From Candidatus Sumerlaeia bacterium (lineage in GTDB: Bacteria > Sumerlaeota > Sumerlaeia > SLMS01 > JAHLLQ01), in the NCBI GenBank assembly GCA_019634695.1, contig JAHCAW010000013.1, positions 1 through 64,000 of the forward strand: DNA of 64,000 bases. Direction: 5' to 3'. Below, one piece after another: positions 1 to 64,000 of this stretch. The stretch's first letter is position 1. Each line of letters starts with the position of its first letter. The notes beneath the pieces are model-generated. The model saw nothing but the letters and a program-made list of their open reading frames with translations. It was not told where the DNA came from and did not search any database. Made by a program: the position numbers and the translations under genes.

Positions 1-693
1 GGCTGGTCGTCGCGCCGCAAGGTGCCGGTCGATGACCCCGAACTCGGCATGAAGATGATCCTGAAACGACTCGGCATGGACCGCACGTACTACAGCTTCG
101 ACCACAAGGGCTGGCACTTCTTCGTGCTCGATTCGTTGTTCGAGATCGAGACGTCAAGCGGCCCGTCCTATGAGCCGCGCATTGGCGAGGAGCAGTTGCA
201 TTGGCTGGCGCTGGACCTTGCCGCCGCAGGCGACCGGCCGAAGGTGGGCGTGGTCCACATTGCCGCCTTCTGCAACATGGGCCAGATCGGCGGCGATCCG
301 GAGGCGAAGGCGATGAATCACATGGTGGTGCGCGACAACAAGGACCTGCGCGAGGTGCTCGAACGCCATCGTGTCACCGCGTTGCTGCAAGGTCACAGCC
401 ACCAGATCGAGGACTTCTACTACGGCGGCGTGCACTACATCACAAGCCCGTCGGTCAGCGCGGCGTGGTGGGGCGGCAACTGGCGCGGGTTCGAACCCGG
501 CTACACGATCCTCAACGCGCACGCCGACGGCCGCCTGACGTGGCACCGCACGACGTTCCCGTGGGAGCACCAACTCGAACCCGAAGACACGCTCGAACGC
601 CAGCGCATCGCCGAGCGCGAAGCCTTCGAGGCCGAGCAGAAGCGCCTGCGCGAAGCCGAACGCGCCGCTGCCCGCGGCCTCGCACCGGTCTGA
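1..693 (+). CDS. Calcineurin-like metallophosphoesterase, 3' part only
   Basis: The frame is already open at base 1, so the gene begins before the window. The 230 visible residues carry the distal half of a calcineurin-type phosphoesterase: an HFFVLDS strand, a metal-ligand His in VGVVHIAAF, and the GHSH motif in LLQGHSHQ followed by YITSPSVSAAWW. The C-terminal 35 residues are highly charged (Glu/Arg-rich) and probably helical. It resembles the secreted phosphoesterase at 12122-13723, which has the same GHxH-to-SGSWW arrangement. The substrate cannot be told. A GTG at base 22 could act as a start, but upstream codons read through it and the catalytic N-terminal half would be missing. Confidence 0.85.
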   Translation, partial: GWSSRRKVPVDDPELGMKMILKRLGMDRTYYSFDHKGWHFFVLDSLFEIETSSGPSYEPRIGEEQLHWLALDLAAAGDRPKVGVVHIAAFCNMGQIGGDPEAKAMNHMVVRDNKDLREVLERHRVTALLQGHSHQIEDFYYGGVHYITSPSVSAAWWGGNWRGFEPGYTILNAHADGRLTWHRTTFPWEHQLEPEDTLERQRIAEREAFEAEQKRLREAERAAARGLAPV

Positions 694-713
694 CGGAGAG
701 CGAACGACGGGGA

Positions 714-898
714 GACAACCACGGAAGGAACGAAGAGTGACAACCACGGAAGGAACGGAAAGAACGGAATAGATTGAATGGGAGTTGCGCTCGGCGAGGA
801 GCCCCCATCGAAAGCTCGATAGGGCGAAGGTTGGCGGGACTTGATCGCTTCGTCTTCGCCTTGAGTTCCGTCCCTTCCGTGTTTTCCGTGGTCATCTC
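714..898. repeat. Fold-back repeat, copy 1, upstream of the GxxExxY gene
   Basis: The left arm has two tandem CCACGGAAGGAACG-type units (714-737 and 738-770). The right arm (836-898) is their imperfect inverted counterpart ending TTCCGTGGTCATC, so the segment can form a long hairpin of about 31 bp around a roughly 65-nt centre. The right arm matches 1408-1470 at 52 of 63 positions in direct orientation. The repeat lies between the stop of the phosphoesterase and the RBS of the GxxExxY gene. Confidence 0.85.
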
Positions 899-917
899 CA
901 TTCTTCAGGAGTTGATC

Positions 918-1313
918 ATGAGCAAGCTGATTCACGAGAGCGAGACGTATCAGATCCGCGGCACGATCTTTGAAGTGTATCGAGAGCAGGGCTGTGGCTT
1001 TCTGGAGCCGGTCTATCAGGAGTGCCTCGAGATCGAGTTGGGACTGCGCGGGATTCCCTTCACGGCGCGGCAGCAGGTGCCGCTGGCTTACAAGGGACAC
1101 CAGTTGAAGCAGGCGTACATTCCTGACTTCATTTGCTTCGAGCGCGTCATCGTGGAGATCAAGGCCGTCGATGCCTTGACGGATCAGCATCGTGCCCAGC
1201 TCTTCAACTACCTGAAGGCGACGGGTCTCCGGGTCGGCCTTCTGGTCAACTTCGGAGCCCATCCCGAGGTCGCCATCGAACGTGTTGTCTATGGAAGCGA
1301 TGAAGCAGGGTGA
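918..1313 (+). CDS. GxxExxY family protein (PD-(D/E)XK nuclease-like)
   Basis: A 131-residue protein of the GxxExxY family (TIGR04256). The family signature is seen as GFLEPVYQECL (GxxExxY, near residue 29), and a PD-(D/E)XK-like core as YIPDFIC followed by VIVEIKA (Asp, Glu, Lys). The family is predicted to be a small nuclease or DNA-binding protein; its biological role is not established. ATG 918 is chosen because CAGGAG lies 6 bases upstream and the conserved family begins here. The stop TGA is also the first bases of the downstream repeat copy (TGACAACCAC). The gene stands alone between a phosphoesterase and a lipocalin, flanked on both sides by related fold-back repeats, so it looks like cargo of a small mobile unit. 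Confidence 0.85.
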   Translation: MSKLIHESETYQIRGTIFEVYREQGCGFLEPVYQECLEIELGLRGIPFTARQQVPLAYKGHQLKQAYIPDFICFERVIVEIKAVDALTDQHRAQLFNYLKATGLRVGLLVNFGAHPEVAIERVVYGSDEAG

Positions 1314-1470
1314 CAACCACGGAAGATACGGAAGGAACGGAAGGAGTGAGTGGGGTCATGTCGGGATGGCGATGACCTCTTGGCGATCCCAACGTGTCGT
1401 GATCCACGGGACCCGATCGCTTCGCCTTCGCCCCGAGTTCCGTTCCTTCCGCGTATTCCGTGGTTGTCCC
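1311..1470. repeat. Fold-back repeat, copy 2, downstream of the GxxExxY gene
   Basis: The left arm (1312-1342, GACAACCACGGAAGATACGG and on) pairs with the right arm (reverse complement of about 1438-1468) at about 27 of 31 positions. It has the same orientation as copy 1, so the pair forms direct repeats around the gene. Against copy 1 the right arms differ at 11 of 63 positions, of which 10 are transitions. Confidence 0.85.
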
Positions 1471-1546
1471 CGCCTTTTCATTGGCAAGGGACTTGCGGAG
1501 TGGGTGCCGCGGTGAGTTCCATTTCCCGAGTCGAAGGCCCAACGTG

Positions 1547-2119
1547 ATGCGCGCTCCTGTCGATTCAACTCTGCAGAACCATTTCCAACGCGTGCCGGTT
1601 TCCCTTTTGGGTCTGCTGACAGTCGGCGTTCTCGTGCTGGCCACGGGTTGCACGGGCGTACCGAAGGGCGTTCGGCCGGTGGACAGCTTCGATGCGGACC
1701 GGTATCTCGGCAAATGGTACGAGATCGCCCGGCTGGACCATTCGTTCGAGCGTGGGCTGTCGCGCGTGACGGCCGAGTATGGTCGACGTGACGACGGGGC
1801 GATTTCCGTGGTGAACCGCGGCTACGATGCGCGCCGCGACCGATGGAAGGAAGCCCGCGCCGTCGCACGCTTCCGCGGCGATGAGTCCGTCGCCAGCCTG
1901 CGCGTCACGTTCCAGTGGCCCTTTTCGGGCGGCTATCACGTGATCGCGCTCGATGACGCGGAGTATCGTTGGGCGATGGTCAGCGGCCCGACGCGCGGTT
2001 ACCTGTGGATCCTGGCCCGCGAACCCCAACTGGATCCGCCGATTGCGGAGAAGCTGGTCGCCGAGGCGCGCGCGCTGGGCTACGCGGTGGACGAGTTGAT
2101 CTTCGTCGAGCACGACTGA
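1547..2119 (+). CDS. blc: Outer-membrane lipocalin (Blc-like lipoprotein)
   Basis: A 190-residue lipocalin. A signal peptide with lipobox LATGC places the lipidated Cys at residue 35, so the mature protein should be an envelope lipoprotein. The lipocalin signature GKWYEIARL follows at about residue 55, and the barrel continues with ITAEYG-like, FQWPFSGGYHVIALD and YLWILAREP strands. Members of this family bind fatty acids or lysophospholipids in the periplasm or outer membrane. GTG 1544 directly precedes ATG 1547; either could start translation. It is followed after 5 bases by the convergent response regulator gene. It was probably next to the phosphoesterase before the GxxExxY unit arrived, but nothing links their functions. 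Confidence 0.9.
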   Translation: MRAPVDSTLQNHFQRVPVSLLGLLTVGVLVLATGCTGVPKGVRPVDSFDADRYLGKWYEIARLDHSFERGLSRVTAEYGRRDDGAISVVNRGYDARRDRWKEARAVARFRGDESVASLRVTFQWPFSGGYHVIALDDAEYRWAMVSGPTRGYLWILAREPQLDPPIAEKLVAEARALGYAVDELIFVEHD

Positions 2120-2124
2120 CCAGT

Positions 2125-2847
2125 CTACAGTCCCAGCAACGCGCGCACATGCCGCGCGCGTCGGCGGCTGGCCGATTCTTCGGCACCTCCAACCAGTCGC
2201 AGCAACAATCCGCCGCCATCCTCCGGCTCGACGGATTCGATGGCCTCCGCGTTGACGATCGCCTGGCGATTCACCTGACAGAACGATGCGCCGTCGGCAT
2301 GCTGGGCGAATTCCTGCAAGCCGCCATCGAAGACAAGTCGTTCGCCGTCGCGTCGCGTGACGAACACGACGCTTTCCTCGATGCGTGCCAGCACGATGTC
2401 GTCCAACGCAACGAACGAGGTTGCCATGCCGTCGAGGACGGGAACGCGGCGCGGCGCCGGTTCGCGCGCCTCGCTGCCGCCCAGTTGGCGCCGCACGCGC
2501 ACGAGGGCGCGCGCAAGCCGCTCGGCCGAGTAGGGCTTGAGCAGATAGTCGACCGCCTCGAGTTCGAACGCGCGCACGGCGTGATGCTCGTAGGCCGTCG
2601 AGAAGATCACCGCGGGCGGATCGTCGAGGGCCTCGAGCACGCGCAGGCCGTCGATGCCGGGCATCTGGATGTCGAGCAGCACGACGTCGGGCTGCAACGC
2701 CTCGATGAGCGCCAGCGCCTCGCGACCGTCGCAGGCCTCGCCGACGATCTCGACGCCGCCGGCCTTCTCGAGCAGGCGGCGTGCACGCTGGCGTGCCAGC
2801 GGTTCGTCGTCGGCGATCAGGGCTCGCAACGGCGCAGGCGTGGTCAT
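2125..2847 (-). CDS. LytTR-family response regulator
   Basis: A 240-residue response regulator. The receiver domain (about 1-120) has the acidic pocket DDE at 13-15, phosphoacceptor Asp59 in VVLLDIQMPG and the conserved Lys104 in YLLKPYS. A LytTR DNA-binding domain covers about 138-235 (FVALDDIVLARIEES, then FCQVNRQAIVNAEAI). It pairs with the kinase encoded immediately upstream: the kinase stop and this start overlap as ATGA, so the two are translationally coupled. LytTR regulators bind pairs of 9-bp direct repeats, and such sites lie upstream of the operon at 4068-4097, which suggests autoregulation. Target genes may include the divergent gene at 4287. Confidence 0.95.
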   Translation of the reverse strand: MTTPAPLRALIADDEPLARQRARRLLEKAGGVEIVGEACDGREALALIEALQPDVVLLDIQMPGIDGLRVLEALDDPPAVIFSTAYEHHAVRAFELEAVDYLLKPYSAERLARALVRVRRQLGGSEAREPAPRRVPVLDGMATSFVALDDIVLARIEESVVFVTRRDGERLVFDGGLQEFAQHADGASFCQVNRQAIVNAEAIESVEPEDGGGLLLRLVGGAEESASRRRARHVRALLGL

Positions 2848-4007
2848 CGGACGGCCTCCGAAGCCGACGGTGCGCTCGGGACGCGCAGGCGGGCAATGGC
2901 GCTCGGCCCGTCGCCGGTGCGCACATCGAGTGTCGCGTCCGGTCCGAACAGCGCCCGAAGGCGCGTCGCGATGTTGTGCAGGGCATGGCCGGCCAGCGGC
3001 GCCACGGGATGCAGTTCACCGTGCACACCGCCCTCGGGATGATTCGCAATCTCGATGCACAGCGCATCGTCCTCGCGGCGAGCCGCCAGGCGCACGCGAT
3101 AGCGCCCACCGCAGTGCGCCGCACCGTGCGCGATCGCGTTCTCGAGCAGCGGTTGGAGCGACAGGCTCGGCAGCAGCGCGTCATCCGTCCCGTCCGCGAT
3201 GTCGAAATCGAAGGCGACACGGTCGCCGAAGCGCAGGCGCTCGATTTCGGCGTAGGCGCGCGCGACGCGCAGTTCGTCCGCCAGCGGCGCCAGCATCGGC
3301 TGCTCGCGCGTCAGCACGGGTCGCAGCGATGTCGCGAGCAGCTCGACGGCACGCTCGGCCTTCTCGGGCTCGCGCGGAATGAGTGCGGCGATCGTGTTCA
3401 GCGCGTTGAAGAAGAAGTGCGGGTTGATCTGTGCGCGCAGGGCCACGAGGCGGGCCTCGTCGGCGAGTCGCTCGAGGCGGGCGCGCTGGCGCTCGCGCCG
3501 CGCGGTCAATCGCTCCAGGTCGATTCCCGAGACGATGTTGTAGCCGATGATCGGGAAGATGAAGCCGATCAGGGAGAGGACCAGCATCCGCTTCAGGAAA
3601 GCGGGATGCATTGCATCGGGCCCGTGGAAAAGGAAGATGGCGCCCACGATCGTGCAGAAGAACGCGACGCATCCGACGGCAAAGGTTGCGAGTCCATTGG
3701 CGGCGTACATCGTCAGGCGCGACGCGCCCTTGGGCACCAGTCGCCACCGCCACAGAATCGGGGACAGGTAGCCCACTGTGAGTGCGAACGCCAACGATCC
3801 GGTCACCGCCGCGGGACGAAACGCCGGCGGACTCATCAACGCGTTGATCAATGAGGACATCGTTCCCCACAGCAGCGTGTGGAAGAGCGTCTCGCGCGAG
3901 CGCAGCGACCAACCCAGCGAGATGCGCACGGCATGGCGGAGCGGCACCTGCCCGCGGCCGCGGAGCAGATCGATGTCGTAGCAGGCGTCCTGGTTCTCGC
4001 GCCTCAT
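2844..4007 (-). CDS. LytS-type sensor histidine kinase
   Basis: A 387-residue membrane kinase. About four transmembrane helices lie between residues 42 and 160. A short coiled linker follows, then the His_kinase (PF06580) box RAQINPHFFFNALN with phospho-His197, and a HATPase domain whose N-box is LLENAIAHGAAHC. It should phosphorylate the LytTR regulator encoded next. ATG 4007 is preferred over more upstream starts because GGGAGAA stands just before it and the family domain begins soon after; the upstream open frame is low-complexity. The sensed signal is not evident: there is no extracytoplasmic domain, so sensing is probably within the membrane region. Confidence 0.92.
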   Translation of the reverse strand: MRRENQDACYDIDLLRGRGQVPLRHAVRISLGWSLRSRETLFHTLLWGTMSSLINALMSPPAFRPAAVTGSLAFALTVGYLSPILWRWRLVPKGASRLTMYAANGLATFAVGCVAFFCTIVGAIFLFHGPDAMHPAFLKRMLVLSLIGFIFPIIGYNIVSGIDLERLTARRERQRARLERLADEARLVALRAQINPHFFFNALNTIAALIPREPEKAERAVELLATSLRPVLTREQPMLAPLADELRVARAYAEIERLRFGDRVAFDFDIADGTDDALLPSLSLQPLLENAIAHGAAHCGGRYRVRLAARREDDALCIEIANHPEGGVHGELHPVAPLAGHALHNIATRLRALFGPDATLDVRTGDGPSAIARLRVPSAPSASEAVR

Positions 4008-4067
4008 CGGGCGTTCTCCCGCCCCCGTTGAACGCCCGCCGGGCGCCGCGGCACAAGGCCGTCCAGC

Positions 4068-4097
4068 CCGAACGGTCGCAAATCTCCGACGAACGGT
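4068..4097 (-). promoter_or_regulatory. Candidate LytTR operator facing the kinase operon
   Basis: On the minus strand there are two 9-mers, ACCGTTCGT (4097-4089) and ACCGTTCGG (4076-4068), separated by 12 bases. The published LytTR consensus is [TA][AC][CA]GTTN[AG][TC] in direct repeat with a 12-13 base spacer. The first 9-mer matches at 9/9 and the second at 8/9. They lie 61-90 bases upstream of the kinase start. No footprint or expression evidence is available here. Confidence 0.6.
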
Positions 4098-4135
4098 CCT
4101 CGTCGGTTGCGAGCCGGATTTCGGCGTTCCGAGCG

Positions 4136-4166
4136 ACCGTTCACCGCCCCGCCGGCGACCGCTCGC
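4136..4166 (+). promoter_or_regulatory. Candidate LytTR operator facing the gene at 4287
   Basis: On the plus strand there are two 9-mers, ACCGTTCAC (4136-4144, 9/9 to the LytTR consensus) and ACCGCTCGC (4158-4166, 8/9), with a 13-base spacer. It is opposite in orientation to the pair at 4068-4097. The two pairs together occupy the 279-base divergent intergenic region and could let the regulator control both operons. The rest of that region holds no gene I can support. Confidence 0.5.
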
Positions 4167-4286
4167 CACATCCGCCGACGGGTCGCGCCCGTCCGTCAAC
4201 CGCCCTCTTCAACTCGCGCGGGTTTCGTGGTGCTGTTCGCCCGTCGGACGGCGCAACGCCGCAAGTCACTTACCGGAGGCAGTTCC

Positions 4287-4793
4287 ATGAGCACCATCAC
4301 CCACCCATGGCGGAACGCGATCCTGGCGGTCGGCGTTCTGGCCGCGGCCGGCTACTCGACGTTCCACTTCACCCGGCCCGCCCCCACGCGCAGCGCCACC
4401 TACGAACAGATGTCCCAGGCCGAGATCGAGGAGCGCACCGCCGCTTACAAGCTGGCGGTCGCGAAGGCCGACGAACTCGTCCCCAACTGGCCCGCCAACG
4501 AGCAAGTGCTGATTGTCGAGTTCTGGCGCGCCGTCGCCGCCAAGGACTTCGACAAGGCCTGCGTCCTGTGCCCCGGCTCGAAGCCCGACGACTTCGCGAT
4601 GTTCGCGAAGTGGACCCCCGAGGCGCCCAAGGCCATCGGCCGGCCCGGCCCGCACCCCACCAAGCCCGAAGTCCTTCTCTGGCCCGTCACCGTCCCGTTC
4701 CCCGGATTCCCGAACAAGACGATCAAGATGGCCGTCAGAACCATGGAAGACGGCCGCCTCGCCATCGACGGACAGCACACCATCTGGTGGTGA
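4287..4793 (+). CDS. Membrane-anchored protein of unknown function
   Basis: A 168-residue protein not assigned to a family. One N-terminal hydrophobic segment (about residues 10-25, AILAVGVLAAAGYSTF) acts as an anchor or uncleaved signal, followed by a soluble domain of about 140 residues with CVLCPGSKPDD and a Pro/Lys-rich middle. ATG 4287 follows GGAGG. It is 59 bases upstream of a pseudopilin gene on the same strand and probably co-transcribed with it. The promoter region contains LytTR-type repeats, so it may be a target of the neighbouring two-component system. The NTF2-like fold is one possibility from the length and the EFWRAVAAKDFDKA start, but this is inference. Confidence 0.7.
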   Translation: MSTITHPWRNAILAVGVLAAAGYSTFHFTRPAPTRSATYEQMSQAEIEERTAAYKLAVAKADELVPNWPANEQVLIVEFWRAVAAKDFDKACVLCPGSKPDDFAMFAKWTPEAPKAIGRPGPHPTKPEVLLWPVTVPFPGFPNKTIKMAVRTMEDGRLAIDGQHTIWW

Positions 4794-4852
4794 TCCGTGC
4801 GCGAGTCGCTCAACCAACCCCTCACTCTCGACCCACCGCACAGGAGCCCCCC

Positions 4853-5398
4853 ATGAATCCCCGCCGCCGCGCCGCCTTCACGCTAATCGAGCTGCTCATC
4901 GTCGTCGCCATCATCGCCATCCTGGCCGCCATTGCCACGGTGAACTTCCTCGAGGCGCAGACACGCTCCAAAGTCACCCGTGTGCGAACCGACGTGCGCA
5001 CACTCCAGACCGCCCTCGAAGCCTATCGCACCGACAACTCCGCCTACCCGCACGCCGCCATCGGCGACCTGCAGCTCGACCTTCCCCTCGTGCCGCTCAC
5101 CACCCCCGTCGCCTACATCACGACTGTCCCGCGCGATCCCTTCGGCCCGGCGCCCTTCGACTTCGCGCCGCAGCTCGTCCTGCACGGCTACAACTACAAG
5201 GACCGTGCCTCCACCTCCATCAACATGCCCGCGGAAACCTACGGCGAAGTCTGGCGCGTCCCCGAACTCGCACACAAACACTACATGATCCACTCCTGCG
5301 GCCCAAACCTTGTCTGGGACGTCACCCCCTACGTCGAATACGACCCCACAAACGGCACCACCAGCCTGGGCGACATCACAACCTTCGGGCCGGGGTGA
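4853..5398 (+). CDS. Type II secretion/type IV pilus-like pseudopilin
   Basis: A 181-residue prepilin-type protein. A short basic leader (MNPRRRAA) is followed by the methylation motif FTLIELLIVVAIIAILAAIA, so processing would occur just before Phe9 by prepilin peptidase. The segment after the helix, NFLEAQTRSKVTRVRTDVRT, resembles pseudopilins that are multiplied in Planctomycetota, Hydrogenedentota and related uncultured phyla, and the C-terminal half is a beta-rich globular domain. CAGGAG precedes the ATG by 6 bases. It is likely exported through, and perhaps part of, a type II secretion-like filament. No other secretion genes are adjacent; the PilT-like ATPase at 46616 is the only related gene in the window. 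Confidence 0.9.
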   Translation: MNPRRRAAFTLIELLIVVAIIAILAAIATVNFLEAQTRSKVTRVRTDVRTLQTALEAYRTDNSAYPHAAIGDLQLDLPLVPLTTPVAYITTVPRDPFGPAPFDFAPQLVLHGYNYKDRASTSINMPAETYGEVWRVPELAHKHYMIHSCGPNLVWDVTPYVEYDPTNGTTSLGDITTFGPG

Positions 5399-5613
5399 GG
5401 GGAAGAAGCTGAAGTCCGCATGGCGATCCGACCGTCGCCGCAGGGGAGGTCCTCTGGCTCGCCCTCTTGCGGACAGGGATGCCCGCTTTCCGTTCCGGGC
5501 GTTGGTGGTTGGAGGTGTCTTGGGTTGGTCAAAGAGGCGAACCTCATCTTGACGCGCCTCGTCGGGGCGGGCCGGATTTCGGGGAATCGCAAAGCTCCGT
5601 GCCCGAGGCGCGC

Positions 5614-6885
5614 ATGTCGAGTCGTCATTCGAACCTGATTCTTGCCGGGATTGTTGCGGGGTTGGTGCTGGCTGCGGCGGTGGTGGTGTTGGGGCCGCGG
5701 GCGTTGTCGGCGGACGGCTTCCGGCGGGTGGTGGTCGTCGGGGATGTGCTGGGACAGTTCTTCCTGCTGGCGTTGCGCATGATCATCGTGCCGCTGGTGC
5801 TGGCGTCGGTGGTGGTGGGGATCACCAGCCTGGGGGACGTGCGGCGGATTGGCGGGGTGGGGCTGCGGACGATCGGGTTCTATGTCGGGACGACGGCGCT
5901 GGCGGTGACGCTGGGCGTACTTGTGGTGCTGGTGGTTCAGCCCGGCGTCGGGATGGAACACCTCGTGACGCAGGGCGTCGAGATCGACGACGCGCGGATG
6001 GCCAATATCCGGGCGAAGCAGGACATCAACTTCGGCAATCTGCTGCTGTCGTTCCTGAGCGTGAACATCGTGCAGGCGCTGGCGAGCGGCGACATGCTGC
6101 CGATCATCGTGTTCGCGCTGGTTTTCGGCGGAATCCTGACCACGATGGGCGAGCGGGGCCGCCCGCTGATCGTGCTGTTCGAGGGACTCAACGAGGCGAT
6201 GATGAAGTTCATCGGCCTGGTGATGTGGATCGCACCGGTGGGCATCTTCGGGTTGGTGGTGGCGAAGTTCGGTGAGGCGACGCTCCAGCCCGGAGGGCTG
6301 GGCGGCATGATTCGCGGCGTCGGGATGTACACCGGCACCGTGATCGGTGCGTTGTTGGTGCATGGCGTGGTGACGTTGCCGCTGGTATGCTGGCTGCTGG
6401 CGCGGCGGTCGCCCCTGGCGTACGCGGGGGCGATGTTCCCGGCGATCCTGACGGCATGGTCCACGGCGTCGTCGGCCGCGACGTTGCCGGTGACGATGGA
6501 TTGCGTGGAGAATCGCGCGGGCGTCAGCCGGAAGGCGGCCGGGTTCGTGTTGCCGTTGGGGGCGACGATCAACATGGACGGCACGGCGCTGTACCTGGCG
6601 CTGGCCGTGGTGTTCATCGCCCAGGCCTACGGCATCGAGCTCGGGCCGCTGAAGGTGCTGCTGCTGTTCATCACGGTGACGCTGGCGTCGGTCGGGGCGG
6701 CGGGCGTTCCGCAGGCCGGACTGGTCTTGATGGTGATCGTGCTCAATGCCGTGGGATTGCCGATCGAGGGCATCGGGCTGATTCTGGCGGTGGACTGGTT
6801 CGTGGACCGGTTCCGCACGGCGGTCAACATCTGGGGCGACTCGATCGGCGCCGCGTTCATCGAGCGCGTAATCTGCCACCCGTGA
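5614..6885 (+). CDS. Dicarboxylate/amino acid:cation symporter (DAACS family)
   Basis: A 423-residue inner-membrane transporter of the sodium:dicarboxylate symporter family (PF00375). Typical family features are visible: SLGDVRRIGGVG, the AWSTASSAATLP serine-rich re-entrant loop (HP1), the NMDGTALYLA motif of TM7 and AGVPQAGLVLM of HP2. Members move glutamate, aspartate or C4-dicarboxylates with Na+ or H+. The ATG at 5614 is preferred to an upstream in-frame start because the family begins at about this point; the Shine-Dalgarno is weak. The 215 bases before it contain no gene or clear signal. It ends 7 bases before the next possible start of the glycosyltransferase-like gene. Confidence 0.93.
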   Translation: MSSRHSNLILAGIVAGLVLAAAVVVLGPRALSADGFRRVVVVGDVLGQFFLLALRMIIVPLVLASVVVGITSLGDVRRIGGVGLRTIGFYVGTTALAVTLGVLVVLVVQPGVGMEHLVTQGVEIDDARMANIRAKQDINFGNLLLSFLSVNIVQALASGDMLPIIVFALVFGGILTTMGERGRPLIVLFEGLNEAMMKFIGLVMWIAPVGIFGLVVAKFGEATLQPGGLGGMIRGVGMYTGTVIGALLVHGVVTLPLVCWLLARRSPLAYAGAMFPAILTAWSTASSAATLPVTMDCVENRAGVSRKAAGFVLPLGATINMDGTALYLALAVVFIAQAYGIELGPLKVLLLFITVTLASVGAAGVPQAGLVLMVIVLNAVGLPIEGIGLILAVDWFVDRFRTAVNIWGDSIGAAFIERVICHP

Positions 6886-6961
6886 GCTGGCATTGCGCCG
6901 CCGCGCGCCGTGGGGCGAGCCTGCCGCGGCGTGCATCTCCCTGCGACGAGGCCGTCCGCCC

Positions 6962-8692
6962 GTGCTCGATCCGCATTCCCCCCGCGTTCAGGCCCTGGTG
7001 CTCGGTGGCCTTTGGGTGCTGCTCGCGCTGCTCGTCATCCCGACGTGGGGGCTGACCTACTGGGATTTCGGCGACGGGAATTACCTGTACGTCGGCCGAC
7101 GCATCAACGAGGGCCTCGTTCCGTACCGCGACATCCTGGCGCCGCAGCCGCCGCTGCACCTGTTGCTAGCGGCATGGTCGCAACGCATCGGCGGCTGGCT
7201 GGGCAGCGACTTCCTGGGGGCGCGGGTCTACTGCCTCGTGGTTCGGATGCTCTGCTCGCTGATGGTGTACCTGTGCGCGCGGCGGCTGTTCGGGTGCGCA
7301 TTCCGCGGCCTGGTGGCGGCGGCACTGTATCTGGCCTTGCCGATCGGCTTCTGGTGGAGCCTGTCGTTGCAGTCGGAGAACGTCGAGCTGGTCTTTCTGC
7401 TGCTGGCGTTCTGGGCGATCCTGTCGCTGGAGCCGCGTGCGATGCTGGTGGCGGGCATCGCGTCGGGGCTGGCGATGCACTGCAACATGACGGCGGTGCC
7501 GTATTTCCTGTGCAACGCGCTGTTTCTCGGCGTGCGGCGTCCACGCCTGGCGTTGTGGTACGTGCCGGTGGCGTTGGGCACGTGGGGCATCGGGGCGGGG
7601 CTGGCGTTTGCGTGGGCGGGCGGCGACTACGTGTCGAACGTGGTGTTGAACCAGGTGGGCAGCTTCCCGCGCTCGGAGCTGCTGGGATACTCGCCGTGGA
7701 TCTACTTCAAGAACAAGGTGGTGGGGGAGGGGGCGAAGGTGCTGGAGCTGGAGGGCCCGCTGATTGTGGCGGCGTTGGCGGCGATCGCGCTGGGTTGGCG
7801 TGAGCACGCGGCGCGGCATGCGCGGGCGTCGGACGAGTTCCGCCGCTGGGAGTATGCGTCGTGGTACGCGATCGGGATGTTGCTGTCGATCGGGTTCACG
7901 ATGAAGGGCGGGACGGTGAACTACATCTTCGTGCTGGGCGAGCCCGCGGTGGCGACCTTCGGAGCGGACGCGGTGGTGCGCCTGCTGCGCTCGGCGCAGG
8001 GCGCGGGGCCCAAGGTGGACGACGCGTTGCGTGCGGCGCCGGTGCCTCTGGACGCGCGGTGCCTTGCCGTGGCGACGGGCCTTGTGCTCGGGGCCGGGGC
8101 AGGCTTCGCAGGGAAGAGCTTCGCGGTCGGCATCGTGGGGGCGGTGGTGCTGGCAGGGTTGTGCGAGCGATTCCTCGCGAAGGTGCCGACGCTGCTGGAG
8201 TGGGTCGCTCGCCCGGCCGGGCGCGTGGCGAGCGGCGTGCTCCTGCTGGCGCTGCTGGGCTATTGGCCGGCGTGGCGCAACGTCGGGTTCACGTTGCAGG
8301 AGATCCAGTGCGAGCTGCCCGCCGCGGGCGTGCGCCAACTCGCGGACCTCATCGAGCGCCACAGCGCTCCCGGCGATCCGATCCTCGCGCCGCCCTTCTA
8401 TGCCTACGTGACGCATCGCACCGTGGCGGCCGAACTGGCCGAGAATTATCTGTGGCAGATCAAGTTCCTGAACGAATGGGTCGATGGCGTCGAGGGCGAG
8501 GCCACGCTGAAGATGCAGGAGCTGGGGCGGATGCTGCGCGAGCGTCGCGTGCCGATCGTGCTGCTGGACATGGCGCAGACGGGTCGCGTGCCCCATGTCG
8601 CCGACGCCATCGAGCAGCACTACCGCCCGCTGACCGCCGAGCCCTACGTCACGCGCAACACGCGCTTGGGGCTGTACGTGCCGGCGGACTGA
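6962..8692 (+). CDS. GT39/GT-C-like membrane glycosyltransferase
   Basis: A 576-residue polytopic membrane protein. The N-terminal region reads GLTYWDFGDGNYLYVGRRINEGLVPYRDI, the layout of GT-C enzymes of the GT39/ArnT type, where an acidic residue in the first periplasmic loop is catalytic. About ten hydrophobic segments follow, then a C-terminal soluble part (about 470-576). Members transfer a sugar from a polyprenyl-phosphate donor to a protein or lipid; the acceptor is unknown. GTG 6962 is chosen; a TTG at 6893 would lengthen it by 23 residues without conserved sequence. It follows the symporter closely on the same strand. Confidence 0.75.
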   Translation: MLDPHSPRVQALVLGGLWVLLALLVIPTWGLTYWDFGDGNYLYVGRRINEGLVPYRDILAPQPPLHLLLAAWSQRIGGWLGSDFLGARVYCLVVRMLCSLMVYLCARRLFGCAFRGLVAAALYLALPIGFWWSLSLQSENVELVFLLLAFWAILSLEPRAMLVAGIASGLAMHCNMTAVPYFLCNALFLGVRRPRLALWYVPVALGTWGIGAGLAFAWAGGDYVSNVVLNQVGSFPRSELLGYSPWIYFKNKVVGEGAKVLELEGPLIVAALAAIALGWREHAARHARASDEFRRWEYASWYAIGMLLSIGFTMKGGTVNYIFVLGEPAVATFGADAVVRLLRSAQGAGPKVDDALRAAPVPLDARCLAVATGLVLGAGAGFAGKSFAVGIVGAVVLAGLCERFLAKVPTLLEWVARPAGRVASGVLLLALLGYWPAWRNVGFTLQEIQCELPAAGVRQLADLIERHSAPGDPILAPPFYAYVTHRTVAAELAENYLWQIKFLNEWVDGVEGEATLKMQELGRMLRERRVPIVLLDMAQTGRVPHVADAIEQHYRPLTAEPYVTRNTRLGLYVPAD

Positions 8693-8781
8693 GGAAGTGC
8701 AGCGCTCTGTCGGAACTGGATGTGTCGCCGACTGCGACGGGGCCGACGACTTGAAGACTCAGGGATTCCGAGGGGCCCACG

Positions 8782-9468
8782 ATGGCGATGAAGCTCGACA
8801 ATGTGGTCCCCTTTGGTCGGGCGCTCGATGAGTATCGCCAGATGTTCTGTCTATCAGGGAGCGATCTGGATTCGGGCATCATCGGAGTCGGCGATGGTCC
8901 GGCGAGCTTCAATGCCGAGATGTTTCGCCAGGGGCGGCGCGTCGTCTCGGTCGATCCGCTCTACTGCTTCTCTGCCGCGGAGATCGCGCGACGGTTCGAC
9001 GCCGTCGTCGACGACATCATCGCGCAGGTGAAGGCTACACCGGAGGATTGGGTGTGGACCTATCACGGTTCGCCGGAGCAGTTGAAGCTGAACCGCATCC
9101 GGGCACTGCAGTTCTTTGCTTCGGACTTCGAGGCGGGCAAGTCGGAGGGGCGATACGTTCTTGGGGAGCTTCCGTCGCTGGCATTCGGCGACGGATCATT
9201 TCAACTGGCCCTGTGCTCCCACTTCTTGTTCCTGTATTCCGCGCACTTCTCGTATGACTTCCATCGGGCTTCCGTGCTCGAGATGCTGCGTATTGCGTCG
9301 GAGGTTCGCATCTTCCCGCTGCTGACGTTGATGCGCGAGCGGTCGCCCCACCTGGAGCCGCTGATCGGGGAACTCGAGTCGCGAGGTTTCGTGGCCAGCG
9401 TCGAGAAGGTTGGCTATGAGCTGCAGCGCGGCGGGGATGAGATGCTGCGGATCAGGCGGTCCGCTTGA
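8782..9468 (+). CDS. SAM-dependent methyltransferase-like protein
   Basis: A 228-residue protein with a Rossmann-type SAM-binding motif I, GIIGVGDGPASFNAEM (residues about 32-48), then VVSVDPLYCFSA as motif II with an acidic ribose contact. Near the middle LPSLAFGDGSFQLALCSHFLFLY matches the acidic-loop strand of class I methyltransferases. The DGPASFN variant is recurrent in a group annotated only as SAM-dependent methyltransferase; the substrate is unknown. The gene stands alone between the membrane glycosyltransferase and the DUF493 gene, and is somewhat less G+C-rich than its neighbours. Confidence 0.8.
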   Translation: MAMKLDNVVPFGRALDEYRQMFCLSGSDLDSGIIGVGDGPASFNAEMFRQGRRVVSVDPLYCFSAAEIARRFDAVVDDIIAQVKATPEDWVWTYHGSPEQLKLNRIRALQFFASDFEAGKSEGRYVLGELPSLAFGDGSFQLALCSHFLFLYSAHFSYDFHRASVLEMLRIASEVRIFPLLTLMRERSPHLEPLIGELESRGFVASVEKVGYELQRGGDEMLRIRRSA

Positions 9469-9515
9469 CGAAATGCTTGCATGGGCTGCCCGCCCGCCCT
9501 AGCGTCCCGGCCATC

Positions 9516-9821
9516 ATGAGTGACGACTTCTCCCCGCCTTCCGTCTTCGAGAACCCCGAGCGCATGCGCGAGCACCTGAACCTGCCCGCCGTGATTGGCT
9601 ACAGTTTCGTGGGTCTCTCGACGCCGGAGTATCACGCGCGGCTCGAGGCGCTGGTCGTCCGCGTGGCCGGCGAGCACAACATTCGCAAGCGCCGCTTTCG
9701 CGAGAGCTCGGCCGGGCGCTACACCGCCTACAAGTACGATGTGTACCACGACGAGTTCGCAACCGTCGAGGCGCTCTATCGCGAGGTGATCGCGCTGGAG
9801 GGCACGCGGTTTGTATTGTAG
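9516..9821 (+). CDS. DUF493 (YbeD-like) family protein
   Basis: A 101-residue protein whose core YSFVGLSTPEYHARLEALVV, a Ser-x-Gly-Arg-Tyr-Thr-x-Tyr element (SSAGRYTAYKYDVY) and a C-terminal LYREVIALEG match the DUF493/UPF0250 family, an ACT-like ferredoxin fold. Its biochemical role is unknown; in Escherichia coli the YbeD protein is a neighbour of lipoate and cell-wall genes. ATG 9516 is preferred over an upstream in-frame codon at 9465. It converges with the cupin gene, 15 bases between stops. Confidence 0.85.
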   Translation: MSDDFSPPSVFENPERMREHLNLPAVIGYSFVGLSTPEYHARLEALVVRVAGEHNIRKRRFRESSAGRYTAYKYDVYHDEFATVEALYREVIALEGTRFVL

Positions 9822-9836
9822 ACGGGGGCCTGCGGG

Positions 9837-10217
9837 TCAGCGCGCGCAGTTCTGCGCGATCGGAATCAGGCAGATGAAACGCAGCGTCTCGCCGCCGACG
9901 GTGCGGAACTGGTGCTCGGCGTTGGCCGGGACGTAGATGGCATCGCCGGCCTTGAAGGTGCGCGGGCCTTCGGCGGTGTGCATCTCGCCGGCGCCGGCCA
10001 GCACGTAGATTTCGTGCTCGTAGTTGTGCGAGTGCCGCGGCGTGTGGCCGCCGGGCGCCACGTCGAAGATGCGCATCGCGAAGTTCGGCGCCCCGTCGGC
10101 CCCGGTGATCACCTCGCGGATCAGGGCATCCTTCACGCCCTCCATCTGGACCGGCTTGGCGGGGAAGGCGGCCGTGTCGATGACCTTGGGAAGCAGCGTC
10201 TGGACCGGGGTGCTCAT
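9837..10217 (-). CDS. Small cupin-domain protein
   Basis: A 126-residue single-domain cupin. Metal-ligand motifs are intact: GGHTPRHSHNYEHEIYVLAGAG (H-x-H, then E) and FKAGDAIYVPANAEHQF (final His). Such proteins are either small dioxygenases or sugar and ligand sensors; nothing here distinguishes them. Start ATG 10217 begins at MSTPVQTLL, where the family aligns; an upstream ATG would add only low-complexity residues. Upstream are 183 bases containing no gene or clear signal, shared with the divergent gene at 10401. Confidence 0.88.
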   Translation of the reverse strand: MSTPVQTLLPKVIDTAAFPAKPVQMEGVKDALIREVITGADGAPNFAMRIFDVAPGGHTPRHSHNYEHEIYVLAGAGEMHTAEGPRTFKAGDAIYVPANAEHQFRTVGGETLRFICLIPIAQNCAR

Positions 10218-10400
10218 GGGCGATGCGAACCTCATTCGGCAAAGATGCCCCTGCCTGCGGTCGCGCGGGCCCATTCGTCAAGCAGGACCAATCACGCCGC
10301 CCGCTCGAACAACGAACAACGAACCACGCGGCCACCGGCACGAATGGGCTGGACGCGTCGGCGGCGGGCGTGAAGCCTGCCGGGAGATTGCCCGGGAGGG

Positions 10401-10942
10401 ATGCCGATGCAGGAAGCGCTGGAAGCGTTCATGGCCGGGCCCGACGCGCAGACTTTCGGGCACTTGCGCGCGCTCTTCGTGGCCTCGCCGGGCTATCGCC
10501 CGATCGATCTGGAGTTTCAGGGGCTCGAGGCGCTCGAGAGCGAGGGTGCGCACGGACGCCTGCTCGAGGCCGGCCGCGACCTGCTCGCCGCCGCGTTGCT
10601 CTCCCCCGCGCTGCACTACTACATCGGTCGCGCCGCCGGTGGCCTTGGCGCCCGCGACCTCGAGCGCTTCCACGCCTATGCCTACATGACGCTGCGCGAC
10701 GCCCTGCTGGCCACGGGCGATGGCACGGCCGCGCAGCCCTTCCTTGTCACCCAGGTGGTCGACGAGTTCTTCATCCTCACCGCCCGCGGGCACCCCAGGC
10801 GGTGCTTGCGCGTGCGCCGAGGACGACTTAGCCGCTCGTTCGACGTGCTGACCGACGAGGGCGGCGGCGCGGTTTCGGTATCACGGACATCGTGCGGCGA
10901 CGTCTCGAGCTCGGCCTCGACGACGACGCGCTCGAGTCCTGA
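10401..10942 (+). pseudogene. Unknown protein gene with an apparent -1 frameshift
   Basis: The reading frame from ATG 10401 (MPMQEALEAFMAGPDAQTF) is convincing to about base 10870, then becomes low-complexity. The other frame from about 10868 reads GITDIVRRRLELGLDDDALES and stops at 10942, a natural end 13 bases before the glycosyltransferase start. One missing base in the run GGCGGCGGCGCGG (10860-10872) would join them into about 180 residues. The rebuilt protein has helical N-terminal repeats, a LATGDGTAAQPFLVTQVVDE segment and an SFDVLTDEGG...FGITDIV end, a layout I have seen in hypothetical proteins related to DUF4919, but I do not assign a function. The cause may be a sequencing indel or a true lesion. 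Confidence 0.65.
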
Positions 10943-10955
10943 GGCCCGCTCCGCC

Positions 10956-12125
10956 ATGACCCGCCCGATGACGCTGATGGTCAATCTCCTGCACGCTCAG
11001 GAGACGCTCACGGGCACGGGCTACTACGCGCGCCACCTGATCGAGGCGTTCGCCCGCATGCCCGACGGGCCGCAAGTGATCGGAGTCGCTTCGCCGATCA
11101 ACCGCGCCGCATTTCGCCTGGAGGGCGTGCCGCGCGAGCGCTTTCGCCTGCTGACGTGGGGCCGGCCATGGAAGCGCGTCGCGCTGCGTCGCCTCGAGGA
11201 GTGGCTCTTCCTCAACGGCCTGATCCGTCGCCTGCGACCCGACGTCTTCTGGTGCCCGTCGAACTTCCTGCCGCTTTGGAAGACCGGGCCGATGGCGGTG
11301 ACGATTCACGACATGACCTTCTTCGAACACCCCGAGGTGCTGCCGCCGGTGCGGCGTTGGTATTGGCACCGCTGGACGCATCGCACGGTGCGCGTGGCGG
11401 ATGCGATCGTAACGGACACGGAAGCATCGCGGCGCGACATCGCTCGCTGGTGCGGGGTGGAGGCGTCGGGGATTGCGATCGTGCCGCCGGGCACGGCGTC
11501 GGCGTTCTTCATCGGGGAGGACGCCGCGGGCCGGCCCGTGCGGCGGCGTGCGCTGCGGGAGCGGTTTCCGGCGTTGCCGGAGCGCTACGTGCTGTTTCTC
11601 GGCACGTTGACGGCGCACAAGAACGTGCCGCGACTGGTCGATGCCGTGGCGCACGCGCGGTTGCGCGGTTGCGGCGACATGCGGTTGGTGCTCGCTGGCA
11701 AGCGCGGATCGGGCTACGAGGAGATCGCGGCCGCCGTGACGCGCCACGGGCTGGCGGATGCTGTGGTCGAGTTGGGCTACGTGGCCGACGACATCCTGCC
11801 CGCGCTGTACGAGAACGCGCGCGTGCAGGTGCTGCCATCGTTCACGGAAGGATTCGGGCTGCCGATCGTCGAGGCGATGGCCTGCGGCACGCCGGTCGTG
11901 ACGAGCCACAGCGGGGCGATGGCCGAGGTGGCCGGCGACGCGGCCGAGTTGATCGACCCCTACAGCGTCGAGTCGATGGGCGAAGCGCTGGCGCGCGTGT
12001 GGCGCGACGAGGCGCACCATGCCGACCTGCGCGCTCGGGGACTGGAGCGCGCACGCCTCTACACATGGGACGCGGCGGCCCGGCAACTTCTGGAAGTCTT
12101 CGAGCGCCTGCGCCGGCGGCCCTAG
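10956..12125 (+). CDS. GT4 family glycosyltransferase
   Basis: A 389-residue GT-B glycosyltransferase. The N-terminal half has LLHAQETLTGTGYYARHL, an acceptor-side loop, and VTIHDMTFFEHPEV. The C-terminal half has RYVLFLGTLTAHKNVPRLVDA and the retaining-enzyme motif FTEGFGLPIVEAMACGTPV (E-x7-E), which contacts the nucleotide sugar. It is probably a cytoplasmic or membrane-associated enzyme of surface polysaccharide synthesis. An open frame connects it to the upstream gene, but that fusion results from the upstream frameshift; ATG 10956 is the natural start. Its stop overlaps the convergent stop of the phosphoesterase in a shared CTAG (12122-12125). Confidence 0.92.
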   Translation: MTRPMTLMVNLLHAQETLTGTGYYARHLIEAFARMPDGPQVIGVASPINRAAFRLEGVPRERFRLLTWGRPWKRVALRRLEEWLFLNGLIRRLRPDVFWCPSNFLPLWKTGPMAVTIHDMTFFEHPEVLPPVRRWYWHRWTHRTVRVADAIVTDTEASRRDIARWCGVEASGIAIVPPGTASAFFIGEDAAGRPVRRRALRERFPALPERYVLFLGTLTAHKNVPRLVDAVAHARLRGCGDMRLVLAGKRGSGYEEIAAAVTRHGLADAVVELGYVADDILPALYENARVQVLPSFTEGFGLPIVEAMACGTPVVTSHSGAMAEVAGDAAELIDPYSVESMGEALARVWRDEAHHADLRARGLERARLYTWDAAARQLLEVFERLRRRP

Positions 12126-13723
12126 CGCAGCGCGATCGCCCGGTAGCCCGTGTACGTCTTGCCGAACATGTCGGTGGTGCGGACCTCGATGAGGCGGATG
12201 CCGGGCTCGAGCCCCTCGGGCAGGTTGCCGGCCCAGATGTGCGGGGTCAGGCGCGCGTCGGGCAGCTTGCGTCCCGGCGGGGGCGTGTCGCTGGCCTCGA
12301 GTTGCTTCATCGCGTTGTACCACGGATCGGTGCGCGGGCTCTGGACAAGCGTGATCCAGGGGCCCTCGTCCACGCGCATCTCGACGGTCGAGCGCTCCGA
12401 GCCGCCGAAGACGTTGACCACGACTTCGGTGGAGCCGGATTCGGCGGCGGCGACCTGTTCCGGCGTCATGATGTTCATCTGGTAGTCGGCCGGGAAGCGT
12501 GCGGCGCGGAACTCGATGTCGTAGCCCGTGCCGTCGAAGGTCAGGATCGAGTACCCGTTGGGCGCCCCGTCGCGCATGGCGGTGTGGGGAATGCCGCGTT
12601 CGTCGGGGGCGCCGGCCCACCAACTGCCCGAGACGGTGACGTTGATGGCGTGGTGGTGGGGCTTGGGCCCGCGCCAGCCGGCTTCGGAGTCGATGAAGAC
12701 GTGTTCCTGATAGTGCGTGTGGCCGGAGATCGACATGCAGTAGGGGCGCTGCTCGATCAGGCGGTAGACGGCCTGGCGGTTGCGCTGCTCGGTCAGCGGA
12801 ATGTGCATCATGAGGACGACGAGCTGGTCGTCGGGGACGAGCGCGAGGTCGTTGCGGATGAACTCGAGCTGGTTCTCGTCGATGCCGGCGCGATAGGTGC
12901 CCCGGTCGCGTTCGGTGTCCCAGTACCAGATGACGTCGTCGAGGGCGATGAAGTGGACCGGGCCATGATCGAAGGAGTAGTAGGGCGGGCCGAAGATGCG
13001 CTCGAAGGTCTCGTCGGAGTAGACGTCCTCGCGCGCATCCATGTTCAGGTCGTGGTTGCCGATGACGTTGTACCACGGGATCCCGATGAGGGCGACGCGG
13101 GCGTTGAGTTCCTCGAAGTGCTGGATGTTGTCGAACATGATGTCGCCGAGGGTGACGCCGAAGCTGGCGTCGATGCCGATGAGCTCCTCGATGACGTCGT
13201 GGGTGATGTATTCGATCTCCCGGAGGTTGCGGGGCTGGGGGTCTGCCCAGAAGACGGCGCGGAAGGTGTCGGGTTCGTCCTGGGGATAGAGGGGGAAGTC
13301 GACGGATTCAGGCAGGGGCCCGGTGGGGGCGACGCCGGGGTGGCGGCTGGCGGGCGAGCCGGCGGGCTTGTGCGTGTAGTAGAACCGCGGGAGCATGTCC
13401 GCGCTGAGCGGGGTGCGGTAGCCGCGGGGCTTGATGACGAAGATAATGCAGTCGTCCCAGACGGGGATGCGGTAGCGGCCGGCCTCGTCGGTCAGCGTGA
13501 TGGTGCGGCCGTTGGAGACGCGGATGCCGGCCAGAGTCTGCTCGCCGGCGTCGAAGCGCTCGTTGGCATTGGCGTCGACGAAGACGACGCCGGTGGCCAT
13601 GGCGGTGGCCCAGTCGGGCAGCTCCTCGGCGGTGGCCGGATGGGCGACCCCCAGGGTCAGGACGGACAGGATGAGCAGGGCGGGCGGCAGGTTCCGGCCG
13701 GGCAGGACTCGGAGGACGGACAT
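12122..13723 (-). CDS. Secreted metallophosphoesterase with MetallophosN/C-type domains
   Basis: A 533-residue exported phosphoesterase. A signal peptide covers about 1-32 (ending AHPATAEE). A beta-sandwich resembling MetallophosN follows (about 44-120, FVDANANERFDAGE). The calcineurin-type core has DPQ at 161-163, GDIMFD at 193-198, GNHD at 222-225, MMHIP at 305-309 and GHTH at 334-337, so all metal-ligand motifs are present although the first is DPQ rather than DxH. The C-terminal region (about 345-533, FGGSERSTVEMRVD) matches the MetallophosC type. It likely hydrolyses a phosphoester in the periplasm or outside. GGGAG lies 9 bases before ATG 13723. It is a paralog of the partial gene at 1-693. 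Confidence 0.9.
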   Translation of the reverse strand: MSVLRVLPGRNLPPALLILSVLTLGVAHPATAEELPDWATAMATGVVFVDANANERFDAGEQTLAGIRVSNGRTITLTDEAGRYRIPVWDDCIIFVIKPRGYRTPLSADMLPRFYYTHKPAGSPASRHPGVAPTGPLPESVDFPLYPQDEPDTFRAVFWADPQPRNLREIEYITHDVIEELIGIDASFGVTLGDIMFDNIQHFEELNARVALIGIPWYNVIGNHDLNMDAREDVYSDETFERIFGPPYYSFDHGPVHFIALDDVIWYWDTERDRGTYRAGIDENQLEFIRNDLALVPDDQLVVLMMHIPLTEQRNRQAVYRLIEQRPYCMSISGHTHYQEHVFIDSEAGWRGPKPHHHAINVTVSGSWWAGAPDERGIPHTAMRDGAPNGYSILTFDGTGYDIEFRAARFPADYQMNIMTPEQVAAAESGSTEVVVNVFGGSERSTVEMRVDEGPWITLVQSPRTDPWYNAMKQLEASDTPPPGRKLPDARLTPHIWAGNLPEGLEPGIRLIEVRTTDMFGKTYTGYRAIALR

Positions 13724-13910
13724 GTGGAGGGCTCCCGGTTTTGGAGATATGGGGGGTGATGGGTCGGCTGCGGCCGGGCCGCAAGCAGGGATTGGGGCCG
13801 GAATTCCGCTGGACAGCCCGGGGGGGGCGGGCCTACGCACTCGGTTCCTCTTGCGTGGACCGGCCCCGGCCGGCCCGCGCGGCATTCCCCTGCAAGGGTT
13901 CCCGACCTCC

Positions 13911-14330
13911 ATGTCCCGTGAAGCCGACCTCTACCAGCGCGAACTCGCCCGCTACCGTGCCGCCATCGCGCGCGACCCCAAGGCCGCGCTCCAGCGCTAC
14001 GGCATGACGCTGATCAACTCGATCGATCCCGCCGAGCGCGCCCTGGCCCTCAAGCAGTGGGGCACCGAGATCGGCGAACCGGTCGACTACTACAACCTCG
14101 GCGTCAAGTTCGCCCAGGACGACAACTGGAGCGAGGCGATCCTGTACTTCAAGCGCGCCGTCGAACAGGACCCCGAACTCACCGAGGCGATCTACAATCT
14201 GGCGATCTGCTACGAGAAGACGGGCCACACCCCGCAGGCGCGCTCGACGTGGGAAGTCTACTTGGGCACGCTGGAACGCGAATCGGCCGAAGCCGACCGC
14301 GTCCGCCAGCACCTCAAGGGGCTGGAGTAA
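13911..14330 (+). CDS. TPR-repeat protein
   Basis: A 139-residue protein with two to three tetratricopeptide repeats in its C-terminal half: PVDYYNLGVKFAQDDNWSEAILYFKRAVEQDP and TEAIYNLAICYEKTGHTPQARSTWEVYL, each with the typical small/large residue pattern. No signal peptide is visible, so it is likely cytoplasmic and serves as an interaction scaffold. ATG 13911 begins at MSREADLYQ. The 187 bases between it and the divergent phosphoesterase contain only short G+C palindromes. It converges with the histidine kinase gene (19-base gap). The partner is unknown. Confidence 0.85.
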   Translation: MSREADLYQRELARYRAAIARDPKAALQRYGMTLINSIDPAERALALKQWGTEIGEPVDYYNLGVKFAQDDNWSEAILYFKRAVEQDPELTEAIYNLAICYEKTGHTPQARSTWEVYLGTLERESAEADRVRQHLKGLE

Positions 14331-14349
14331 GCCTCCCCAAATTCTGGCA

Positions 14350-15825
14350 TCATTCGCTCATCGACCTGCGCGCTCTTCGCCCGCGCGACGCAAAGTCGCG
14401 CGGCAACGTCACCACGAAGCGCGCGCCGCCCAGGTCGCCCGGCACCAGGCGCACCGCTCCGCCGCCCGCCGCGGCGAGCTGGCACACGATCGACAAGCCC
14501 AGTCCCGTTCCGTCCGCCTTCGTTGTGTGGAACGGATCGAAGATCCGGCGTCGCATTGCCTCGGGCACGCCGGGGCCGTCGTCCTCGACGCCCACCTCGA
14601 CGTTCGCCTCCCCCGTGCGCGTGCTGACGCGCACCGTGCCGCGCCCGCCCATGGCCTGTGCGGCGTTGAGCACCAGATTCGTCAGCATCTGCCCAAGGTG
14701 GTCCGGGTCCAGCTCGACGATGCTCTCGGGCACCCCGAGGTCGAGCTCGAATCGCACGTCCGGCCATGCCGCCTCGAAGCCCTTGATCGTGCGGCGCACG
14801 AGACCGTTGAGCACGGTTGGCTCGGGATGCGCCGGCGTCGGCCGGGCGAAGGCCAGGAACTCGCGCAGGCGATTGTCGAGCCGCCGCACCTCCTCGCCGA
14901 TGAAGGTGGCCGCCTCGCGCCGCATTTCGCACGGGCGCGACTCGTCCAGAATGATCTCGACCGACGACAGGATGACGCCGAGCGGGTTCTTTATCTCGTG
15001 GGCGATGCCGGCGGTCAGCTCGCCCAGCGCTGCCAGCTTCTCGCTCTGCGCCAGTCGCTGCTCGAGCAGCTTGCGCTCGTGCACGTCGCGCAGCACGCCG
15101 ACGACGAACTCGACCTCGCCGCTCGCATCGCGCACCGCGCTGTAGTGCGTCTCGATCCAGCGCTCCTCGCCCGCCGCATTCGTCGCCAGCATCTCCTCGA
15201 CGCGATGCGTCGCCGCGCCGGCGAACAGGTCGCGCGCCGGGCACAGGTGATCGGCCAGTGACGTGCCGTCCTCGAGATGGCATCGCACCACGCCGCCGCA
15301 CACGCAGTTGGTCCGCAGCACCTCGGCCGGCGTGCGCCCGAGCAACACGCCACACGCCGCATTGAAGACGCGCACCCGGCGTTCCCGGTCGATCACCATG
15401 ATTCCGTCGGTGGCCGACTCGAGGATGCGTTCGTAGTGTGCCCGCACGCGTTCCGGGTCGTCCGACGGCAGGAAGAACAGGCCCGCCCCGTCGCCCAGCG
15501 GCCGGACCACCAGCCGGAACGAGCGGGCGAACGGCCCCGGGAAGACCACGCGGGCCTCGTCGCTCAGCAACCCGGTCCGCCCGGCCAGCGCCCCTGCCAG
15601 CGCCTCGGCCAGCAGGTCCGGGCCGGTCACCATCGGGCCCAGCACGTCGAACAGGCAGTGCCCCAGCACCACGTCGCGCGGCACGCCGCATACCTCCAGC
15701 ACCCCGTTCCACTGCTGCACCGACCCGCCCGCGTCCACCACGCACAGCCCGACGCCCAAGTCCTCGAAGAGGCTGGAATCCAGTTCCCTTGCCGGGGCCG
15801 GCAGAATGTCGCGCATCGGGTTCAT
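14350..15825 (-). CDS. PAS-domain sensor histidine kinase with a Cys-rich PAS
   Basis: A 491-residue soluble kinase. PAS 1 covers about 20-125 and PAS 2 about 130-255. HisKA contains GELTAGIAHEIKNPLGV with phospho-His276. HATPase carries the N-box LTNLVLNAAQAMG, DDGPGVPE and GTGLGLSI. It belongs to the NtrB/ZraS-like class that usually drives sigma-54 activators, but no response regulator is adjacent. PAS 2 holds four cysteines in an unusual spacing (C174, C176, C182, C195), which could bind a metal, iron-sulfur cluster or haem. The upstream in-frame TTG at 15903 is a poorer start than ATG 15825. No transmembrane segment is seen. Confidence 0.92.
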   Translation of the reverse strand: MNPMRDILPAPARELDSSLFEDLGVGLCVVDAGGSVQQWNGVLEVCGVPRDVVLGHCLFDVLGPMVTGPDLLAEALAGALAGRTGLLSDEARVVFPGPFARSFRLVVRPLGDGAGLFFLPSDDPERVRAHYERILESATDGIMVIDRERRVRVFNAACGVLLGRTPAEVLRTNCVCGGVVRCHLEDGTSLADHLCPARDLFAGAATHRVEEMLATNAAGEERWIETHYSAVRDASGEVEFVVGVLRDVHERKLLEQRLAQSEKLAALGELTAGIAHEIKNPLGVILSSVEIILDESRPCEMRREAATFIGEEVRRLDNRLREFLAFARPTPAHPEPTVLNGLVRRTIKGFEAAWPDVRFELDLGVPESIVELDPDHLGQMLTNLVLNAAQAMGGRGTVRVSTRTGEANVEVGVEDDGPGVPEAMRRRIFDPFHTTKADGTGLGLSIVCQLAAAGGGAVRLVPGDLGGARFVVTLPRDFASRGRRARRSMSE

Positions 15826-15973
15826 TGGTTCGTTCGGTCCGAAGAGGGTCTGTACCACATCACCATGCGAGCGCCATACCAACCCGCCGCGGTCGATTTC
15901 CAAGACTTTCTTGGCTCAAAGCGAAAACCCTTCGATTATTGACAGGACGGGGCCGCTCGATTCTGTTTTCCCC

Positions 15974-17050
15974 ATGATGACCGAACGCCTTCTCCCAACC
16001 TGTCTCACCTTCGTCTGTGTGGTCGGTATTGCCGCCGATCTGGCTGCGGCGCGTCCCGAGAAACCGGAAGCTCTCGTCACCTATCGCAGCGGCAACGCCG
16101 AGGATGCGGCCGTCGCTCCCGTGGGCGGGCCGGCGCTGCTCCTGATGGGAGGCGGCCGCGAGGTGACCCCGGCGTTTCGCGACCGCGCCTTCCCGATCCT
16201 CAACGGTGGCGACATCGTGGTTCTGCGCGCCAGCGGGTCGGATGGCTACAACAACTACTTCCTGGGCGAGATCGGTGCGCCGCCGCACCTGCGGCCGAAC
16301 AGCGTCGAGTCGATCGTGCTGCGCGACCGCGAGCACGCCGATTCCGATTACGTCGTCCACGCCATCGATCATGCGGAGATGATCTGGTTTGCCGGTGGCA
16401 ACCAGTCGAACTACCTGGACTTCTGGTCGGGAACGGGCACCCAGGCGGCCGTGCAGCGCGCGTGGGAGCGCGGCGCCGTGATCGGCGGCACGTCCGCCGG
16501 GCTCGCCATCGCCGGCGAGTTCGTCTACGCCCCCATGGGCGAAGGCAGCGCCCGCAGCGAGAGCGCGCTCCGCGATCCCTACGATGACAGCATTCAGATC
16601 TCGGACGCGTTCATCGATACGCCGTGGCTGAAGGGGACGATCACCGACTCGCACTATCGCGAGCGCGACCGCCTCGGTCGCAGTCTCGCCTTCATGGCCC
16701 GCCTGCGCGCCGACGGACGCGCCGACCGGATTCGCATGATCGGCATCAGCGAGCGCACCTCGCTGTTCATCGGGCCCGACGGCGTTGGCGTCGTCGATGG
16801 CCGCGATGCCGCCTACATCATCGACGAGACCGATGCCACGCGACTGGAGCAGGTCTTCCCCGGCCAACCGTTGGCATACACGGGGCTGGTGCGTTGGCGT
16901 TTGGCGGAGGGAGACACGTTCGACTTCCGCACCAGCACGTCGAGCGTCGCCGCGATGCCGCTGTCCGTCGATGCCCGGCGGGCCGACTCGCCGCTCGATC
17001 CCGCAGATCCTTACCAGCACTGGCCTCCCGCTGCGGATACGGCGGAGTAG
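15974..17050 (+). CDS. Secreted peptidase S51/cyanophycinase-like protein, copy 1
   Basis: A 358-residue exported protein of the S51 (cyanophycinase/peptidase E) fold. A signal peptide spans about 1-27. Core motifs are LLLMGGGREV, WFAGGNQSNYLDFW, the nucleophile elbow GGTSAGLAIAGE with Ser174 and TDSHYRERDRLGR with catalytic His227. Cyanophycinases cleave beta-Asp-Arg dipeptides; in exported members without a cyanophycin synthetase nearby the substrate is unknown, and none is encoded here. ATG 15974 (MM) is used. Only 5 bases separate it from a second S51 gene that clearly arose by tandem duplication. Confidence 0.9.
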   Translation: MMTERLLPTCLTFVCVVGIAADLAAARPEKPEALVTYRSGNAEDAAVAPVGGPALLLMGGGREVTPAFRDRAFPILNGGDIVVLRASGSDGYNNYFLGEIGAPPHLRPNSVESIVLRDREHADSDYVVHAIDHAEMIWFAGGNQSNYLDFWSGTGTQAAVQRAWERGAVIGGTSAGLAIAGEFVYAPMGEGSARSESALRDPYDDSIQISDAFIDTPWLKGTITDSHYRERDRLGRSLAFMARLRADGRADRIRMIGISERTSLFIGPDGVGVVDGRDAAYIIDETDATRLEQVFPGQPLAYTGLVRWRLAEGDTFDFRTSTSSVAAMPLSVDARRADSPLDPADPYQHWPPAADTAE

Positions 17051-17055
17051 TGCCG

Positions 17056-18150
17056 ATGCTGTCTGCCTCCGTCCCGCGACTGCTCCTGATCGCCGGCCTG
17101 CTGGCGGTCGTGGCGGACGTGGTGGGCGAGGACCCCGGACCGCGTCCCGCCAAACCCGCGGATCTGACAGTCTACCTGACGGGCAACGCGGCCGACGCGC
17201 CGAACCAGGCAGTCGGCGGACCTGCGCTGCTGCTGATGGGCGGCGGCAGCGAGGTCACCTCGGCCTTCCGCAATCGCGCCTATCCGATCATCAATGGAGG
17301 CGACATCGTCGTCCTGCGCGTGACCGGCTCCGACGGGTACAACTCCTACTTCTATTCGGACATCTACTCGTCGGGTCCGCTGCGGCCGCATAGCGTCGAG
17401 ACGATCATGCTCACCAGTCGCACGCTGGCGGACTCGGACTACGTCGTCTGGGCTCTCGACACGGCCGAGATGATCTGGTTCGCCGGCGGCGACCAAGGCG
17501 ACTATCTGACGCTCTGGGCCGGCACCCGCACGCAGGAGGCCGTCCAGCGCGCGTGGGACCGCGGCGCCGTCATTGGCGGCACCTCCGCCGGCCTCGCCAT
17601 CATGGGCGAGTTCATCTACGCCCCCATCGGCGTCTCCAGCGCCACCTCCAACACCACCCTGCAGAATCCCTATCACTCCAGCGTCCAGCTCCACCAGGCC
17701 TTCGTGGACACGCCCTGGATGCGCAACACGATCACCGACTCGCACTATCGCGAGCGCGACCGCCTGGGCCGCAGCGTCGTCTTCATGGGGCGCCTGCGTG
17801 CCGACGGTTGGACGGAACGCGTCCGCATGATCGGCATCAGCGAGCGCACCGCACTCTTCATCGGTCCCGATGGCATCGGACACGTCAGCGGCAACGAGGC
17901 GGTCTACATCATCGACGAGGGCTTCGGCACGCAGCTCGTCCAGATTCAACGCAATCGCCCGCTGATCTACACCGGGCTGCTGCGCTGGCGCCTGCCGGCC
18001 GGCAGCACGTTCGACTTCAATCGCAGCGCCTCCACCATCCCGGCCATGCCGCTCAGCGTCGATGCCACCAACTCGAGTGCCCCCTTCACACCCACAGACC
18101 CGTACCGGACGTGGAACACCATGATGGGCGGCTACCTGATGGTGCGGTGA
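17056..18150 (+). CDS. Secreted peptidase S51/cyanophycinase-like protein, copy 2
   Basis: A 364-residue paralog of the preceding gene, similar over its whole length, including GGPALLLMGGGSEV, WFAGGDQGDY, the Ser178 elbow GGTSAGLAIMGE and His230 in TDSHYRERDRLGR. It starts with a signal peptide (about 1-24). GTG 17050 overlaps the stop of copy 1 and is an alternative start; ATG 17056 is 5 bases downstream of that stop. The two copies differ most at the N terminus, around residue 100 (YFYSDIYSSG) and in the C-terminal tail, so substrate preference may have diverged while both active sites stay intact. Confidence 0.9.
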   Translation: MLSASVPRLLLIAGLLAVVADVVGEDPGPRPAKPADLTVYLTGNAADAPNQAVGGPALLLMGGGSEVTSAFRNRAYPIINGGDIVVLRVTGSDGYNSYFYSDIYSSGPLRPHSVETIMLTSRTLADSDYVVWALDTAEMIWFAGGDQGDYLTLWAGTRTQEAVQRAWDRGAVIGGTSAGLAIMGEFIYAPIGVSSATSNTTLQNPYHSSVQLHQAFVDTPWMRNTITDSHYRERDRLGRSVVFMGRLRADGWTERVRMIGISERTALFIGPDGIGHVSGNEAVYIIDEGFGTQLVQIQRNRPLIYTGLLRWRLPAGSTFDFNRSASTIPAMPLSVDATNSSAPFTPTDPYRTWNTMMGGYLMVR

Positions 18151-18176
18151 GCACTGGCTGCGAAAGGATGTCGCGG

Positions 18177-19148
18177 CTACGACCCGCCAACCTTGGGGTC
18201 GGCAATCGCCCCGGCTCTCCGGCCGATCGCTTCAATGGTGGCGATGCGATCCCGGACACGTCCGCCCCAATCCGGGTCGTCCCGTGCGTCATGAGGCGTT
18301 GCGCGGACGATTTCGAGCGCGCGGTGAATGTCGCCTCGGCCTGCCATGAGTTCGGCAATCTCCAAGGCCCATGAGGCCGTGTGCGCGTCGCCTTCCCAGT
18401 TCGACAGCAGCGCCGAAGCACACTCGTGGGCCAACTGGACGTTGCCGCGGCGGGCTGCACCCTTGCCGATCGTGTAGTAGTAGTCGGTGGTTGCAAGCGT
18501 GTCGTGATGCGGGTCGAATGGCTTGAGCAGCAGAATCGCCAACAGCAGGGCATAGGTGGCCCCGTTGGCGACCAACACGCGCGGCCACAGGCGCTCGGGC
18601 TTCAGCATGCGGCGGATCACTGTCGCCTCGATGAAGACGGTGAGAGCGAAGCCCGGCACGAGCGCGCCACACACCGCCCAGCGCGTCAGCGCCCGGCCCT
18701 CGGGGAAGGTAATGAACGCCCACCCCACCGTCAGCACGATCGGCAGCGACCCCAGCAGAAGCGCGACGCCTTTGGACAGATTCGTTGTCTTCCGGAGTTG
18801 ATCGCGGAACAGCAGCGTCAGAGCGAGGAGCACCCAGATCATCGAGGGCGAGCCCGCGATGAGAAGCCCTACCAGACTGCTTGCCACATTGGCGGCCAGC
18901 AGGGTGAGGAGGAGTCGCTTCCATTCGATGCCCTCTCCGATGCGGACAAGCGCCGCCTCGATCAGGACGATCGCCGCGAACAACAGGCCGACGGTCTTCA
19001 GGCTCAGGAACAGGGGCTCCGCCATGCCGATGAGCGAAGGCACCGGCACGTTGGCAGTCGCGAGCGTCGGCAGGCTCGCCAGCAGCACCAAGCCGCAGGC
19101 GTGACGCGACCGCTCGGGAGTGCGCAGCGACGTGCCGACGCGTGCCAT
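18177..19148 (-). CDS. Polytopic membrane protein of unknown function
   Basis: A 323-residue protein with about six hydrophobic segments between residues 15 and 215 and a soluble C-terminal region (about 220-323) with helical, TPR-like character (LAHECASALLSNWEGDAHTASWALEIAELM). I do not recognise the family. It starts 6 bases after the stop of the exonuclease gene on the same strand, so the two are likely co-transcribed, although no functional link is apparent. It converges with the second S51 gene. Confidence 0.75.
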   Translation of the reverse strand: MARVGTSLRTPERSRHACGLVLLASLPTLATANVPVPSLIGMAEPLFLSLKTVGLLFAAIVLIEAALVRIGEGIEWKRLLLTLLAANVASSLVGLLIAGSPSMIWVLLALTLLFRDQLRKTTNLSKGVALLLGSLPIVLTVGWAFITFPEGRALTRWAVCGALVPGFALTVFIEATVIRRMLKPERLWPRVLVANGATYALLLAILLLKPFDPHHDTLATTDYYYTIGKGAARRGNVQLAHECASALLSNWEGDAHTASWALEIAELMAGRGDIHRALEIVRATPHDARDDPDWGGRVRDRIATIEAIGRRAGAIADPKVGGS

Positions 19149-19154
19149 GAGATC

Positions 19155-19748
19155 TCAATCCGCCTCGAATGGCCACGAGGTCTTCAGGTTGATGTGCGCC
19201 TGCCGCACGAGGTGCTCGGTCGGCGGGACCGCGGGGAGGCGCGTGCACAGATCTCCGAGGGCGCGCGCGACGACCTCGGCGGTGAGGCGCACGTCGCCCT
19301 CGGCGCGGTGCGTGTGCGGTACGGGAATGCCCAATTCGTGCCACAGGTCGCTGAGGCCGAAGCGGGCAAACTGGGGCCAGACGCGTCGGGCCAGTTGCCG
19401 CGAGCAAAGCCACCGCACGCGTGGCGCGCTCAGGCCGTGCCGCTGGAGTTCATTGCGCAGCACCCCCGCGTCGAAGCTTGCATTGTGGGCGAGCAGCAGC
19501 GTGCCGTCGAGCTGCGCCGCCAGTCGCGGCCACAACTCCGCGAAGGCCGGCGCCGTCCGCACCATGGCGTCGCTGATGTGATGAATGCTGCGCGAAAACC
19601 CGTCGATCCGGCAACCGGGCTGCACCAGGTGGGATTCGCAGCACGCGGCCCCGGTGGCCTCGACGCGCAGGATGGCCACCTCGACCGCCCGCAATCCGGT
19701 CGGGCTCTGGGTCGTCTCGAAGTCGAGGATCGTGTAGCTGGCGGTCAT
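19155..19748 (-). CDS. DEDDh 3'-5' exonuclease (DnaQ/RNase T-like)
   Basis: A 197-residue single-domain exonuclease. Exo I is ILDFETT (Asp9, Glu11), Exo II is LLLAHNASFDAGVL (Asp93) and Exo III is HTHRAEGDVRL (His147, Asp152), a complete DEDDh set for two-metal catalysis. Family members proofread DNA or process RNA or oligonucleotides. The protein is short and carries no fused polymerase or UvrC-like domain, so it may be a stand-alone proofreading or turnover enzyme. ATG 19748 is the natural start at MTASYTILDFET. Confidence 0.9.
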   Translation of the reverse strand: MTASYTILDFETTQSPTGLRAVEVAILRVEATGAACCESHLVQPGCRIDGFSRSIHHISDAMVRTAPAFAELWPRLAAQLDGTLLLAHNASFDAGVLRNELQRHGLSAPRVRWLCSRQLARRVWPQFARFGLSDLWHELGIPVPHTHRAEGDVRLTAEVVARALGDLCTRLPAVPPTEHLVRQAHINLKTSWPFEAD

Positions 19749-19867
19749 GTCACCCGGCTCCGGGGCTCAACTGCCAGCCGGGCGCGCGAGGATCAAGGCG
19801 AGTCCTTGGGTTTGAGCGCCCGCGGGGTTGACAGCGTGCCACGCGGATGCGTCTGATCGGCTGGCTG

Positions 19868-19879
19868 GCAAGCGCTTGC
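19868..19879. promoter_or_regulatory. Perfect 12-bp palindrome of LacI-operator type
   Basis: GCAAGCGCTTGC is a perfect palindrome centred on CG, as in operators bound by LacI/GalR-family repressors (consensus-like xGNAANCGNTTNCx). It lies 16 bases before the ATG of the phosphodiester glycosidase gene, a position suited to repression. A near-identical copy occurs at 35312-35323 upstream of a glycoside hydrolase gene. No LacI-type regulator is encoded in this window. Confidence 0.5.
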
Positions 19880-19895
19880 GGGAACGGACACACCC

Positions 19896-21710
19896 ATGGC
19901 ATTCTGGAGAACGGCGACCGCTCTGCTGGCGATTCTGCTCCTGCTTGCCGCGGGAGCGCCGGCGCAAACCCCGCTCGGCCCCGGAGCCCAGTGGCGCGAG
20001 TACTCCCTGCCCGGACCCGTCCGCGCCTTCGTCGTCTCCTTCGAGCGCGCCCGGCCCGACTTCGATCTGGTAATGGGCTTTCCCTTCGAGCGTCGCAGCT
20101 CGCAGACCAAGGAGATCCCCTCGGCCATCGCGACGCGCTACCATCGGCCCCCCGAGTTCGACGTCCTGGCCGCCGTCAACGCCAGCTTCTTCGGCTCCGG
20201 CAACGACATCATCGGCAACCTGGCCAGCGAGGCCAACTACCTCCAGTGGCCGGACCTGAGCCGCTCGTGGCCCGCGTTCGCATGGTTCGATACCGGCAGC
20301 TTCGCCATCGCCACGCGTCCGACCATCACCGATAATCAGGCGCGGTTTGCCGACGGCTCCTCGATCGGCATCGACCTGCTCAACGAGGACCGCCTGACCA
20401 ACACGCTGGTGGTCTACACGCCGACCTGGGGGGCGACGACGACCACCATCGCGCAAGCCGTCGAGGTGATCGTCTCCGGCGTCAACTACCCGATGCGCGT
20501 GGGCAAGACGATGAGCGGCACGATCACGGCGGTGCGCACCGGCGCGGCCTCGGTCAACAACGCGATTCCCGCCGGCGGCGCGGTGCTGTCCGCACGCGAC
20601 GGCAAGGGGACGACGCTGCTGGAGAAGGCCAAGGTGGGCGAGCGCGTCACCTGGCGGGCGGGGCTGAGCCAATCGATCTGGAACAACATGCGCCTAGCCG
20701 TGGACGGCGCGGGATGGATTCTGCGCGACGGCGCCGCCAACACGTCGGCGTGGAGTGGATTCAGCGACGACTTCAAGGGTCGGCATCCGCGCACGATGCT
20801 GGCATGGAACGCCACGCACGGCTTTCTGATCGCCGTTGACGGTCGCCAGAGTGGCTACAGCGTCGGCATGACCTTCCAGGAGATGGCCGACTTCTGCCGC
20901 GACGTTGTCGGCGCCACCGACGCGATCAATCTGGACGGCGGTGGCTCGACGGCGATGGTGGCGGGCGGCTCGTTGGTCAATCGTCCATCGGACGGCGCAC
21001 AACGCGCCGTGCCCAACGTCGTGATGCTGGTGCGTCGCGGCGGGCCGAGGGCCAAGACGCTCGTCGATAGCTTCCCCGCCGGGGGGCGTCAACTCGCCTG
21101 GGACGACAAGTTCACCGCCAACCTCGTCGAGCCCTTCGCCCCGACCGCACCCGGCGGCGACGGACACGTCATGGTCGTGATGGACCCCGCCGGCGGCTTC
21201 GAGGTCGCCCGCGTCGGCGAGCGCAGCGACGGCAACTGCGTCGTCGAGGCATCGCTGTACTGCGATTATCGTCCGGGCGACGCCGGCGACGGCCACGAGC
21301 GCATCGGCCTGTTCGCGCGCGACCAGGGTCAGGGCGCCTTTGTTGCCACCTCTTTCGGCGGTGGCAATTCCTACGTCATGACCTACGACAGCGACGACGG
21401 CCGCATCCGCATGGGCAAGGTGGTCAACGGCGTGCTGACCGACTTCCGGGACGGCAGCCGCCTGTTCGCGCGCTCCACGGCCTGGCGGCGCTTCCGCATC
21501 GTCTGCCGCGACACGACCATCGAGTACTACCTCGACGGCGGCCTTGTCCACAGCCAGCAGGACGCCACCTTTGCCGCCGGCACGGCCGGCGTCGGCTATC
21601 ACGAGTTCTTCGCCAACAACGCCAACATGCGCGGCGCCCGCGTCGAAAACTTCGAGTATCGCGCCCAATCCGTCTTCCACGCCACGAAGGATGCGTGGCT
21701 GTTGAAGTAG
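19896..21710 (+). CDS. Secreted phosphodiester glycosidase (NAGPA) with C-terminal lectin-like domain
   Basis: A 604-residue exported protein. A signal peptide (1-23, ending GAPAQ) precedes a NAGPA domain (PF09992, about 90-390) with AAVNASFFGSGND, RTMLAWNATHGFLIAVDGRQ and the signature LDGGGSTAMV near residue 345. The family includes the enzyme that uncovers mannose-6-phosphate by removing GlcNAc from a phosphodiester; bacterial members act on phosphodiester-linked sugars of envelope polymers. Residues about 400-604 form a concanavalin-like beta-sandwich (VEASLYCDYRPGD, FRIVCRDTTIEYYLDG), likely for sugar binding. A LacI-type palindrome lies directly upstream. Confidence 0.88.
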   Translation: MAFWRTATALLAILLLLAAGAPAQTPLGPGAQWREYSLPGPVRAFVVSFERARPDFDLVMGFPFERRSSQTKEIPSAIATRYHRPPEFDVLAAVNASFFGSGNDIIGNLASEANYLQWPDLSRSWPAFAWFDTGSFAIATRPTITDNQARFADGSSIGIDLLNEDRLTNTLVVYTPTWGATTTTIAQAVEVIVSGVNYPMRVGKTMSGTITAVRTGAASVNNAIPAGGAVLSARDGKGTTLLEKAKVGERVTWRAGLSQSIWNNMRLAVDGAGWILRDGAANTSAWSGFSDDFKGRHPRTMLAWNATHGFLIAVDGRQSGYSVGMTFQEMADFCRDVVGATDAINLDGGGSTAMVAGGSLVNRPSDGAQRAVPNVVMLVRRGGPRAKTLVDSFPAGGRQLAWDDKFTANLVEPFAPTAPGGDGHVMVVMDPAGGFEVARVGERSDGNCVVEASLYCDYRPGDAGDGHERIGLFARDQGQGAFVATSFGGGNSYVMTYDSDDGRIRMGKVVNGVLTDFRDGSRLFARSTAWRRFRIVCRDTTIEYYLDGGLVHSQQDATFAAGTAGVGYHEFFANNANMRGARVENFEYRAQSVFHATKDAWLLK

Positions 21711-21882
21711 CGGGGCGTTGTTCGTGGGTCGAGTGCTGCTGGGCGAAAGGGACCCGGGAACCCCGCCGTGCCTTCGTCCGTCCGACGTTTGCCATTGAGC
21801 CAACGCCGATCTTGGCCCTGATTGAATGCGGGGCTGCGGGATTCGTATTCGCCTGCGCGGTATCTTTCCAGGGGGTCTGTCG

Positions 21883-24800
21883 ATGAAGGGGAAAGCAGTC
21901 GGTCTGGCAGTGGTGTGGGTGGTGGCAATCGTTGTGGCGGCGGGGGCCGTGCTGCTGCTGGCGCCGCGGAGCGAGCAGCCCGCGCCGGTGCCCGCGCCTC
22001 CGGCGATGACTATTGTGCCGGGTGCGGTAACAGAACCGCCGGCTCCGACAACTTCGTCCGCGGAATCGGTCGTCGCCGGGCCGGGGGCCGTCGCGGCGAC
22101 CGACCCTGTGTCGGGGCCTGTGGTTGGCCCCTCGCCGGGCGGCCAGCCGGCACTCGTGCTGGCCATCGCGGGCACCGTGCGGGATGCGCAGGGCAAGCCG
22201 TTGGCCGGGGCGCGCATCAAGGCGCCGCCGTCGGGGCGGATGGGCCTGCCGGCGTCCACCCTCCAGCCGGAGCAGGAAACCACGAGCGATGCCGACGGGG
22301 CCTATCGGCTTGAGGTACCCGACGACATGGTGCGCGTGGTCCGGGCCTCGCTGGCCGGCTATGCCACGGTGGGCAAGATATTGACGAACGACAACATCTG
22401 GCAGCGGCGTGCCGAGGGCGGCGGCCGTCGCGAGGTGCAGCTCGATTTCGTGCTCGAGCCCGAGGCCGTGCTGACCGGCGTCGTCGTACGCGCGGACGGA
22501 TCGGGCGTCGCCGGCGCGCGACTCAACGCGCTGCGCCGCGACAAGGTTGTCTTCGCGTCCGACTTCATGCGGCAGGAGATGAACTTCAACGTCGCGGAAG
22601 CGATCACCGGCGTGGCGGGGGAGGATGGCACGTTTCGCCTCGAGGGACTGCGGCCGGGAACCTGGCTGGTGCAGGCTGCGGCCGAGGGGCTCGTCGCGCG
22701 GCATCTGGAAGTCGCCGCGCCGGCAGACGGCGTGCGGATCGAGTTGCTCGAGACCGGCGCCACGATTTCCGGCTTCGTCTTCCGCAAGGAGACCGGCACG
22801 CCCGTCGAGGGAGCCGACGTGACGTTGAATCCGATGGGCGTCGAGCCCGGCGTTCCGCCCGCTCTGGTCTCGGGTGCGCACGGGCAGGTGAAGGTCGATG
22901 CCAGCGGCGAGTTTCGCTTCGATAAGCTGCCCGCAGGCCGCTACATGTTGTTCGCCTCGCGCGAAGGGCTCTTTCCGCTCAACCGGCAATGGGATGAGTC
23001 CCTGGCCGTCGTCGTCGGCCCCAGCGACGTCGTCACCGGTCGGGCGGTCTACCTGTACGGGGGCCATATCGTGCGCGGGCGCGTCTTCGACGAGGAGTCG
23101 CGCGAGCCGCTGGCCGGCGTGCGCGTCGGCCTCCAACATTGGGGCGGGCCGCAATCCGACGCAGCGCCATCGGATGTGACGGACGAGCAGGGGAACTACT
23201 ACCTGCAAGGGATCGGCAACCATCCCGGCCAGGTGGTGCTGAAGGCCGAGAAGGAGGGCTACAAGCTGGTGAGCCAAACGCCGCACGATGCCGGCGTGCG
23301 CGTCGAATTCGGCCGCGATGAACTGGAGGCCACGCAGGACATCGACATGATCGCGTCGCTGACGGTGTCGGGCGAGGTGGTCGATGGCTCCGGGCATCCG
23401 GTGACGAAGGGGCGCGTGCGGTGGGCCACTTCGGGCGGGGCGCAGGCCGCGCCGCAGGACCTGGACGCCACGGGAAGGTTCTCGATCGAAGTCCTGCCGA
23501 TGTCGGCGGGCTCGGTGCATGTCGACAACACGTCGGCCGGCTATACGGCCGCGTCGGACTTCATCACGGTGCTCGACAAGCCGGTGACCGGCGTGAAGGT
23601 GGTGATCGAGGCGGCGGGCACCATCGCGGGCCGCGTGGTGGATCCCGACGGCCGCCCCGTGGAAGGCGCGGAGATTACGGGCTACCATCTGGCGCAGATT
23701 GCGCCGAACACCTGGTTGCACTTGCAGACCGGACGCGGCGCGGGCGGACAGGACAGCCAACCCGGCAAGGCGCAGTCGGATGCGCAGGGGCGCTTCCTGC
23801 TCCGCGACGTGGCGCCTCGCGGCGTGAAGTTGAAGGCCACGCACGCCAAGTTCTCGGACAGCGAAGTCGTCGATGTCGCCGTCGAACCGGGCGGGGACAA
23901 GCGCGACGTCGAGTTGAAGTTGCAGCAGGCCCACTTCCTGGCCGGCCGCGTCGTGGACAAGGAGGGCAAACCGCTCGAGGGCGCGAACATCCACGCGCAT
24001 GGCTGGAACTTCCACCTGCCGCGCCCGGTCCGCACGGACGCGACCGGCGCCTTCCGCCTCGAGCGCCTGCCGGCAGGCTTCGTCAATCTGAGCATCTCGC
24101 ACCAGCTCTCCTCGAAGTCGTTCCAGAACGAGGCGGTCGACCGCGAGGGCGTCGAGTACGTGCTCGAATCGGTCGAGCAGCCCAATCAGCCGCAGCGAGC
24201 GCCTCATGTCCTGTTGATCGGGACAGTGCTCGACGACCGGACCGGCGCGCCGATCGAGCGGCTCCGCGTGCGCAATGCCCAGGAGCACTCCGTGCCCTAC
24301 CGCATCGAGGTCGATCGCGAGGTGCCCGGCCTGTTCCGCGTCGAGCGCATCTTCCGCGGCATGGACTTGCAGCTTCAGATCACCGCGCCCGACTACGCGA
24401 CGCTGCTCACCGGCCGGATCGAGACCGGTGGCGAGGAGGAGATCCTGCGCCAGACGTTCCGGATGCGGCGCGGCGGTCGAGTCGTCGGTCGTGCGGTCAA
24501 CCCCGCCGGCGAGCCGATCGCCGACGTGACGGTTCAACTCAAGGGGGTCTTTGCCGAACCCTGGCAGGAGCCGCAGATGCCGCTGGCCATCGCGACCTCC
24601 GACGCGGACGGACGCTTCGAGTTCGCCAACGTGTCGGCCGGCGCGAACACGCTCATCATGCAGCCGCCCGCGCCGATGCCCCGCCGCGTCATGAAGCCCG
24701 AAGTGCGCGAGGGCGAGACCACCGACCTGGGCGACATCGTTCTCGACGAAGGCGTCACCGTGCGCGTGCAGGTCGTCGAGCTGCCCGGCGAACGCCCCCG

Positions 24801-26073
24801 CGCCAATGTCCCCGTGCGCATCTCGCTCTCGCAGTCCGGCACCGAGCTTCAGAGCCACACCACCGACGCCGCCGGCAATGTGGTCTTCGCCAACCTGCCG
24901 CGCGAGACTCACACCGTCACTCTCAGCGCCCAGAGTCTGGCCTATCACATCGGGCAGACGGAGCAGCAGGAGCGCTCCGTCCGCGTCGCCGTCGGCGCCG
25001 CCACGCTGCGCGGCACCGTGCTGCGCGGCGACCAGCCCGTGCCCGCCGCCAACGTCCACCTGCACATGGGCAACTGGAACGGCATGCGCGTCTACACGTC
25101 GGGCCAGATCGTCAGCGATGCGCACGGCAATTTCGAAGTGCCCCACCTGCCCGGTGGCATGTGGCAGGCAAACCTGAACGTGCAGGCCCCGCAGTATCAG
25201 CACATGACCGCCCAGGTCGAGGTGGCTGCCAGCGGGGTGACCGAGCATGTCTTCCAGTTGGCGGGCGCCACGCTCGAAGGGCTCGTACTCGATTCGGCAG
25301 GCGCCCCCGTCGCCGAGGCGCGCGTACGGTACCAGCGCACGGGCGGCGCCAACACCGGCGCCAACCCGGGCAATTCAACCGGCCAAGTCACCGCCGGCGT
25401 CGACGGCCGCTTCCTCATTGATAACATGATGGCCGGCACCTATCTATTGCAGGCCGAGAAGGAGGGCCGCGGGCGGGGAGTCGTCGAAGGGCATCCGGTC
25501 GAGCGAGGCCGCGCGAATGCGCCGGTCACGATCACACTGGATCGCAAGCCCGGCGGCACCATTGTCTCGGCCGCGTACGACTTCGCCTCCGGCGACGGCA
25601 TCGGCGCGGCGTGGTGCCGGCTTTGGGACAAGGCGACCGGCGCCGAGTTCCGGCATCTTGCCATACGCGGGGCCGACGGCATCATGCGCGTCGACGACGT
25701 GCCGCCGGGCACCTATCGCGTCGAGGTCAGCGCGTGGGGCTACTCGTGGGCCGAACATGAGGTTGTTGTCGGCATGGGCACGATCCGCGAACTGGTCGAT
25801 GTCCTCTATCGCGCCGGCGGGCTTTCGTGGACCTTCGTCGGACCCGACGGTGGTCCTCGCAGCGGCATCGCCTGCCGCCTGACGCCCGACGACCCGGACT
25901 CCATCGAAACCGTGCGCACCGGCACGAGCAACCAGGCCGGCCAGTTCGTCGCGCGCGGCCTCTGGCCCGGACGCTACACCGCCGAGGCCACCCTCGCGAA
26001 CGGCACCGTCCTCACCCGACACTTCACGATCACGGCCTCCCAGATGACAACCGAGCGAACGGAGGTTCCCTGA
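21883..26073 (+). CDS. Giant membrane-anchored protein with about twelve carboxypeptidase-regulatory-like repeats
   Basis: A 1396-residue protein. One N-terminal membrane segment (about 6-28, VGLAVVWVVAIVVAAGAVLL) is followed by a Pro/Ala-rich linker and then serial beta-sandwich repeats of the CarboxypepD_reg (PF13620) type. Each opens with a G-x-V-x-D-x-x-G-x-P-[VL]-x-G-A-x-[VIL] strand: GTVRDAQGKPLAGARI, GRVVDPDGRPVEGAEI, GRVVDKEGKPLEGANI and GLVLDSAGAPVAEARV are examples. Each closes with an F-L-P-G-x-Y/W turn. It is probably an extracytoplasmic stalk or adhesion protein. GGGGG stands before ATG 21883. The C-terminal third is paralogous to the truncated gene at 26975-28108. No catalytic domain is seen. 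Confidence 0.88.
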   Translation: MKGKAVGLAVVWVVAIVVAAGAVLLLAPRSEQPAPVPAPPAMTIVPGAVTEPPAPTTSSAESVVAGPGAVAATDPVSGPVVGPSPGGQPALVLAIAGTVRDAQGKPLAGARIKAPPSGRMGLPASTLQPEQETTSDADGAYRLEVPDDMVRVVRASLAGYATVGKILTNDNIWQRRAEGGGRREVQLDFVLEPEAVLTGVVVRADGSGVAGARLNALRRDKVVFASDFMRQEMNFNVAEAITGVAGEDGTFRLEGLRPGTWLVQAAAEGLVARHLEVAAPADGVRIELLETGATISGFVFRKETGTPVEGADVTLNPMGVEPGVPPALVSGAHGQVKVDASGEFRFDKLPAGRYMLFASREGLFPLNRQWDESLAVVVGPSDVVTGRAVYLYGGHIVRGRVFDEESREPLAGVRVGLQHWGGPQSDAAPSDVTDEQGNYYLQGIGNHPGQVVLKAEKEGYKLVSQTPHDAGVRVEFGRDELEATQDIDMIASLTVSGEVVDGSGHPVTKGRVRWATSGGAQAAPQDLDATGRFSIEVLPMSAGSVHVDNTSAGYTAASDFITVLDKPVTGVKVVIEAAGTIAGRVVDPDGRPVEGAEITGYHLAQIAPNTWLHLQTGRGAGGQDSQPGKAQSDAQGRFLLRDVAPRGVKLKATHAKFSDSEVVDVAVEPGGDKRDVELKLQQAHFLAGRVVDKEGKPLEGANIHAHGWNFHLPRPVRTDATGAFRLERLPAGFVNLSISHQLSSKSFQNEAVDREGVEYVLESVEQPNQPQRAPHVLLIGTVLDDRTGAPIERLRVRNAQEHSVPYRIEVDREVPGLFRVERIFRGMDLQLQITAPDYATLLTGRIETGGEEEILRQTFRMRRGGRVVGRAVNPAGEPIADVTVQLKGVFAEPWQEPQMPLAIATSDADGRFEFANVSAGANTLIMQPPAPMPRRVMKPEVREGETTDLGDIVLDEGVTVRVQVVELPGERPRANVPVRISLSQSGTELQSHTTDAAGNVVFANLPRETHTVTLSAQSLAYHIGQTEQQERSVRVAVGAATLRGTVLRGDQPVPAANVHLHMGNWNGMRVYTSGQIVSDAHGNFEVPHLPGGMWQANLNVQAPQYQHMTAQVEVAASGVTEHVFQLAGATLEGLVLDSAGAPVAEARVRYQRTGGANTGANPGNSTGQVTAGVDGRFLIDNMMAGTYLLQAEKEGRGRGVVEGHPVERGRANAPVTITLDRKPGGTIVSAAYDFASGDGIGAAWCRLWDKATGAEFRHLAIRGADGIMRVDDVPPGTYRVEVSAWGYSWAEHEVVVGMGTIRELVDVLYRAGGLSWTFVGPDGGPRSGIACRLTPDDPDSIETVRTGTSNQAGQFVARGLWPGRYTAEATLANGTVLTRHFTITASQMTTERTEVP

Positions 26074-26090
26074 TCTCAGAACCCCGAGCG

Positions 26091-26093
26091 TAA
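26091..26093. repeat. Left 3-bp target duplication (TAA) of the IS
   Basis: TAA directly precedes the left inverted repeat; the same TAA follows the right one at 26924-26926. Three-base TNA duplications are typical of part of the IS5 family. Confidence 0.65.
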
Positions 26094-26923
26094 GACTCCA
26101 TCTGAAAAGTCTCCCTCCTACGCCAGTCTTCCCAGCATGAGGCGAATCATCGCCAGTTGAACCATCCTCTTGGCGCTGCTGTGTATTCGAGGTCTTTGGC
26201 CAGCCTGCGGCATCGCACGATCCAGGCGAAGGTGCGCTCGACGATCCAGCGCTTGGGTAGCACGACAAAGGTGTTATGGCCCGGGTGGCGCGGCACGATG
26301 GTCAACACCGCACCGGTGAAGCTCTTGGCCAGAAGGCACGGCAAGTCGCCGTTGTAGCCCCGATCGGCGAAGATCGTCTTGAGTTCGGTGCAGCGCTCGC
26401 CCGCGCCGTGGAACAGAAAGATCGAAGCCTTGCGGTCTCTCCAATCCGCGCCGGTGATGCAGACATCGAGCAGCAGGCCCATCGTATCCACCATGATGTG
26501 GCGCTTGCGACCGCTCACTTTCTTGCCCGCGTCGTAACCGCGCAAGAGCCCCCTTTTTCTGGGTTGGGGATTCCTGCCCGCCTTGCGGCGGACCTTGTCG
26601 CGCAACGCATCGTGCATCGTTTGCAGCGCGCCGTCCTTTCGCCAGTCGCTGTAGTATTCATGCACGGTGCTCTTGGGCGGGTAGGTCTTGGGCAGGGCAT
26701 CCCACTGACACCCGGTGCGCAGCAGGTAGAAGATGGAATCGACGACGGCTCGCATGTCGGCCTTGCGAGGCCTGCCGCCGTGCTTGGCGGGCGGGATGAG
26801 CGGTTGGAGAATCTCCCACTGCCCATCGGTGAGATCGCTGGGATAGGCGGGTCGGTTGGCCATCATGGACCGGGTTCATTCGGCGCCTCCTCGAACAACG
26901 GCAAGAACTTCTCGGATGGACTC
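26094..26923 (-). mobile_element. IS5-family insertion sequence, decayed (about 830 bp)
   Basis: The element is bounded by imperfect inverted repeats, GACTCCATCTGAAAAGT (26094-26110) and the reverse complement of 26907-26923, which match at 14 of 17 positions, and by TAA target duplications. It carries a single transposase gene on the minus strand. It inserted just after the stop of the giant repeat protein, leaving that gene intact. The broken transposase indicates that this copy cannot move by itself. Confidence 0.8.
26118..26866 (-). pseudogene. IS5-family DDE transposase, two lesions
   Basis: The open frame from ATG 26866 gives 239 residues with the IS5 N-terminal helix-turn-helix region (PSDLTDGQWEILQPLIPP, RPRKADMRAVVDSIFYLLRTG) and core (RGYDAGKKVSGRKRHIMVDT, TIFADRGYNGDL, WIVERTFAWI with the catalytic Glu). 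Two defects are visible. First, where relatives have IIDSQSVKTT carrying the first catalytic Asp, this copy runs directly from NPQP to RKRGLLRGYD (near 26555-26570), an internal deletion. Second, near 26171-26180 a single-base loss diverts the frame; the other frame restores the usual end AKRMVQLAMIRLMLGRLA and stops at 26118. The enzyme should be inactive. Confidence 0.85.
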
Positions 26924-26926
26924 TAA
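26924..26926. repeat. Right 3-bp target duplication (TAA) of the IS
   Basis: TAA immediately after the right inverted repeat, matching 26091-26093. Confidence 0.65.
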
Positions 26927-26974
26927 CACTCCCGAAGGTAACCGGACATTTCGTACTGCCAACTAGAGACCTAG

Positions 26975-28108
26975 ATCCAGAGCGGTGCTGGTCTCGAATC
27001 ACTCGTACGCCTGCCGCTCGGTCCGGCGACCCTGCAAGCGCTCGTCGTGCAGGACGGCGCTCCCATCGAGGCGTTCTGCGCGCTCGCCACCACATGGGAA
27101 GGGATCGCGTTGACCGCCAATGCCACGTCGAGTGCCAGCGACGGGAAGATGACAATTCCGCACCTCGTTTCCGGACGCTGGCAGGCAACGCTGTCGCCTC
27201 CCTCCGGTCGCCAGAGCTTCGCTGTTCGGGAGACGATCGAGCTTCCCGGCCAAGGCGCTCTCGAGCACACCTTCGTGGTGGGCCTGAACACGATTCGCGG
27301 CACATTGCTCGATCCGGCCGGCGCTCCGGTAGCCGGCGTGACGATCGACCTGGTCCAGAGAAAGGCCGGCACGACAAGTTTCTCGGGCGCCATTCCGAAC
27401 ACGAGGGCGACGACGCTGGATGACGGTCGCTTCGTCTTTCGCAACATCACGGACGGCACCTATCTGTTGATGGCGGAGAAGGCCGGCGTGGGGCGCTACC
27501 GGAACCATGCTTTCGAGATTCCGCCCGCCGGCCTCGCCGAGCCGCTCACGCTTCGGCTCGAGCCCTTCGACGGCGCGACGATCGTCTCGGTCACCCTCGA
27601 CTTTCACACGGGCGAGCCGCTGGTCCGTGTCTCGGCACTCCTCTCGCTGACTGCCGAGCGACGCTGGTTCGATCACAACGCCCGGCGCGACAGCGACGGC
27701 GTGCTCGTCATCGCCGGAGTGCCGCCCGGCACCTACTCCCTCGCCATCATGGCCAACGGTTACTCGACCAAGCGACACGACTTCACCATCGAAGGCAGCG
27801 AGCGACTCGAGTTCGAGGATGTCCTCCATCGGGTGGGCACCTTGTCCGTGAAGCTGGAATCCGCCGATCCGGACCACTATCGTGACGGAGCATGGCGCGC
27901 GACCCCGCTGGATCCCAACTCGATCGAGCAGGAACACACCGGACAGGTCCAGCCCAACGGGTTCATCTCCACGCCAGGGCTCTGGCCCGGTCGATATCGC
28001 CTCGACATCCAGCTCCCGAATGGCGTGAACATCGCGCGCGAGTACGTGCTCGTCGCCGGCGAGTTCACGAACGACACCATTTCCCTCGGAGCGGATGGCC
28101 GCCCATGA
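26975..28108 (+). pseudogene. 5'-truncated paralog of the giant repeat protein
   Basis: The frame is open from 26975, just after a TAG, with no plausible start at its head; a GTG at 27047 would give 353 residues beginning inside a repeat. The sequence parallels the last third of the 1396-residue neighbour: LVRLPLGPATLQALVVQDGA corresponds to VRVAVGAATLRGTVLRGDQP, and both share GLWPGRY near the end. The remnant holds about three carboxypeptidase-regulatory-like repeats and lacks the membrane anchor. It begins 48 bases after the IS, so IS-linked deletion of the 5' part is likely. Its stop overlaps the start of the GT2 gene as ATGA, so it may still be transcribed with it. Confidence 0.75.
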
Positions 28109-29301
28109 CGTTGCTGTGGTGCTACGCGTTGCTGGCGGTGCATCTGGTTGTCTGGTTCGGGCTGATGGGTCGGGCGTGGCATCGCAATGTGCGGGCAATG
28201 GCACGCCTGCCGCGGCGGGTGCCGGCGCGGGCCAGATGGCCCCGCGTGTGCGCCATCGTCCCCGCCCGCAATGAGGAGCGCGCCCTCGAGCGCGCCTTGC
28301 GCTCCCTGCTCGTGCAGGACTATCCGAACCTCGTCGTTGTCTGCGCCAACGATGGCTCGACCGATCGCACCGGCGCGATCCTGCAGCGCCTTGCCGCCGA
28401 GTTCCCGGATCGCCTTGTCGTCACCGATGTCCCCGAGCCTCCGCCCGGATGGATGGGCAAGACGCACGCGCAGTGGCGTGCGGTGCAACGGGCGCCGGCC
28501 GACGCAACGCTGCTGCTGTTCACGGACGCCGATGTCGAGCACGCCCCCGACACGTTGCGGCGCGCCGTCGCGCAACTCGATGCCGACCGCGCCGACTTGC
28601 TCGCCATCTTCCCGGTGGTGCGTTCGGAGTCGCTTGCCGAGAATGCCGCACTGCCGGTGCTGATGCACGCCGGGTTGACCGGCGTGGACCTGCGGGGGCT
28701 CAACGATCCGCGCCGTCGCGTTGCCGTTGGCATCGGCGCCTTCACGCTGCTGCGCCGGGGCCTGTACGAACGCTGGGGTGGCCACGATGCGATTCGCGGC
28801 GAGGTGATCGACGACATCGCGCTGGGCGTGATGACCAAGCGTGCCGGCGGCCGGCTCGTGCTTGCGCGCGATCCGCGTGCCGTCCAGCTCCGCATGTACC
28901 ATGGACTCTGGGACCTCGTGCGCGGCTTCGAGAAGAACGTGCACACGGCGGTCGGTGGCGGTGTGGTGCGCCTGGTGGCCGCCGCATTCGCGCTTTCCGC
29001 CGTGCACCTGATGCCCCTGGTCGCCGCGGCCATTGCGTGGAGCCACGTCGGCACGGAGGCGAAGCTGGCCTTCTTCCTCGCCGGGGCGCTGGCGCTGGCG
29101 ACGGGCGAGGTGCTCGCCGAACGCACGGCGCGCTTCCATCGTGGCAACCTGTGGGCCACGGCACTCGGCTATCCGCTCGGTGTGCTCGTTGCGCTGGTGG
29201 TCTTCGTGCGATCCGCGTGGCATGGCGCGGTTCGCGGGCGCGTGCGCTGGCGTGGCCGGACGCTGACGCGCCCGCCCCAGCAGGTGCGCATCCTGCGCTG
29301 A
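28105..29301 (+). CDS. Membrane GT2 glycosyltransferase
   Basis: A 398-residue family 2 glycosyltransferase. An N-terminal transmembrane segment (about 3-22) precedes the GT-A domain with VCAIVPARNEERALERAL, NDGSTDRT, LLFTDADVEHAP (DxD-type metal site) and GEVIDDIALG (catalytic-base region). Two to three transmembrane segments lie at about 290-380. The layout, including PPPGWMGKTHAQWRAV, is that of HpnB-type and carotenoid-type GT2 enzymes, which act at the inner membrane face on lipid or polysaccharide acceptors. Its ATG overlaps the stop of the upstream truncated gene. It is followed 53 bases later by a GT4 gene. Confidence 0.9.
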   Translation: MTLLWCYALLAVHLVVWFGLMGRAWHRNVRAMARLPRRVPARARWPRVCAIVPARNEERALERALRSLLVQDYPNLVVVCANDGSTDRTGAILQRLAAEFPDRLVVTDVPEPPPGWMGKTHAQWRAVQRAPADATLLLFTDADVEHAPDTLRRAVAQLDADRADLLAIFPVVRSESLAENAALPVLMHAGLTGVDLRGLNDPRRRVAVGIGAFTLLRRGLYERWGGHDAIRGEVIDDIALGVMTKRAGGRLVLARDPRAVQLRMYHGLWDLVRGFEKNVHTAVGGGVVRLVAAAFALSAVHLMPLVAAAIAWSHVGTEAKLAFFLAGALALATGEVLAERTARFHRGNLWATALGYPLGVLVALVVFVRSAWHGAVRGRVRWRGRTLTRPPQQVRILR

Positions 29302-29354
29302 CGCGCTTCACCTCCGCCTTGACCTTCCGCCCCGCGCGGGACTCGCCTCTGCCC

Positions 29355-30515
29355 ATGACACCCCACGCCGCCAAGCCCCTGCGTGTCGCGATGCTGATTG
29401 GCTCGCTTGCGCATGGCGGCGCCGAGCGCCAACTGGTGACGCTGGCCTGCGGACTGCGTCGGCGGGGCCATGCCGTGCGGGTATTCACCCTGCGTCCCGG
29501 CAACGCGTACACGGCAGAACTTGCAGACGCCGGTGTCGCCGTGCGTTGCCTTGGCGTGCCGCTGCTTCGTCCGTGGTGGAACCCGCGCGGCAAGGTTGGC
29601 GCGCTTGCGACCTTGGCACGCACCGTGCGCCTGCTGCGGGACTTTCGTCCCGATATTCTGCATTGCTGGTTGTTCGAGGCGGAGGCGTGGGGTCTGCTGG
29701 CGAAACTGCTCGCTGCGCCGGGACGGCTGGTCACGATCCGTGGCAATCTTGGCAGCGATCTGGCGCGTTCGCCTTGGCGCCACCTGGTGCGTGGTGCCGC
29801 AAGTCTGGCGGCGTCGGCGATCATTGCCAACGCGAGTGTCCTCGCCCGGCAGGCCCGTCGCGCCGAACTCCTGCTGCGCCGCGACAGGATTCACGTCATC
29901 CGCAACGGACTGGATGCGGAGGCAATCGCACGCATTCCGCCGGCGGACCGCTCGACGTTGCCATCGTGCATTCCGGCCGACGCGCCGCTCGTTGCCTGCG
30001 TGGCGAATCTGTTCGCGTACAAGGGTCATCAGGATCTGATCCGTGCCTGGGTGGGTGTGCATCGGATACACCCAACCGCGCACCTGCTGCTGATCGGACG
30101 CGACGAGGGCAGGCGCGACGCACTTGTATCGCTCGCCCACGATCTTGGCGTGGGTGGCGTCGTGCACTTCCTGGGCGCACGCGCCGATGCGATTGGTCTG
30201 GTGAAGGCTGCCCGAGTGTTCGTCCTGCCCTCACACGAGGAAGGCCTGCCGAACGCCGTGGTCGAGGCGATGCTGGCGGGCGTGCCGGTTGTGGCGACAC
30301 GCGTGGGCGGCGTGCCCGAAGCAATCCGGCACGAGCGCACGGGGCTGCTGGTTGAGGCAGGCAACGTTGCCGCACTCGGCGACGCGCTGGTGCGTCTGCT
30401 CGACGATGCGAAACTCGCCGGTCGCCTTGCCAGCCATGCACGGACATCGGCTTGCAAGCGCTTCGCTGTCGAGCGCCTGGTCGCCGGGCACCTGGCCGTC
30501 TATCGAAGCCTTTGA
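29355..30515 (+). CDS. GT4 family glycosyltransferase
   Basis: A 386-residue GT-B enzyme. The N-terminal domain has VAMLIGSLAHGGAERQLVTLA, the usual donor-loop GGAER motif. The C-terminal domain has VACVANLFAYKGHQDLIRAW, HFLGARADAIGLVKAARVFVLPSHEEGLPNAVVEAM (E-x7-E) and GGVPEAIRHERTGLLV. This set is typical of glycosyltransferases building exopolysaccharide or O-antigen repeat units. It probably forms an operon with the preceding GT2 gene and converges with the membrane protein gene at 30524 (8 bases apart). ATG 29355 is where the family alignment starts; longer upstream frame is the shadow of the GT2 gene. Confidence 0.93.
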   Translation: MTPHAAKPLRVAMLIGSLAHGGAERQLVTLACGLRRRGHAVRVFTLRPGNAYTAELADAGVAVRCLGVPLLRPWWNPRGKVGALATLARTVRLLRDFRPDILHCWLFEAEAWGLLAKLLAAPGRLVTIRGNLGSDLARSPWRHLVRGAASLAASAIIANASVLARQARRAELLLRRDRIHVIRNGLDAEAIARIPPADRSTLPSCIPADAPLVACVANLFAYKGHQDLIRAWVGVHRIHPTAHLLLIGRDEGRRDALVSLAHDLGVGGVVHFLGARADAIGLVKAARVFVLPSHEEGLPNAVVEAMLAGVPVVATRVGGVPEAIRHERTGLLVEAGNVAALGDALVRLLDDAKLAGRLASHARTSACKRFAVERLVAGHLAVYRSL

Positions 30516-30523
30516 TGCTCTCG

Positions 30524-32929
30524 TCACTGCTGGGGCCGCATGCCTGCCACCTCGACGTAGTCGAAGTAGCGCAGCTCGCGGTTGGCGAGTGCCTGTTGCT
30601 CTCCGCAGCAGACGCGACGGGTGGCATAATTCAGGAGGAGGTGCGACGGTGGCAGCAGCACGCGCGTGCGCGCTTCGAACGTCTTTGTCCGCAGGATCTT
30701 CAGTGATGGTGCGGAGGGATCAGAGCCGTACAAGTGCAGCGCCGGAGCGGGGTTGATCGGCTGCCCGTCCAGCCTCGAGTAGAACAGGCAAACAATTTCC
30801 GCATGGTCAATGGCATCGGGACTCGTTCCGTTCGCTGGCACGGGCGTCAGGGTTAATCGCACGGGGACGCCCGCGGGAAGAGTGATCGGCTCCGGAAGAA
30901 TCAAGAGTGGCTCGGCGACGCGTCCGCGCGGGACGTCTTGGCTGCGAAAGACGCCAAGCGAGCGTTCCGGTTCGCCCGGACTCCGCCACGACACATGCAG
31001 GTCCAGGCGCGGATCCCAGCAGAGCGAGTCGGCCTCCAGCGCCACAAGGCGCACCTCGAGAGGCGCTTGTAGAGTCTGGGTGACGTTGCGCCCCTGCCCG
31101 GCACGCAGGACCATCGCTGCCGGGGGCCCCAAGTAGGCCGGACCTCGCAGCAGCGGCTTGCCGCCAAGGATCGGCGGCACGTCTCCGTGGGTGCGCAGCC
31201 GCGTGCTCAGCAGGGTGATCAGCAGATCGTTTGGCCCGAGCGTCACGCCGGGCTCGGTTGTTCGACCGCCGACGCGCACCTTGTCGATGCCCTGAAAGTG
31301 CTCGTTCACCAGATCAATGGACCCGTACTCCTCCCCGTCCGGAAGGTTGACGAAGAGCCGCGCCTCCTGCCCGGCAGCGAGAGACGCCGCCAGTCGACGC
31401 GATTCCTCGAGGATGACTCCCTGTTGGCGTTCGCGCGTGGCGTAGGCATGAACCACCTCGTGGGCATGGGCCACCAGGAACGGCAGGAGATACAAGGCGT
31501 GACCGGCGATCATGCACCAGGCAGGAAACGAAAGGAGCCGCGCACGCTGTCTTGTCCGGCGTCGCAGCCTCAGGATTGTCAGGAAACCCGGAACGCCCAT
31601 CGCCAACGTCAGGCCCGCCACGACCAATGCCTGCATACGCCAGCCCGCCCCGCCCGGCGCGTAGTACGGGCGGAAGACCACCCACCATGCGGCCGTGCCC
31701 AGCACTGTGCCCGCGACCATCACAGGCACCCGGCGTCGCACGGGTAGATCACCCACTCCTTCGCCTGTCCAAGCCATGGCCAGTTCAACGCCGCGCGCCA
31801 CCAGTACACAAGCGAAAGGCGCAAAGACGATGGTGTAGCGAGGCAGCACGATCGGCCACATCGATTGGAACACGAGCGATCCACCAAACAGCAGCGACAC
31901 CACGAACACGGCGAAGTCTCGATGCGCCAGCTCCTCGCCGGCACGAAGGGAGCAGGCACTACGGACCAATCGAGCCAGTATCATCACCGTCGCCAGCAGC
32001 AGCAGGAACGAACCGACCTCGAACATCCACTCGCAATAGAGCAGCAAACCTTCGAGAATCGGGCCGGGCGAGGTCAGCACTTCCTCGGACTCGTATCCCA
32101 TCACCCCTTGGCGATTCCACGGCTGAAAGAAGAGCAGTCCGGGAAGCACTCCGATCACGCAGCAGCCCATCACCACAAGTCCGCGCACGCGACGATCCAC
32201 GTCCTTCCGCGCAAGCAGCACCCATGCTGCCGCCCCCAGCAGCAGCGCGACCACCAAGGGCAGGAACGTCAGCTTCGTCAGGCAGGCCAGACTCAACACG
32301 ACGACCAAGGAGATCATGGCGGCGCGGCGTGCACCAGCCTCGGCGACGCGCAGTGTCATCAACAGCAGCACCGCACTCCACACGGCCAGCGGGGCCATGA
32401 AGCTGTCCGTTGTGAACAAGCGGGCGTAGTTGGCGATCTGCGATTGAAAGGTGGCGACGATGCTGGGCGGGTCGAACAGCGCCAACAGAATGCACGCCCC
32501 AATCGCGGCGGCCCGACCGCAGCCCGTCTCGCGTGCCAGCTGATGCACCCCCAGCAGGAGGACCCAGAACTGAAGCACCTTGGCCAGATGCCACCACGCG
32601 GGATCGGCCCCGAACAACGCGTAGGCCGCGATCACCTGCAGCTTCATCGCCGGCCCGGCGAAGTTCTCATGAGGAGCGAACACCCTGGCCAGCGGGATAT
32701 GATACTCCCCCTGCTGCAAGTCATCAAGGACGGTCGCAGCGATGAACCCGAGCCGTCCGTCATCGATCAGCGAGAACGGAAGGTCGATGGTGCTGCCGTA
32801 CAATCCAATTGCCAATGCAAGAAGAAGGATCGCCGAGGCCACTCCCGGAATCCAACGCCTCAGGCGCCCGCCAAGGCACGGTTGCCCGGCCCCCAAAGGG
32901 CGCTCAAGTGCCTCCCGTCGCTCCTCCAC
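30524..32929 (-). CDS. Large polytopic membrane protein, GT-C-like, unknown
   Basis: An 801-residue protein. About 11-12 hydrophobic segments lie between residues 30 and 500, with PFSLIDDGRLGFIAATVL in the first periplasmic loop, where GT-C glycosyltransferases carry catalytic acidic residues. A soluble, probably periplasmic, region follows (about 510-801), rich in beta strands and ending in LRYFDYVEVAGMRPQQ. It starts at GTG 32929 (GGAGAC upstream). It may be a GT39-like enzyme or a polysaccharide-handling protein; conserved motifs are too weak to decide. It is divergent from another large membrane protein at 33067 with a similar architecture; the 137 bases between hold their promoters. Confidence 0.72.
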   Translation of the reverse strand: MEERREALERPLGAGQPCLGGRLRRWIPGVASAILLLALAIGLYGSTIDLPFSLIDDGRLGFIAATVLDDLQQGEYHIPLARVFAPHENFAGPAMKLQVIAAYALFGADPAWWHLAKVLQFWVLLLGVHQLARETGCGRAAAIGACILLALFDPPSIVATFQSQIANYARLFTTDSFMAPLAVWSAVLLLMTLRVAEAGARRAAMISLVVVLSLACLTKLTFLPLVVALLLGAAAWVLLARKDVDRRVRGLVVMGCCVIGVLPGLLFFQPWNRQGVMGYESEEVLTSPGPILEGLLLYCEWMFEVGSFLLLLATVMILARLVRSACSLRAGEELAHRDFAVFVVSLLFGGSLVFQSMWPIVLPRYTIVFAPFACVLVARGVELAMAWTGEGVGDLPVRRRVPVMVAGTVLGTAAWWVVFRPYYAPGGAGWRMQALVVAGLTLAMGVPGFLTILRLRRRTRQRARLLSFPAWCMIAGHALYLLPFLVAHAHEVVHAYATRERQQGVILEESRRLAASLAAGQEARLFVNLPDGEEYGSIDLVNEHFQGIDKVRVGGRTTEPGVTLGPNDLLITLLSTRLRTHGDVPPILGGKPLLRGPAYLGPPAAMVLRAGQGRNVTQTLQAPLEVRLVALEADSLCWDPRLDLHVSWRSPGEPERSLGVFRSQDVPRGRVAEPLLILPEPITLPAGVPVRLTLTPVPANGTSPDAIDHAEIVCLFYSRLDGQPINPAPALHLYGSDPSAPSLKILRTKTFEARTRVLLPPSHLLLNYATRRVCCGEQQALANRELRYFDYVEVAGMRPQQ

Positions 32930-33066
32930 GTCTCCGGTTCCTCAGCAGACTCTCTTGGGCGACATGGCGCGCGACTGCACACCGGCCGCAACGGGAAACT
33001 CCGGACGTGTCTTCGCCGGAACGTATCGTCCTTGCCTCGCGTCTTGTCGGGGTTCAGCCTTCCCGC

Positions 33067-35265
33067 ATGATGCGCCCGCTCGATGAACCAGTCACCTCCG
33101 ATGCGTCGCCGTCCCATGCGGGTGAATGGTTCGTCCGTCGGCTGATCGGCCGATTCGTAGCGTTGGTTGCGGTCGGCGCGGTGCTCTTCCTCTACTACTG
33201 CTGGCGAGCGAAGCCGACCGTCAGCATCGACTCGATGATCTACCTCGCCCTACCGTTTCTGGACCCTTTCCATCCGCACCATCTGTTCTGGGCGCCACTG
33301 CTCTTCGCCGGCCGTGCCGTTGTCGCACGCCTGTTGCCCGAGTTGGGTCCGATCGAATCCGGGCAGATGGTCTTGGCAGTGCTGACCGCAGTCGGCATGA
33401 TGGTGTTCGCCGTCATGCTGCATCGCCTGGCACGGATGCGTCTTGCGCCGGCGCTCCTGTGGGCACTCGTTCTGGGAACCAGCGGGACGATCACCTCCCT
33501 CGCGTCGGAGACGGAGGCGTACAACGGCGCGATGGCCTTCTATCTCGCGTCACTGGCGCTGCTGGCGCCGATCGAGGGTGCGTCGCGCGGGATTCAGCGC
33601 CTGCGCGTCGTGGCCTGCATGGCCGCGTTCTGCGCCGCGGTTCTTCTGCACCAGAAGTTCTGTCTCGGCGTCCTTCCCATCGCCTTGTGGTACTGGCGAA
33701 GTGAACCGCCATCGGGTCGGCGACGCGGCGCCGCCTTCGTCGCCGTCTCGGGCGCGCTCTGCCTTGTTGCCTATCTGATCGTGTGGCGGCTTGCCGCTCC
33801 GGACCGCGGACTTGTCGACTGGATGACACGCTACCACGGCGAGTTTACCGGCATCTTCGGGCTCGTGCAGAACTTCGTTTCGTGGGAGGGCATTCGTCTG
33901 CTCGCCGACAACTTCGGCAGCGCACTCGTCTACTACCCCGCGCATCACTACCGCATCCCGCTTGCCGTCACGATTTCGCTGCTGGCGCTCACATACCTCG
34001 GCGCCATCGCCGGCATCCTGCGCCGCGATTCCTTCGCCACCCTGGCTGGGGTTTGGTTCCTTCTCTTCGAGACGTTTCTCTGGTGGTGGGCGCCCTCGCT
34101 CCGCCAGATGCAGTCGCTCTCCTTCCCGCCCGCGCTGATGGTCTGGGTCTGGTGGATCGAGCAGGGGCGTCTTGCCCTGGGGGCGCGACTGGGCGAGCGG
34201 CGCGCGGCGGCCGCCGCCATTCTGCTGCCCGCCGCCCTCGCGCTCTTCCTGGTCGTTGGCAACCGCGACATCCGCGACCGCGTCATCCATGTGCGTTCGA
34301 TGGACGAAGCGCGTTGGTTCTTCTACACACAGGACGCCCGACCCGACGACGAATCGTTTCAGCTCCTCATGTACGAGTACTCGCACACGCTCAGCTATCA
34401 GATCGCGCTGGGTTGGAACGCCCGCCACCGCGTCACGATGATATCGGACAAGCCTGGCAGCATACCGGAGGCGGCCGAACGCCTGACGGACCACCTGCGC
34501 CGCCCCGATGCACGCCTGTTCGTACACCAGTCCATCTCGATACTTGCCAACGGCGACGCGTGGCAACGACTCGTCGCCGACGTCGAACTCCGCAGCGGTC
34601 GCGCCATCTCGACGCAACCCGTTCGCCTCGTGATCGGTCCGGACGATCAAGTGCTCGGGTTCTGGTGGACACCGGATGGACCCACGCCCGGCGAAGGCCC
34701 CGTGCTCCCCTTCGACGAGGCCGTCATCCGCGCGCTGCTCGATAACGATGCCCCGCACGATGTCCACCTGCAGACATGGCGCGTGCTCGACGACGCCCTC
34801 GAACGCCTGGCACCGTTCGATGCCCAGCTTGCCTACGACCGTTGGCAAGTGATCGACTCCAACCACGTGGCACTCGAGGTCACGGACCCCGGACTGATCG
34901 CGGGCTTCACGACGGGAGACGACCCCTTCGTCGTGCTCGCACCCGTCGATCCTGCGGACGGCTTTACGCTGGCGCGGACACCGGTTGTCTCCTTCCAACT
35001 GCGACTCGATGGTGCCGAGCGATCCCCGGTGCCGCTCGAGCTCTACTGGCCCAACCGCACCGGCCGCTTTCTCCCCAGCATCCGCGCCCGGATGCCTGTC
35101 GTCGCCGATGGCAGCTTCCAGACGGTCGCCCGCGACTTCTCCCGCCAGCCCCAATGGGCGCTGCGTGACCAGACCTTCGACCGCCTGCGGCTCGATCTTG
35201 GTGACGAACCCGGAGTACGCTTTACGCTCGAGGGCCTGCGTGCCGGCGGGGTGCCGCGGCCCTGA
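33067..35265 (+). CDS. Large polytopic membrane protein, GT-C-like, unknown
   Basis: A 732-residue protein with about 11 transmembrane segments (about residues 30-400) and a C-terminal soluble region (about 405-732). A first-loop segment KPTVSIDSMIYLALPFLDPFHPHHLFWAPL and SETEAYNGAMAFYLASLALL resemble the layout of GT-C enzymes or bacterial TMEM260-like (DUF2723) mannosyltransferases, but this is not certain. ATG 33067 is the first of two adjacent Met codons and starts the conserved-looking sequence; the longer upstream frame overlaps the opposite gene. Its size, divergent position and two-part architecture mirror the gene at 30524-32929. Confidence 0.72.
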   Translation: MMRPLDEPVTSDASPSHAGEWFVRRLIGRFVALVAVGAVLFLYYCWRAKPTVSIDSMIYLALPFLDPFHPHHLFWAPLLFAGRAVVARLLPELGPIESGQMVLAVLTAVGMMVFAVMLHRLARMRLAPALLWALVLGTSGTITSLASETEAYNGAMAFYLASLALLAPIEGASRGIQRLRVVACMAAFCAAVLLHQKFCLGVLPIALWYWRSEPPSGRRRGAAFVAVSGALCLVAYLIVWRLAAPDRGLVDWMTRYHGEFTGIFGLVQNFVSWEGIRLLADNFGSALVYYPAHHYRIPLAVTISLLALTYLGAIAGILRRDSFATLAGVWFLLFETFLWWWAPSLRQMQSLSFPPALMVWVWWIEQGRLALGARLGERRAAAAAILLPAALALFLVVGNRDIRDRVIHVRSMDEARWFFYTQDARPDDESFQLLMYEYSHTLSYQIALGWNARHRVTMISDKPGSIPEAAERLTDHLRRPDARLFVHQSISILANGDAWQRLVADVELRSGRAISTQPVRLVIGPDDQVLGFWWTPDGPTPGEGPVLPFDEAVIRALLDNDAPHDVHLQTWRVLDDALERLAPFDAQLAYDRWQVIDSNHVALEVTDPGLIAGFTTGDDPFVVLAPVDPADGFTLARTPVVSFQLRLDGAERSPVPLELYWPNRTGRFLPSIRARMPVVADGSFQTVARDFSRQPQWALRDQTFDRLRLDLGDEPGVRFTLEGLRAGGVPRP

Positions 35266-35311
35266 GGCGGCCCGGGATGTCCGATGCCCCTTGCCCCCGC
35301 CTTCGGGCCCT

Positions 35312-35323
35312 GCAAGCGCTTAC
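35312..35323. promoter_or_regulatory. 12-bp near-perfect palindrome of LacI-operator type
   Basis: GCAAGCGCTTAC differs from the perfect palindrome at 19868-19879 at one base and shares the central AAGCGCTT typical of LacI-family operators. It lies 25 bases before the ATG of the glycoside hydrolase lipoprotein gene. No other intergenic copy was found in the window by eye; similar strings at about 27034 and 30452 are inside coding sequence. Confidence 0.5.
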
Positions 35324-35348
35324 GGCATCGCCCGGGAGGAAGCACCCT

Positions 35349-37940
35349 ATGAACGCCCAACCCTTTCGTTTGCTCGTCCTGCTCGTCGCCTTGGCCGGAC
35401 CGATGCTCTCCTGCGCCACCCGTCACGGCGCTTCCGAGGCCCGCGTCCAGACCAAGCCCGTCGTCCTCAAGCAACCCGCCGAATCCCTGACACCCGCCCA
35501 ACGCCATGCCCAGGCCTTCTATGCCCTGAACGGCACCAAGATCTTCCACATACCGGAATCCCTCGACGGGCTCGTCCAGCAGCGTTTCGATTGGATGCGC
35601 GACCTGGGCGTCGGCTGGGATCGCATCGACTTGTGGTGGGGCACGGTCGAGCCGCAGCGCGGCACCTGGAACTTCGCATGGCCCGACCGCGTGTTCGACG
35701 AATACGAGCGCCATGGTGTGCAGTGGTACCCGATTCTATGCTACGGCTCGGCCTGGTGGGACGGGCGCACCGGACCGCAGAACGAGGAGGAGTTTGCGCA
35801 GTTCGCCGAGTACGTACGCCGCGCGGTCGGGCGCTACAAGGGTCGCGCGCCGGTGTGGTCGCTGTGGAACGAGCCGAACATCCCGACGTTCTGGAGCCCG
35901 GAGCCGAACCCGGACCACTACACCGAACTGGTGAAGCAATCCTATCGCGCGCTCAAGCAGGCAGACCCCGACGCGCGCATGGCCGCGATGGTGCTCGCGC
36001 CCCTCGGCGCCTGGGATCGCAAGTTCACCGAACGCGCCTACCAGCAGGGCATCAAGGACCACTTCGACATCTTCGACTATCACTACTACCGCAGCCATCC
36101 GCCCGAGCGCGAAGTGCCCGCCGAGATCGCCGAGATTCGCGCCGTCATGGCACGCTATGGCGACGACAAACCGATCTGGATCAGCGAGTCCGGCGTCTCG
36201 ACGATCAACGTCGGTGAGGAACGTCAGGCCGCCTATGTCGCGCGCAACCACCTGCTCGCCCTCGCACTCGGCATTGAGCGCTTCTTCTACTTCGATCTGC
36301 AGAACTGGTACGACGACCGCCCGCACGAGTGGGACAGCGAGCTGGGCCTTGTCACCGCGGCCGGCAAACCCAAGCCCTCCTATCACGCCTATCGCACGCT
36401 CGTCGCCCAGACCGAGCACCTGGACGTCGTCGGGCGCTGCACGGGCCTCGGCGAGGACATCGAGGGCGTCCTGCTGCGCGACCCCGCCACGCACGAGTTT
36501 CGCCTCGCCGTCTGGCAGACGAAGGACCATGCATTCCGCACCGTCGAGATCGCGTGCGATGCGCGCGGCGTGCGCATCGTCCCCACGATGGGCGAGCCAC
36601 GCACCCTGCCCGACGCCGAAGCCCCGCGCGTCGTGACGCTCGAGGTCACGATGCACCCCGTCTTCGTCCACGGCGTCGATCCGATGGTGTACCTGCCGCT
36701 GGCGGGCGTGGAGCTCGCGCCCGCGCACACGATCCTCGCCGTCGGCGAGCACGCGCCGCTGGCCGTCGAGCTGCATCCCTTCCTCGAGAATCCGGTCGTT
36801 CGCGTGCTCTCGTCCACGGCGCCGGTCGGCATTCAGTGGGACGCCGCCAACGGCATCGTGCATGGGCCGAGCGCGCGCCTGCTGACGAACATGGTGCTGA
36901 CCGGTCGCAAGACGATCGAAGCGCAACTGGAGGTCGAGTTCGGCCCGGCGAACGATCGGCGCACCGCCCGCCTGCGGCGCAGCGCCGTGCTGGAGATCGT
37001 GCCGCGCCTGACGCTGACGCTGCGTCCGTGGCTCGACGAGGGACGCCTCATGGCCGGCGTGCGCGTCGAGAATCGCACGGCCCATCCGGTTGCCGGGCCG
37101 GTGCGCCTCGTGCAGGTGCGCGACGGCAGGGCCGAGGTGCTGCACGAGGTCCCCGACGTGCAACTGGCCGCGCACGCGGTGCACACGCTCGACCTGCCGT
37201 TGGCGGCCGCGACACTCGAACAACTCGACGGCGTCGTGCATTGGCAGGCCGAGTTCGGGGGTGCCACCAGCAAGCCGTTCGGCGTCGTGCCGTCGCGCTA
37301 CTCGGAGACGGGCCCGGTGGTTGATGGAGTGCTCGACGAGTGGGGCGACCTGCCGGCGATGAGCAACGATCGCGTCGAGCAACTGACGCGCACCTCGGGC
37401 GTGTGGACACCCGACGTCGTCTCCGCACACGGCCGCGCATGGTTCACGCCGACAACGCTCTACTTCGCCGCCGACATCGTCGACAAGGACCCGATGCGCA
37501 ACGACAACACGCCGCACCAAATGTGGCGGGGCGACGCCGTGGAAGTCTACGTCGGCTTCGATGGCCCCAGCCGCCGCACCATCATCGACAAGTCGGTCGA
37601 GTTCCAGATCGGCTTTGCGGCGCGCACCAAGGACACCGGCCCCGTGGCGTTCTGGTTCCACGAGGACGCCGTACTGGAGGATGCGCGCGTGGCCGTGCGC
37701 CGCACGGAACGCGGCTACGCGCTCGAGGCGAGCGTGCCGCTCGCGGCGATCGGTCTGGATGCGATGGAGCTGAACGAGGGAATGCTGCTCGCTCTCGACT
37801 ACGCGGTCGACGACATCGACGACGGCGACTGGGCTCCGGCCGGCAACCTGCCCGGCCGTGCGATCCTGTGGAACGGCACGTCGATGAACTGGATCGATCC
37901 ATCCGGCTGGGGCATGACGGTGCTGCGACGGATGGACTGA
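35349..37940 (+). CDS. Lipoprotein glycoside hydrolase (clan A fold) with C-terminal CBM9-like domain
   Basis: An 863-residue exported lipoprotein. Signal peptide with lipobox MLSC, Cys22. The catalytic TIM barrel (about 55-380) resembles GH5/GH39-type clan-A retaining hydrolases: acid/base Glu175 in SLWNEPN and nucleophile Glu280 in IWISESGVST. Residues about 400-650 form beta domains. The C-terminal 200 residues (PVVDGVLDEWGDLP, TLYFAADIVDKDP, WRGDAVEVYVGFDG) are a CBM9-like sugar-binding domain. It is likely anchored at the cell surface for attack on a beta-linked polysaccharide. GGGAGGA precedes ATG 35349, and a LacI-type palindrome lies upstream, suggesting sugar-responsive control. Confidence 0.9.
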   Translation: MNAQPFRLLVLLVALAGPMLSCATRHGASEARVQTKPVVLKQPAESLTPAQRHAQAFYALNGTKIFHIPESLDGLVQQRFDWMRDLGVGWDRIDLWWGTVEPQRGTWNFAWPDRVFDEYERHGVQWYPILCYGSAWWDGRTGPQNEEEFAQFAEYVRRAVGRYKGRAPVWSLWNEPNIPTFWSPEPNPDHYTELVKQSYRALKQADPDARMAAMVLAPLGAWDRKFTERAYQQGIKDHFDIFDYHYYRSHPPEREVPAEIAEIRAVMARYGDDKPIWISESGVSTINVGEERQAAYVARNHLLALALGIERFFYFDLQNWYDDRPHEWDSELGLVTAAGKPKPSYHAYRTLVAQTEHLDVVGRCTGLGEDIEGVLLRDPATHEFRLAVWQTKDHAFRTVEIACDARGVRIVPTMGEPRTLPDAEAPRVVTLEVTMHPVFVHGVDPMVYLPLAGVELAPAHTILAVGEHAPLAVELHPFLENPVVRVLSSTAPVGIQWDAANGIVHGPSARLLTNMVLTGRKTIEAQLEVEFGPANDRRTARLRRSAVLEIVPRLTLTLRPWLDEGRLMAGVRVENRTAHPVAGPVRLVQVRDGRAEVLHEVPDVQLAAHAVHTLDLPLAAATLEQLDGVVHWQAEFGGATSKPFGVVPSRYSETGPVVDGVLDEWGDLPAMSNDRVEQLTRTSGVWTPDVVSAHGRAWFTPTTLYFAADIVDKDPMRNDNTPHQMWRGDAVEVYVGFDGPSRRTIIDKSVEFQIGFAARTKDTGPVAFWFHEDAVLEDARVAVRRTERGYALEASVPLAAIGLDAMELNEGMLLALDYAVDDIDDGDWAPAGNLPGRAILWNGTSMNWIDPSGWGMTVLRRMD

Positions 37941-37998
37941 TACAGCTTCGGGGAATTGATAACAGCGCCAACCCATCAAACTCCGCCGAACACGACGC

Positions 37999-38025
37999 GG
38001 CCCCCGGGGGAGGCATCCGGGGGCC
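37999..38025. terminator. G+C-rich hairpin between convergent genes
   Basis: A perfect 9-bp stem, GGCCCCCGG with CCGGGGGCC, closes a 9-base loop between the convergent stops at 37940 and 38059. It could terminate transcription from both sides; it has no U-tract, so factor-dependent or bidirectional hairpin termination is inferred. Confidence 0.55.
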
Positions 38026-38058
38026 CTGTCGCGCCGTGGGGGGGCGGGGGACAGAAGG

Positions 38059-39372
38059 TCAGCGATACACCGTCCAGTCGGCGACCGCGCTGGAACCACT
38101 CGACAACGTGATGTCGTCGATCAGGTACGTGGCAACGTTGCCGTCGGTCTCGCCGCGATAGCAGAATCGGAAGAGCCCCGGCGTGCCGGTGTAGTTGATG
38201 GGCAACGAGTCCGGATTGCTCGAGCCCGGCGTGCCACCGGAGAGGATCTCTCCGGTCGCCGTGTTGGCCGTGAAGTCGATGGCCAGGCGCACGCGCAGCC
38301 ACTCGCCCGAGGTGCCCGTGCCGACGGTTCCCAGCGTCGCCGAGGCCGTCGTGCCGCCGGTCGGCCCGATCACGATCAGGTTCACGTTGGCGATTCCGGC
38401 GCCGGTGCCCGCGAACTCGATGCCCCAGGCGTTGGCGAACCCGCCCGAGCCGGTCGTGTCGTGCTGGATTGTCACGCGGGGCTTCGTGTCGGAGACGCCC
38501 GAAGGCATGTCGGACTCGAGGTAGACCCAGAAGCTCCACTCGTAGTTGGCGGTGCCGCCCGAGTCCACCGTCGGACTGTACCAGCGTTGCTGTCCCGTCG
38601 AGACCTCGTCGATGACGCGCAGCCACTGCGTCGAGCTGCCGCGCGGCGTCACCGCGCCCTGCACGTCGTTGACCGCGCGGATGGTGAAGTCCGGCTCCGC
38701 GCCGACGGCGAACCATCCCGCGGCGGCATCGCCCAGACTGGAGCCGAGCTGCGCGCCCTCGAAGGTCTGCGTGCCGCCCGGCCATGCGATGGCGTTGGCC
38801 TCCGGCGTGCCGCCGACGTTGTCGGGAAACGCGGGCGGCGCGATCGACGGTGTGGCATCGATGTACCATGCCGCGGGTCCGGCGCCGCTGCCGCGCCACG
38901 CGATCGTCGTTCCGCTCGGGGGCGCCGCAACATGCGCCCCGTGCGAGGGCCACTTGCCGGCCGTCGTCGCCTCCGGCACCCGGCCGACCGCCGAAGTCGT
39001 CCCCCACTTCAACCCGTGGATGATGTTGTTGCCGTCCTCGAAGCTCGAGTTCGCGTAGAGCCACAGGTCCGACGACGCGACGCCCAGCGGCTCGATGGAG
39101 TTCACCTCGAAGACCTTCGCCTCGCCCGGAGTCCACGACGTGCCCGACCCGATCGTCGTGCTGTACTGGAACTGGTGGCAGAAGTGCAGCGTGCCGGCCA
39201 GCGTCACCGACGAGGCGCCGGTGTTGGTGACCTCGATGCGTTGGGGCGAACCGTGAACGTCCACCTCGGTGATGCGCAAGTCGGTGACGTCGGCCTGCGC
39301 GCCGGCGGCGAGCAGCAGACCTCCAAGGGCCAGAGCGGTTTCGCGTCTCCAACCGAATCGATGATGCGTCAT
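38059..39372 (-). CDS. Secreted protein with lamin-tail-like N-terminal domain
   Basis: A 437-residue exported protein of unknown function. A signal peptide (about 1-27, ending GAQA) is followed by a domain that reads VTDLRITEVDVHGSPQRIEV and continues with NTGASSVTLAGTL, the strand pattern of lamin-tail domains found in secreted bacterial proteins. The C-terminal half (about 215-437) is a beta-rich jelly-roll, with WVYLESDMPS and FRFCYRGETDGNVATYLIDDITL, similar to concanavalin-like domains. It ends WTVYR; no PEP-CTERM or LPXTG sorting motif is seen. GAGGAG lies 7 bases before ATG 39372. Although an open frame continues upstream through argG, codon pattern and the signal peptide mark this start. 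Confidence 0.85.
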   Translation of the reverse strand: MTHHRFGWRRETALALGGLLLAAGAQADVTDLRITEVDVHGSPQRIEVTNTGASSVTLAGTLHFCHQFQYSTTIGSGTSWTPGEAKVFEVNSIEPLGVASSDLWLYANSSFEDGNNIIHGLKWGTTSAVGRVPEATTAGKWPSHGAHVAAPPSGTTIAWRGSGAGPAAWYIDATPSIAPPAFPDNVGGTPEANAIAWPGGTQTFEGAQLGSSLGDAAAGWFAVGAEPDFTIRAVNDVQGAVTPRGSSTQWLRVIDEVSTGQQRWYSPTVDSGGTANYEWSFWVYLESDMPSGVSDTKPRVTIQHDTTGSGGFANAWGIEFAGTGAGIANVNLIVIGPTGGTTASATLGTVGTGTSGEWLRVRLAIDFTANTATGEILSGGTPGSSNPDSLPINYTGTPGLFRFCYRGETDGNVATYLIDDITLSSGSSAVADWTVYR

Positions 39373-39508
39373 GTCGGTGCTCCTCGGCGGGGGAGCATCC
39401 GGCTCCGCCGCTCCGTTGGGATGACGGCACCATGACACGACGGGGCCTGCCTGTCTGTCCGCCGGCGGACGCGCGGGCCGTCCGCCAGCGGACAACTGGA
39501 AACAAGCC

Positions 39509-39534
39509 GGCCCCGGCGGTTGCCCGCCGGGGCC
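39509..39534 (-). terminator. Hairpin downstream of argG
   Basis: A perfect 11-bp stem, GGCCCCGGCGG with CCGCCGGGGCC, around a 4-base loop lies 30 bases after the argG stop on the minus strand. It is a plausible terminator for argG. A second palindromic stretch (GTCCGCCGGCGGAC and a near copy) lies just beyond, at about 39458-39494. Confidence 0.6.
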
Positions 39535-39563
39535 GAAGAGTACGTCGAGCTTGCAGGTCGCCG

Positions 39564-40937
39564 TCAGACGATCCCGCGCTTCTTGCGGCGCGAGTGCACC
39601 AGCAGCGGCATGCCGTAGATGCGGATGAAGCCCTCGGCCTTGCTGTGGTCGAACTCGTCGTCGGCCTCGTAGGTCGCCAGCTTGCGGTCGTACAGCGAGT
39701 TCGGGCACTTGCGCGCGATCGGCCGCGCCGCGCCCTTGAACAGCCGCAGCTTCACCTCGCCCGTCACCACGTAATTCGAGCGCTCGATGAAGTCCTGCAG
39801 CGCCTCGCGCAGCGGCGAGAACCAGAAGCCGTTGTAGATCAGGTCGATGAACTTCAGGTCCACGATCTCCTTGAAGCGCTGGGTTTCCTTGTCGAGTGCC
39901 AGTGCCTCGAGTTCGCGGTGCGCCGCCACGAGCATCGTCGCCGCCGGGGCCTCGTACACCTCGCGGCTCTTGATGCCCACCAGGCGGTTCTCGATCATGT
40001 CGATCCGCCCGACGCCGTGCCGGTTGCCGATTTCGGTCAGCTTCTCGATGATCGCGCGCGTCTTCATCTTCTTGCCGTTGAGCGACTCGGGCTTGCCGTG
40101 ACGGAAGCCGATCGTGACGTCCTCGGGCTCGTTCGGGGCGACCAGCGGGTTCTTCGTGTCCTGGAAGGCTTCCTCGGGCGCCACGTGCCAGGGGTCCTCG
40201 AGCTCGCCGCACTCGGTCGCGCAGCCGTACAGGTTCTTGTCGATCGAGAAGGGCTTCTCGCGCGAGATCGGCAGGTAGATGCCGCGCGCCTCGGCATAGG
40301 CGAACTCGTCGTCGCGGCTGCGCATTTCCCACTCGCGCAGCGGGGCGATCACGCGCAGCTCGGGCGCCAGCGCCATGAACGTGAACTCGAAGCGGCACTG
40401 GTCGTTGCCCTTGCCCGTGCAGCCGTGCGCCAGCGCGTCGCAGCCCTCCTGCTTCGCCACGTCCACCATGTGCTTGGCAATCAGCGGCCGCCCCAGCGAC
40501 GTGTGCATCGGGTAGCGACCCTCGTACAGCGCGTTCGCCATGATCGCCGGAACGATGTAGTCCTCGACGAACTCGTCGCGCACGTCGTGGATGATGCACT
40601 TCAGCGCCCCGGTGTCCTTGGCCTTCTTCTTCAGGGCGGGCATGTCGCCGCCCTGGCCCAGGTCGCTCGAGTACGCCACCACCTCGCAGCCGTAGTTCTC
40701 GATCAGCCACGGGATCATCACGGAGGTGTCGAGCCCGCCGCTGTAGGCCACGAGCACGCGCTTGACGCCACGCCGGCGGGGCTCGATGTCGGCCTGCGCC
40801 GGACGCTTCAGCGTCAACTTGTGGGACTGCCCGCCCGGTTCGTACGTCGCCTTCGGGGGCACATCCTTTGCCCGCGGCTTCTTCGTGCCGTTTGCCTTGC
40901 CGTTGCCTGTCGTCTTCTTTGCCGGAGCCTTCGCCAT
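39564..40937 (-). CDS. argG: Argininosuccinate synthase with basic N-terminal extension
   Basis: A 457-residue enzyme joining citrulline and aspartate with ATP, the seventh step of arginine synthesis. The PP-loop is AYSGGLDTSV (about 76-85). Other family segments are HGCTGKGNDQCRFE, GRIDMIENRLVGIKSRE, EAPAATMLVAAHRELE and FHRVS-region equivalents near the end. Bacterial ArgG usually begins a few residues before the PP-loop and has about 400 residues; here some 55-60 extra residues rich in Lys, Ala, Pro and Thr (MAKAPAKKTTGNGKANGTKK) precede it. No other arginine genes are nearby. A candidate operator palindrome lies 22 bases upstream and a hairpin follows the stop. Confidence 0.97.
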   Translation of the reverse strand: MAKAPAKKTTGNGKANGTKKPRAKDVPPKATYEPGGQSHKLTLKRPAQADIEPRRRGVKRVLVAYSGGLDTSVMIPWLIENYGCEVVAYSSDLGQGGDMPALKKKAKDTGALKCIIHDVRDEFVEDYIVPAIMANALYEGRYPMHTSLGRPLIAKHMVDVAKQEGCDALAHGCTGKGNDQCRFEFTFMALAPELRVIAPLREWEMRSRDDEFAYAEARGIYLPISREKPFSIDKNLYGCATECGELEDPWHVAPEEAFQDTKNPLVAPNEPEDVTIGFRHGKPESLNGKKMKTRAIIEKLTEIGNRHGVGRIDMIENRLVGIKSREVYEAPAATMLVAAHRELEALALDKETQRFKEIVDLKFIDLIYNGFWFSPLREALQDFIERSNYVVTGEVKLRLFKGAARPIARKCPNSLYDRKLATYEADDEFDHSKAEGFIRIYGMPLLVHSRRKKRGIV

Positions 40938-40959
40938 GGAACGCCTTACCTCGCGTCGC

Positions 40960-40979
40960 GGAATGACCGGGAGCATTCC
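40960..40979. promoter_or_regulatory. Interrupted palindrome upstream of argG
   Basis: GGAATG and CATTCC face each other across 8 bases, 22 bases before the argG start. It is a candidate operator, but it does not match the canonical ARG box closely, so the cognate regulator is unknown. Confidence 0.35.
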
Positions 40980-41176
40980 GAGCCCACGGGCCCCCGTATC
41001 AAGGCAAAATCCCCCCTTTCCCTCAGAAGCCTCGAAAAACGCCTGAGTTGCCCGGGCTCCGGCCAGACACCGCCCGCGCCACCCCTTGGCGTCGTGCAGG
41101 CCGGTGCACCTTGCCCTTGCCGGGGCCCCGTCCGGGTGGTCCAGTCCCGCCGCGCCCGACGCCGGACTGCTGCCCC

Positions 41177-43693
41177 ATGAACGCCCTTCGCCGACCCGAA
41201 ATCCTGGCCCCCGCCGCCAACGACGCCATGCTGGCCGCCGCCATCGAGAACGGCGCCGACGCCGTCTATTTCGGCCTCCAGGACTTCAACGCCCGCCTGC
41301 GGGCCGACAACTTCGCCGCCGCGGACCTGCCCCGCATCATGGCCACGCTGCACGAGCGCGGTCTGCGCGGCTACGTCACCCTCAACACGCTCGTCTTCCC
41401 CTCAGAACTTCCCGCCTTTGCTGCCGTCCTGGCCGCCTGCGCCCGCGCCGGCGTCGATGCCATTCTCGTCCAGGATCTCGGCGCCGCCTGGCTCGCCAAC
41501 CGTCTGGCGCCCGAGCTGTCCGTCCATGCCTCCACGCAGATGACCGTCACCGCCGCCGAGTCCATCGCCGGCCTCGAGCGGCTCGGGCTGCATCTCGACC
41601 GCATCGTGCTCGCGCGCGAACTCAGCCGCCGCGACATCGCCCGCATGCGACCCGATACCGACCACGAACTCGAGGTCTTCGTCCACGGCGCCCTGTGCGT
41701 TGCCTACAGCGGCCAGTGCCTCACCAGCGAGGCGCTCGGTGGACGCTCGGCCAATCGCGGCGAATGCGCCCAGGCCTGCCGCCTGCCCTACGATCTTGTC
41801 GTCGATGGCCGCGACCACGACACCGACGGCCGCCGCTATCCGCTCTCGCCCAAGGACCTCGCCGCCTGGCAGGACGTCGGCGAGCTTCTCGATCTCGGCA
41901 TCGCCAGCTTCAAGATCGAAGGGCGCCTGAAATCCCCCGAGTACGTCGCCGCCACCGTCCGCAGCTACCGCGAGGCCGTCGAGCGCGCCGCCGCAGGCCA
42001 GCCCATCGTCCTCGACGACGCCACCCGCGAACGACTCGAGATGACCTTCAGCCGCGGCTTCACCGGCGGCTACCTCCACGCCGTCGACCATCAGGTCGTC
42101 GTCGATGGGCGCTTCCCGAAGAAGCGCGGCCTCCGCCTCGGCACCGTCGTCGCCGCCGACCGGCGTGGCGTCACGATCGACGCAACCGGCCCTCTCAAGC
42201 GCGGCGATGGCGTCGTCTTCGACGCCGGCAGGCCCGACCTCGACGAGGAGGGCGGCCGCATCCACACGATCGACGGCAAGGGTCAGTCGCTCGCCGCCTG
42301 GCGCCCCACCGCCGACCAGCCCACCGCACGCCTCTTCCTGCGCTTCGGTGACGGCTGCATCGACTCCCGGCGCATCGCCCCCGGCAATCTCGTGTGGAAG
42401 ACCAGCGACCCCGCGATCGACGAGGAACTGCGCGCCTCCTTCGCCTCCGGTCGCATTCACCATCGCCGCCCCGTGCAGGCGCGCGTCGAGGGCCGCGTCG
42501 GCGCTCCGCTACGCCTCACTCTCGAGGACGGAACTGGAGTCGTCGCCACCGTCGAGGACACGGAGCCCGCCGCCGAGGCGCTGCGCCATCCGCTTGAGGA
42601 GGCGACGCTGCGCGAGCAACTCGGCCGGCTCGGCAACACACCCTTCGAGCTGGCCGCACTCGACGTGCGCCTCGAGGGCCGCGTCATAGTGCCCAAGAGT
42701 CGGTTGAACGAACTGCGGCGCCGTGCGGTGGAGGAGTTGCTCGCCCGGCGCGCGCGCCTTGGCACCGATCGCCGCGTCGAGGAGGCCGCGCTCGATGTGC
42801 TGCTCGCGCCGGTCCCGGCCGACGAGACGCCCCCGCCCGTCGCCGCGTCGCGACTGTCCGTGCTGTGTCGATCGCTCGAACAGGTCGAGGCCGCCGCCGC
42901 GTTCGGCGACGTCGAGACGATCTACACGGACTTCGAGGACGTGCGGCTGCATCGCGAGGCGCGGCGCCTGGTGCCGGAGGGAGCGATCCGCTTCGTCCCC
43001 GCCACATTGCGCGTGGTCAAGCCCGGCGAGTCCGGCTTCGTCCGCCGCCTGCTCGATGTCGCCCCCGACGCCATCCTCGTCCGCAACATGGCCGCCTGGA
43101 CGATCCTGCACGAGGCCGCTGCGCACCTGCCCCTCGTTGCCGACTATCCCTTCAACGTCGCCAATCATCTCGCCGCGCGCCTGTTGCACGAGGCCCGCTT
43201 CGCCCCGCTGACGCCCAGCTACGACCTCAACATCGACCAGTTGCTCGACCTCCTGCGCGCCGCGCCCCCGCAGTGGTTCGAAGTCACCATCCACCAGCGC
43301 ATGCCCCTCTTCCACATGGAGCACTGCGTCTTCTGTCGCTACCTCAGCGACGGCACCGACCACACCAACTGCGGCCGCCCGTGCGAGGACCACGACGTGC
43401 GCCTGCGCGACCGCGTCGGATACGAGCACCCGCTCAAGGCCGACGCCGGATGTCGCAATACCGTCTTCAACGCCGTCGCGCAAAGCGGCTCCGCCTACCT
43501 GCCCGCCATGCTCCGCGCCGGAGTCCGACGCTTCCGAGTGGACCTGCTGACCGAAACCGCCGCGGAAACGCAGCGCGTGCTGGCCAGCTACCTGCCCGCC
43601 ATCCGCGGCGAACGCGACGGCACCGGCCTGTGGCGCGAGCTGCGCGCGTCGAGCAAGCTCGGCGTCACGCGCGGCAGCCTTGACCACGACTGA
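41177..43693 (+). CDS. Peptidase U32 family protein, long form (RlhA/YegQ-like with DUF3656)
   Basis: An 838-residue U32-family protein. The N-terminal TIM-like domain begins PEILAPAANDAMLAAAIENG. The family signature lies at about 165-205, EVFVHGALCVAYSGQC followed by GECAQACRLPY, with four conserved Cys. A DUF3656-like region follows at about 330-500. A second Cys cluster, MEHCVFCRYLS followed by NCGRPCEDH and GCRNTVF, lies near 710-765. In E. coli the long member RlhA hydroxylates 23S rRNA C2501; other members were called collagenase-like. The Cys set probably binds a cluster or metal in RlhA-like enzymes. ATG 41177 starts at MNALRRPEIL; 239 bases separate it from argG. Confidence 0.9.
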   Translation: MNALRRPEILAPAANDAMLAAAIENGADAVYFGLQDFNARLRADNFAAADLPRIMATLHERGLRGYVTLNTLVFPSELPAFAAVLAACARAGVDAILVQDLGAAWLANRLAPELSVHASTQMTVTAAESIAGLERLGLHLDRIVLARELSRRDIARMRPDTDHELEVFVHGALCVAYSGQCLTSEALGGRSANRGECAQACRLPYDLVVDGRDHDTDGRRYPLSPKDLAAWQDVGELLDLGIASFKIEGRLKSPEYVAATVRSYREAVERAAAGQPIVLDDATRERLEMTFSRGFTGGYLHAVDHQVVVDGRFPKKRGLRLGTVVAADRRGVTIDATGPLKRGDGVVFDAGRPDLDEEGGRIHTIDGKGQSLAAWRPTADQPTARLFLRFGDGCIDSRRIAPGNLVWKTSDPAIDEELRASFASGRIHHRRPVQARVEGRVGAPLRLTLEDGTGVVATVEDTEPAAEALRHPLEEATLREQLGRLGNTPFELAALDVRLEGRVIVPKSRLNELRRRAVEELLARRARLGTDRRVEEAALDVLLAPVPADETPPPVAASRLSVLCRSLEQVEAAAAFGDVETIYTDFEDVRLHREARRLVPEGAIRFVPATLRVVKPGESGFVRRLLDVAPDAILVRNMAAWTILHEAAAHLPLVADYPFNVANHLAARLLHEARFAPLTPSYDLNIDQLLDLLRAAPPQWFEVTIHQRMPLFHMEHCVFCRYLSDGTDHTNCGRPCEDHDVRLRDRVGYEHPLKADAGCRNTVFNAVAQSGSAYLPAMLRAGVRRFRVDLLTETAAETQRVLASYLPAIRGERDGTGLWRELRASSKLGVTRGSLDHD

Positions 43694-43753
43694 CAACCCG
43701 GCGAAGAGAGGAAGTCCGTCGCGTTCGACACCCCACCCCGCAAGGGGGCTTCC

Positions 43754-44890
43754 ATGGGCTTTCTGCTGTTGCTGGTTCCCGCGCTTGCCTTCGGCTTCGG
43801 CGCCTGGGCCGTCGCCGGCTGGGCCACCGCCCGCTCCATCGCCTGGTGCGAGCGCCACGGCCGACTCGATCACCCCCGTGACTACTCCAGCCACTCGACC
43901 CCGACTCCGCGGCTCGGCGGCGTCGGTCTCTTCGCGGGCGTGCTCGCCATGCTGGTGCTCTTCCTGCCCGCCTTCCCGAAGGTGCAGGAACTCGTCGGCC
44001 TGCGCCCCGTCGAGCCAACGCCCTGGCTGGCATGGGGTTGCTTCCTTGCGGGCGCCATCGTCGCCTTCGCCATCGGGCTGGTGGACGACCTGCGCGGTTT
44101 CTCGCCGTGGCCGAAGCTCGCCGGCCAGGCCGTCGCCGCCGCCATCATGGTCGCCGGCGGACTCGCCGTGCGCCAGCTTCAGGTGCCCTTCGTCGGCATC
44201 GTACCGCTGCCCGTATGGATCGGCGCGCTGCTCGCCTTCGGCTGGCTCGTGCTCGTCATGAATGCCGTCAACTTCATGGACGGCATCAACGGATTGGCCG
44301 GCCGCATGGGTATGGCCTTCGGCGTGTTCCTGCTCGGTTGCGGACTGAATCGCGGCTGGTGCCTGGAGTTCACCGTGTTCGGCGCGATCCTGATCGGCGC
44401 CTCGTCGGGGTTCCTCGAGTACAACTACCCGCGCGCGCGCACCTTCCTGGGCGACTCGGGCAGCCAGGCCCTCGGCGCGCTGCTTGGCGGCGCCACGCTG
44501 CTGCTCGTCACGAACGACCTGAACCGCACCTGGATCGCCGACGGCGTGGCGCATCCGTGGTTCGATCCGTTCGCCGCCGGCGTCATTGTCCTGTCGCCCT
44601 TCCTGTTCGACGTGCTCTGGACCCTTGGCCGTCGCCTCGCGGCGGGGGAGAGCCCTCTGCGGCCGCACCGCGACCATCTCTATCAACGCCTGCTCCGCGC
44701 CTGGAACGACGACCATCAGCGCACCACCGACGCCATTGCGCTCTCGGTCTACGTCGCCGTCGCGATCGGGTTCTTCTACGTGCGCTTCTCGACGCCCGGC
44801 AACGATGCCTGGCGCGCGTTCCTGCTCGCCGCCGCGGCGGGAAATCTCGTGTGGTACTGGCGGCGCGCGACAGCCGCCGCATCATCCTGA
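43754..44890 (+). CDS. WecA/TagO-like undecaprenyl-phosphate sugar-1-phosphate transferase
   Basis: A 378-residue polytopic membrane enzyme of the MraY/WecA/TagO superfamily (PF00953). Diagnostic loops are present: GLVDDLRGFSPWPKLAGQ (DDxxD-type), MNAVNFMDGINGLAG (NxxNFxDGxDGL-like), ARTFLGDSGSQALG and the cytoplasmic PHRDHLYQRL. Such enzymes transfer HexNAc-1-phosphate from UDP-sugar to undecaprenyl phosphate at the inner membrane, starting O-antigen, teichoic-acid-like or capsule synthesis. It could initiate the glycan that the window's GT2 and GT4 enzymes extend, but the genes are 10-15 kb away. It follows the U32 gene by 60 bases on the same strand. Confidence 0.92.
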   Translation: MGFLLLLVPALAFGFGAWAVAGWATARSIAWCERHGRLDHPRDYSSHSTPTPRLGGVGLFAGVLAMLVLFLPAFPKVQELVGLRPVEPTPWLAWGCFLAGAIVAFAIGLVDDLRGFSPWPKLAGQAVAAAIMVAGGLAVRQLQVPFVGIVPLPVWIGALLAFGWLVLVMNAVNFMDGINGLAGRMGMAFGVFLLGCGLNRGWCLEFTVFGAILIGASSGFLEYNYPRARTFLGDSGSQALGALLGGATLLLVTNDLNRTWIADGVAHPWFDPFAAGVIVLSPFLFDVLWTLGRRLAAGESPLRPHRDHLYQRLLRAWNDDHQRTTDAIALSVYVAVAIGFFYVRFSTPGNDAWRAFLLAAAAGNLVWYWRRATAAASS

Positions 44891-44905
44891 GCCGCGGACA
44901 ACCCG

Positions 44906-46606
44906 ATGCAGGAAAGCCGCCGCCTGATTGCGAAGTTGATCCCTCTCTGGAAGGGGCGCCATGAGAATGCGATCATCATGGAGCCACGGTCAAGACGCGA
45001 GAAGCTCGCGACGGCATGCTCGGTTGTCGCCCAGACAACTCTTGGCGCAGGCTGGGGCATCTACATGGTCGCCAAGTTGGTATACGGTCCGTGGCCGATA
45101 GGCTACCACTTGATCTGGATGAACATCCTCAGGCTACAGCTCGGCCTACTCTGCCTTTCTTTCGGCGGTCTGCTGGCGCTTCATCTCTTCTTCGCGATGC
45201 GTCGGTGGAGTGAGCTGCGGTCACGAGAGGAGTTGATCCTGAGTGCAACAACTCTGCATGAGATCACCTTCGGGATCGTCTGGCGCGCGTTCCGTCCCTG
45301 CATGCTCCTGCCGACCATCGCCTCCATCGGCATCTGCATGCAGGCGCTGATCTTGTTCGTGTGGCTTGGCGAGATCGAGATCCCGGCCTGGCTCACCCCG
45401 TCGGACATGCTGGCGATTCGTCTCGCAATGCTCCTGCATGGTCCCGCTTCCTTGGCCGCAGTCGCCATTGTTGCGGGGCTGACAGTCCGCATGTTCTTCC
45501 TGACTGCGGGATGGTCGGTATCGGGCTTTCTTGGCTGCATCGGCTACGCTGTCGCTCCAGCCGCAGGGCTCTCTATGCTACTGTCGCAGTTTGGCTGGGA
45601 GATTCTTAAGGCGGGGGGCAATCTCTCGTCGGTTTCGCCACTCGACTCGATTCTCACGGTGCTCGTTGCGTCGGCACTTGTTGGAGGAGTGGCCTTGCTT
45701 ACGTTTGACGAGACGATCCGCTGTGTGCGTTTCGCGTCCCTGCGGATGGCGCAACCTGTCACCGAGGAAGCGTGCCGCGTCGCATCCGTGGTCGACGCAT
45801 GGCGATCCTTGGCTTCGCATCGCGAGCTTCGGAAATCGCTGGAAGCCAGGTTGGAATCGAATCTTCGGATTTCGAGCCATCTGCGATTCGTCGGGGTATT
45901 CCTGCTCTTCTTTGTCGGACTTTGGTCGTGTGCCATCATTGTCTGTCAGATGTCCCCGGATGCCTGGGGCGACATGCTGAATTGGCAGGCCGAACTGCCG
46001 CTGACTCTCACGATTCTCTTCTGTGGTGTGTCCTGCCTGTGGGCGGTGCTCCTGACGAATCGGAATCAACGGCGGCTGTTTGGGGGGCGGTTACCTCATG
46101 TGTATGGGGATTCGTTCGAACCGTTCGCCAGAAATCTGATCCCTTCGTTCCTGCTCGCGATGTGCCTGACTATCCTCGCTGTGTGGGGATCGGTCGCATT
46201 CCAAACCGATCCGCTGTTCCAGAAGCAGCCTGGTTTGTTCCACTTCGCCGTCAAGTCCCTGTTGGCGTTGTGTTCGCTCGCTACCTACGGGTATGGGAGC
46301 GTTCTGGCCATTGAGGGTGCACCCGCAGGTTCACGTGTGAGGGCGTTCGTCCTCCATGGGGTCTGCATTCCTGCGCTATTCGCGGCAGCATTGTTCACCC
46401 ATATCCTCCCCGTCCCAACTCGATTCTTGAATGCCGGCGCGATTCAGGGTATGATCGTTCCGGGCTTCGTGCTCTACGGGTCGTACCTCGCCTTGCGGGC
46501 AGCGACTTGGGTTCAACGCATCCACGAGCGCGAGGCTCGTGGGTACGCGTGGGGCACCGTCGTGGGCGTTGACATGCCGGATGGGGCTCGGGGTGAAGGT
46601 GCCTGA
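44906..46606 (+). CDS. Polytopic membrane protein of unknown function
   Basis: A 566-residue protein with about ten to twelve predicted transmembrane helices (for example 46-62, 75-95, 130-153, 170-195, 250-262, 330-348, 365-385, 410-430, 445-462, 475-495). I see no conserved transporter or enzyme motif; a long cytoplasmic helix pair around 270-325 (RVASVVDAWRSLASHRELRKSLEARLESN) stands out. It begins 15 bases after the WecA-like gene. Codon use is visibly less G+C-biased than in neighbours (TCG/ATT/GTT/TTG more often), suggesting acquired or weakly selected sequence. Downstream it converges with the PilT-like gene. Confidence 0.75.
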   Translation: MQESRRLIAKLIPLWKGRHENAIIMEPRSRREKLATACSVVAQTTLGAGWGIYMVAKLVYGPWPIGYHLIWMNILRLQLGLLCLSFGGLLALHLFFAMRRWSELRSREELILSATTLHEITFGIVWRAFRPCMLLPTIASIGICMQALILFVWLGEIEIPAWLTPSDMLAIRLAMLLHGPASLAAVAIVAGLTVRMFFLTAGWSVSGFLGCIGYAVAPAAGLSMLLSQFGWEILKAGGNLSSVSPLDSILTVLVASALVGGVALLTFDETIRCVRFASLRMAQPVTEEACRVASVVDAWRSLASHRELRKSLEARLESNLRISSHLRFVGVFLLFFVGLWSCAIIVCQMSPDAWGDMLNWQAELPLTLTILFCGVSCLWAVLLTNRNQRRLFGGRLPHVYGDSFEPFARNLIPSFLLAMCLTILAVWGSVAFQTDPLFQKQPGLFHFAVKSLLALCSLATYGYGSVLAIEGAPAGSRVRAFVLHGVCIPALFAAALFTHILPVPTRFLNAGAIQGMIVPGFVLYGSYLALRAATWVQRIHEREARGYAWGTVVGVDMPDGARGEGA

Positions 46607-46615
46607 CTGGCGTGC

Positions 46616-48076
46616 TCAGTCGAGTTCCGACAGGTCGGAGTCGATGTCCTCGCGAACGGGCGGGGTGAGTGTCGGGCGGGCCACTTCGCGCGAAGCACGC
46701 TCGAGGATCTCGCGGTAGCGCTCGGCCACGCTCGGGCGTGGGCCCGTCGCCACTGCATCGTCGGAACCCGGCAACGGATCGTCGTCCGCGACCGCCACGC
46801 GCGCCGGAGCGCCCATCGGCGCCGCCTTGCCCGAGGCCGATGCCGCGAATGACAGCGGCGGCGGCTCCGGCGTCGGCACCCCTTCGTTCGTGTAGATGCC
46901 CGTGCCGTCGACCTGTTCGGGCGGCACGACGTAGTCCGCGGGATAGCCAAAGTCATCCTGGATCTGCGTCCACGGATCCTCGAGGCGTTCCCACGACGAG
47001 GCCGGCCGCACGCCCATCCCCCGGAACTTCAGGTGCAGGTCGTTCGAAGAGTTGGCGTGCTGCACCGCGTTCTCCTCGGTGATGAGCCCGCGCTTGGCCA
47101 GCCGGTAGAGGGCCAGGTCGAAGGACTGCGTGCCGTCGTCATGTTCGAGCGTCAGGTGCTCGCGCAGCCGGTCCGGCTCGCCGCGGACGATCAGGTCCTC
47201 CACGCGCGGGCTGTTCATCAGCACCTCCGCCGCGCACACGCGTCCGCCCTGCCTGCCGCGCAGCAGCCGCTGGCTGATGATCGCCGTCAGGTTGTGCGCG
47301 AGCTGGATCAGCACGCGGTCGTGCACGTCGATCGGGAAGAAGTTCAGGATGCGCTTGATCGTCTGCACCGTGTTCGTCGAATGCAGCGTCGCGAAGACCA
47401 GGTGCCCGGTCTCGGCCGCGTGCAGTGCGAACCGCACCGTGTCCGAGTCCCGGATCTCGCCGATCGAAATCACGTTCGGTGCCTGCCGCAGCGTGTTGCG
47501 CAGCGCCTCCTCGTAGCTCTTCGTGTCGATCCCCACCTCGCGCTGCGTCACGATCGAGCGCCGGTGCCGGTGGATGAACTCGATCGGGTCCTCGATCGTC
47601 ACGATATGCCCCGACAGCAGGTGGTTGCGATAGTCGATCATCGCCGCCATCGTGGTCGACTTGCCGCTGCCGGTCGCTCCCGTCACAAAGACGATGCCGC
47701 GGTCCGACAGGGCCACGTTGCGCAGCACCGGCGGCAGCCCCAGCCGCCGCATCGTCGGGATGTCCTCGACCACCCGCCGCAGCACCATGCCGACCGTTCC
47801 GCGCTGCCAAAGCACGTTCACGCGGAAGCGCATCTTGCCCTTCATCATGTAGGCCAGGTTCAGCTCGCGCTTGACCAGCAGCTCGTCCCACTGCTCGGGG
47901 TTCATGATCTTGCGCGCGAACTCGACCGACTGCCGCGGCGTCAGGCGCAGGCCACCGCTCGCCTTCGGCACGAGCAGTCGGCCATTCAGCGCGATCGCCG
48001 GTATCGCCCCCGCAATCAGGTACAGGTCCGATGCCTCCAGTGCATCGGCCTCCTCCATCAGCTCGAACAGGTCCAT
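46616..48076 (-). CDS. PilT/PilU-type retraction ATPase with C-terminal extension
   Basis: A 486-residue secretion-superfamily ATPase. A PAS-like N-terminal domain (about 1-110) is followed by Walker A GATGSGKS (133-140), the Asp box HIVTIEDPIEFIH, Walker B ISIGEIRD (203-210) and the His box ETGHLVFATLHSTNT. It matches PilT/PilU, which depolymerise type IV pili; DDGTQSFDLALYRL is PilU-like. The last 110 residues (about 375-486) are a Pro/Ala/Glu-rich extension unusual for the family, ending in an acidic DSDLSELD. No pilus assembly genes lie beside it. It may power a type IV-pilus-like filament with pseudopilins such as that at 4853. Confidence 0.93.
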   Translation of the reverse strand: MDLFELMEEADALEASDLYLIAGAIPAIALNGRLLVPKASGGLRLTPRQSVEFARKIMNPEQWDELLVKRELNLAYMMKGKMRFRVNVLWQRGTVGMVLRRVVEDIPTMRRLGLPPVLRNVALSDRGIVFVTGATGSGKSTTMAAMIDYRNHLLSGHIVTIEDPIEFIHRHRRSIVTQREVGIDTKSYEEALRNTLRQAPNVISIGEIRDSDTVRFALHAAETGHLVFATLHSTNTVQTIKRILNFFPIDVHDRVLIQLAHNLTAIISQRLLRGRQGGRVCAAEVLMNSPRVEDLIVRGEPDRLREHLTLEHDDGTQSFDLALYRLAKRGLITEENAVQHANSSNDLHLKFRGMGVRPASSWERLEDPWTQIQDDFGYPADYVVPPEQVDGTGIYTNEGVPTPEPPPLSFAASASGKAAPMGAPARVAVADDDPLPGSDDAVATGPRPSVAERYREILERASREVARPTLTPPVREDIDSDLSELD

Positions 48077-48194
48077 GGCTCCACTCGTCTGTCCCGGCCT
48101 GGCCTGGCGGGCGCGTCATGTCGCATGGCATCATCAGACTGGCGGCCGGGCCGGGAGGCAAGCAGTTCCGCGGACAGAATTCGGCGCGGAAAGC

Positions 48195-49283
48195 CTACGG
48201 CCGGGCGGGCGCCGGCCGCTCCAGATGGCGCCGGATCGCCTCCATCGCCACCGGCGTGCCGTTCATCCGGCGCCGGTCGATCCGCGAGCGGTATTCGTCC
48301 AGATTTCCGAGAAACGTCCGCACGTCGTCCGCCGTCACCCGGTTCATGTCCGCCCACCGGCCCGCGCCGCTGTCGGCCAGGTACAGGCAGTTCATCATCT
48401 GCTCGTCGTTGTTCGGCTCGGGCAGCGCGAAGACCGGCTTGCCCAGATACAGCGCCTCGCCGACGAGCTGGTTGCCCGATGTGCACAGCAGCGCCGTGCA
48501 CGCCGCCAGGTCGCGTGCAAAGCCGTCCGTGCTCACCGCGCGAAACTCGACCGCGCCCTCGGCGGGCCGCTCGCCCAGCCCGTAGACGCGCACCGGCACG
48601 CCGCAGCCCCGCAGCGCCGCCAGAGTCGCCGACGTGGCGAACTTCTTCAGATAGACCAGTAGGAATCCCTCGTCCGTTGGCTGGGCCGCTTCAATCTCCG
48701 GACGCAGCAACACGCCCGCGTGCGTCACGCGATTCCGCCAGCGGCGCTTCACCGGCGGAAAGTAGAACTGCGAGATCACGACCTCGCGTTCGTGGCGATG
48801 GTACAGCCGCACGACCCGGCCCATCAACCAGGCGCGCGCGCGCATCCCCGGAGGCAGGATCGTCAGCCGGTCGGCCACGAGGAAGTGCTGGTGGTTGACG
48901 GCGATGTAGGGCACGCCGGCACGGCGGGCGGCGCGGGGCAGTGCCGGCTCGAAGTCCACCACCGCCAGATCCGGTCGTAGGCGGTGCAGGTACCGCTCGA
49001 GTCGGCTCACCAGTCGCGGCAACCGCATCGCGTAGCGCACCGCCCCGAGTCCCGTGCCGATCGAGTCCAGATGTCCGTCCGGCGCGTAGGCGAATCGCAG
49101 TCCCGGGATGCGCACCACACGCACCGGCGTGCCGCGATAGGCCGGCGCCAGCAGGTCGAAGGCGTCGCCGGGCGCGAACAGCACAAGGCGGTGGCCTTCG
49201 GTGCGCAGCCGCTCGACCAAGGCCCGCACGCGCGTGGCATGCCCGCGGCCCTCGCCCGACATGCTGAAGCAGATCGTCGCCAT
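48195..49283 (-). CDS. MJ1255-type GT-B glycosyltransferase
   Basis: A 362-residue GT-B protein of the MJ1255/VC2487 group (PF13528-like). Its N terminus, [26 protein letters not shown], is the family hallmark GxGRGHxxR. The C-terminal half has [44 protein letters not shown], the MurG-like UDP-sugar site with the final acidic/Asn cluster. It probably transfers a sugar onto a lipid or surface polymer. ATG 49283 is the evident start; an antisense open frame extending upstream through the symporter is a shadow. It lies 23 bases downstream of the symporter gene and is probably co-transcribed. Confidence 0.9.
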
Positions 49284-49306
49284 CGCCGGGTCCGTGTTGG
49301 CTGCGG

Positions 49307-50998
49307 CTACTCCGTCTCGGATGCCTCGGCCTTGTCGATTCCGCGATCCATGGACGCAGGATAGAACGGACGCAGCGCATAGAGCACCGTCAGGCAGACC
49401 GTCATGCCGATCAGAGGATGCCATGGCCATGTGATCCGTGGCCACAGGGGTGCGCTTGTGACGCCGGGGATCAGGCTCGGGTTCCACGTCAGGTTGAGCA
49501 CCAGCATGAACAGCAGCGACACCACCAGCCCCGCAATCACCGGGGTCTCGTGGCCGCGCTTGTGCACCAGTCCGTAGATGAAGATGCCCAGAATGCCGCC
49601 GCCCGTCAGCGCCGCCAGCGTGAATGCCAGGTCGATCACGTTCTGTCCGCCGCGGCTTGCCGCGATGGCCACCGCGCCCAGCACCAACCCGGACGCCCCG
49701 GTCATGACGCGCGACAGTGTCATCTCCGCCCGCACCGACGCCAAAGCCCCTCGCAGGGGGCGATAGATGTCCATGGTCACCATGCTGCCCATCGCCGACA
49801 GGGCCGACGAGACGCTCGACATCGCCGCCGCCAGCAGCGCCGAAATCAGGAACCCTTTCAGCACCGGCGGAATCTGCGTCACCATGAACACCGGGAACAC
49901 ATAGTCCGACTTCGCCACCCCGGGCGTCCGCGGGTCCCAGGGCGCCAGGCCGAAGTCGAAGCCGTTCAGCTTGTAGAACGCGAACAGGACCACGCCGATC
50001 AGCAGGAACAGCAGGAACTGCGGCGCGATCAGCACCGCGCTCAGCAGCATCGCCTTCCGGCTGTCTGTCACGCCCTTGCATCCCAGCAGGCGCTGCACGT
50101 TGAGCTGGTCGAACCCGAACGCCAGCACGATGCCGAGCGTTCCCGGGATCAGGCCCATGAACAGGTTGAACGGCCCGCAGAACAGATCCTGCACGCGGGC
50201 ACCGAACGTCTCGCCCTCGAGCCCGAGCCGGAACCACTCGAGCTTGTCGCGCCCGACCTCCACCACCGCGCTCCAACCTTCCGCGCCCGAGGGCGCTGCC
50301 AACTCCCCGCGCAGCAGGCTCGGCACGTAGAACAGCACAAACAGCGCGCCCGAAATGTAGATGAAGTACTGGATCATCTCCGTCCAGGCAACCGCCTTGA
50401 TGCCGCCGACCGCCGTGTAGACCAGCGACACCAGCACAATCAGCAGGATCCCGTGCAGGATCGTGAACCACGGGAAGATCGTGCACCCCACCGCCCACAG
50501 CGGAATCGCGGTCACGTACACCCGCACACCCGCTCCCAGCGAGATGCCGATCAACTGGAACGCCGACCCCACGATCCGCGCCCGGGGACCGAACGCCCGC
50601 TTCAGCAACTGGTAAGGCGTGTAGACCTCACCCTGAAAGTACAACGGGATGATGCGCCACGCGATGATCACGCGGCCCAGCACGTATCCCGACATCAGCA
50701 TCATCCAGAACAGGTTGCCGCCCGTGACGGAGTAGCCCGTCGCCTCGTCGTACTTGAGCGCCCCGAAGGCCGCCGCCGGGATCCCGATGAACGTCAGCGC
50801 GCTCGTCTCCGTCGCCACGATCGACAGGCCCACCACCCACCACGGCAGGTTTCGACCGGCCAGGAAGTAGTCGCGCTGGGACTTCTGTCCCAGATGGGCC
50901 CAGAACCCGACACCCGTGACCAGCAACAGGTAGAAAAGAACCACCAGCGCATCGGCGATGCCGAACGTTGCCACAGGGGCCGCCACCAGATGTGTCAT
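49307..50998 (-). CDS. Sodium:solute symporter (SSS family)
   Basis: A 563-residue transporter with about 13 transmembrane helices, family PF00474. Visible features are [25 protein letters not shown] (TM1 with the Na2-site region), [53 protein letters not shown] (the SSS signature region), and [20 protein letters not shown] (TM8, Na+ site serines). Substrates of this family include sialic acids, sugars, proline and vitamins; the presence of an AGE epimerase about 2.6 kb away is compatible with a sugar or sialic-acid-type substrate but does not prove it. ATG 50998 follows GAGAG. Confidence 0.92.
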
Positions 50999-51115
50999 GT
51001 CTTTGCTCTCTCGCGGTTCGCGACCGGCAGCACACCCGACGCGATGTGAACTTCGTCGTCTTAGAAGCCCCCGCCCCGCATGGCGCAAGTGCAGAGAACC
51101 CGCCGTCGGCTCCCC

Positions 51116-51844
51116 TCAGAACACGCACACCAGCCCCAAGATCGCCAGCACCACCGCCACCACCATGTAGATGCCCACTGCCATCTCTGCCCCGTAGGCA
51201 TCGTCGGCCTCAGGGCCAAACCGGTCCAGCCGGCCACCCGCCCCATGCGCCGAAGGCTCCATCGCCAGCGGCATGGCCATCCCCCACAGCACTGCCAGCA
51301 GCGACAGCCCCAGCCCCGGCAGCACCTGGCTTCCCCACTCGTACGGCGTCAGCATCCGGCCGTCCAGCAGCCCCCCGGCATACTCCACCCCCACCCGTCC
51401 CAGCGGACCCGCCGCTATGACCACAAGGAAGAACCGATTCCGCACCGTGTCCGATATCGCCCCGTCCAGACGCAGCGCCCCCACCGCGAAGCCCACTCCC
51501 ATCCAGAACCCGTAGTATCCCCAGATAACCGCCGCGGCCCGGGCGCTCGCCTGCCACCCCGGGGACCCCTGCGCGCGCATCCACTCCAGCCACGCCCCCC
51601 CGGAAATCAGTCCCTCGTCGCGCCAGCCCAATACCCCCAGGAACGCCCCGAGCCCCCCCAGCGCCATCACCCCCAGCACCACCGCCCAAACCAGTGGCCC
51701 CATCACAGGCCGCCCCATCGTGCGCCGCGGCGACGTCTCCGGCTCCACGGCCACCGACCGCGCCGCCCGCCGCCGCGCAAACGATTCCGCCAGCCGTTGC
51801 CGCGCCGACATCTTTCGGTTTGTGCGCCCCGGCTGCTCGGGCAT
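51116..51844 (-). CDS. Membrane protein of unknown function
   Basis: A 242-residue protein. A basic N-terminal tail (about 1-45, RQRLAESFARRRAARS) is followed by five to six hydrophobic segments (about 50-72, 98-120, 130-150, 170-190, 222-240). I do not recognise a family. GGGAGG lies 7 bases before ATG 51844. It ends 117 bases before the symporter start on the same strand and may be in one transcript with it. It is divergent from the LeuA-like gene, with only 99 bases between the starts. A longer upstream open frame, antisense to that gene, is a shadow. Confidence 0.75.
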   Translation of the reverse strand: MPEQPGRTNRKMSARQRLAESFARRRAARSVAVEPETSPRRTMGRPVMGPLVWAVVLGVMALGGLGAFLGVLGWRDEGLISGGAWLEWMRAQGSPGWQASARAAAVIWGYYGFWMGVGFAVGALRLDGAISDTVRNRFFLVVIAAGPLGRVGVEYAGGLLDGRMLTPYEWGSQVLPGLGLSLLAVLWGMAMPLAMEPSAHGAGGRLDRFGPEADDAYGAEMAVGIYMVVAVVLAILGLVCVF

Positions 51845-51943
51845 AACCTCCCACCCCCATCGAGGGAGAAGAGCGGGCCGGCGCGCCCCCACACCGCGCG
51901 CCCGAACGACCGCCCGCCGCTGCACCACCGGACATCCACCACC

Positions 51944-53566
51944 ATGGCCGCGAAGACAACCGCGAAAAAGACACGACCAGCCGCCGAGGGCACCAGCCCC
52001 CGTCCCGCCGCCCGGCTCGACATCATGGACACCACCCTGCGCGACGGCGAGCAGACCGACGGCGTCTCCTTTCCCGGCCGCGAGAAGCTCCTGCTCGCCC
52101 AGCGCCTGCTCGGCCGCGTCAAGGTCGACCGAATCGAGGTCGCCTCCTGCCGCGTCAGCCCCGGCGAGCAGAAGTCCCTGGCCGAAATCATGGCATGGGC
52201 CGAGTCCAAGGGCTTCGCCGATCGCGTCGAGGTCCTCAGCTTCGTCGACCGCAACGAGTCGGTCGATTGGCTGCGCAAGGCCGGATGCCGCCGGATGAAC
52301 CTGCTCAGCAAGGGCTCGCGCCGCCACTGCGAGGGCCAGCTCCGCAAGACCCCCGCCGAGCACCGTGCCGACATCGAAGCCACCCTTGAGTACGCCGGGC
52401 GCAAAGGCGTCACCACCAACATCTACCTCGAAGACTGGTCCAACGGCATGCTCCACTCGCCCGACTACGTCTTCGAAATGCTCGACCACTACGCCACTTG
52501 GCCCTTCGAGCGCATCCTGCTGCCCGACACGCTCGGCATTCTCAACCCCGCGCAGGTCACCGACTTCGTCACCCAGATCCTGCGCCGCTATCCCAACACG
52601 CTCTTCGAGTTCCACGGCCACAACGACTACGGCCTCGGGCCGGCCAACACGCTGGCCGCCGCCATGGCCGGCGTCCACGGCATCCACTGCACCGTCAACG
52701 GCCTGGGCGAACGCGCCGGCAACGCCTCGCTCGAGGAGGTAGTCGCCTCCGTGCGCGACCACACCAAGCGCGTCGTCCGCGTCGAGGAAAAGGAACTCAA
52801 CCCCGTCAGCCGCCTCGTCGAGGTCTTCAGCGGCAAGCGCATGGCCGACAACAAGCCCATCGTCGGCCGCAACGTCTTCACCCAGACCGCCGGCATCCAC
52901 GCCGACGGCGACAAGAAGGGCCGCCTCTACGAGAGCCTCCTGTCGCCCGAGCGCTTTGGCCGCGACCGCGTCTACGCCCTCGGCAAGCTCTCCGGCCGCA
53001 GCAATCTGGACTTCAACCTCGACGCCCTCGGCATGCAGCTCACCAAGGAGCAACGCGCTGCCGTCCTCAAGCGCGTCGTCGAACTCGGCGACCTCAAGCA
53101 CGCGGTCACCGCCGAGGACCTCCCCTTCATCGTCGCCGACGTCCTCAAGGCCCCCCAGGAGGAGTCCTTCGTCCTCAAGAACCTCGTCGTCACCTCAGCC
53201 CTCGGCGTCTCCGCCACCGCCACCATCCGCGTCGGCTTCCGCGGCACCGACTACGAAGCCGTCGGCACCGGCACCGGTGGCTTCGATGCCTTCATGACGG
53301 CGGTCCGCTCCATTGCTCCCGCGATGAAACTCGAGCTCCCGCGCCTGGCAGACTACGAAGTCCACATCCCGCCCGGCGGCAAGAGCGACGCCCTCGTCCA
53401 GACGACCATCACCTGGGACAACGGCCTGCGCACCAAGGCCGTCCACAGCGACCAGGTCATGGCCGCCATCGAGGCCACCGAACGCATGATCAACCTCGTC
53501 GCCCAGGGCGTCGTCGCCGGCAGCACCACCCGGCGCAAGAGCACCCGCAGCGCCGACAAAGACTGA
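51944..53566 (+). CDS. LeuA/CimA-family alpha-acyl synthase (2-isopropylmalate or citramalate synthase-like)
   Basis: A 540-residue enzyme that condenses acetyl-CoA with a 2-oxo acid. The HMGL-like TIM barrel has DTTLRDGEQ (about 29-37), EFHGHNDYGLGPANTLAA with metal-binding His-x-Asn, and NGLGERAGNASLEEV; VFTQTAGIHADGDKKGRLYE lies in the linker. The C-terminal LeuA-type regulatory domain (about 400-520) suggests feedback control. Substrate, 2-oxoisovalerate versus pyruvate, is not determined from motifs. The N terminus carries a basic Ala/Lys-rich tail of about 23 residues and the C terminus ends RRKSTRSADKD. It is followed 27 bases later by the AGE epimerase gene. Confidence 0.93.
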   Translation: MAAKTTAKKTRPAAEGTSPRPAARLDIMDTTLRDGEQTDGVSFPGREKLLLAQRLLGRVKVDRIEVASCRVSPGEQKSLAEIMAWAESKGFADRVEVLSFVDRNESVDWLRKAGCRRMNLLSKGSRRHCEGQLRKTPAEHRADIEATLEYAGRKGVTTNIYLEDWSNGMLHSPDYVFEMLDHYATWPFERILLPDTLGILNPAQVTDFVTQILRRYPNTLFEFHGHNDYGLGPANTLAAAMAGVHGIHCTVNGLGERAGNASLEEVVASVRDHTKRVVRVEEKELNPVSRLVEVFSGKRMADNKPIVGRNVFTQTAGIHADGDKKGRLYESLLSPERFGRDRVYALGKLSGRSNLDFNLDALGMQLTKEQRAAVLKRVVELGDLKHAVTAEDLPFIVADVLKAPQEESFVLKNLVVTSALGVSATATIRVGFRGTDYEAVGTGTGGFDAFMTAVRSIAPAMKLELPRLADYEVHIPPGGKSDALVQTTITWDNGLRTKAVHSDQVMAAIEATERMINLVAQGVVAGSTTRRKSTRSADKD

Positions 53567-53593
53567 CACCACCATACGCCCTCGAGACAAACC

Positions 53594-54772
53594 ATGCCCG
53601 CCGACATTCAGCGCCTGAGCCTTCTGCGCGACCGCATCCATCGCGAGCTCTACGACAGCGTCCTGCCCTTCTGGCTGCGCCACGCGCCCGACCGCCAGTG
53701 GGGCGGCACGTTCAACTGCCTCGACCGCGACGGCCGCGTCTGGGACACCACCAAGCACATGTGGCTCCAGGGGCGCCTCGTCTGGATGCTTTCGAAGCTC
53801 TACAACACAACGGCGCCCGACCCCGAAGTGCTCGACGTCGCACGTCTCGGTGCCGAGTTCCTCCACAAGAAGGCCCGCCGCGCCGACAACCGCGTCTACT
53901 TCAGCCTCACCCGCGAAGGCCTCCCCAAGAGCCTGCAGCGCAAGATGTACTCGGAGTGCTTCTACGCCATGGCCATGGCCGAGTACGCCCGCGCCATCGC
54001 CGACGAGCGCCTGCGCTTCGAAGCCCGCCACATGTTCGAGGCCTGCGTGGCCTACTCCAAGGATCCCTCCCTCGTCGGCCGGCACGTCTATCCGCACCTG
54101 CCCCCCGTCGAGGCGCTCGCCCCGCCCATGATTCTCCTCAACATGATCGAGGAAATCCACGACCCGGGCGAGACCACCTACGACATGATCGCCGTCGAAT
54201 GCGTCGAGCGCATCATGCTCCACGTCCGGTCGGATCTCCAGGTCGTCCTCGAACACGTCGCTCCGGACGGCTCGCTCGTCGACTCGCCCGAAGGCCGCAT
54301 CCTCAACCCCGGCCACGCCATCGAGTGCGCCTGGTTCCTGATCGAATGGGGCCGCCGCAAGAACGACAAGGAAGCGATTCGCGCCGCCCTGCGCATGATC
54401 GACTGGTCCTTCGACCGCGGCTGGGACACCGAGTTCGGCGGACTCTACTACTTCCTCGACCTCGAAGGCCACTCGCCCCCGGCCCTCGAATGGAACATGA
54501 AGCTCTGGTGGCCGCACTGCGAAGCCATGGTCGCCTTCCTCATGGCCTTCCGCGAAACCGGCGACGAGCGCTACTGGGACCGCTTCGAACAGGTCACCGA
54601 CTGGACCTTCGAGCACTTCTCCGATCCCGAGTTCGGCGAGTGGTTCGGCTACCTCGACCGCCGCGGCGAACGCACACACTCCTACAAGGGCGCCTCCTAC
54701 AAGGGCTGCTTCCACGTCCCCAGGGCGCTCTATCTGTGCGACAATATCCTCGGGGAAATGCTCAAGGGTTGA
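53594..54772 (+). CDS. AGE-family epimerase (N-acylglucosamine/cellobiose 2-epimerase-like)
   Basis: A 392-residue (alpha/alpha)6-barrel enzyme of the N-acylglucosamine 2-epimerase family. Conserved segments include WGGTFNCLDRDGRVWDTTKHMWLQGR, SECFYAMAMAEYARA, the His-containing NPGHAIECAWFLIE and KLWWPHCEAMVAFL that carry the two catalytic histidines, and RGERTHSYKGASYKGCFHVPRALY. Members interconvert GlcNAc and ManNAc or epimerise the reducing end of oligosaccharides. The spacing resembles the GlcNAc (RnBP) branch rather than mannose isomerases, but the exact substrate is inferred. It probably shares a transcript with the LeuA-like gene. A strong hairpin follows its stop. Confidence 0.93.
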   Translation: MPADIQRLSLLRDRIHRELYDSVLPFWLRHAPDRQWGGTFNCLDRDGRVWDTTKHMWLQGRLVWMLSKLYNTTAPDPEVLDVARLGAEFLHKKARRADNRVYFSLTREGLPKSLQRKMYSECFYAMAMAEYARAIADERLRFEARHMFEACVAYSKDPSLVGRHVYPHLPPVEALAPPMILLNMIEEIHDPGETTYDMIAVECVERIMLHVRSDLQVVLEHVAPDGSLVDSPEGRILNPGHAIECAWFLIEWGRRKNDKEAIRAALRMIDWSFDRGWDTEFGGLYYFLDLEGHSPPALEWNMKLWWPHCEAMVAFLMAFRETGDERYWDRFEQVTDWTFEHFSDPEFGEWFGYLDRRGERTHSYKGASYKGCFHVPRALYLCDNILGEMLKG

Positions 54773-54780
54773 GCGAAACT

Positions 54781-54818
54781 GCGTCGGACAAGTCAGCCAG
54801 ATCCGACCTGTCCGACGC
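54781..54818. terminator. 14-bp-stem hairpin after the AGE gene
   Basis: GCGTCGGACAAGTC and GACCTGTCCGACGC pair at 13 of 14 positions around a 10-base loop, 8 bases after the AGE stop and between convergent genes. It can serve as a bidirectional terminator. The unit (GTCGGACAAGTC / GACCTGTCCGAC) also resembles simple hairpin repeats dispersed in related genomes, so it could be a repeat-derived sequence. Confidence 0.6.
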
Positions 54819-54831
54819 GTGCTTGCCGCAA

Positions 54832-54864
54832 CGCCACCCTATCGCTTCCGCAACACCCGGCCGG
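54832..54864. repeat. 33-bp direct repeat, copy A (beside hepT)
   Basis: Identical to 55596-55628 at 31 of 33 positions; both mismatches are A/G. Copy A ends 3 bases from the hepT stop. Because copy B contains the last 26 bases and stop of the aminoacylase gene, copy A is a duplicate of that gene's 3' end. Confidence 0.85.
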
Positions 54865-54867
54865 GAT

Positions 54868-55212
54868 TCAACGAGACTCACCGAGAGCCTCCAGAAGTGC
54901 CTGCAGCTTGCACTCAAGCTCCGTGAGATCGTCCGTCACGACGGCCCAGACGGCATCCGTATCGATACCGAAGTAGTCATGCACCAGAATGTGGCGCATG
55001 CCGATGATCTGGCGCCAAGGGATATCCGGAGCCTGGTTGCGGAAATCCTCGGGCAATGCTCGGGCTGCCTCGCCGATCACCTGAATGTGCCGGACGCACC
55101 AAGACTGAATCAATTCGTCGGCGTCGAATTCCTCACGGCCCCGAACCGTATACCGCGCAATGCGCTCGATGGCCTCGAGCATATCGCGGACTCGTTCGAC
55201 GGGGTCCCTCAA
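54868..55212 (-). CDS. hepT: HepT-like HEPN toxin (DUF86)
   Basis: A 114-residue HEPN-domain protein. The RNase motif R-x4-H is present as RHILVHDY (Arg73, His78, Tyr80); the adjacent Tyr is the residue known to be AMPylated by MntA in studied pairs. EVIGEAARALP-type and WRQIIGMRH helices complete the HepT (DUF86) fold. No ATG precedes the first conserved residues, so I place the start at TTG 55212, which overlaps the antitoxin stop as TTGA, a coupled arrangement. Role inferred from the family: RNase toxin held inactive by its partner. The pair is bracketed by 33-bp direct repeats. Confidence 0.88.
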   Translation of the reverse strand: MRDPVERVRDMLEAIERIARYTVRGREEFDADELIQSWCVRHIQVIGEAARALPEDFRNQAPDIPWRQIIGMRHILVHDYFGIDTDAVWAVVTDDLTELECKLQALLEALGESR

Positions 55213-55502
55213 AGTGGTCGCGCCTCGCCCAGAACGCGTTGGCGGACTCGCTCCCGCAGCAAGGAAGGGGTGACCACGTCCACGGGCGCACCCAGCAAGT
55301 CCCGCAAGTCCATCAGCAGACCACCGAGATCGAGCAAGCCGCGCCCGGGCTCGAGGTCCACGAGAAAGTCGAAGTCGCTCGCCGCATCGGCTTCGCCCCG
55401 GGCAACGGACCCAAAGACGCGCACGTTTCTGGCGCCGTGCGCCGCTGCCAGTCGGCGGATATCCTCGCGATGAAGCTCGAGCGTGTCGTGCAGGCAATTC
55501 AT
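55209..55502 (-). CDS. mntA: MntA-like nucleotidyltransferase antitoxin
   Basis: A 97-residue minimal nucleotidyltransferase. The active-site pattern GS-x10-D-x-D is visible as GSVARGEADAASDFDF (Gly31, Ser32, Asp43, Asp45), with a third acidic residue at Asp75 in GAPVDVVTP. Such proteins neutralise HepT toxins by transferring AMP to the Tyr near the R-x4-H motif. ATG 55502 (MNCLHDTLEL) is preferred to an in-frame GTG-side extension. It precedes hepT in the same transcript and overlaps it. The 93 bases between this start and repeat copy B must hold the pair's promoter. Confidence 0.9.
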   Translation of the reverse strand: MNCLHDTLELHREDIRRLAAAHGARNVRVFGSVARGEADAASDFDFLVDLEPGRGLLDLGGLLMDLRDLLGAPVDVVTPSLLRERVRQRVLGEARPL

Positions 55503-55595
55503 TGTTGGCGCCTCATCCATCCGGTCGCACGGGATCGCTACACCGCGTCGGGGCCCAAATCAAGCCCGATAGGAATCCCGCGGCACTCTCTGGTT

Positions 55596-55628
55596 CGCCG
55601 CCCTATCGCTTCCGCAGCACCCGGCCGG
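55596..55628. repeat. 33-bp direct repeat, copy B (3' end of the aminoacylase gene)
   Basis: Comprises the last 26 bases of the aminoacylase gene (including its stop at 55603-55605) and 7 bases beyond. It matches 54832-54864 at 31/33. The distance between copies is 764 bases, containing only mntA, hepT and the 93-base leader. Confidence 0.85.
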
Positions 55629-57162
55629 CTGCCGCGTCGGTCCATGTGCCGTCCTGTCGCGCGACGACGCCGTTGACCAGGATCGTGTCGACGCCTTCGG
55701 CCAGTTGGTGCGGCTCCGCGAACGTCGCCTTGTCGACCACATGGTCGGGATGGAACACGAGGATATCGGCGGCGAAGCCGGGGCGCAGCAGCCCGCGCGG
55801 CTCGGCGTGGCGGTCCAGCCCGATCGTCTGCGCCGGCAGGCCCGTCATCTTGCGCACCGCCTCCTCGAGCGGCAGCATCCCCGTGCGGTTCACATACTGG
55901 TTCAGAACGCGCGCGAAGGCGCCATGGCCGCGCGGGTGGTTGCCCGTCGCGCTGCCGTCCGAGCACACCATCACGTTCGGGTCCGCCAGCAGACGCGCTT
56001 GCAGCGGCTCGTCCATCACGAAGTAGGCCGCACTTGCGCCCAGCGGACCGATCCGGTCGATCAGCACATCCTCGAACGGCACGCCCATCTCGTCGGCCAC
56101 CTGCTTGAGCGTCATGCCCGTCCACGGCTCGCTGCCGAACAGCGTCGCCTCCGGGCCGTTGCGCATCGTCACGCGCCGGCGGATGTACTCCTGCAGCTCG
56201 GCGCGGCGCTCGCGCTTCACCTGGCTCCAGTCGTTCGGCGCCAGCGCCCACTCCGGGAACACGATCGCGATGCCCGTGTAGCTCGCCGTGTACGGATAGA
56301 CGTCCGCAGTGATCGTCACGCCGCTGCGTCGCGCGTGCTCGATGTGCGCCAGGATTTCCTCCGCGCGCGCCGGGCCCTTGCCGTACACCACCTTCAGGTG
56401 CGAGACGTGCACCGGCACGTTCGCGCCGCGGCCCTGCGCCACCAGTTCGTCGATCGCCGCCTCCACCGCGTCGTCGTCCTCGCTGCGCATGTGGCTCATC
56501 ACGATGCCGCCGAACTCGGCCACCGGCAGCGCCGTGCCGACCAGCTCCGCCGCCGTCGCGAATGTGCCGGGGATGTACTCCAGGCCCGTTGTCATCCCCC
56601 AGCAGCCGTCCAGCATCGCCTGCCGCACCAGCGCCGCCATCGACGCAATCTGCTCCGGCGTCGGGTCGCTTGCGTAGGCCGTTCCGGACTCCTGGCGCAC
56701 CGAACCATGGCCCACGAACGGCGCGACGTTCACCTCCGGCCGCGCCGCATCCACGCGATCCATCCACGCCCGCATCGACCCACGTGCCGGGCTGCCGCCG
56801 TCCATGCCCAGACAGATCGTCGTCACACCCTGTGCCAGAAAGTTGCGCGCGCCCGCATCGCCGGTCGGTTCGCCGTGCGCGTGCGTGTCGACGAATCCCG
56901 GCGTCACCACCAGCCCCGACGCCTCGATGCGCCGCGCCGGCCGCAGGTTCAGGCGCGAAGTGTCCCCCACGTGCACGATTCGGCCGCCATGCACCACCAC
57001 GTCGGCCACGACGCCCGGCGCGCCCGTGCCATCGATCACCCGTCCACCGGCGATAAGCACGTCCGGCTCGGCCGGCACGTCGACCGACGACCGACTCGTC
57101 GCGCACGCGGCCAACAGCAGCGGGAACAGACACAGGACAACAAGACGGAACAACGGCATCAT
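55603..57162 (-). CDS. Lipoprotein N-acyl-D-amino-acid deacylase-like amidohydrolase
   Basis: A 519-residue amidohydrolase. A signal peptide with lipobox LAAC puts the lipidated Cys at residue 20, so the enzyme is exported and membrane-anchored. The TIM-barrel metal site opens with GFVDTHAHGE (His94, His96). MTTGLEYIPGTFATAAELV, HMRSEDDDAVEAAIDEL, HVSHLKVVYG and DVYPYTASYTG are typical of D-aminoacylases, as is the final CSDGSATGNHPRGHGAF. It probably releases acyl groups from N-acyl-D-amino acids in the periplasm. The start is the first of two adjacent Met codons (57162). Its 3' end is duplicated beyond the mntA-hepT pair. Confidence 0.92.
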   Translation of the reverse strand: MMPLFRLVVLCLFPLLLAACATSRSSVDVPAEPDVLIAGGRVIDGTGAPGVVADVVVHGGRIVHVGDTSRLNLRPARRIEASGLVVTPGFVDTHAHGEPTGDAGARNFLAQGVTTICLGMDGGSPARGSMRAWMDRVDAARPEVNVAPFVGHGSVRQESGTAYASDPTPEQIASMAALVRQAMLDGCWGMTTGLEYIPGTFATAAELVGTALPVAEFGGIVMSHMRSEDDDAVEAAIDELVAQGRGANVPVHVSHLKVVYGKGPARAEEILAHIEHARRSGVTITADVYPYTASYTGIAIVFPEWALAPNDWSQVKRERRAELQEYIRRRVTMRNGPEATLFGSEPWTGMTLKQVADEMGVPFEDVLIDRIGPLGASAAYFVMDEPLQARLLADPNVMVCSDGSATGNHPRGHGAFARVLNQYVNRTGMLPLEEAVRKMTGLPAQTIGLDRHAEPRGLLRPGFAADILVFHPDHVVDKATFAEPHQLAEGVDTILVNGVVARQDGTWTDAAAGRVLRKR

Positions 57163-57203
57163 CGCACGAAGCCTCCACGGAAGGTGGCAGCCGGGCCGCG
57201 CCG

Positions 57204-59090
57204 TCACATGAACGTCCGGCGCGTGTAAACCAGCCATTCGACCAGCAGGATACCCAACGCCAGCAGCGCGAGCCAATGCCAAATCTCGCGGTTTGTGCGC
57301 ACCACCTGGTCCGAACCGACCAGTTGCCGGCCGCCCAGGTCCAGCGCCTCCACCGGCGCGATCAGCGACTCGGCCGTCGAGAACAGGTTCACCGGCAGCA
57401 CATGCCGCGCGCCGTTGTCGAAGGCAACGGTGTACACTCCCGCCTCGTGCGTCTCGGTCATGTAGGCCGTGCTGATGCCCTCGAAGGAGAATTCGTGGCG
57501 CCGGCCGGACGGGCTGGTGACGACGGCGCTCGTCGCCTCGCGGTCCGGGTGCAGCGCGATTGCCGAGCCCGTCCCGTAGGCGGGCTGATACAGCCCGGCA
57601 CGGTTGCGCGCGAAGTAGTCCAGCATGTTCGACATGAAGATCGGGAACGAGACGTCGAGCGGCCAGTAGGACTGGAAGATGTCGAAGCCGACCACGAGCA
57701 CGCGCTGGTTGTCCGTCTCGTGCAGCGTGATCAGATCAGTATCCAGCGCTTCGAGGATCGGAATCGCGGACCGCGGGCGCGTGTAGCGGATCGCCCGGCC
57801 GATGAGCAGCGTGTCGAAGTTGCAGAAACGGTTCAGCGGATGCACGCGGCTCCAGTCGACCACCTGCGGGTTTGCGACCTCGTCGCCCGCGCGCGCAAAG
57901 CCCGGTACCGGCGGCAGCGCGTTCAGGAACACAAAGTTGCCCGGCGGAATCTCCCGCGTCGTCGTGCCGTCGAACACCACGATGTCGTAGTCCTCGCGCG
58001 GTGAGTAGTCCGTCGGCCGGATCACGCTCAGCGTCACCCGCGGGTCGATCCGCAGCGCCTGCTCGAGGAAGTAGTTGCCGTTCGACACCAGCAGCACCTT
58101 GATCTCGCTGGGAGGCGCGATCAGCGCCCGCGCCACGTTGTCGATCGCCAGGTCGTCCTGCACGTCCAGCCGCAGCGTCGCCATGCCCTCCAGAATCTCG
58201 CCGATGTTGAACACCGTGCCCGACGTCCCCGTCGCCGGCACCGTCACCGCCTTCACGTCGAGCACCTGGCCGTCCACCTGCAACTCCACGAAGGCGGTCC
58301 GCTCCTCCGCGTCCGCGTTCGCCACCGACACGAAGATCTGGTACTCGAACGTCTGCGCGTAGGACTCGCGCACGTCGATGCCGGCGATGCCCAGATTATT
58401 CCGCGTCTCGCCGATGCGCACGTACTCGACGTTCGGGATGTCCGTCAGCGAGGCCACCGACTCGATCGCCCCGTCGCTCAGGATCACCGTCTTCGTGCTC
58501 TCCCGCGGCAGCACGTTGTTGTCGTCGTCCATGTAGGTCGTCAGGCCCTGCAGGATCAGTCCGGCCTCGCGCAGCGACGTGCCGACGTCGCGCCCCTCGA
58601 TCGAATCGATCGCGGCCCGCAGCAGCGCCTTGTCGCTCGTCAGGGTCTGGATGATGTTCGTCCGGTCGCTGAACGCGATGACGATCGCCTCGTCCCGCGC
58701 GCGCAACGTCTCGAGCGCGCTGCGCGCCGCACGCTTCGCCAGTTCCAGCCGCGTCGTCCCGCCCGCCTCGACCGTCCCCATCGACGCCGAGTTGTCGATC
58801 ACCAGCACCAGCGTCGTGCCGCCAAGGTTCTCCAGCTTCATCACCGGCCGCATGAATCCCAGCACGAGCAGCAGCAGGATCAGCAGTTGCAGCCACAGCA
58901 ACAGGTTGTTCCGCAGCTTCTGGAACGGCGCGTTCGCGATCAGGTCCTGCATCGACCGCCGCCACAGCAGCGTCGAGGGCATCACCACCCGCCTGCGCTT
59001 CAGCTTCAGCAGGTAGAATACCACAATCATCGGCAGCAGCGCGCCGAGGCCCCAGAACAGCGGATTCTGAAGGAACGAAACGGTGCTCAT
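57204..59090 (-). CDS. BatA-like membrane protein with VWA domain
   Basis: A 628-residue protein. The N-terminal region (about 1-85) has two membrane helices around the BatA motif LLKLKRRRVVMPSTLLWRRS. A von Willebrand A domain with an intact MIDAS, VLVIDNSASMG (DxSxS, about 95-105), follows. A middle beta-rich domain leads to ILVSNGNYFLEQALRID, a segment that resembles glutamine-amidotransferase-like domains lacking catalytic residues. A C-terminal helix ends in LLALGILLVEWLVYTRRTFM. Its ATG overlaps the DUF58 stop (ATGA). It belongs to the MoxR/VWA operon, whose products are thought to assist assembly of envelope or metal-containing complexes. Confidence 0.9.
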   Translation of the reverse strand: MSTVSFLQNPLFWGLGALLPMIVVFYLLKLKRRRVVMPSTLLWRRSMQDLIANAPFQKLRNNLLLWLQLLILLLLVLGFMRPVMKLENLGGTTLVLVIDNSASMGTVEAGGTTRLELAKRAARSALETLRARDEAIVIAFSDRTNIIQTLTSDKALLRAAIDSIEGRDVGTSLREAGLILQGLTTYMDDDNNVLPRESTKTVILSDGAIESVASLTDIPNVEYVRIGETRNNLGIAGIDVRESYAQTFEYQIFVSVANADAEERTAFVELQVDGQVLDVKAVTVPATGTSGTVFNIGEILEGMATLRLDVQDDLAIDNVARALIAPPSEIKVLLVSNGNYFLEQALRIDPRVTLSVIRPTDYSPREDYDIVVFDGTTTREIPPGNFVFLNALPPVPGFARAGDEVANPQVVDWSRVHPLNRFCNFDTLLIGRAIRYTRPRSAIPILEALDTDLITLHETDNQRVLVVGFDIFQSYWPLDVSFPIFMSNMLDYFARNRAGLYQPAYGTGSAIALHPDREATSAVVTSPSGRRHEFSFEGISTAYMTETHEAGVYTVAFDNGARHVLPVNLFSTAESLIAPVEALDLGGRQLVGSDQVVRTNREIWHWLALLALGILLVEWLVYTRRTFM

Positions 59091-59983
59091 CGCAGCAACC
59101 CCCGCTGTCGCAGGCTCGCCAGCAGCATCGTCTCGATCGGCACGTCCGTCGTCGTCGCCAGATACGTCATGCCGCGGCTCGTGCACCAGTCGCGCAATCC
59201 GCCGCAGAAGCTCTCCACCGTTCGTTTGTACTGGCGCAGCAGCATCTCGCTGGCCGTGATCTCCTGCCGCTCGCCGGTCTCGGAGTCCACCAGCTCCAGA
59301 TGCCCCAGCGTCGTCGGCTCGCGCTCCTCGGGACTCAGGACCTGCACGACGTACACGTCGTAGCTGCGCAGGAAGAACTGCTTCAGTGCATCCTCGTAGC
59401 CGCGTTCGTCCAGGAAGTCGCTGATGACGACGACGATGCCGGACTGCTTGTTCTGCAGGACGAAGTCGCGGCACGCCTGCGTCAGGTTCGTGCGGTCGCC
59501 CGGCTCCAAGGTCAGCAGGTACGAGAGCACCTTGCCGAGCTGCGCCTTGCCGCGCGCGGGCCGGAACCGCGAGACCACGCGCGTCTTCGCATCGCTGACG
59601 CCAACCTTGTCCTGGTTGCCCAGCGCCACGTAGGCCAACGCCGCGGCCAGGCGACGCCCGTACTCGAACTTCGTCTGCGGCGTTCCGAAATCCATCGACT
59701 TCGACGTGTCCACGATCACGTAGAACGCGAGGTCCTCCTCCTCGAGGAACAGCTTGATGTACAGGCGGTCCAGCCGACCGTAGACGTTCCAGTCCAGATG
59801 GCGTGTGTCGTCGCCCGGGACGTACTCGCGATAGTCGGCGAACTCGACGGACTGGCCCTTCTTGCGTGAGCGCCGCTCGCCCTTCTGCCGGCCGCGGAAG
59901 ACCTTGTGCGTCAGCACCTCGAGCTGGTCGAGGCGCGCGATCAACTCGGGGTCGAGCAGGGCTTTGAGGTCGGGTGTCGCCAT
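59087..59983 (-). CDS. DUF58 domain protein
   Basis: A 298-residue DUF58 protein (VWA-like fold). The hallmark motif appears as EFADYREYVPGDDTRHLDWNVYGR (about 47-70), and VIVDTSKSMDFG provides a MIDAS-like DxSxS. These proteins accompany MoxR AAA+ ATPases. ATG 59983 (MATPDLKALLDPEL) is the natural start; an upstream frame is low-complexity. It overlaps the BatA-like gene and is separated from moxR by the inserted nucleotidyltransferase and its small partner, which is unusual since DUF58 normally follows moxR directly. Confidence 0.93.
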   Translation of the reverse strand: MATPDLKALLDPELIARLDQLEVLTHKVFRGRQKGERRSRKKGQSVEFADYREYVPGDDTRHLDWNVYGRLDRLYIKLFLEEEDLAFYVIVDTSKSMDFGTPQTKFEYGRRLAAALAYVALGNQDKVGVSDAKTRVVSRFRPARGKAQLGKVLSYLLTLEPGDRTNLTQACRDFVLQNKQSGIVVVISDFLDERGYEDALKQFFLRSYDVYVVQVLSPEEREPTTLGHLELVDSETGERQEITASEMLLRQYKRTVESFCGGLRDWCTSRGMTYLATTTDVPIETMLLASLRQRGLLR

Positions 59984-60002
59984 CGGTGGGACTCTTCGGG
60001 TG

Positions 60003-60212
60003 TCAGGATGCCTTCGGTTCGTCGTTGGGGCGGATGGGGATCCCGGGGAACGGGGCTCCGGCGGATGGGACGCGCTCGTCGGTGGCGCGGGGCCTTTCCG
60101 GTGCGGCCTCAGTAGGGTCGTCAACAGGGCGCAACTGGCTCAAAAACTCTGTGTGAAGCCGTCCAAGCTCGAAGGCGAGTCGAATCCGGGCAGTAACGGC
60201 GGATGGAGACAT
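60003..60212 (-). CDS. Small partner protein downstream of the nucleotidyltransferase
   Basis: A 69-residue protein (MSPSAVTARIRLAFELGRLH), helical at the N terminus with a Pro/Arg-rich tail. I place the start at ATG 60212, one base after the nucleotidyltransferase stop (TGATATG); in-frame ATGs at 60224 and 60230 are alternatives that overlap it. Similar short proteins with a S-x-E/A-V-T-x-R-L-R opening accompany DUF1814/AbiEii-like nucleotidyltransferases in environmental genomes, so the two probably work together, perhaps as toxin and antitoxin. The function is not known. Confidence 0.6.
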   Translation of the reverse strand: MSPSAVTARIRLAFELGRLHTEFLSQLRPVDDPTEAAPERPRATDERVPSAGAPFPGIPIRPNDEPKAS

Positions 60213-60213
60213 A

Positions 60214-60690
60214 TCAGTCCGCATCTGCATCAAGCCTCCTCAGTTCCTCGACATCGATCCGATCCTTTGCCCGCTCGCTCCGCTCCTTCATCTGCAAGAG
60301 GCCCTGACGAGAAAGCACCCAGATGATTCCGTCCTTCCATGTGAGCCGAACCCGTTGCTTCCAGAGGGGCGAGGATTCTTCCGTGAAGAGAAGATCGACC
60401 ATGAGAGGCTGGCCTGCAACGATCTTCGTGAGGCGATAGAACTCGAAGCCCTGGGACGGGAACGCAATGATCCCATTGTCGAAGATGTAGCCACACCCCC
60501 GCAACGTCGCTCGGACGGCATCGAGGTCACGCCGGAGGATCACCAGGTCGATGTCTACCGTGGCGCGCGAATAGCCGTGCACCGCAACCGCAAGACCTCC
60601 GCACAGGGCATACGGGACACCTCCACGCTCGAGGGTCGCGATCACAAGTTCAAGCTCCGCGATGATGTCGAAGCGTTCTGCGTCCGTCAT
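60214..60690 (-). CDS. AbiEii-like nucleotidyltransferase (possible toxin/antitoxin member)
   Basis: A 158-residue protein of the nucleotidyltransferase superfamily. Motif ALCGGLAVAVHGYSRATVDIDL shows the G-G-x-A-x-x-x-H-G segment with the D-x-D pair (VDIDL) that binds metal and NTP. It resembles the AbiEii/DUF1814 or DUF6036 group, which contains abortive-infection toxins and some antitoxins. Its ATG overlaps the moxR stop (ATGA) and a small ORF follows its stop, so it was fitted into the MoxR operon without disturbing translation. Its position between moxR and DUF58 suggests recent acquisition. A defence role is inferred only from the family. Confidence 0.82.
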   Translation of the reverse strand: MTDAERFDIIAELELVIATLERGGVPYALCGGLAVAVHGYSRATVDIDLVILRRDLDAVRATLRGCGYIFDNGIIAFPSQGFEFYRLTKIVAGQPLMVDLLFTEESSPLWKQRVRLTWKDGIIWVLSRQGLLQMKERSERAKDRIDVEELRRLDADAD

Positions 60691-61694
60691 GCGGGGACCT
60701 TCGCCTCCCGTGCCACCGTCTTCAGCATGTCCTCGATCACCATGTCGCTCGTGATGCCTTCGGCTTCTCCCTCGAAGTTCAGGATCAACCGGTGGCGCAG
60801 CGTGTCCTTTGCCACCGCCGCGATGTCGGCGAAGGCCACGTTGTACCGCTCCGCCCGCAGCGCCTTGATCTTGCCCGTCAGGATTAGAGCCTGCGCCCCG
60901 CGCGGGGAGCCGCCGAACCGCACGTAGCGCTTCACCATGTCGGTCGCGAACTCGCTCGTCGGGTGCGTCGCCAGCAGCAGCCGGACCGCGTAGTCCTGCA
61001 CATGCGGCGCCACAACGATCGACCGCACGAAGTGCATCCAGTGTAGCAGGCCCTCCTTGTCCATCACCTTGCCCGCGTGCGGCGTGGTGGTGGTCGTCGT
61101 GCGGTTCACGATCTCGTGCAGCTCCTGCCGCGACGGGAACGGCACCATCACCTTGTAGAGGAAGCGGTCGAGCTGCGCCTCGGGCAGCGGATAGGTGCCT
61201 TCCATCTCGAGTGGGTTCTGCGTTGCCATGACGAAGAACGGGCGGTCGAGCTCGTGCGTCACGCCGGCCGCCGTGATGCGCTTCTCCTGCATCGCCTCCA
61301 GCATGGCCGACTGCGTCTTGGGCGTCGCGCGGTTGATTTCGTCGGCCAGCACGAGGTTCGAGAACAGCGGCCCGCGCTGGAAGACGAACTCGCGGTGGCC
61401 GGTCTTCGGGTCTTCCTGGACCAGGTTCGTGCCGATGATGTCGGCCGGCATCAGGTCCGGCGTGAACTGAATGCGCGAGAACGGCAGATCCAGCACCTCG
61501 CCGAGCGTTCGGATGAGCATCGTCTTGCCCAGCCCCGGCACGCCCTCGAGCAGCACATTGCCGCCCGCGAACAGGCAGATCAGCACGCCCTCGATGACGT
61601 CGTTCTGCCCGACCATCACCTTCTGGATCTCGGTGAACACGCGCTCATAATCCTGCCGGAACGCGGCGGCTTGCTTTTGGATATCGGTGGTCAT
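60687..61694 (-). CDS. moxR: MoxR-family AAA+ ATPase
   Basis: A 335-residue MoxR (AAA_3) ATPase. Walker A is GVPGLGKT (about 51-58). FTPDLMPADIIGTN and VFQRGPLFSNLVLADEINRATPKTQSAMLEAMQE include Walker B and the sensor region, and QNPLEMEGTYPLPEAQLDRF is the second signature. The C-terminal AAA lid holds GGSPRGAQALI. MoxR proteins act as chaperones that load metals or assemble complexes with VWA partners; the DUF58 and BatA proteins encoded after it are such partners. AGAGGAG precedes ATG 61694. It lies directly downstream of an inserted four-helix-bundle gene. Confidence 0.96.
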   Translation of the reverse strand: MTTDIQKQAAAFRQDYERVFTEIQKVMVGQNDVIEGVLICLFAGGNVLLEGVPGLGKTMLIRTLGEVLDLPFSRIQFTPDLMPADIIGTNLVQEDPKTGHREFVFQRGPLFSNLVLADEINRATPKTQSAMLEAMQEKRITAAGVTHELDRPFFVMATQNPLEMEGTYPLPEAQLDRFLYKVMVPFPSRQELHEIVNRTTTTTTPHAGKVMDKEGLLHWMHFVRSIVVAPHVQDYAVRLLLATHPTSEFATDMVKRYVRFGGSPRGAQALILTGKIKALRAERYNVAFADIAAVAKDTLRHRLILNFEGEAEGITSDMVIEDMLKTVAREAKVPA

Positions 61695-61731
61695 TCTGTA
61701 GGCTCCTCTGTGCAGGTGAGGGTGAGGGGAT

Positions 61732-61762
61732 GGTTGTTAGCTGTTGGTTGTTAGTTGTTGGT
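61732..61762. repeat. Simple-repeat arm, moxR side of the four-helix-bundle gene
   Basis: GGTTGTTAGCTGTTGGTTGT and continuing TAGTTGTTGGT: tandem GTTGTTAG/GTTGGT units. It is the inverted partner of 62262-62299; the best 23-base block matches at 20 of 23 positions. It is A+T-rich against a G+C-rich background. Confidence 0.8.
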
Positions 61763-61779
61763 CTCCAAGAATGGGAGAC

Positions 61780-62214
61780 TTACTCCCATGGCTCGTTGCG
61801 GTTCTCTTGATCTGCAGATCGGGGGGTGCGTTGCTGAACGACTCTCAGCGTGGCTCGGGTCCGAGACTGAAGCGCGGTGAGCATCCTCATGATCTCATTG
61901 ATTCGGGATCGGAAGTCGACGTGCAGTTCGCGGGGGAGATAGCCGAGGTCAGTGGTAAGGAGCATCAAGTACTTTGCCTCCGAGGCGGATCCGAGGGCAA
62001 TCTGCAGGAATCGAGCGAAATCGTTGTTCCCGCCACGCCCGCATCCTTCAGCGATGTTGGTGGCTATCGAGGAGGTGGCGCGCCTGAGTTGGGAGGTCAA
62101 ACCGAAGCGCTCCTCGGCCGGAAACGACGCGGAAGCCTTGTAGACCGCCAACGTGAGGTCATGTGCTTTGCGCCAGACGATCAGGTTCTCAAAGTCCTGC
62201 ATTGATCGCGTCAT
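61780..62214 (-). CDS. Four-helix-bundle protein (S23/avd-like, TIGR02436)
   Basis: A 144-residue protein of the four-helix-bundle family first seen in rRNA intervening sequences. The family consensus is clear: FENLIVWRKAHDLTLAVYKA, then FPAEERFGLTSQLRRATSSIATNIAEGCGRG, then FARFLQIALGSASEAKYLMLLTTDLGYL. The accessory variability determinant (avd) of diversity-generating retroelements has the same fold, but no reverse transcriptase or variable repeat is present here. ATG 62214 or ATG 62202 may start it. It sits between the VWA gene and moxR with inverted simple-repeat arms on both sides, suggesting it arrived as an independent unit. Confidence 0.9.
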   Translation of the reverse strand: MTRSMQDFENLIVWRKAHDLTLAVYKASASFPAEERFGLTSQLRRATSSIATNIAEGCGRGGNNDFARFLQIALGSASEAKYLMLLTTDLGYLPRELHVDFRSRINEIMRMLTALQSRTRATLRVVQQRTPRSADQENRNEPWE

Positions 62215-62261
62215 CCTGCCTGAAGTTGCTCGGCATCCGCTACCATCAGCTCCACCTGCCT

Positions 62262-62299
62262 ACCAACCACTAAGCACTAACAACCAACCACTAACAACT
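62262..62299. repeat. Simple-repeat arm, VWA side of the four-helix-bundle gene
   Basis: ACCAACCACTAAGCACTAAC continuing with CAACCAACCACTAACAACT; inverted relative to 61732-61762. It begins 7 bases after the stop of the VWA gene (reading on the minus strand). Confidence 0.8.
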
Positions 62300-62306
62300 C
62301 CCCACC

Positions 62307-64000
62307 TCACTTCTTCCTCTCCTGCGCCCTCTTCTTTGCCTCCTTCAGGCTGCTCAGGCTCGATCCTCCGGCGGGGGGGCGGTCGGGCGAATCGGACGGG
62401 GACACGGTGTGCTTGGCGCGTGGGCGGGCGGGGCCGGGCGCGTCGGGGGCCTCGAAGACGGACTCGCGTGCGGGCGCCTGCTCGGCGTCGGCGTCCAACC
62501 GTTCGCGGAACGTCGCGCGGGCCTGTCGCTCTTCTTCGGCCTGCTCGCGGTCCGCATGCGCGCGTTGCTTCGCGGCCATCAACGAACCCATCGCCTCGTC
62601 GCGCTGCACGGTCACCTTCGGCCGGCGGAACGTCACCGTCTGCCATGCCGTCGCCAGGCCCTTCAGGAAACCCTGCCACAACTCATGCGGGTCGAGGTAG
62701 ACGCGCCGCAGGAAGATGTCTACCGGGATAAGGAGCAGGCCGAGCAGGAAGAGCAACTCCCAGATGGGCGTCGGCTGGCGCGTCGCGGGCAGGTCGCGGC
62801 TGAAGGCATAGTAGTTCGCGGCCGCCACGCGCCCGCCGGATTCCGTCGCGATGCGATCGAGGAACTCGTCGTTCGACCGTCCCGCCTGATACTCCGGCGA
62901 ATACGACAGCGCCGCGCCGCCCACCGCCGTCTGACGCGCTTCCTCCGGCCCGGAACTCAGCCGCACCAGATACGTCCCGACCTCGCTCGCCTCGAACTCG
63001 CCCTCGTAGCGGCCCGGTCCCACCTGCCGCACCGTCACCTTCTCCGGCTCCAAGCTCGGGTTCAGCACCACCGCGTCGAACTCCAGAAAGTTCAGGAAGC
63101 TGCCGTCCGGATCGATGGCATCCACCACCACGCGACCGCGACCCGCGTTCAACTCCGTGTTGATCTGGAAGTTCGAAGAACTCGTCTCGCGCAGCGACCA
63201 CCGCACGAGCTGGCTCCAGAACTTGCTGTAGTTCTCCCAGTCCACCCAGCTTGCGGCCCACTTGTTCCGCGCGTCCGACGTGAACGCCACCGTCTTGCCG
63301 AGGCCGTAGCGCCAGTGCGCCAGCAGCGGATCGTCCTTCTCCGTCCGCAGCGCGATCGTCGCCAGTTCCTTGTCCGACGTCACCACGTAGCCATGCAACT
63401 GCGGCAGCGCCGAGAAACCCTCGAGCATCTCCGACGGCGCATCCGCCACCGGGCTGAACGTCTCCTCGAAGATCAGCGAGCGTCGGACAACCGATGCCTC
63501 CTTGACGAAAATGCGCGGCAGCTCGCTCGCCGTCTTCGGATAGTAGAACTCCCCGGCGCCCCAGTAGGCGAGCTGGCGCATCGTCTCTTCGGACTGGCCG
63601 AAGTGCGGCGCGATGATCACCGACGACACCGTGATCCCCTCGTCCCGGATGCGGTTCACCAGGTCCTTGTTCGGCGGCGCCGGATCCCCGTCCGAAATCA
63701 CGATGATGTGCTTGGCCTGCGTCTTCACGTCCTTCAGCCCCTGATAGGCCAGCTCGAGCGTCGGATCGAACGTCGGCATGTCCAGCGGCGTCACGCCGCG
63801 AATCTTCGCCCGCATCGCATGCTTGTTGCCCGTCATCTGCAAGCCCGGCTCCCACAGCCAGAACTCGCCCCAGCCGCCGCCCGCGCCGCCCAGCCCCGTT
63901 CCCGGCTTCGAGCCGTAGTACAGCAGACCGAAGTAGTCCTGAGCCGACAGCACATTCAGCGCTGCGATCGAAATCTCACGCGCCCAACTGTTGCCCTGTG
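62307..64000 (-). CDS. Large VWA/glutamine-amidotransferase-like membrane protein, 5' part missing
   Basis: The frame is open to the window edge (GNSWAREISIAALNVLSAQD), so the start lies outside. Visible: the C-terminal half of a VWA domain (HIIVISDGDPAPP), then LPQLHGYVVTSDKE and a region with RYGLGKTVAFTSDARNKWAASW, a segment typical of VWA-type proteins fused to an inactive glutamine-amidotransferase domain in MoxR operons. One transmembrane helix follows (PIWELLFLLGLLLIPVDIFLRR) and then a charged cytoplasmic tail of about 150 residues ending ERKK. It is first in the visible operon and its partner moxR lies downstream after the four-helix-bundle insertion. Confidence 0.88.
   Translation of the reverse strand, partial: QGNSWAREISIAALNVLSAQDYFGLLYYGSKPGTGLGGAGGGWGEFWLWEPGLQMTGNKHAMRAKIRGVTPLDMPTFDPTLELAYQGLKDVKTQAKHIIVISDGDPAPPNKDLVNRIRDEGITVSSVIIAPHFGQSEETMRQLAYWGAGEFYYPKTASELPRIFVKEASVVRRSLIFEETFSPVADAPSEMLEGFSALPQLHGYVVTSDKELATIALRTEKDDPLLAHWRYGLGKTVAFTSDARNKWAASWVDWENYSKFWSQLVRWSLRETSSSNFQINTELNAGRGRVVVDAIDPDGSFLNFLEFDAVVLNPSLEPEKVTVRQVGPGRYEGEFEASEVGTYLVRLSSGPEEARQTAVGGAALSYSPEYQAGRSNDEFLDRIATESGGRVAAANYYAFSRDLPATRQPTPIWELLFLLGLLLIPVDIFLRRVYLDPHELWQGFLKGLATAWQTVTFRRPKVTVQRDEAMGSLMAAKQRAHADREQAEEERQARATFRERLDADAEQAPARESVFEAPDAPGPARPRAKHTVSPSDSPDRPPAGGSSLSSLKEAKKRAQERKK

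Follow-up and report, generated by a model that had tools for sequence, protein, structure and literature searches.

The window, that is, the whole analyzed stretch of 64,000 nucleotides, begins within a gene for a calcineurin-like phosphodiesterase (positions 1 to 693, + strand; its 5′ part lies beyond the window), which is matched weakly by cyclic-nucleotide phosphodiesterase models and whose orthologues are kept in related genomes, with neighbors other than those found here. The next host gene, located at 1547 to 2119 (+), encodes a lipocalin of the Blc type. Between them lies a GxxExxY gene (TIGR04256/PF13366) of 131 codons at 918 to 1313 (+; ATG at 918, TGA at 1311–1313), accompanied by two fold-backs, both of which are composed of tandem CACGGAAnn words. 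Fold-back copy 1 (about 739 to 899, +) has arms at 739–769 (GACAACCACGGAAGGAACGGAAAGAACGGAA) and 866–899, separated by a loop of approx. 96 nt (the repeat search placed its inverted arms at 732–769 and 866–903), while the arms of copy 2 (about 1309 to 1471, +), at 1309–1342 and 1438–1471, are 88% complementary. An extra, outermost half-arm (GGAGACAACCACGGAAGGAACG; 711 to 733, +) is inverted to 1456–1471 (16 nt, 94%; repeat search).

An earlier note on this DNA had described the gene as enclosed by two direct copies of a fold-back, and the repeat search, the folding scores and the framing score all agree with this description. The single-strand folding of copy 2 gave z = −6.9, with none of 200 shuffled sequences folding as well; that of copy 1 was moderate when compared with shuffles (z = −2.4), and the framing score of the locus (defined below) exceeded those of all 100 shuffles. 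Direct repeats run across the two fold-backs (734–769/1307–1342, 89%; 835–899/1407–1471, 83%), which means that they share the same orientation, as the note had stated. The stop codon of the gene was likewise correctly placed by the note: TGA 1311–1313 is contained in the start of the first arm of copy 2 (GGTGACAACCACGG). The reported lack of a transposase also held, since PF13366 was the only family detected between the arms.

The protein encoded in the window is a member of TIGR04256 (140.9 bits, cut-off 35) and PF13366 (141.7 bits, cut-off 22); the domain search revealed PF13366 only and no HUH/Y1 transposase (Pfam01797). The residues E30, D70, E80 and K82 are present, and they are invariant in 50 homologues. 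An AF2 model (pLDDT 93) matched the Cas4 protein SSO0001 (E 8e-5); its matches to exonucleases of the lambda type and to Holliday-junction resolvases of archaea were weaker. By its modeled fold and the conserved E-D-ExK residues GxxExxY is a PD-(D/E)XK nuclease, its activity being predicted. T7 endonuclease I was considered as a relative and set aside, because the PDB sequence search gave E 0.9 for it, which is not evidence, and this search returned no significant relative. PADLOC assigned the protein to no defence family (best E 0.02), and tblastn against 50,697 phage records gave no match. Two contigs classed as viral in IMG/VR (L171 and L172) carry GxxExxY units with arms. The gene was found in 49 of the 99 sampled genomes, in up to 8 copies per genome. 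The papers searched for GxxExxY, PDDEXK_3, PF13366 and TIGR04256 yielded no account of repeats or mobility; an earlier description may exist elsewhere.

To score the framing of GxxExxY genes, the 250 nt preceding the gene were compared in inverted orientation with the 200 nt following it, and the best match was rated relative to Markov shuffles, and a locus was called framed at p<0.02 and a score of at least 13. In a sample that includes 80 named loci from many phyla, 75 of 113 GxxExxY loci were framed, compared with 1 of 158 neighboring genes on the same contigs; about a third of the GxxExxY loci had no detectable arms. The fold-back words of the window thus have counterparts beside the GxxExxY genes of many phyla, at about two thirds of the loci, which bears out the link between gene and repeat drawn in the note. 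We found, beyond the note, that the gene, as a rule, has inverted arms immediately on either side, and that full direct copies of a fold-back are a less common variant, which nevertheless recurs (e.g. L010, L045, L115, L120, L142, L163, L165). The arms mostly consist of about three tandem words of 8–10 bp, usually 9 bp: the best tandem period was 9 in 38, 10 in nine and 8 in four of 73 arms (51/73 in total, vs 4/73 when shuffled). The units are about 450–500 bp long (median 505 bp), and in 54 of 70 cases the arms of one locus matched each other better than they matched the arms of close relatives. The same architecture is present in isolates and finished records, such as the single contig of G085, Bacteroides finegoldii TSDC17.2-1.1 and Methylomonas koyamae.

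Several individual loci deserve mention. The unit of B. finegoldii (L346, NZ_OY725952.1), which has CACAGAGGACGCAGAGGACACGGAG arms, lies directly behind the radA stop codon; the record, of 24.8 kb, is labelled as a plasmid and carries genes of chromosomal type. Old, vertically kept loci were seen in Opitutales (L093, L100, L103, L107) and in Geothrix (L145, L152), the latter two being without arms. At L053 and L057 the unit is followed by a repeat of the 3′ end of the host gene that precedes it, possibly a trace of the unit's arrival; the repeated ends are those of a gene for a BMC-type shell protein (64 nt, few mismatches) and of an S4-domain gene resembling tyrosyl-tRNA synthetase (42 identical nt).

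In the genome from which the window derives (G000), the word CCACGGAANNNACGGAA occurs 11 times, compared with no occurrence of the reversed control pattern and none of the word itself in any of the five nearest relatives; the further copies are mostly intergenic single arms and not hairpins. Two more GxxExxY genes are present in G000, each near a different word, namely a GCAAAGCCGCGAAG-type word on contig C124 (L010; framing weak when taken alone, p 0.04) and a CACAGAGGACACAG-type word on C97 (L011; likewise weak alone, p 0.16). All three words of this genome occur together within one intergenic stretch (L004). An array of several fold-backs of approx. 170–200 bp, with GCAAAGCCGCGAAG arms, surrounds a second GxxExxY gene (L361; G000:C124:1-6500). 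For the window's own copy neither an empty site nor a duplicate was found.

Both were found for other members of the family. Genome G014 carries one unit twice (L316 and L318) at unrelated sites, with 96% identity over 462 bp, 448 bp of which extend from arm to arm. The homology starts 14 nt before the left arm and stops at the right arm's outer edge, and the flanks are unrelated; it was this duplicated unit, with homology ending at the arms, that gave substance to the "mini mobile unit" proposed in the note. In G004, a 447-bp unit is inserted between two genes which we take, from our own reading of the translated flanks, to be lexA and nifS. These genes are uninterrupted in G003, which is of the same genus, and in G001, of the same family, where they are separated by a short spacer without such a word. 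A second unit of G004, of 453 bp, splits a gene pair that is adjacent and without insert in G003, G006, G000, G001 and G005. One insertion suffices to explain each of these cases, which would otherwise require several scarless losses. Orthologous sites that lack the gene therefore exist for two family members, so that the situation which would have spoken against the note's proposal, a gene always present at its locus, does not apply. No target-site duplication was visible at the L316/L318 or G004 insertions, whose empty sites have diverged too far for one of a few bases to be excluded; a mechanism of the DDE type is, for lack of a clear duplication, not favored. At the level of sequence comparison, mobility is demonstrated for the family, in the form of discrete units which are duplicated at unrelated sites and which, of a set of orthologous intergenic sites, some have and others lack.

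Copies without the gene, the occurrence of which the note had raised, take the form of dispersed hairpins and of decayed or scar copies. Both G012 and G018 contain dispersed gene-less hairpins of approx. 65–75 nt that are built of the same word. In G018, a GxxExxY gene of the window's clade (L311) carries the word of these hairpins; G012 contains 22 copies of the word, yet it is absent from the three GxxExxY genes of this incomplete assembly. At G004:C279 the GxxExxY gene is internally deleted and both arms are kept. Candidate empty sites were rejected in three cases: G004:C279 with respect to G003:C165, since one old insertion is common to both; G099 and G102 with respect to the unit of G085, since a remaining 3′ end of GxxExxY identifies them as deletion scars; and L110 with respect to L109 (Phenylobacterium), since the L110 site has other, solitary arms. 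The closely related genomes G085 and G099 are 97% identical around the unit and differ in single arms. In stretches of approx. 400 kb from each of these two genomes (L264–L303), mixed intergenic word repeats (CTCTTGCC, CACAGAG) were observed, and the CACAGAG-type pattern gave 27 matches per 400 kb in G085 and 8 in G099, the stretches being only partly alignable.

The words proved to vary together with the protein. In Mantel tests of protein identity against arm similarity, which were confined to framed loci, r was 0.41 for 73 loci (permutation maximum 0.12), 0.40 for 100 loci (0.092) and 0.385 for cross-phylum pairs only (0.245), figures obtained with short, repetitive arms and with phylum labels taken from record titles. 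Dissimilar proteins of one genome had an arm similarity of 0.30, near the background of 0.23 for different genomes, whereas similar proteins of different genomes shared words (0.43). Since the words differ within a genome and are shared between similar proteins across genomes, the word travels with the protein and not with the host. The clade of the window protein (GCGFLE..YQEC) is associated with CACGGAA/CACGAAA in Verrucomicrobiota, Planctomycetota, Desulfobacterota, Alpha- and Gammaproteobacteria, GPGLLES.YE proteins with CACAGAGG/CACGAAGG, and two other protein clades with CAGATTACG and GATGAACGC, respectively. A word that changes in step with the protein suggests that the protein may recognize its own ends. 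One GxxExxY gene departs from this rule, having arms with a word of the four-helix-bundle type, AGGGTTCGAGGGTTCGAGG (L342; G067:C28).

Genes of the S23p/four-helix-bundle family (PF05635) form a second framed group, with 25 of 28 scorable loci framed at p≤0.04. Their arms belong to a class of 7–9-bp words (AGTGGCGAGTGG, AGGCAATAGG etc.) different from those of GxxExxY. The window itself contains such a gene (61876–62190, − strand; PF05635, 127.5 bits) within the span 61732–62298, with inverted GTTGTTAGTGGTTGG-type arms at 61732–61761 and 62276–62298. Because PF05635 genes are framed in the same manner, hairpin-ended units need not carry a GxxExxY nuclease, and the two proteins would either, in parallel, each drive an element class of their own or both be carried along by a common process. 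The IVS of Coxiella, a selfish element of 428 nt which lies in 23S rRNA and carries an S23p ORF (PMC4990558), may belong with the S23p group.

We conclude that the feature in the window probably belongs, as a single copy, to a family of selfish mobile elements of very small size. It seems likely that such a unit works in the manner of REP/RAYT, with an unrelated enzyme, a PD-(D/E)XK nuclease, in place of an HUH or DDE transposase. The nuclease would bind the word repeats of its own unit, as duplex or as extruded hairpin, and would cut at or near the arms; this cutting might start the copying of the unit into new intergenic sites, and gene-less hairpins with the same word could be copied along as passengers. 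A more far-reaching proposal, to which we give slightly less than an even chance, is that GxxExxY units constitute a distinct class of autonomous elements, in which a single PD-(D/E)XK nuclease of approx. 130 aa is the whole mobility enzyme and recognizes tandem-word hairpin ends. The specificity for the word would have diversified with the protein, many phyla would have been populated with autonomous units and gene-less hairpins, and a parallel S23p/four-helix-bundle class would use other words.

The main competing explanation, in our opinion unlikely, assumes that a host process or another enzyme moves hairpin-ended units, and that GxxExxY is a cargo which gains from its position, for instance by protection or regulation. 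The unrelated PF05635 genes, framed likewise by other words, would fit such a scheme, as would the turnover of single arms and gene-less hairpins independently of the gene; however, nothing in it calls for the co-variation of word and protein clade that is seen across phyla and within genomes, and GxxExxY is the only gene between the arms. The co-variation of word and protein favors, without proving, a driver role of GxxExxY. If the units were instead to spread by homing in the strict sense, the nuclease would cut gene-less fold-backs of its own word and recombination would copy the gene into the loop, the hairpins being the targets. In G018 fold-backs of one word do occur both with and without the gene, and at L053 one of each kind stands in tandem behind duplicated host-gene ends. 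Yet the empty sites of relatives, at which the word of the unit would be expected as the target of a homing endonuclease, are without a word of this class both at lexA–nifS (G003, G001) and at the two-gene pair (G003, G000, G001, G005, G006), and the arms appear to arrive with the insert. We regard this mechanism as improbable, and the "repeat-homing" of the earlier note fits less well when taken strictly.

It is very improbable that GxxExxY is an ordinary host gene spread by ordinary horizontal transfer, with RNA hairpins as terminators or regulators and a flank similarity due to selection for RNA structure. The units are intergenic and often follow a stop codon directly, as behind radA in B. 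finegoldii, and their arms pair well, but flanks of this kind are almost absent from the neighboring genes, the duplicated unit and the empty sites end at the arms, and tandem-word arms are unlike terminators. Rfam gave no family at gathering score; a match to a miRNA family, far below that score, was read as chance hairpin similarity. Chance or an assembly artefact can hardly be credited: G000 and several other genomes are indeed drafts in many contigs, probably metagenome-assembled, but isolates and finished records have the same architecture and the framing statistics are strong.

GxxExxY is a common protein of unexplained function. Should it be a mobility enzyme, these elements of approx. 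450 bp would rank with the smallest autonomous mobile elements known, a large class of intergenic repeats of the CACAGAG/CACGAAG/CAGATTACG type would be explained, and the evolution of specificity could be studied in a naturally occurring series of nucleases, each with its matched DNA word. The question is directly testable, because the matching arms provide an immediate substrate for every member.

Known systems resemble these units in part. The TIGR04256/PF13366 family libraries, of which the window protein is a clear member, describe the protein only. Genes for Rpn (YhgA-like, PF04754), which belongs to a different Pfam family, are not known to be framed by repeats. Rpn is likewise a small PD-(D/E)XK nuclease linked to DNA mobility (PMC5350276). 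The 23S rRNA IVS is also a selfish unit, of about 430 bp with one small ORF, but is located inside rRNA and encodes a four-helix bundle, whereas the window unit lies between protein genes, with an ORF of PF13366 and not S23p; relatives of the IVS outside rRNA also have word arms. Insertion sequences of the DDE type and MITEs share terminal inverted repeats and gene-less derivatives with the GxxExxY units, in which neither a DDE enzyme (PF13366 alone was found between the arms, and the units are too short to hold a further gene) nor a clear target duplication was seen.

The closest parallel is offered by REP/REPIN-RAYT (TnpA_REP; PMC2817692, PMC3116915, PMC8266576). RAYT genes are flanked by inverted REPs (PMC2817692), and REPINs are repeat doublets which form hairpins (PMC3116915). 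The two systems have in common a nuclease gene of low copy number, on both sides of which stand inverted palindromic repeats that are also dispersed in the genome, gene-less dispersed repeats with hairpin-forming doublets, and repeats and protein that are compared as co-evolving. Roughly one RAYT gene in three is directly associated with BIMEs, and RAYT genes flanked in this way resemble the double fold-back of the window, with its complete hairpin on each side of the gene. RAYT is, however, an HUH tyrosine transposase, whereas GxxExxY has a Cas4-like PD-(D/E)XK fold; a REP is one imperfect palindrome headed by GTAG, whereas the arms described here are tandem 8–10-bp words that begin with CCAC/CCGC and show no GTAG/CGTC head. 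The copy numbers seen for the CACGGAA word, 11–29 per genome, are a further difference. Proof that the nuclease is the mobility enzyme would entitle these units to a class apart from the REP/RAYT kind.
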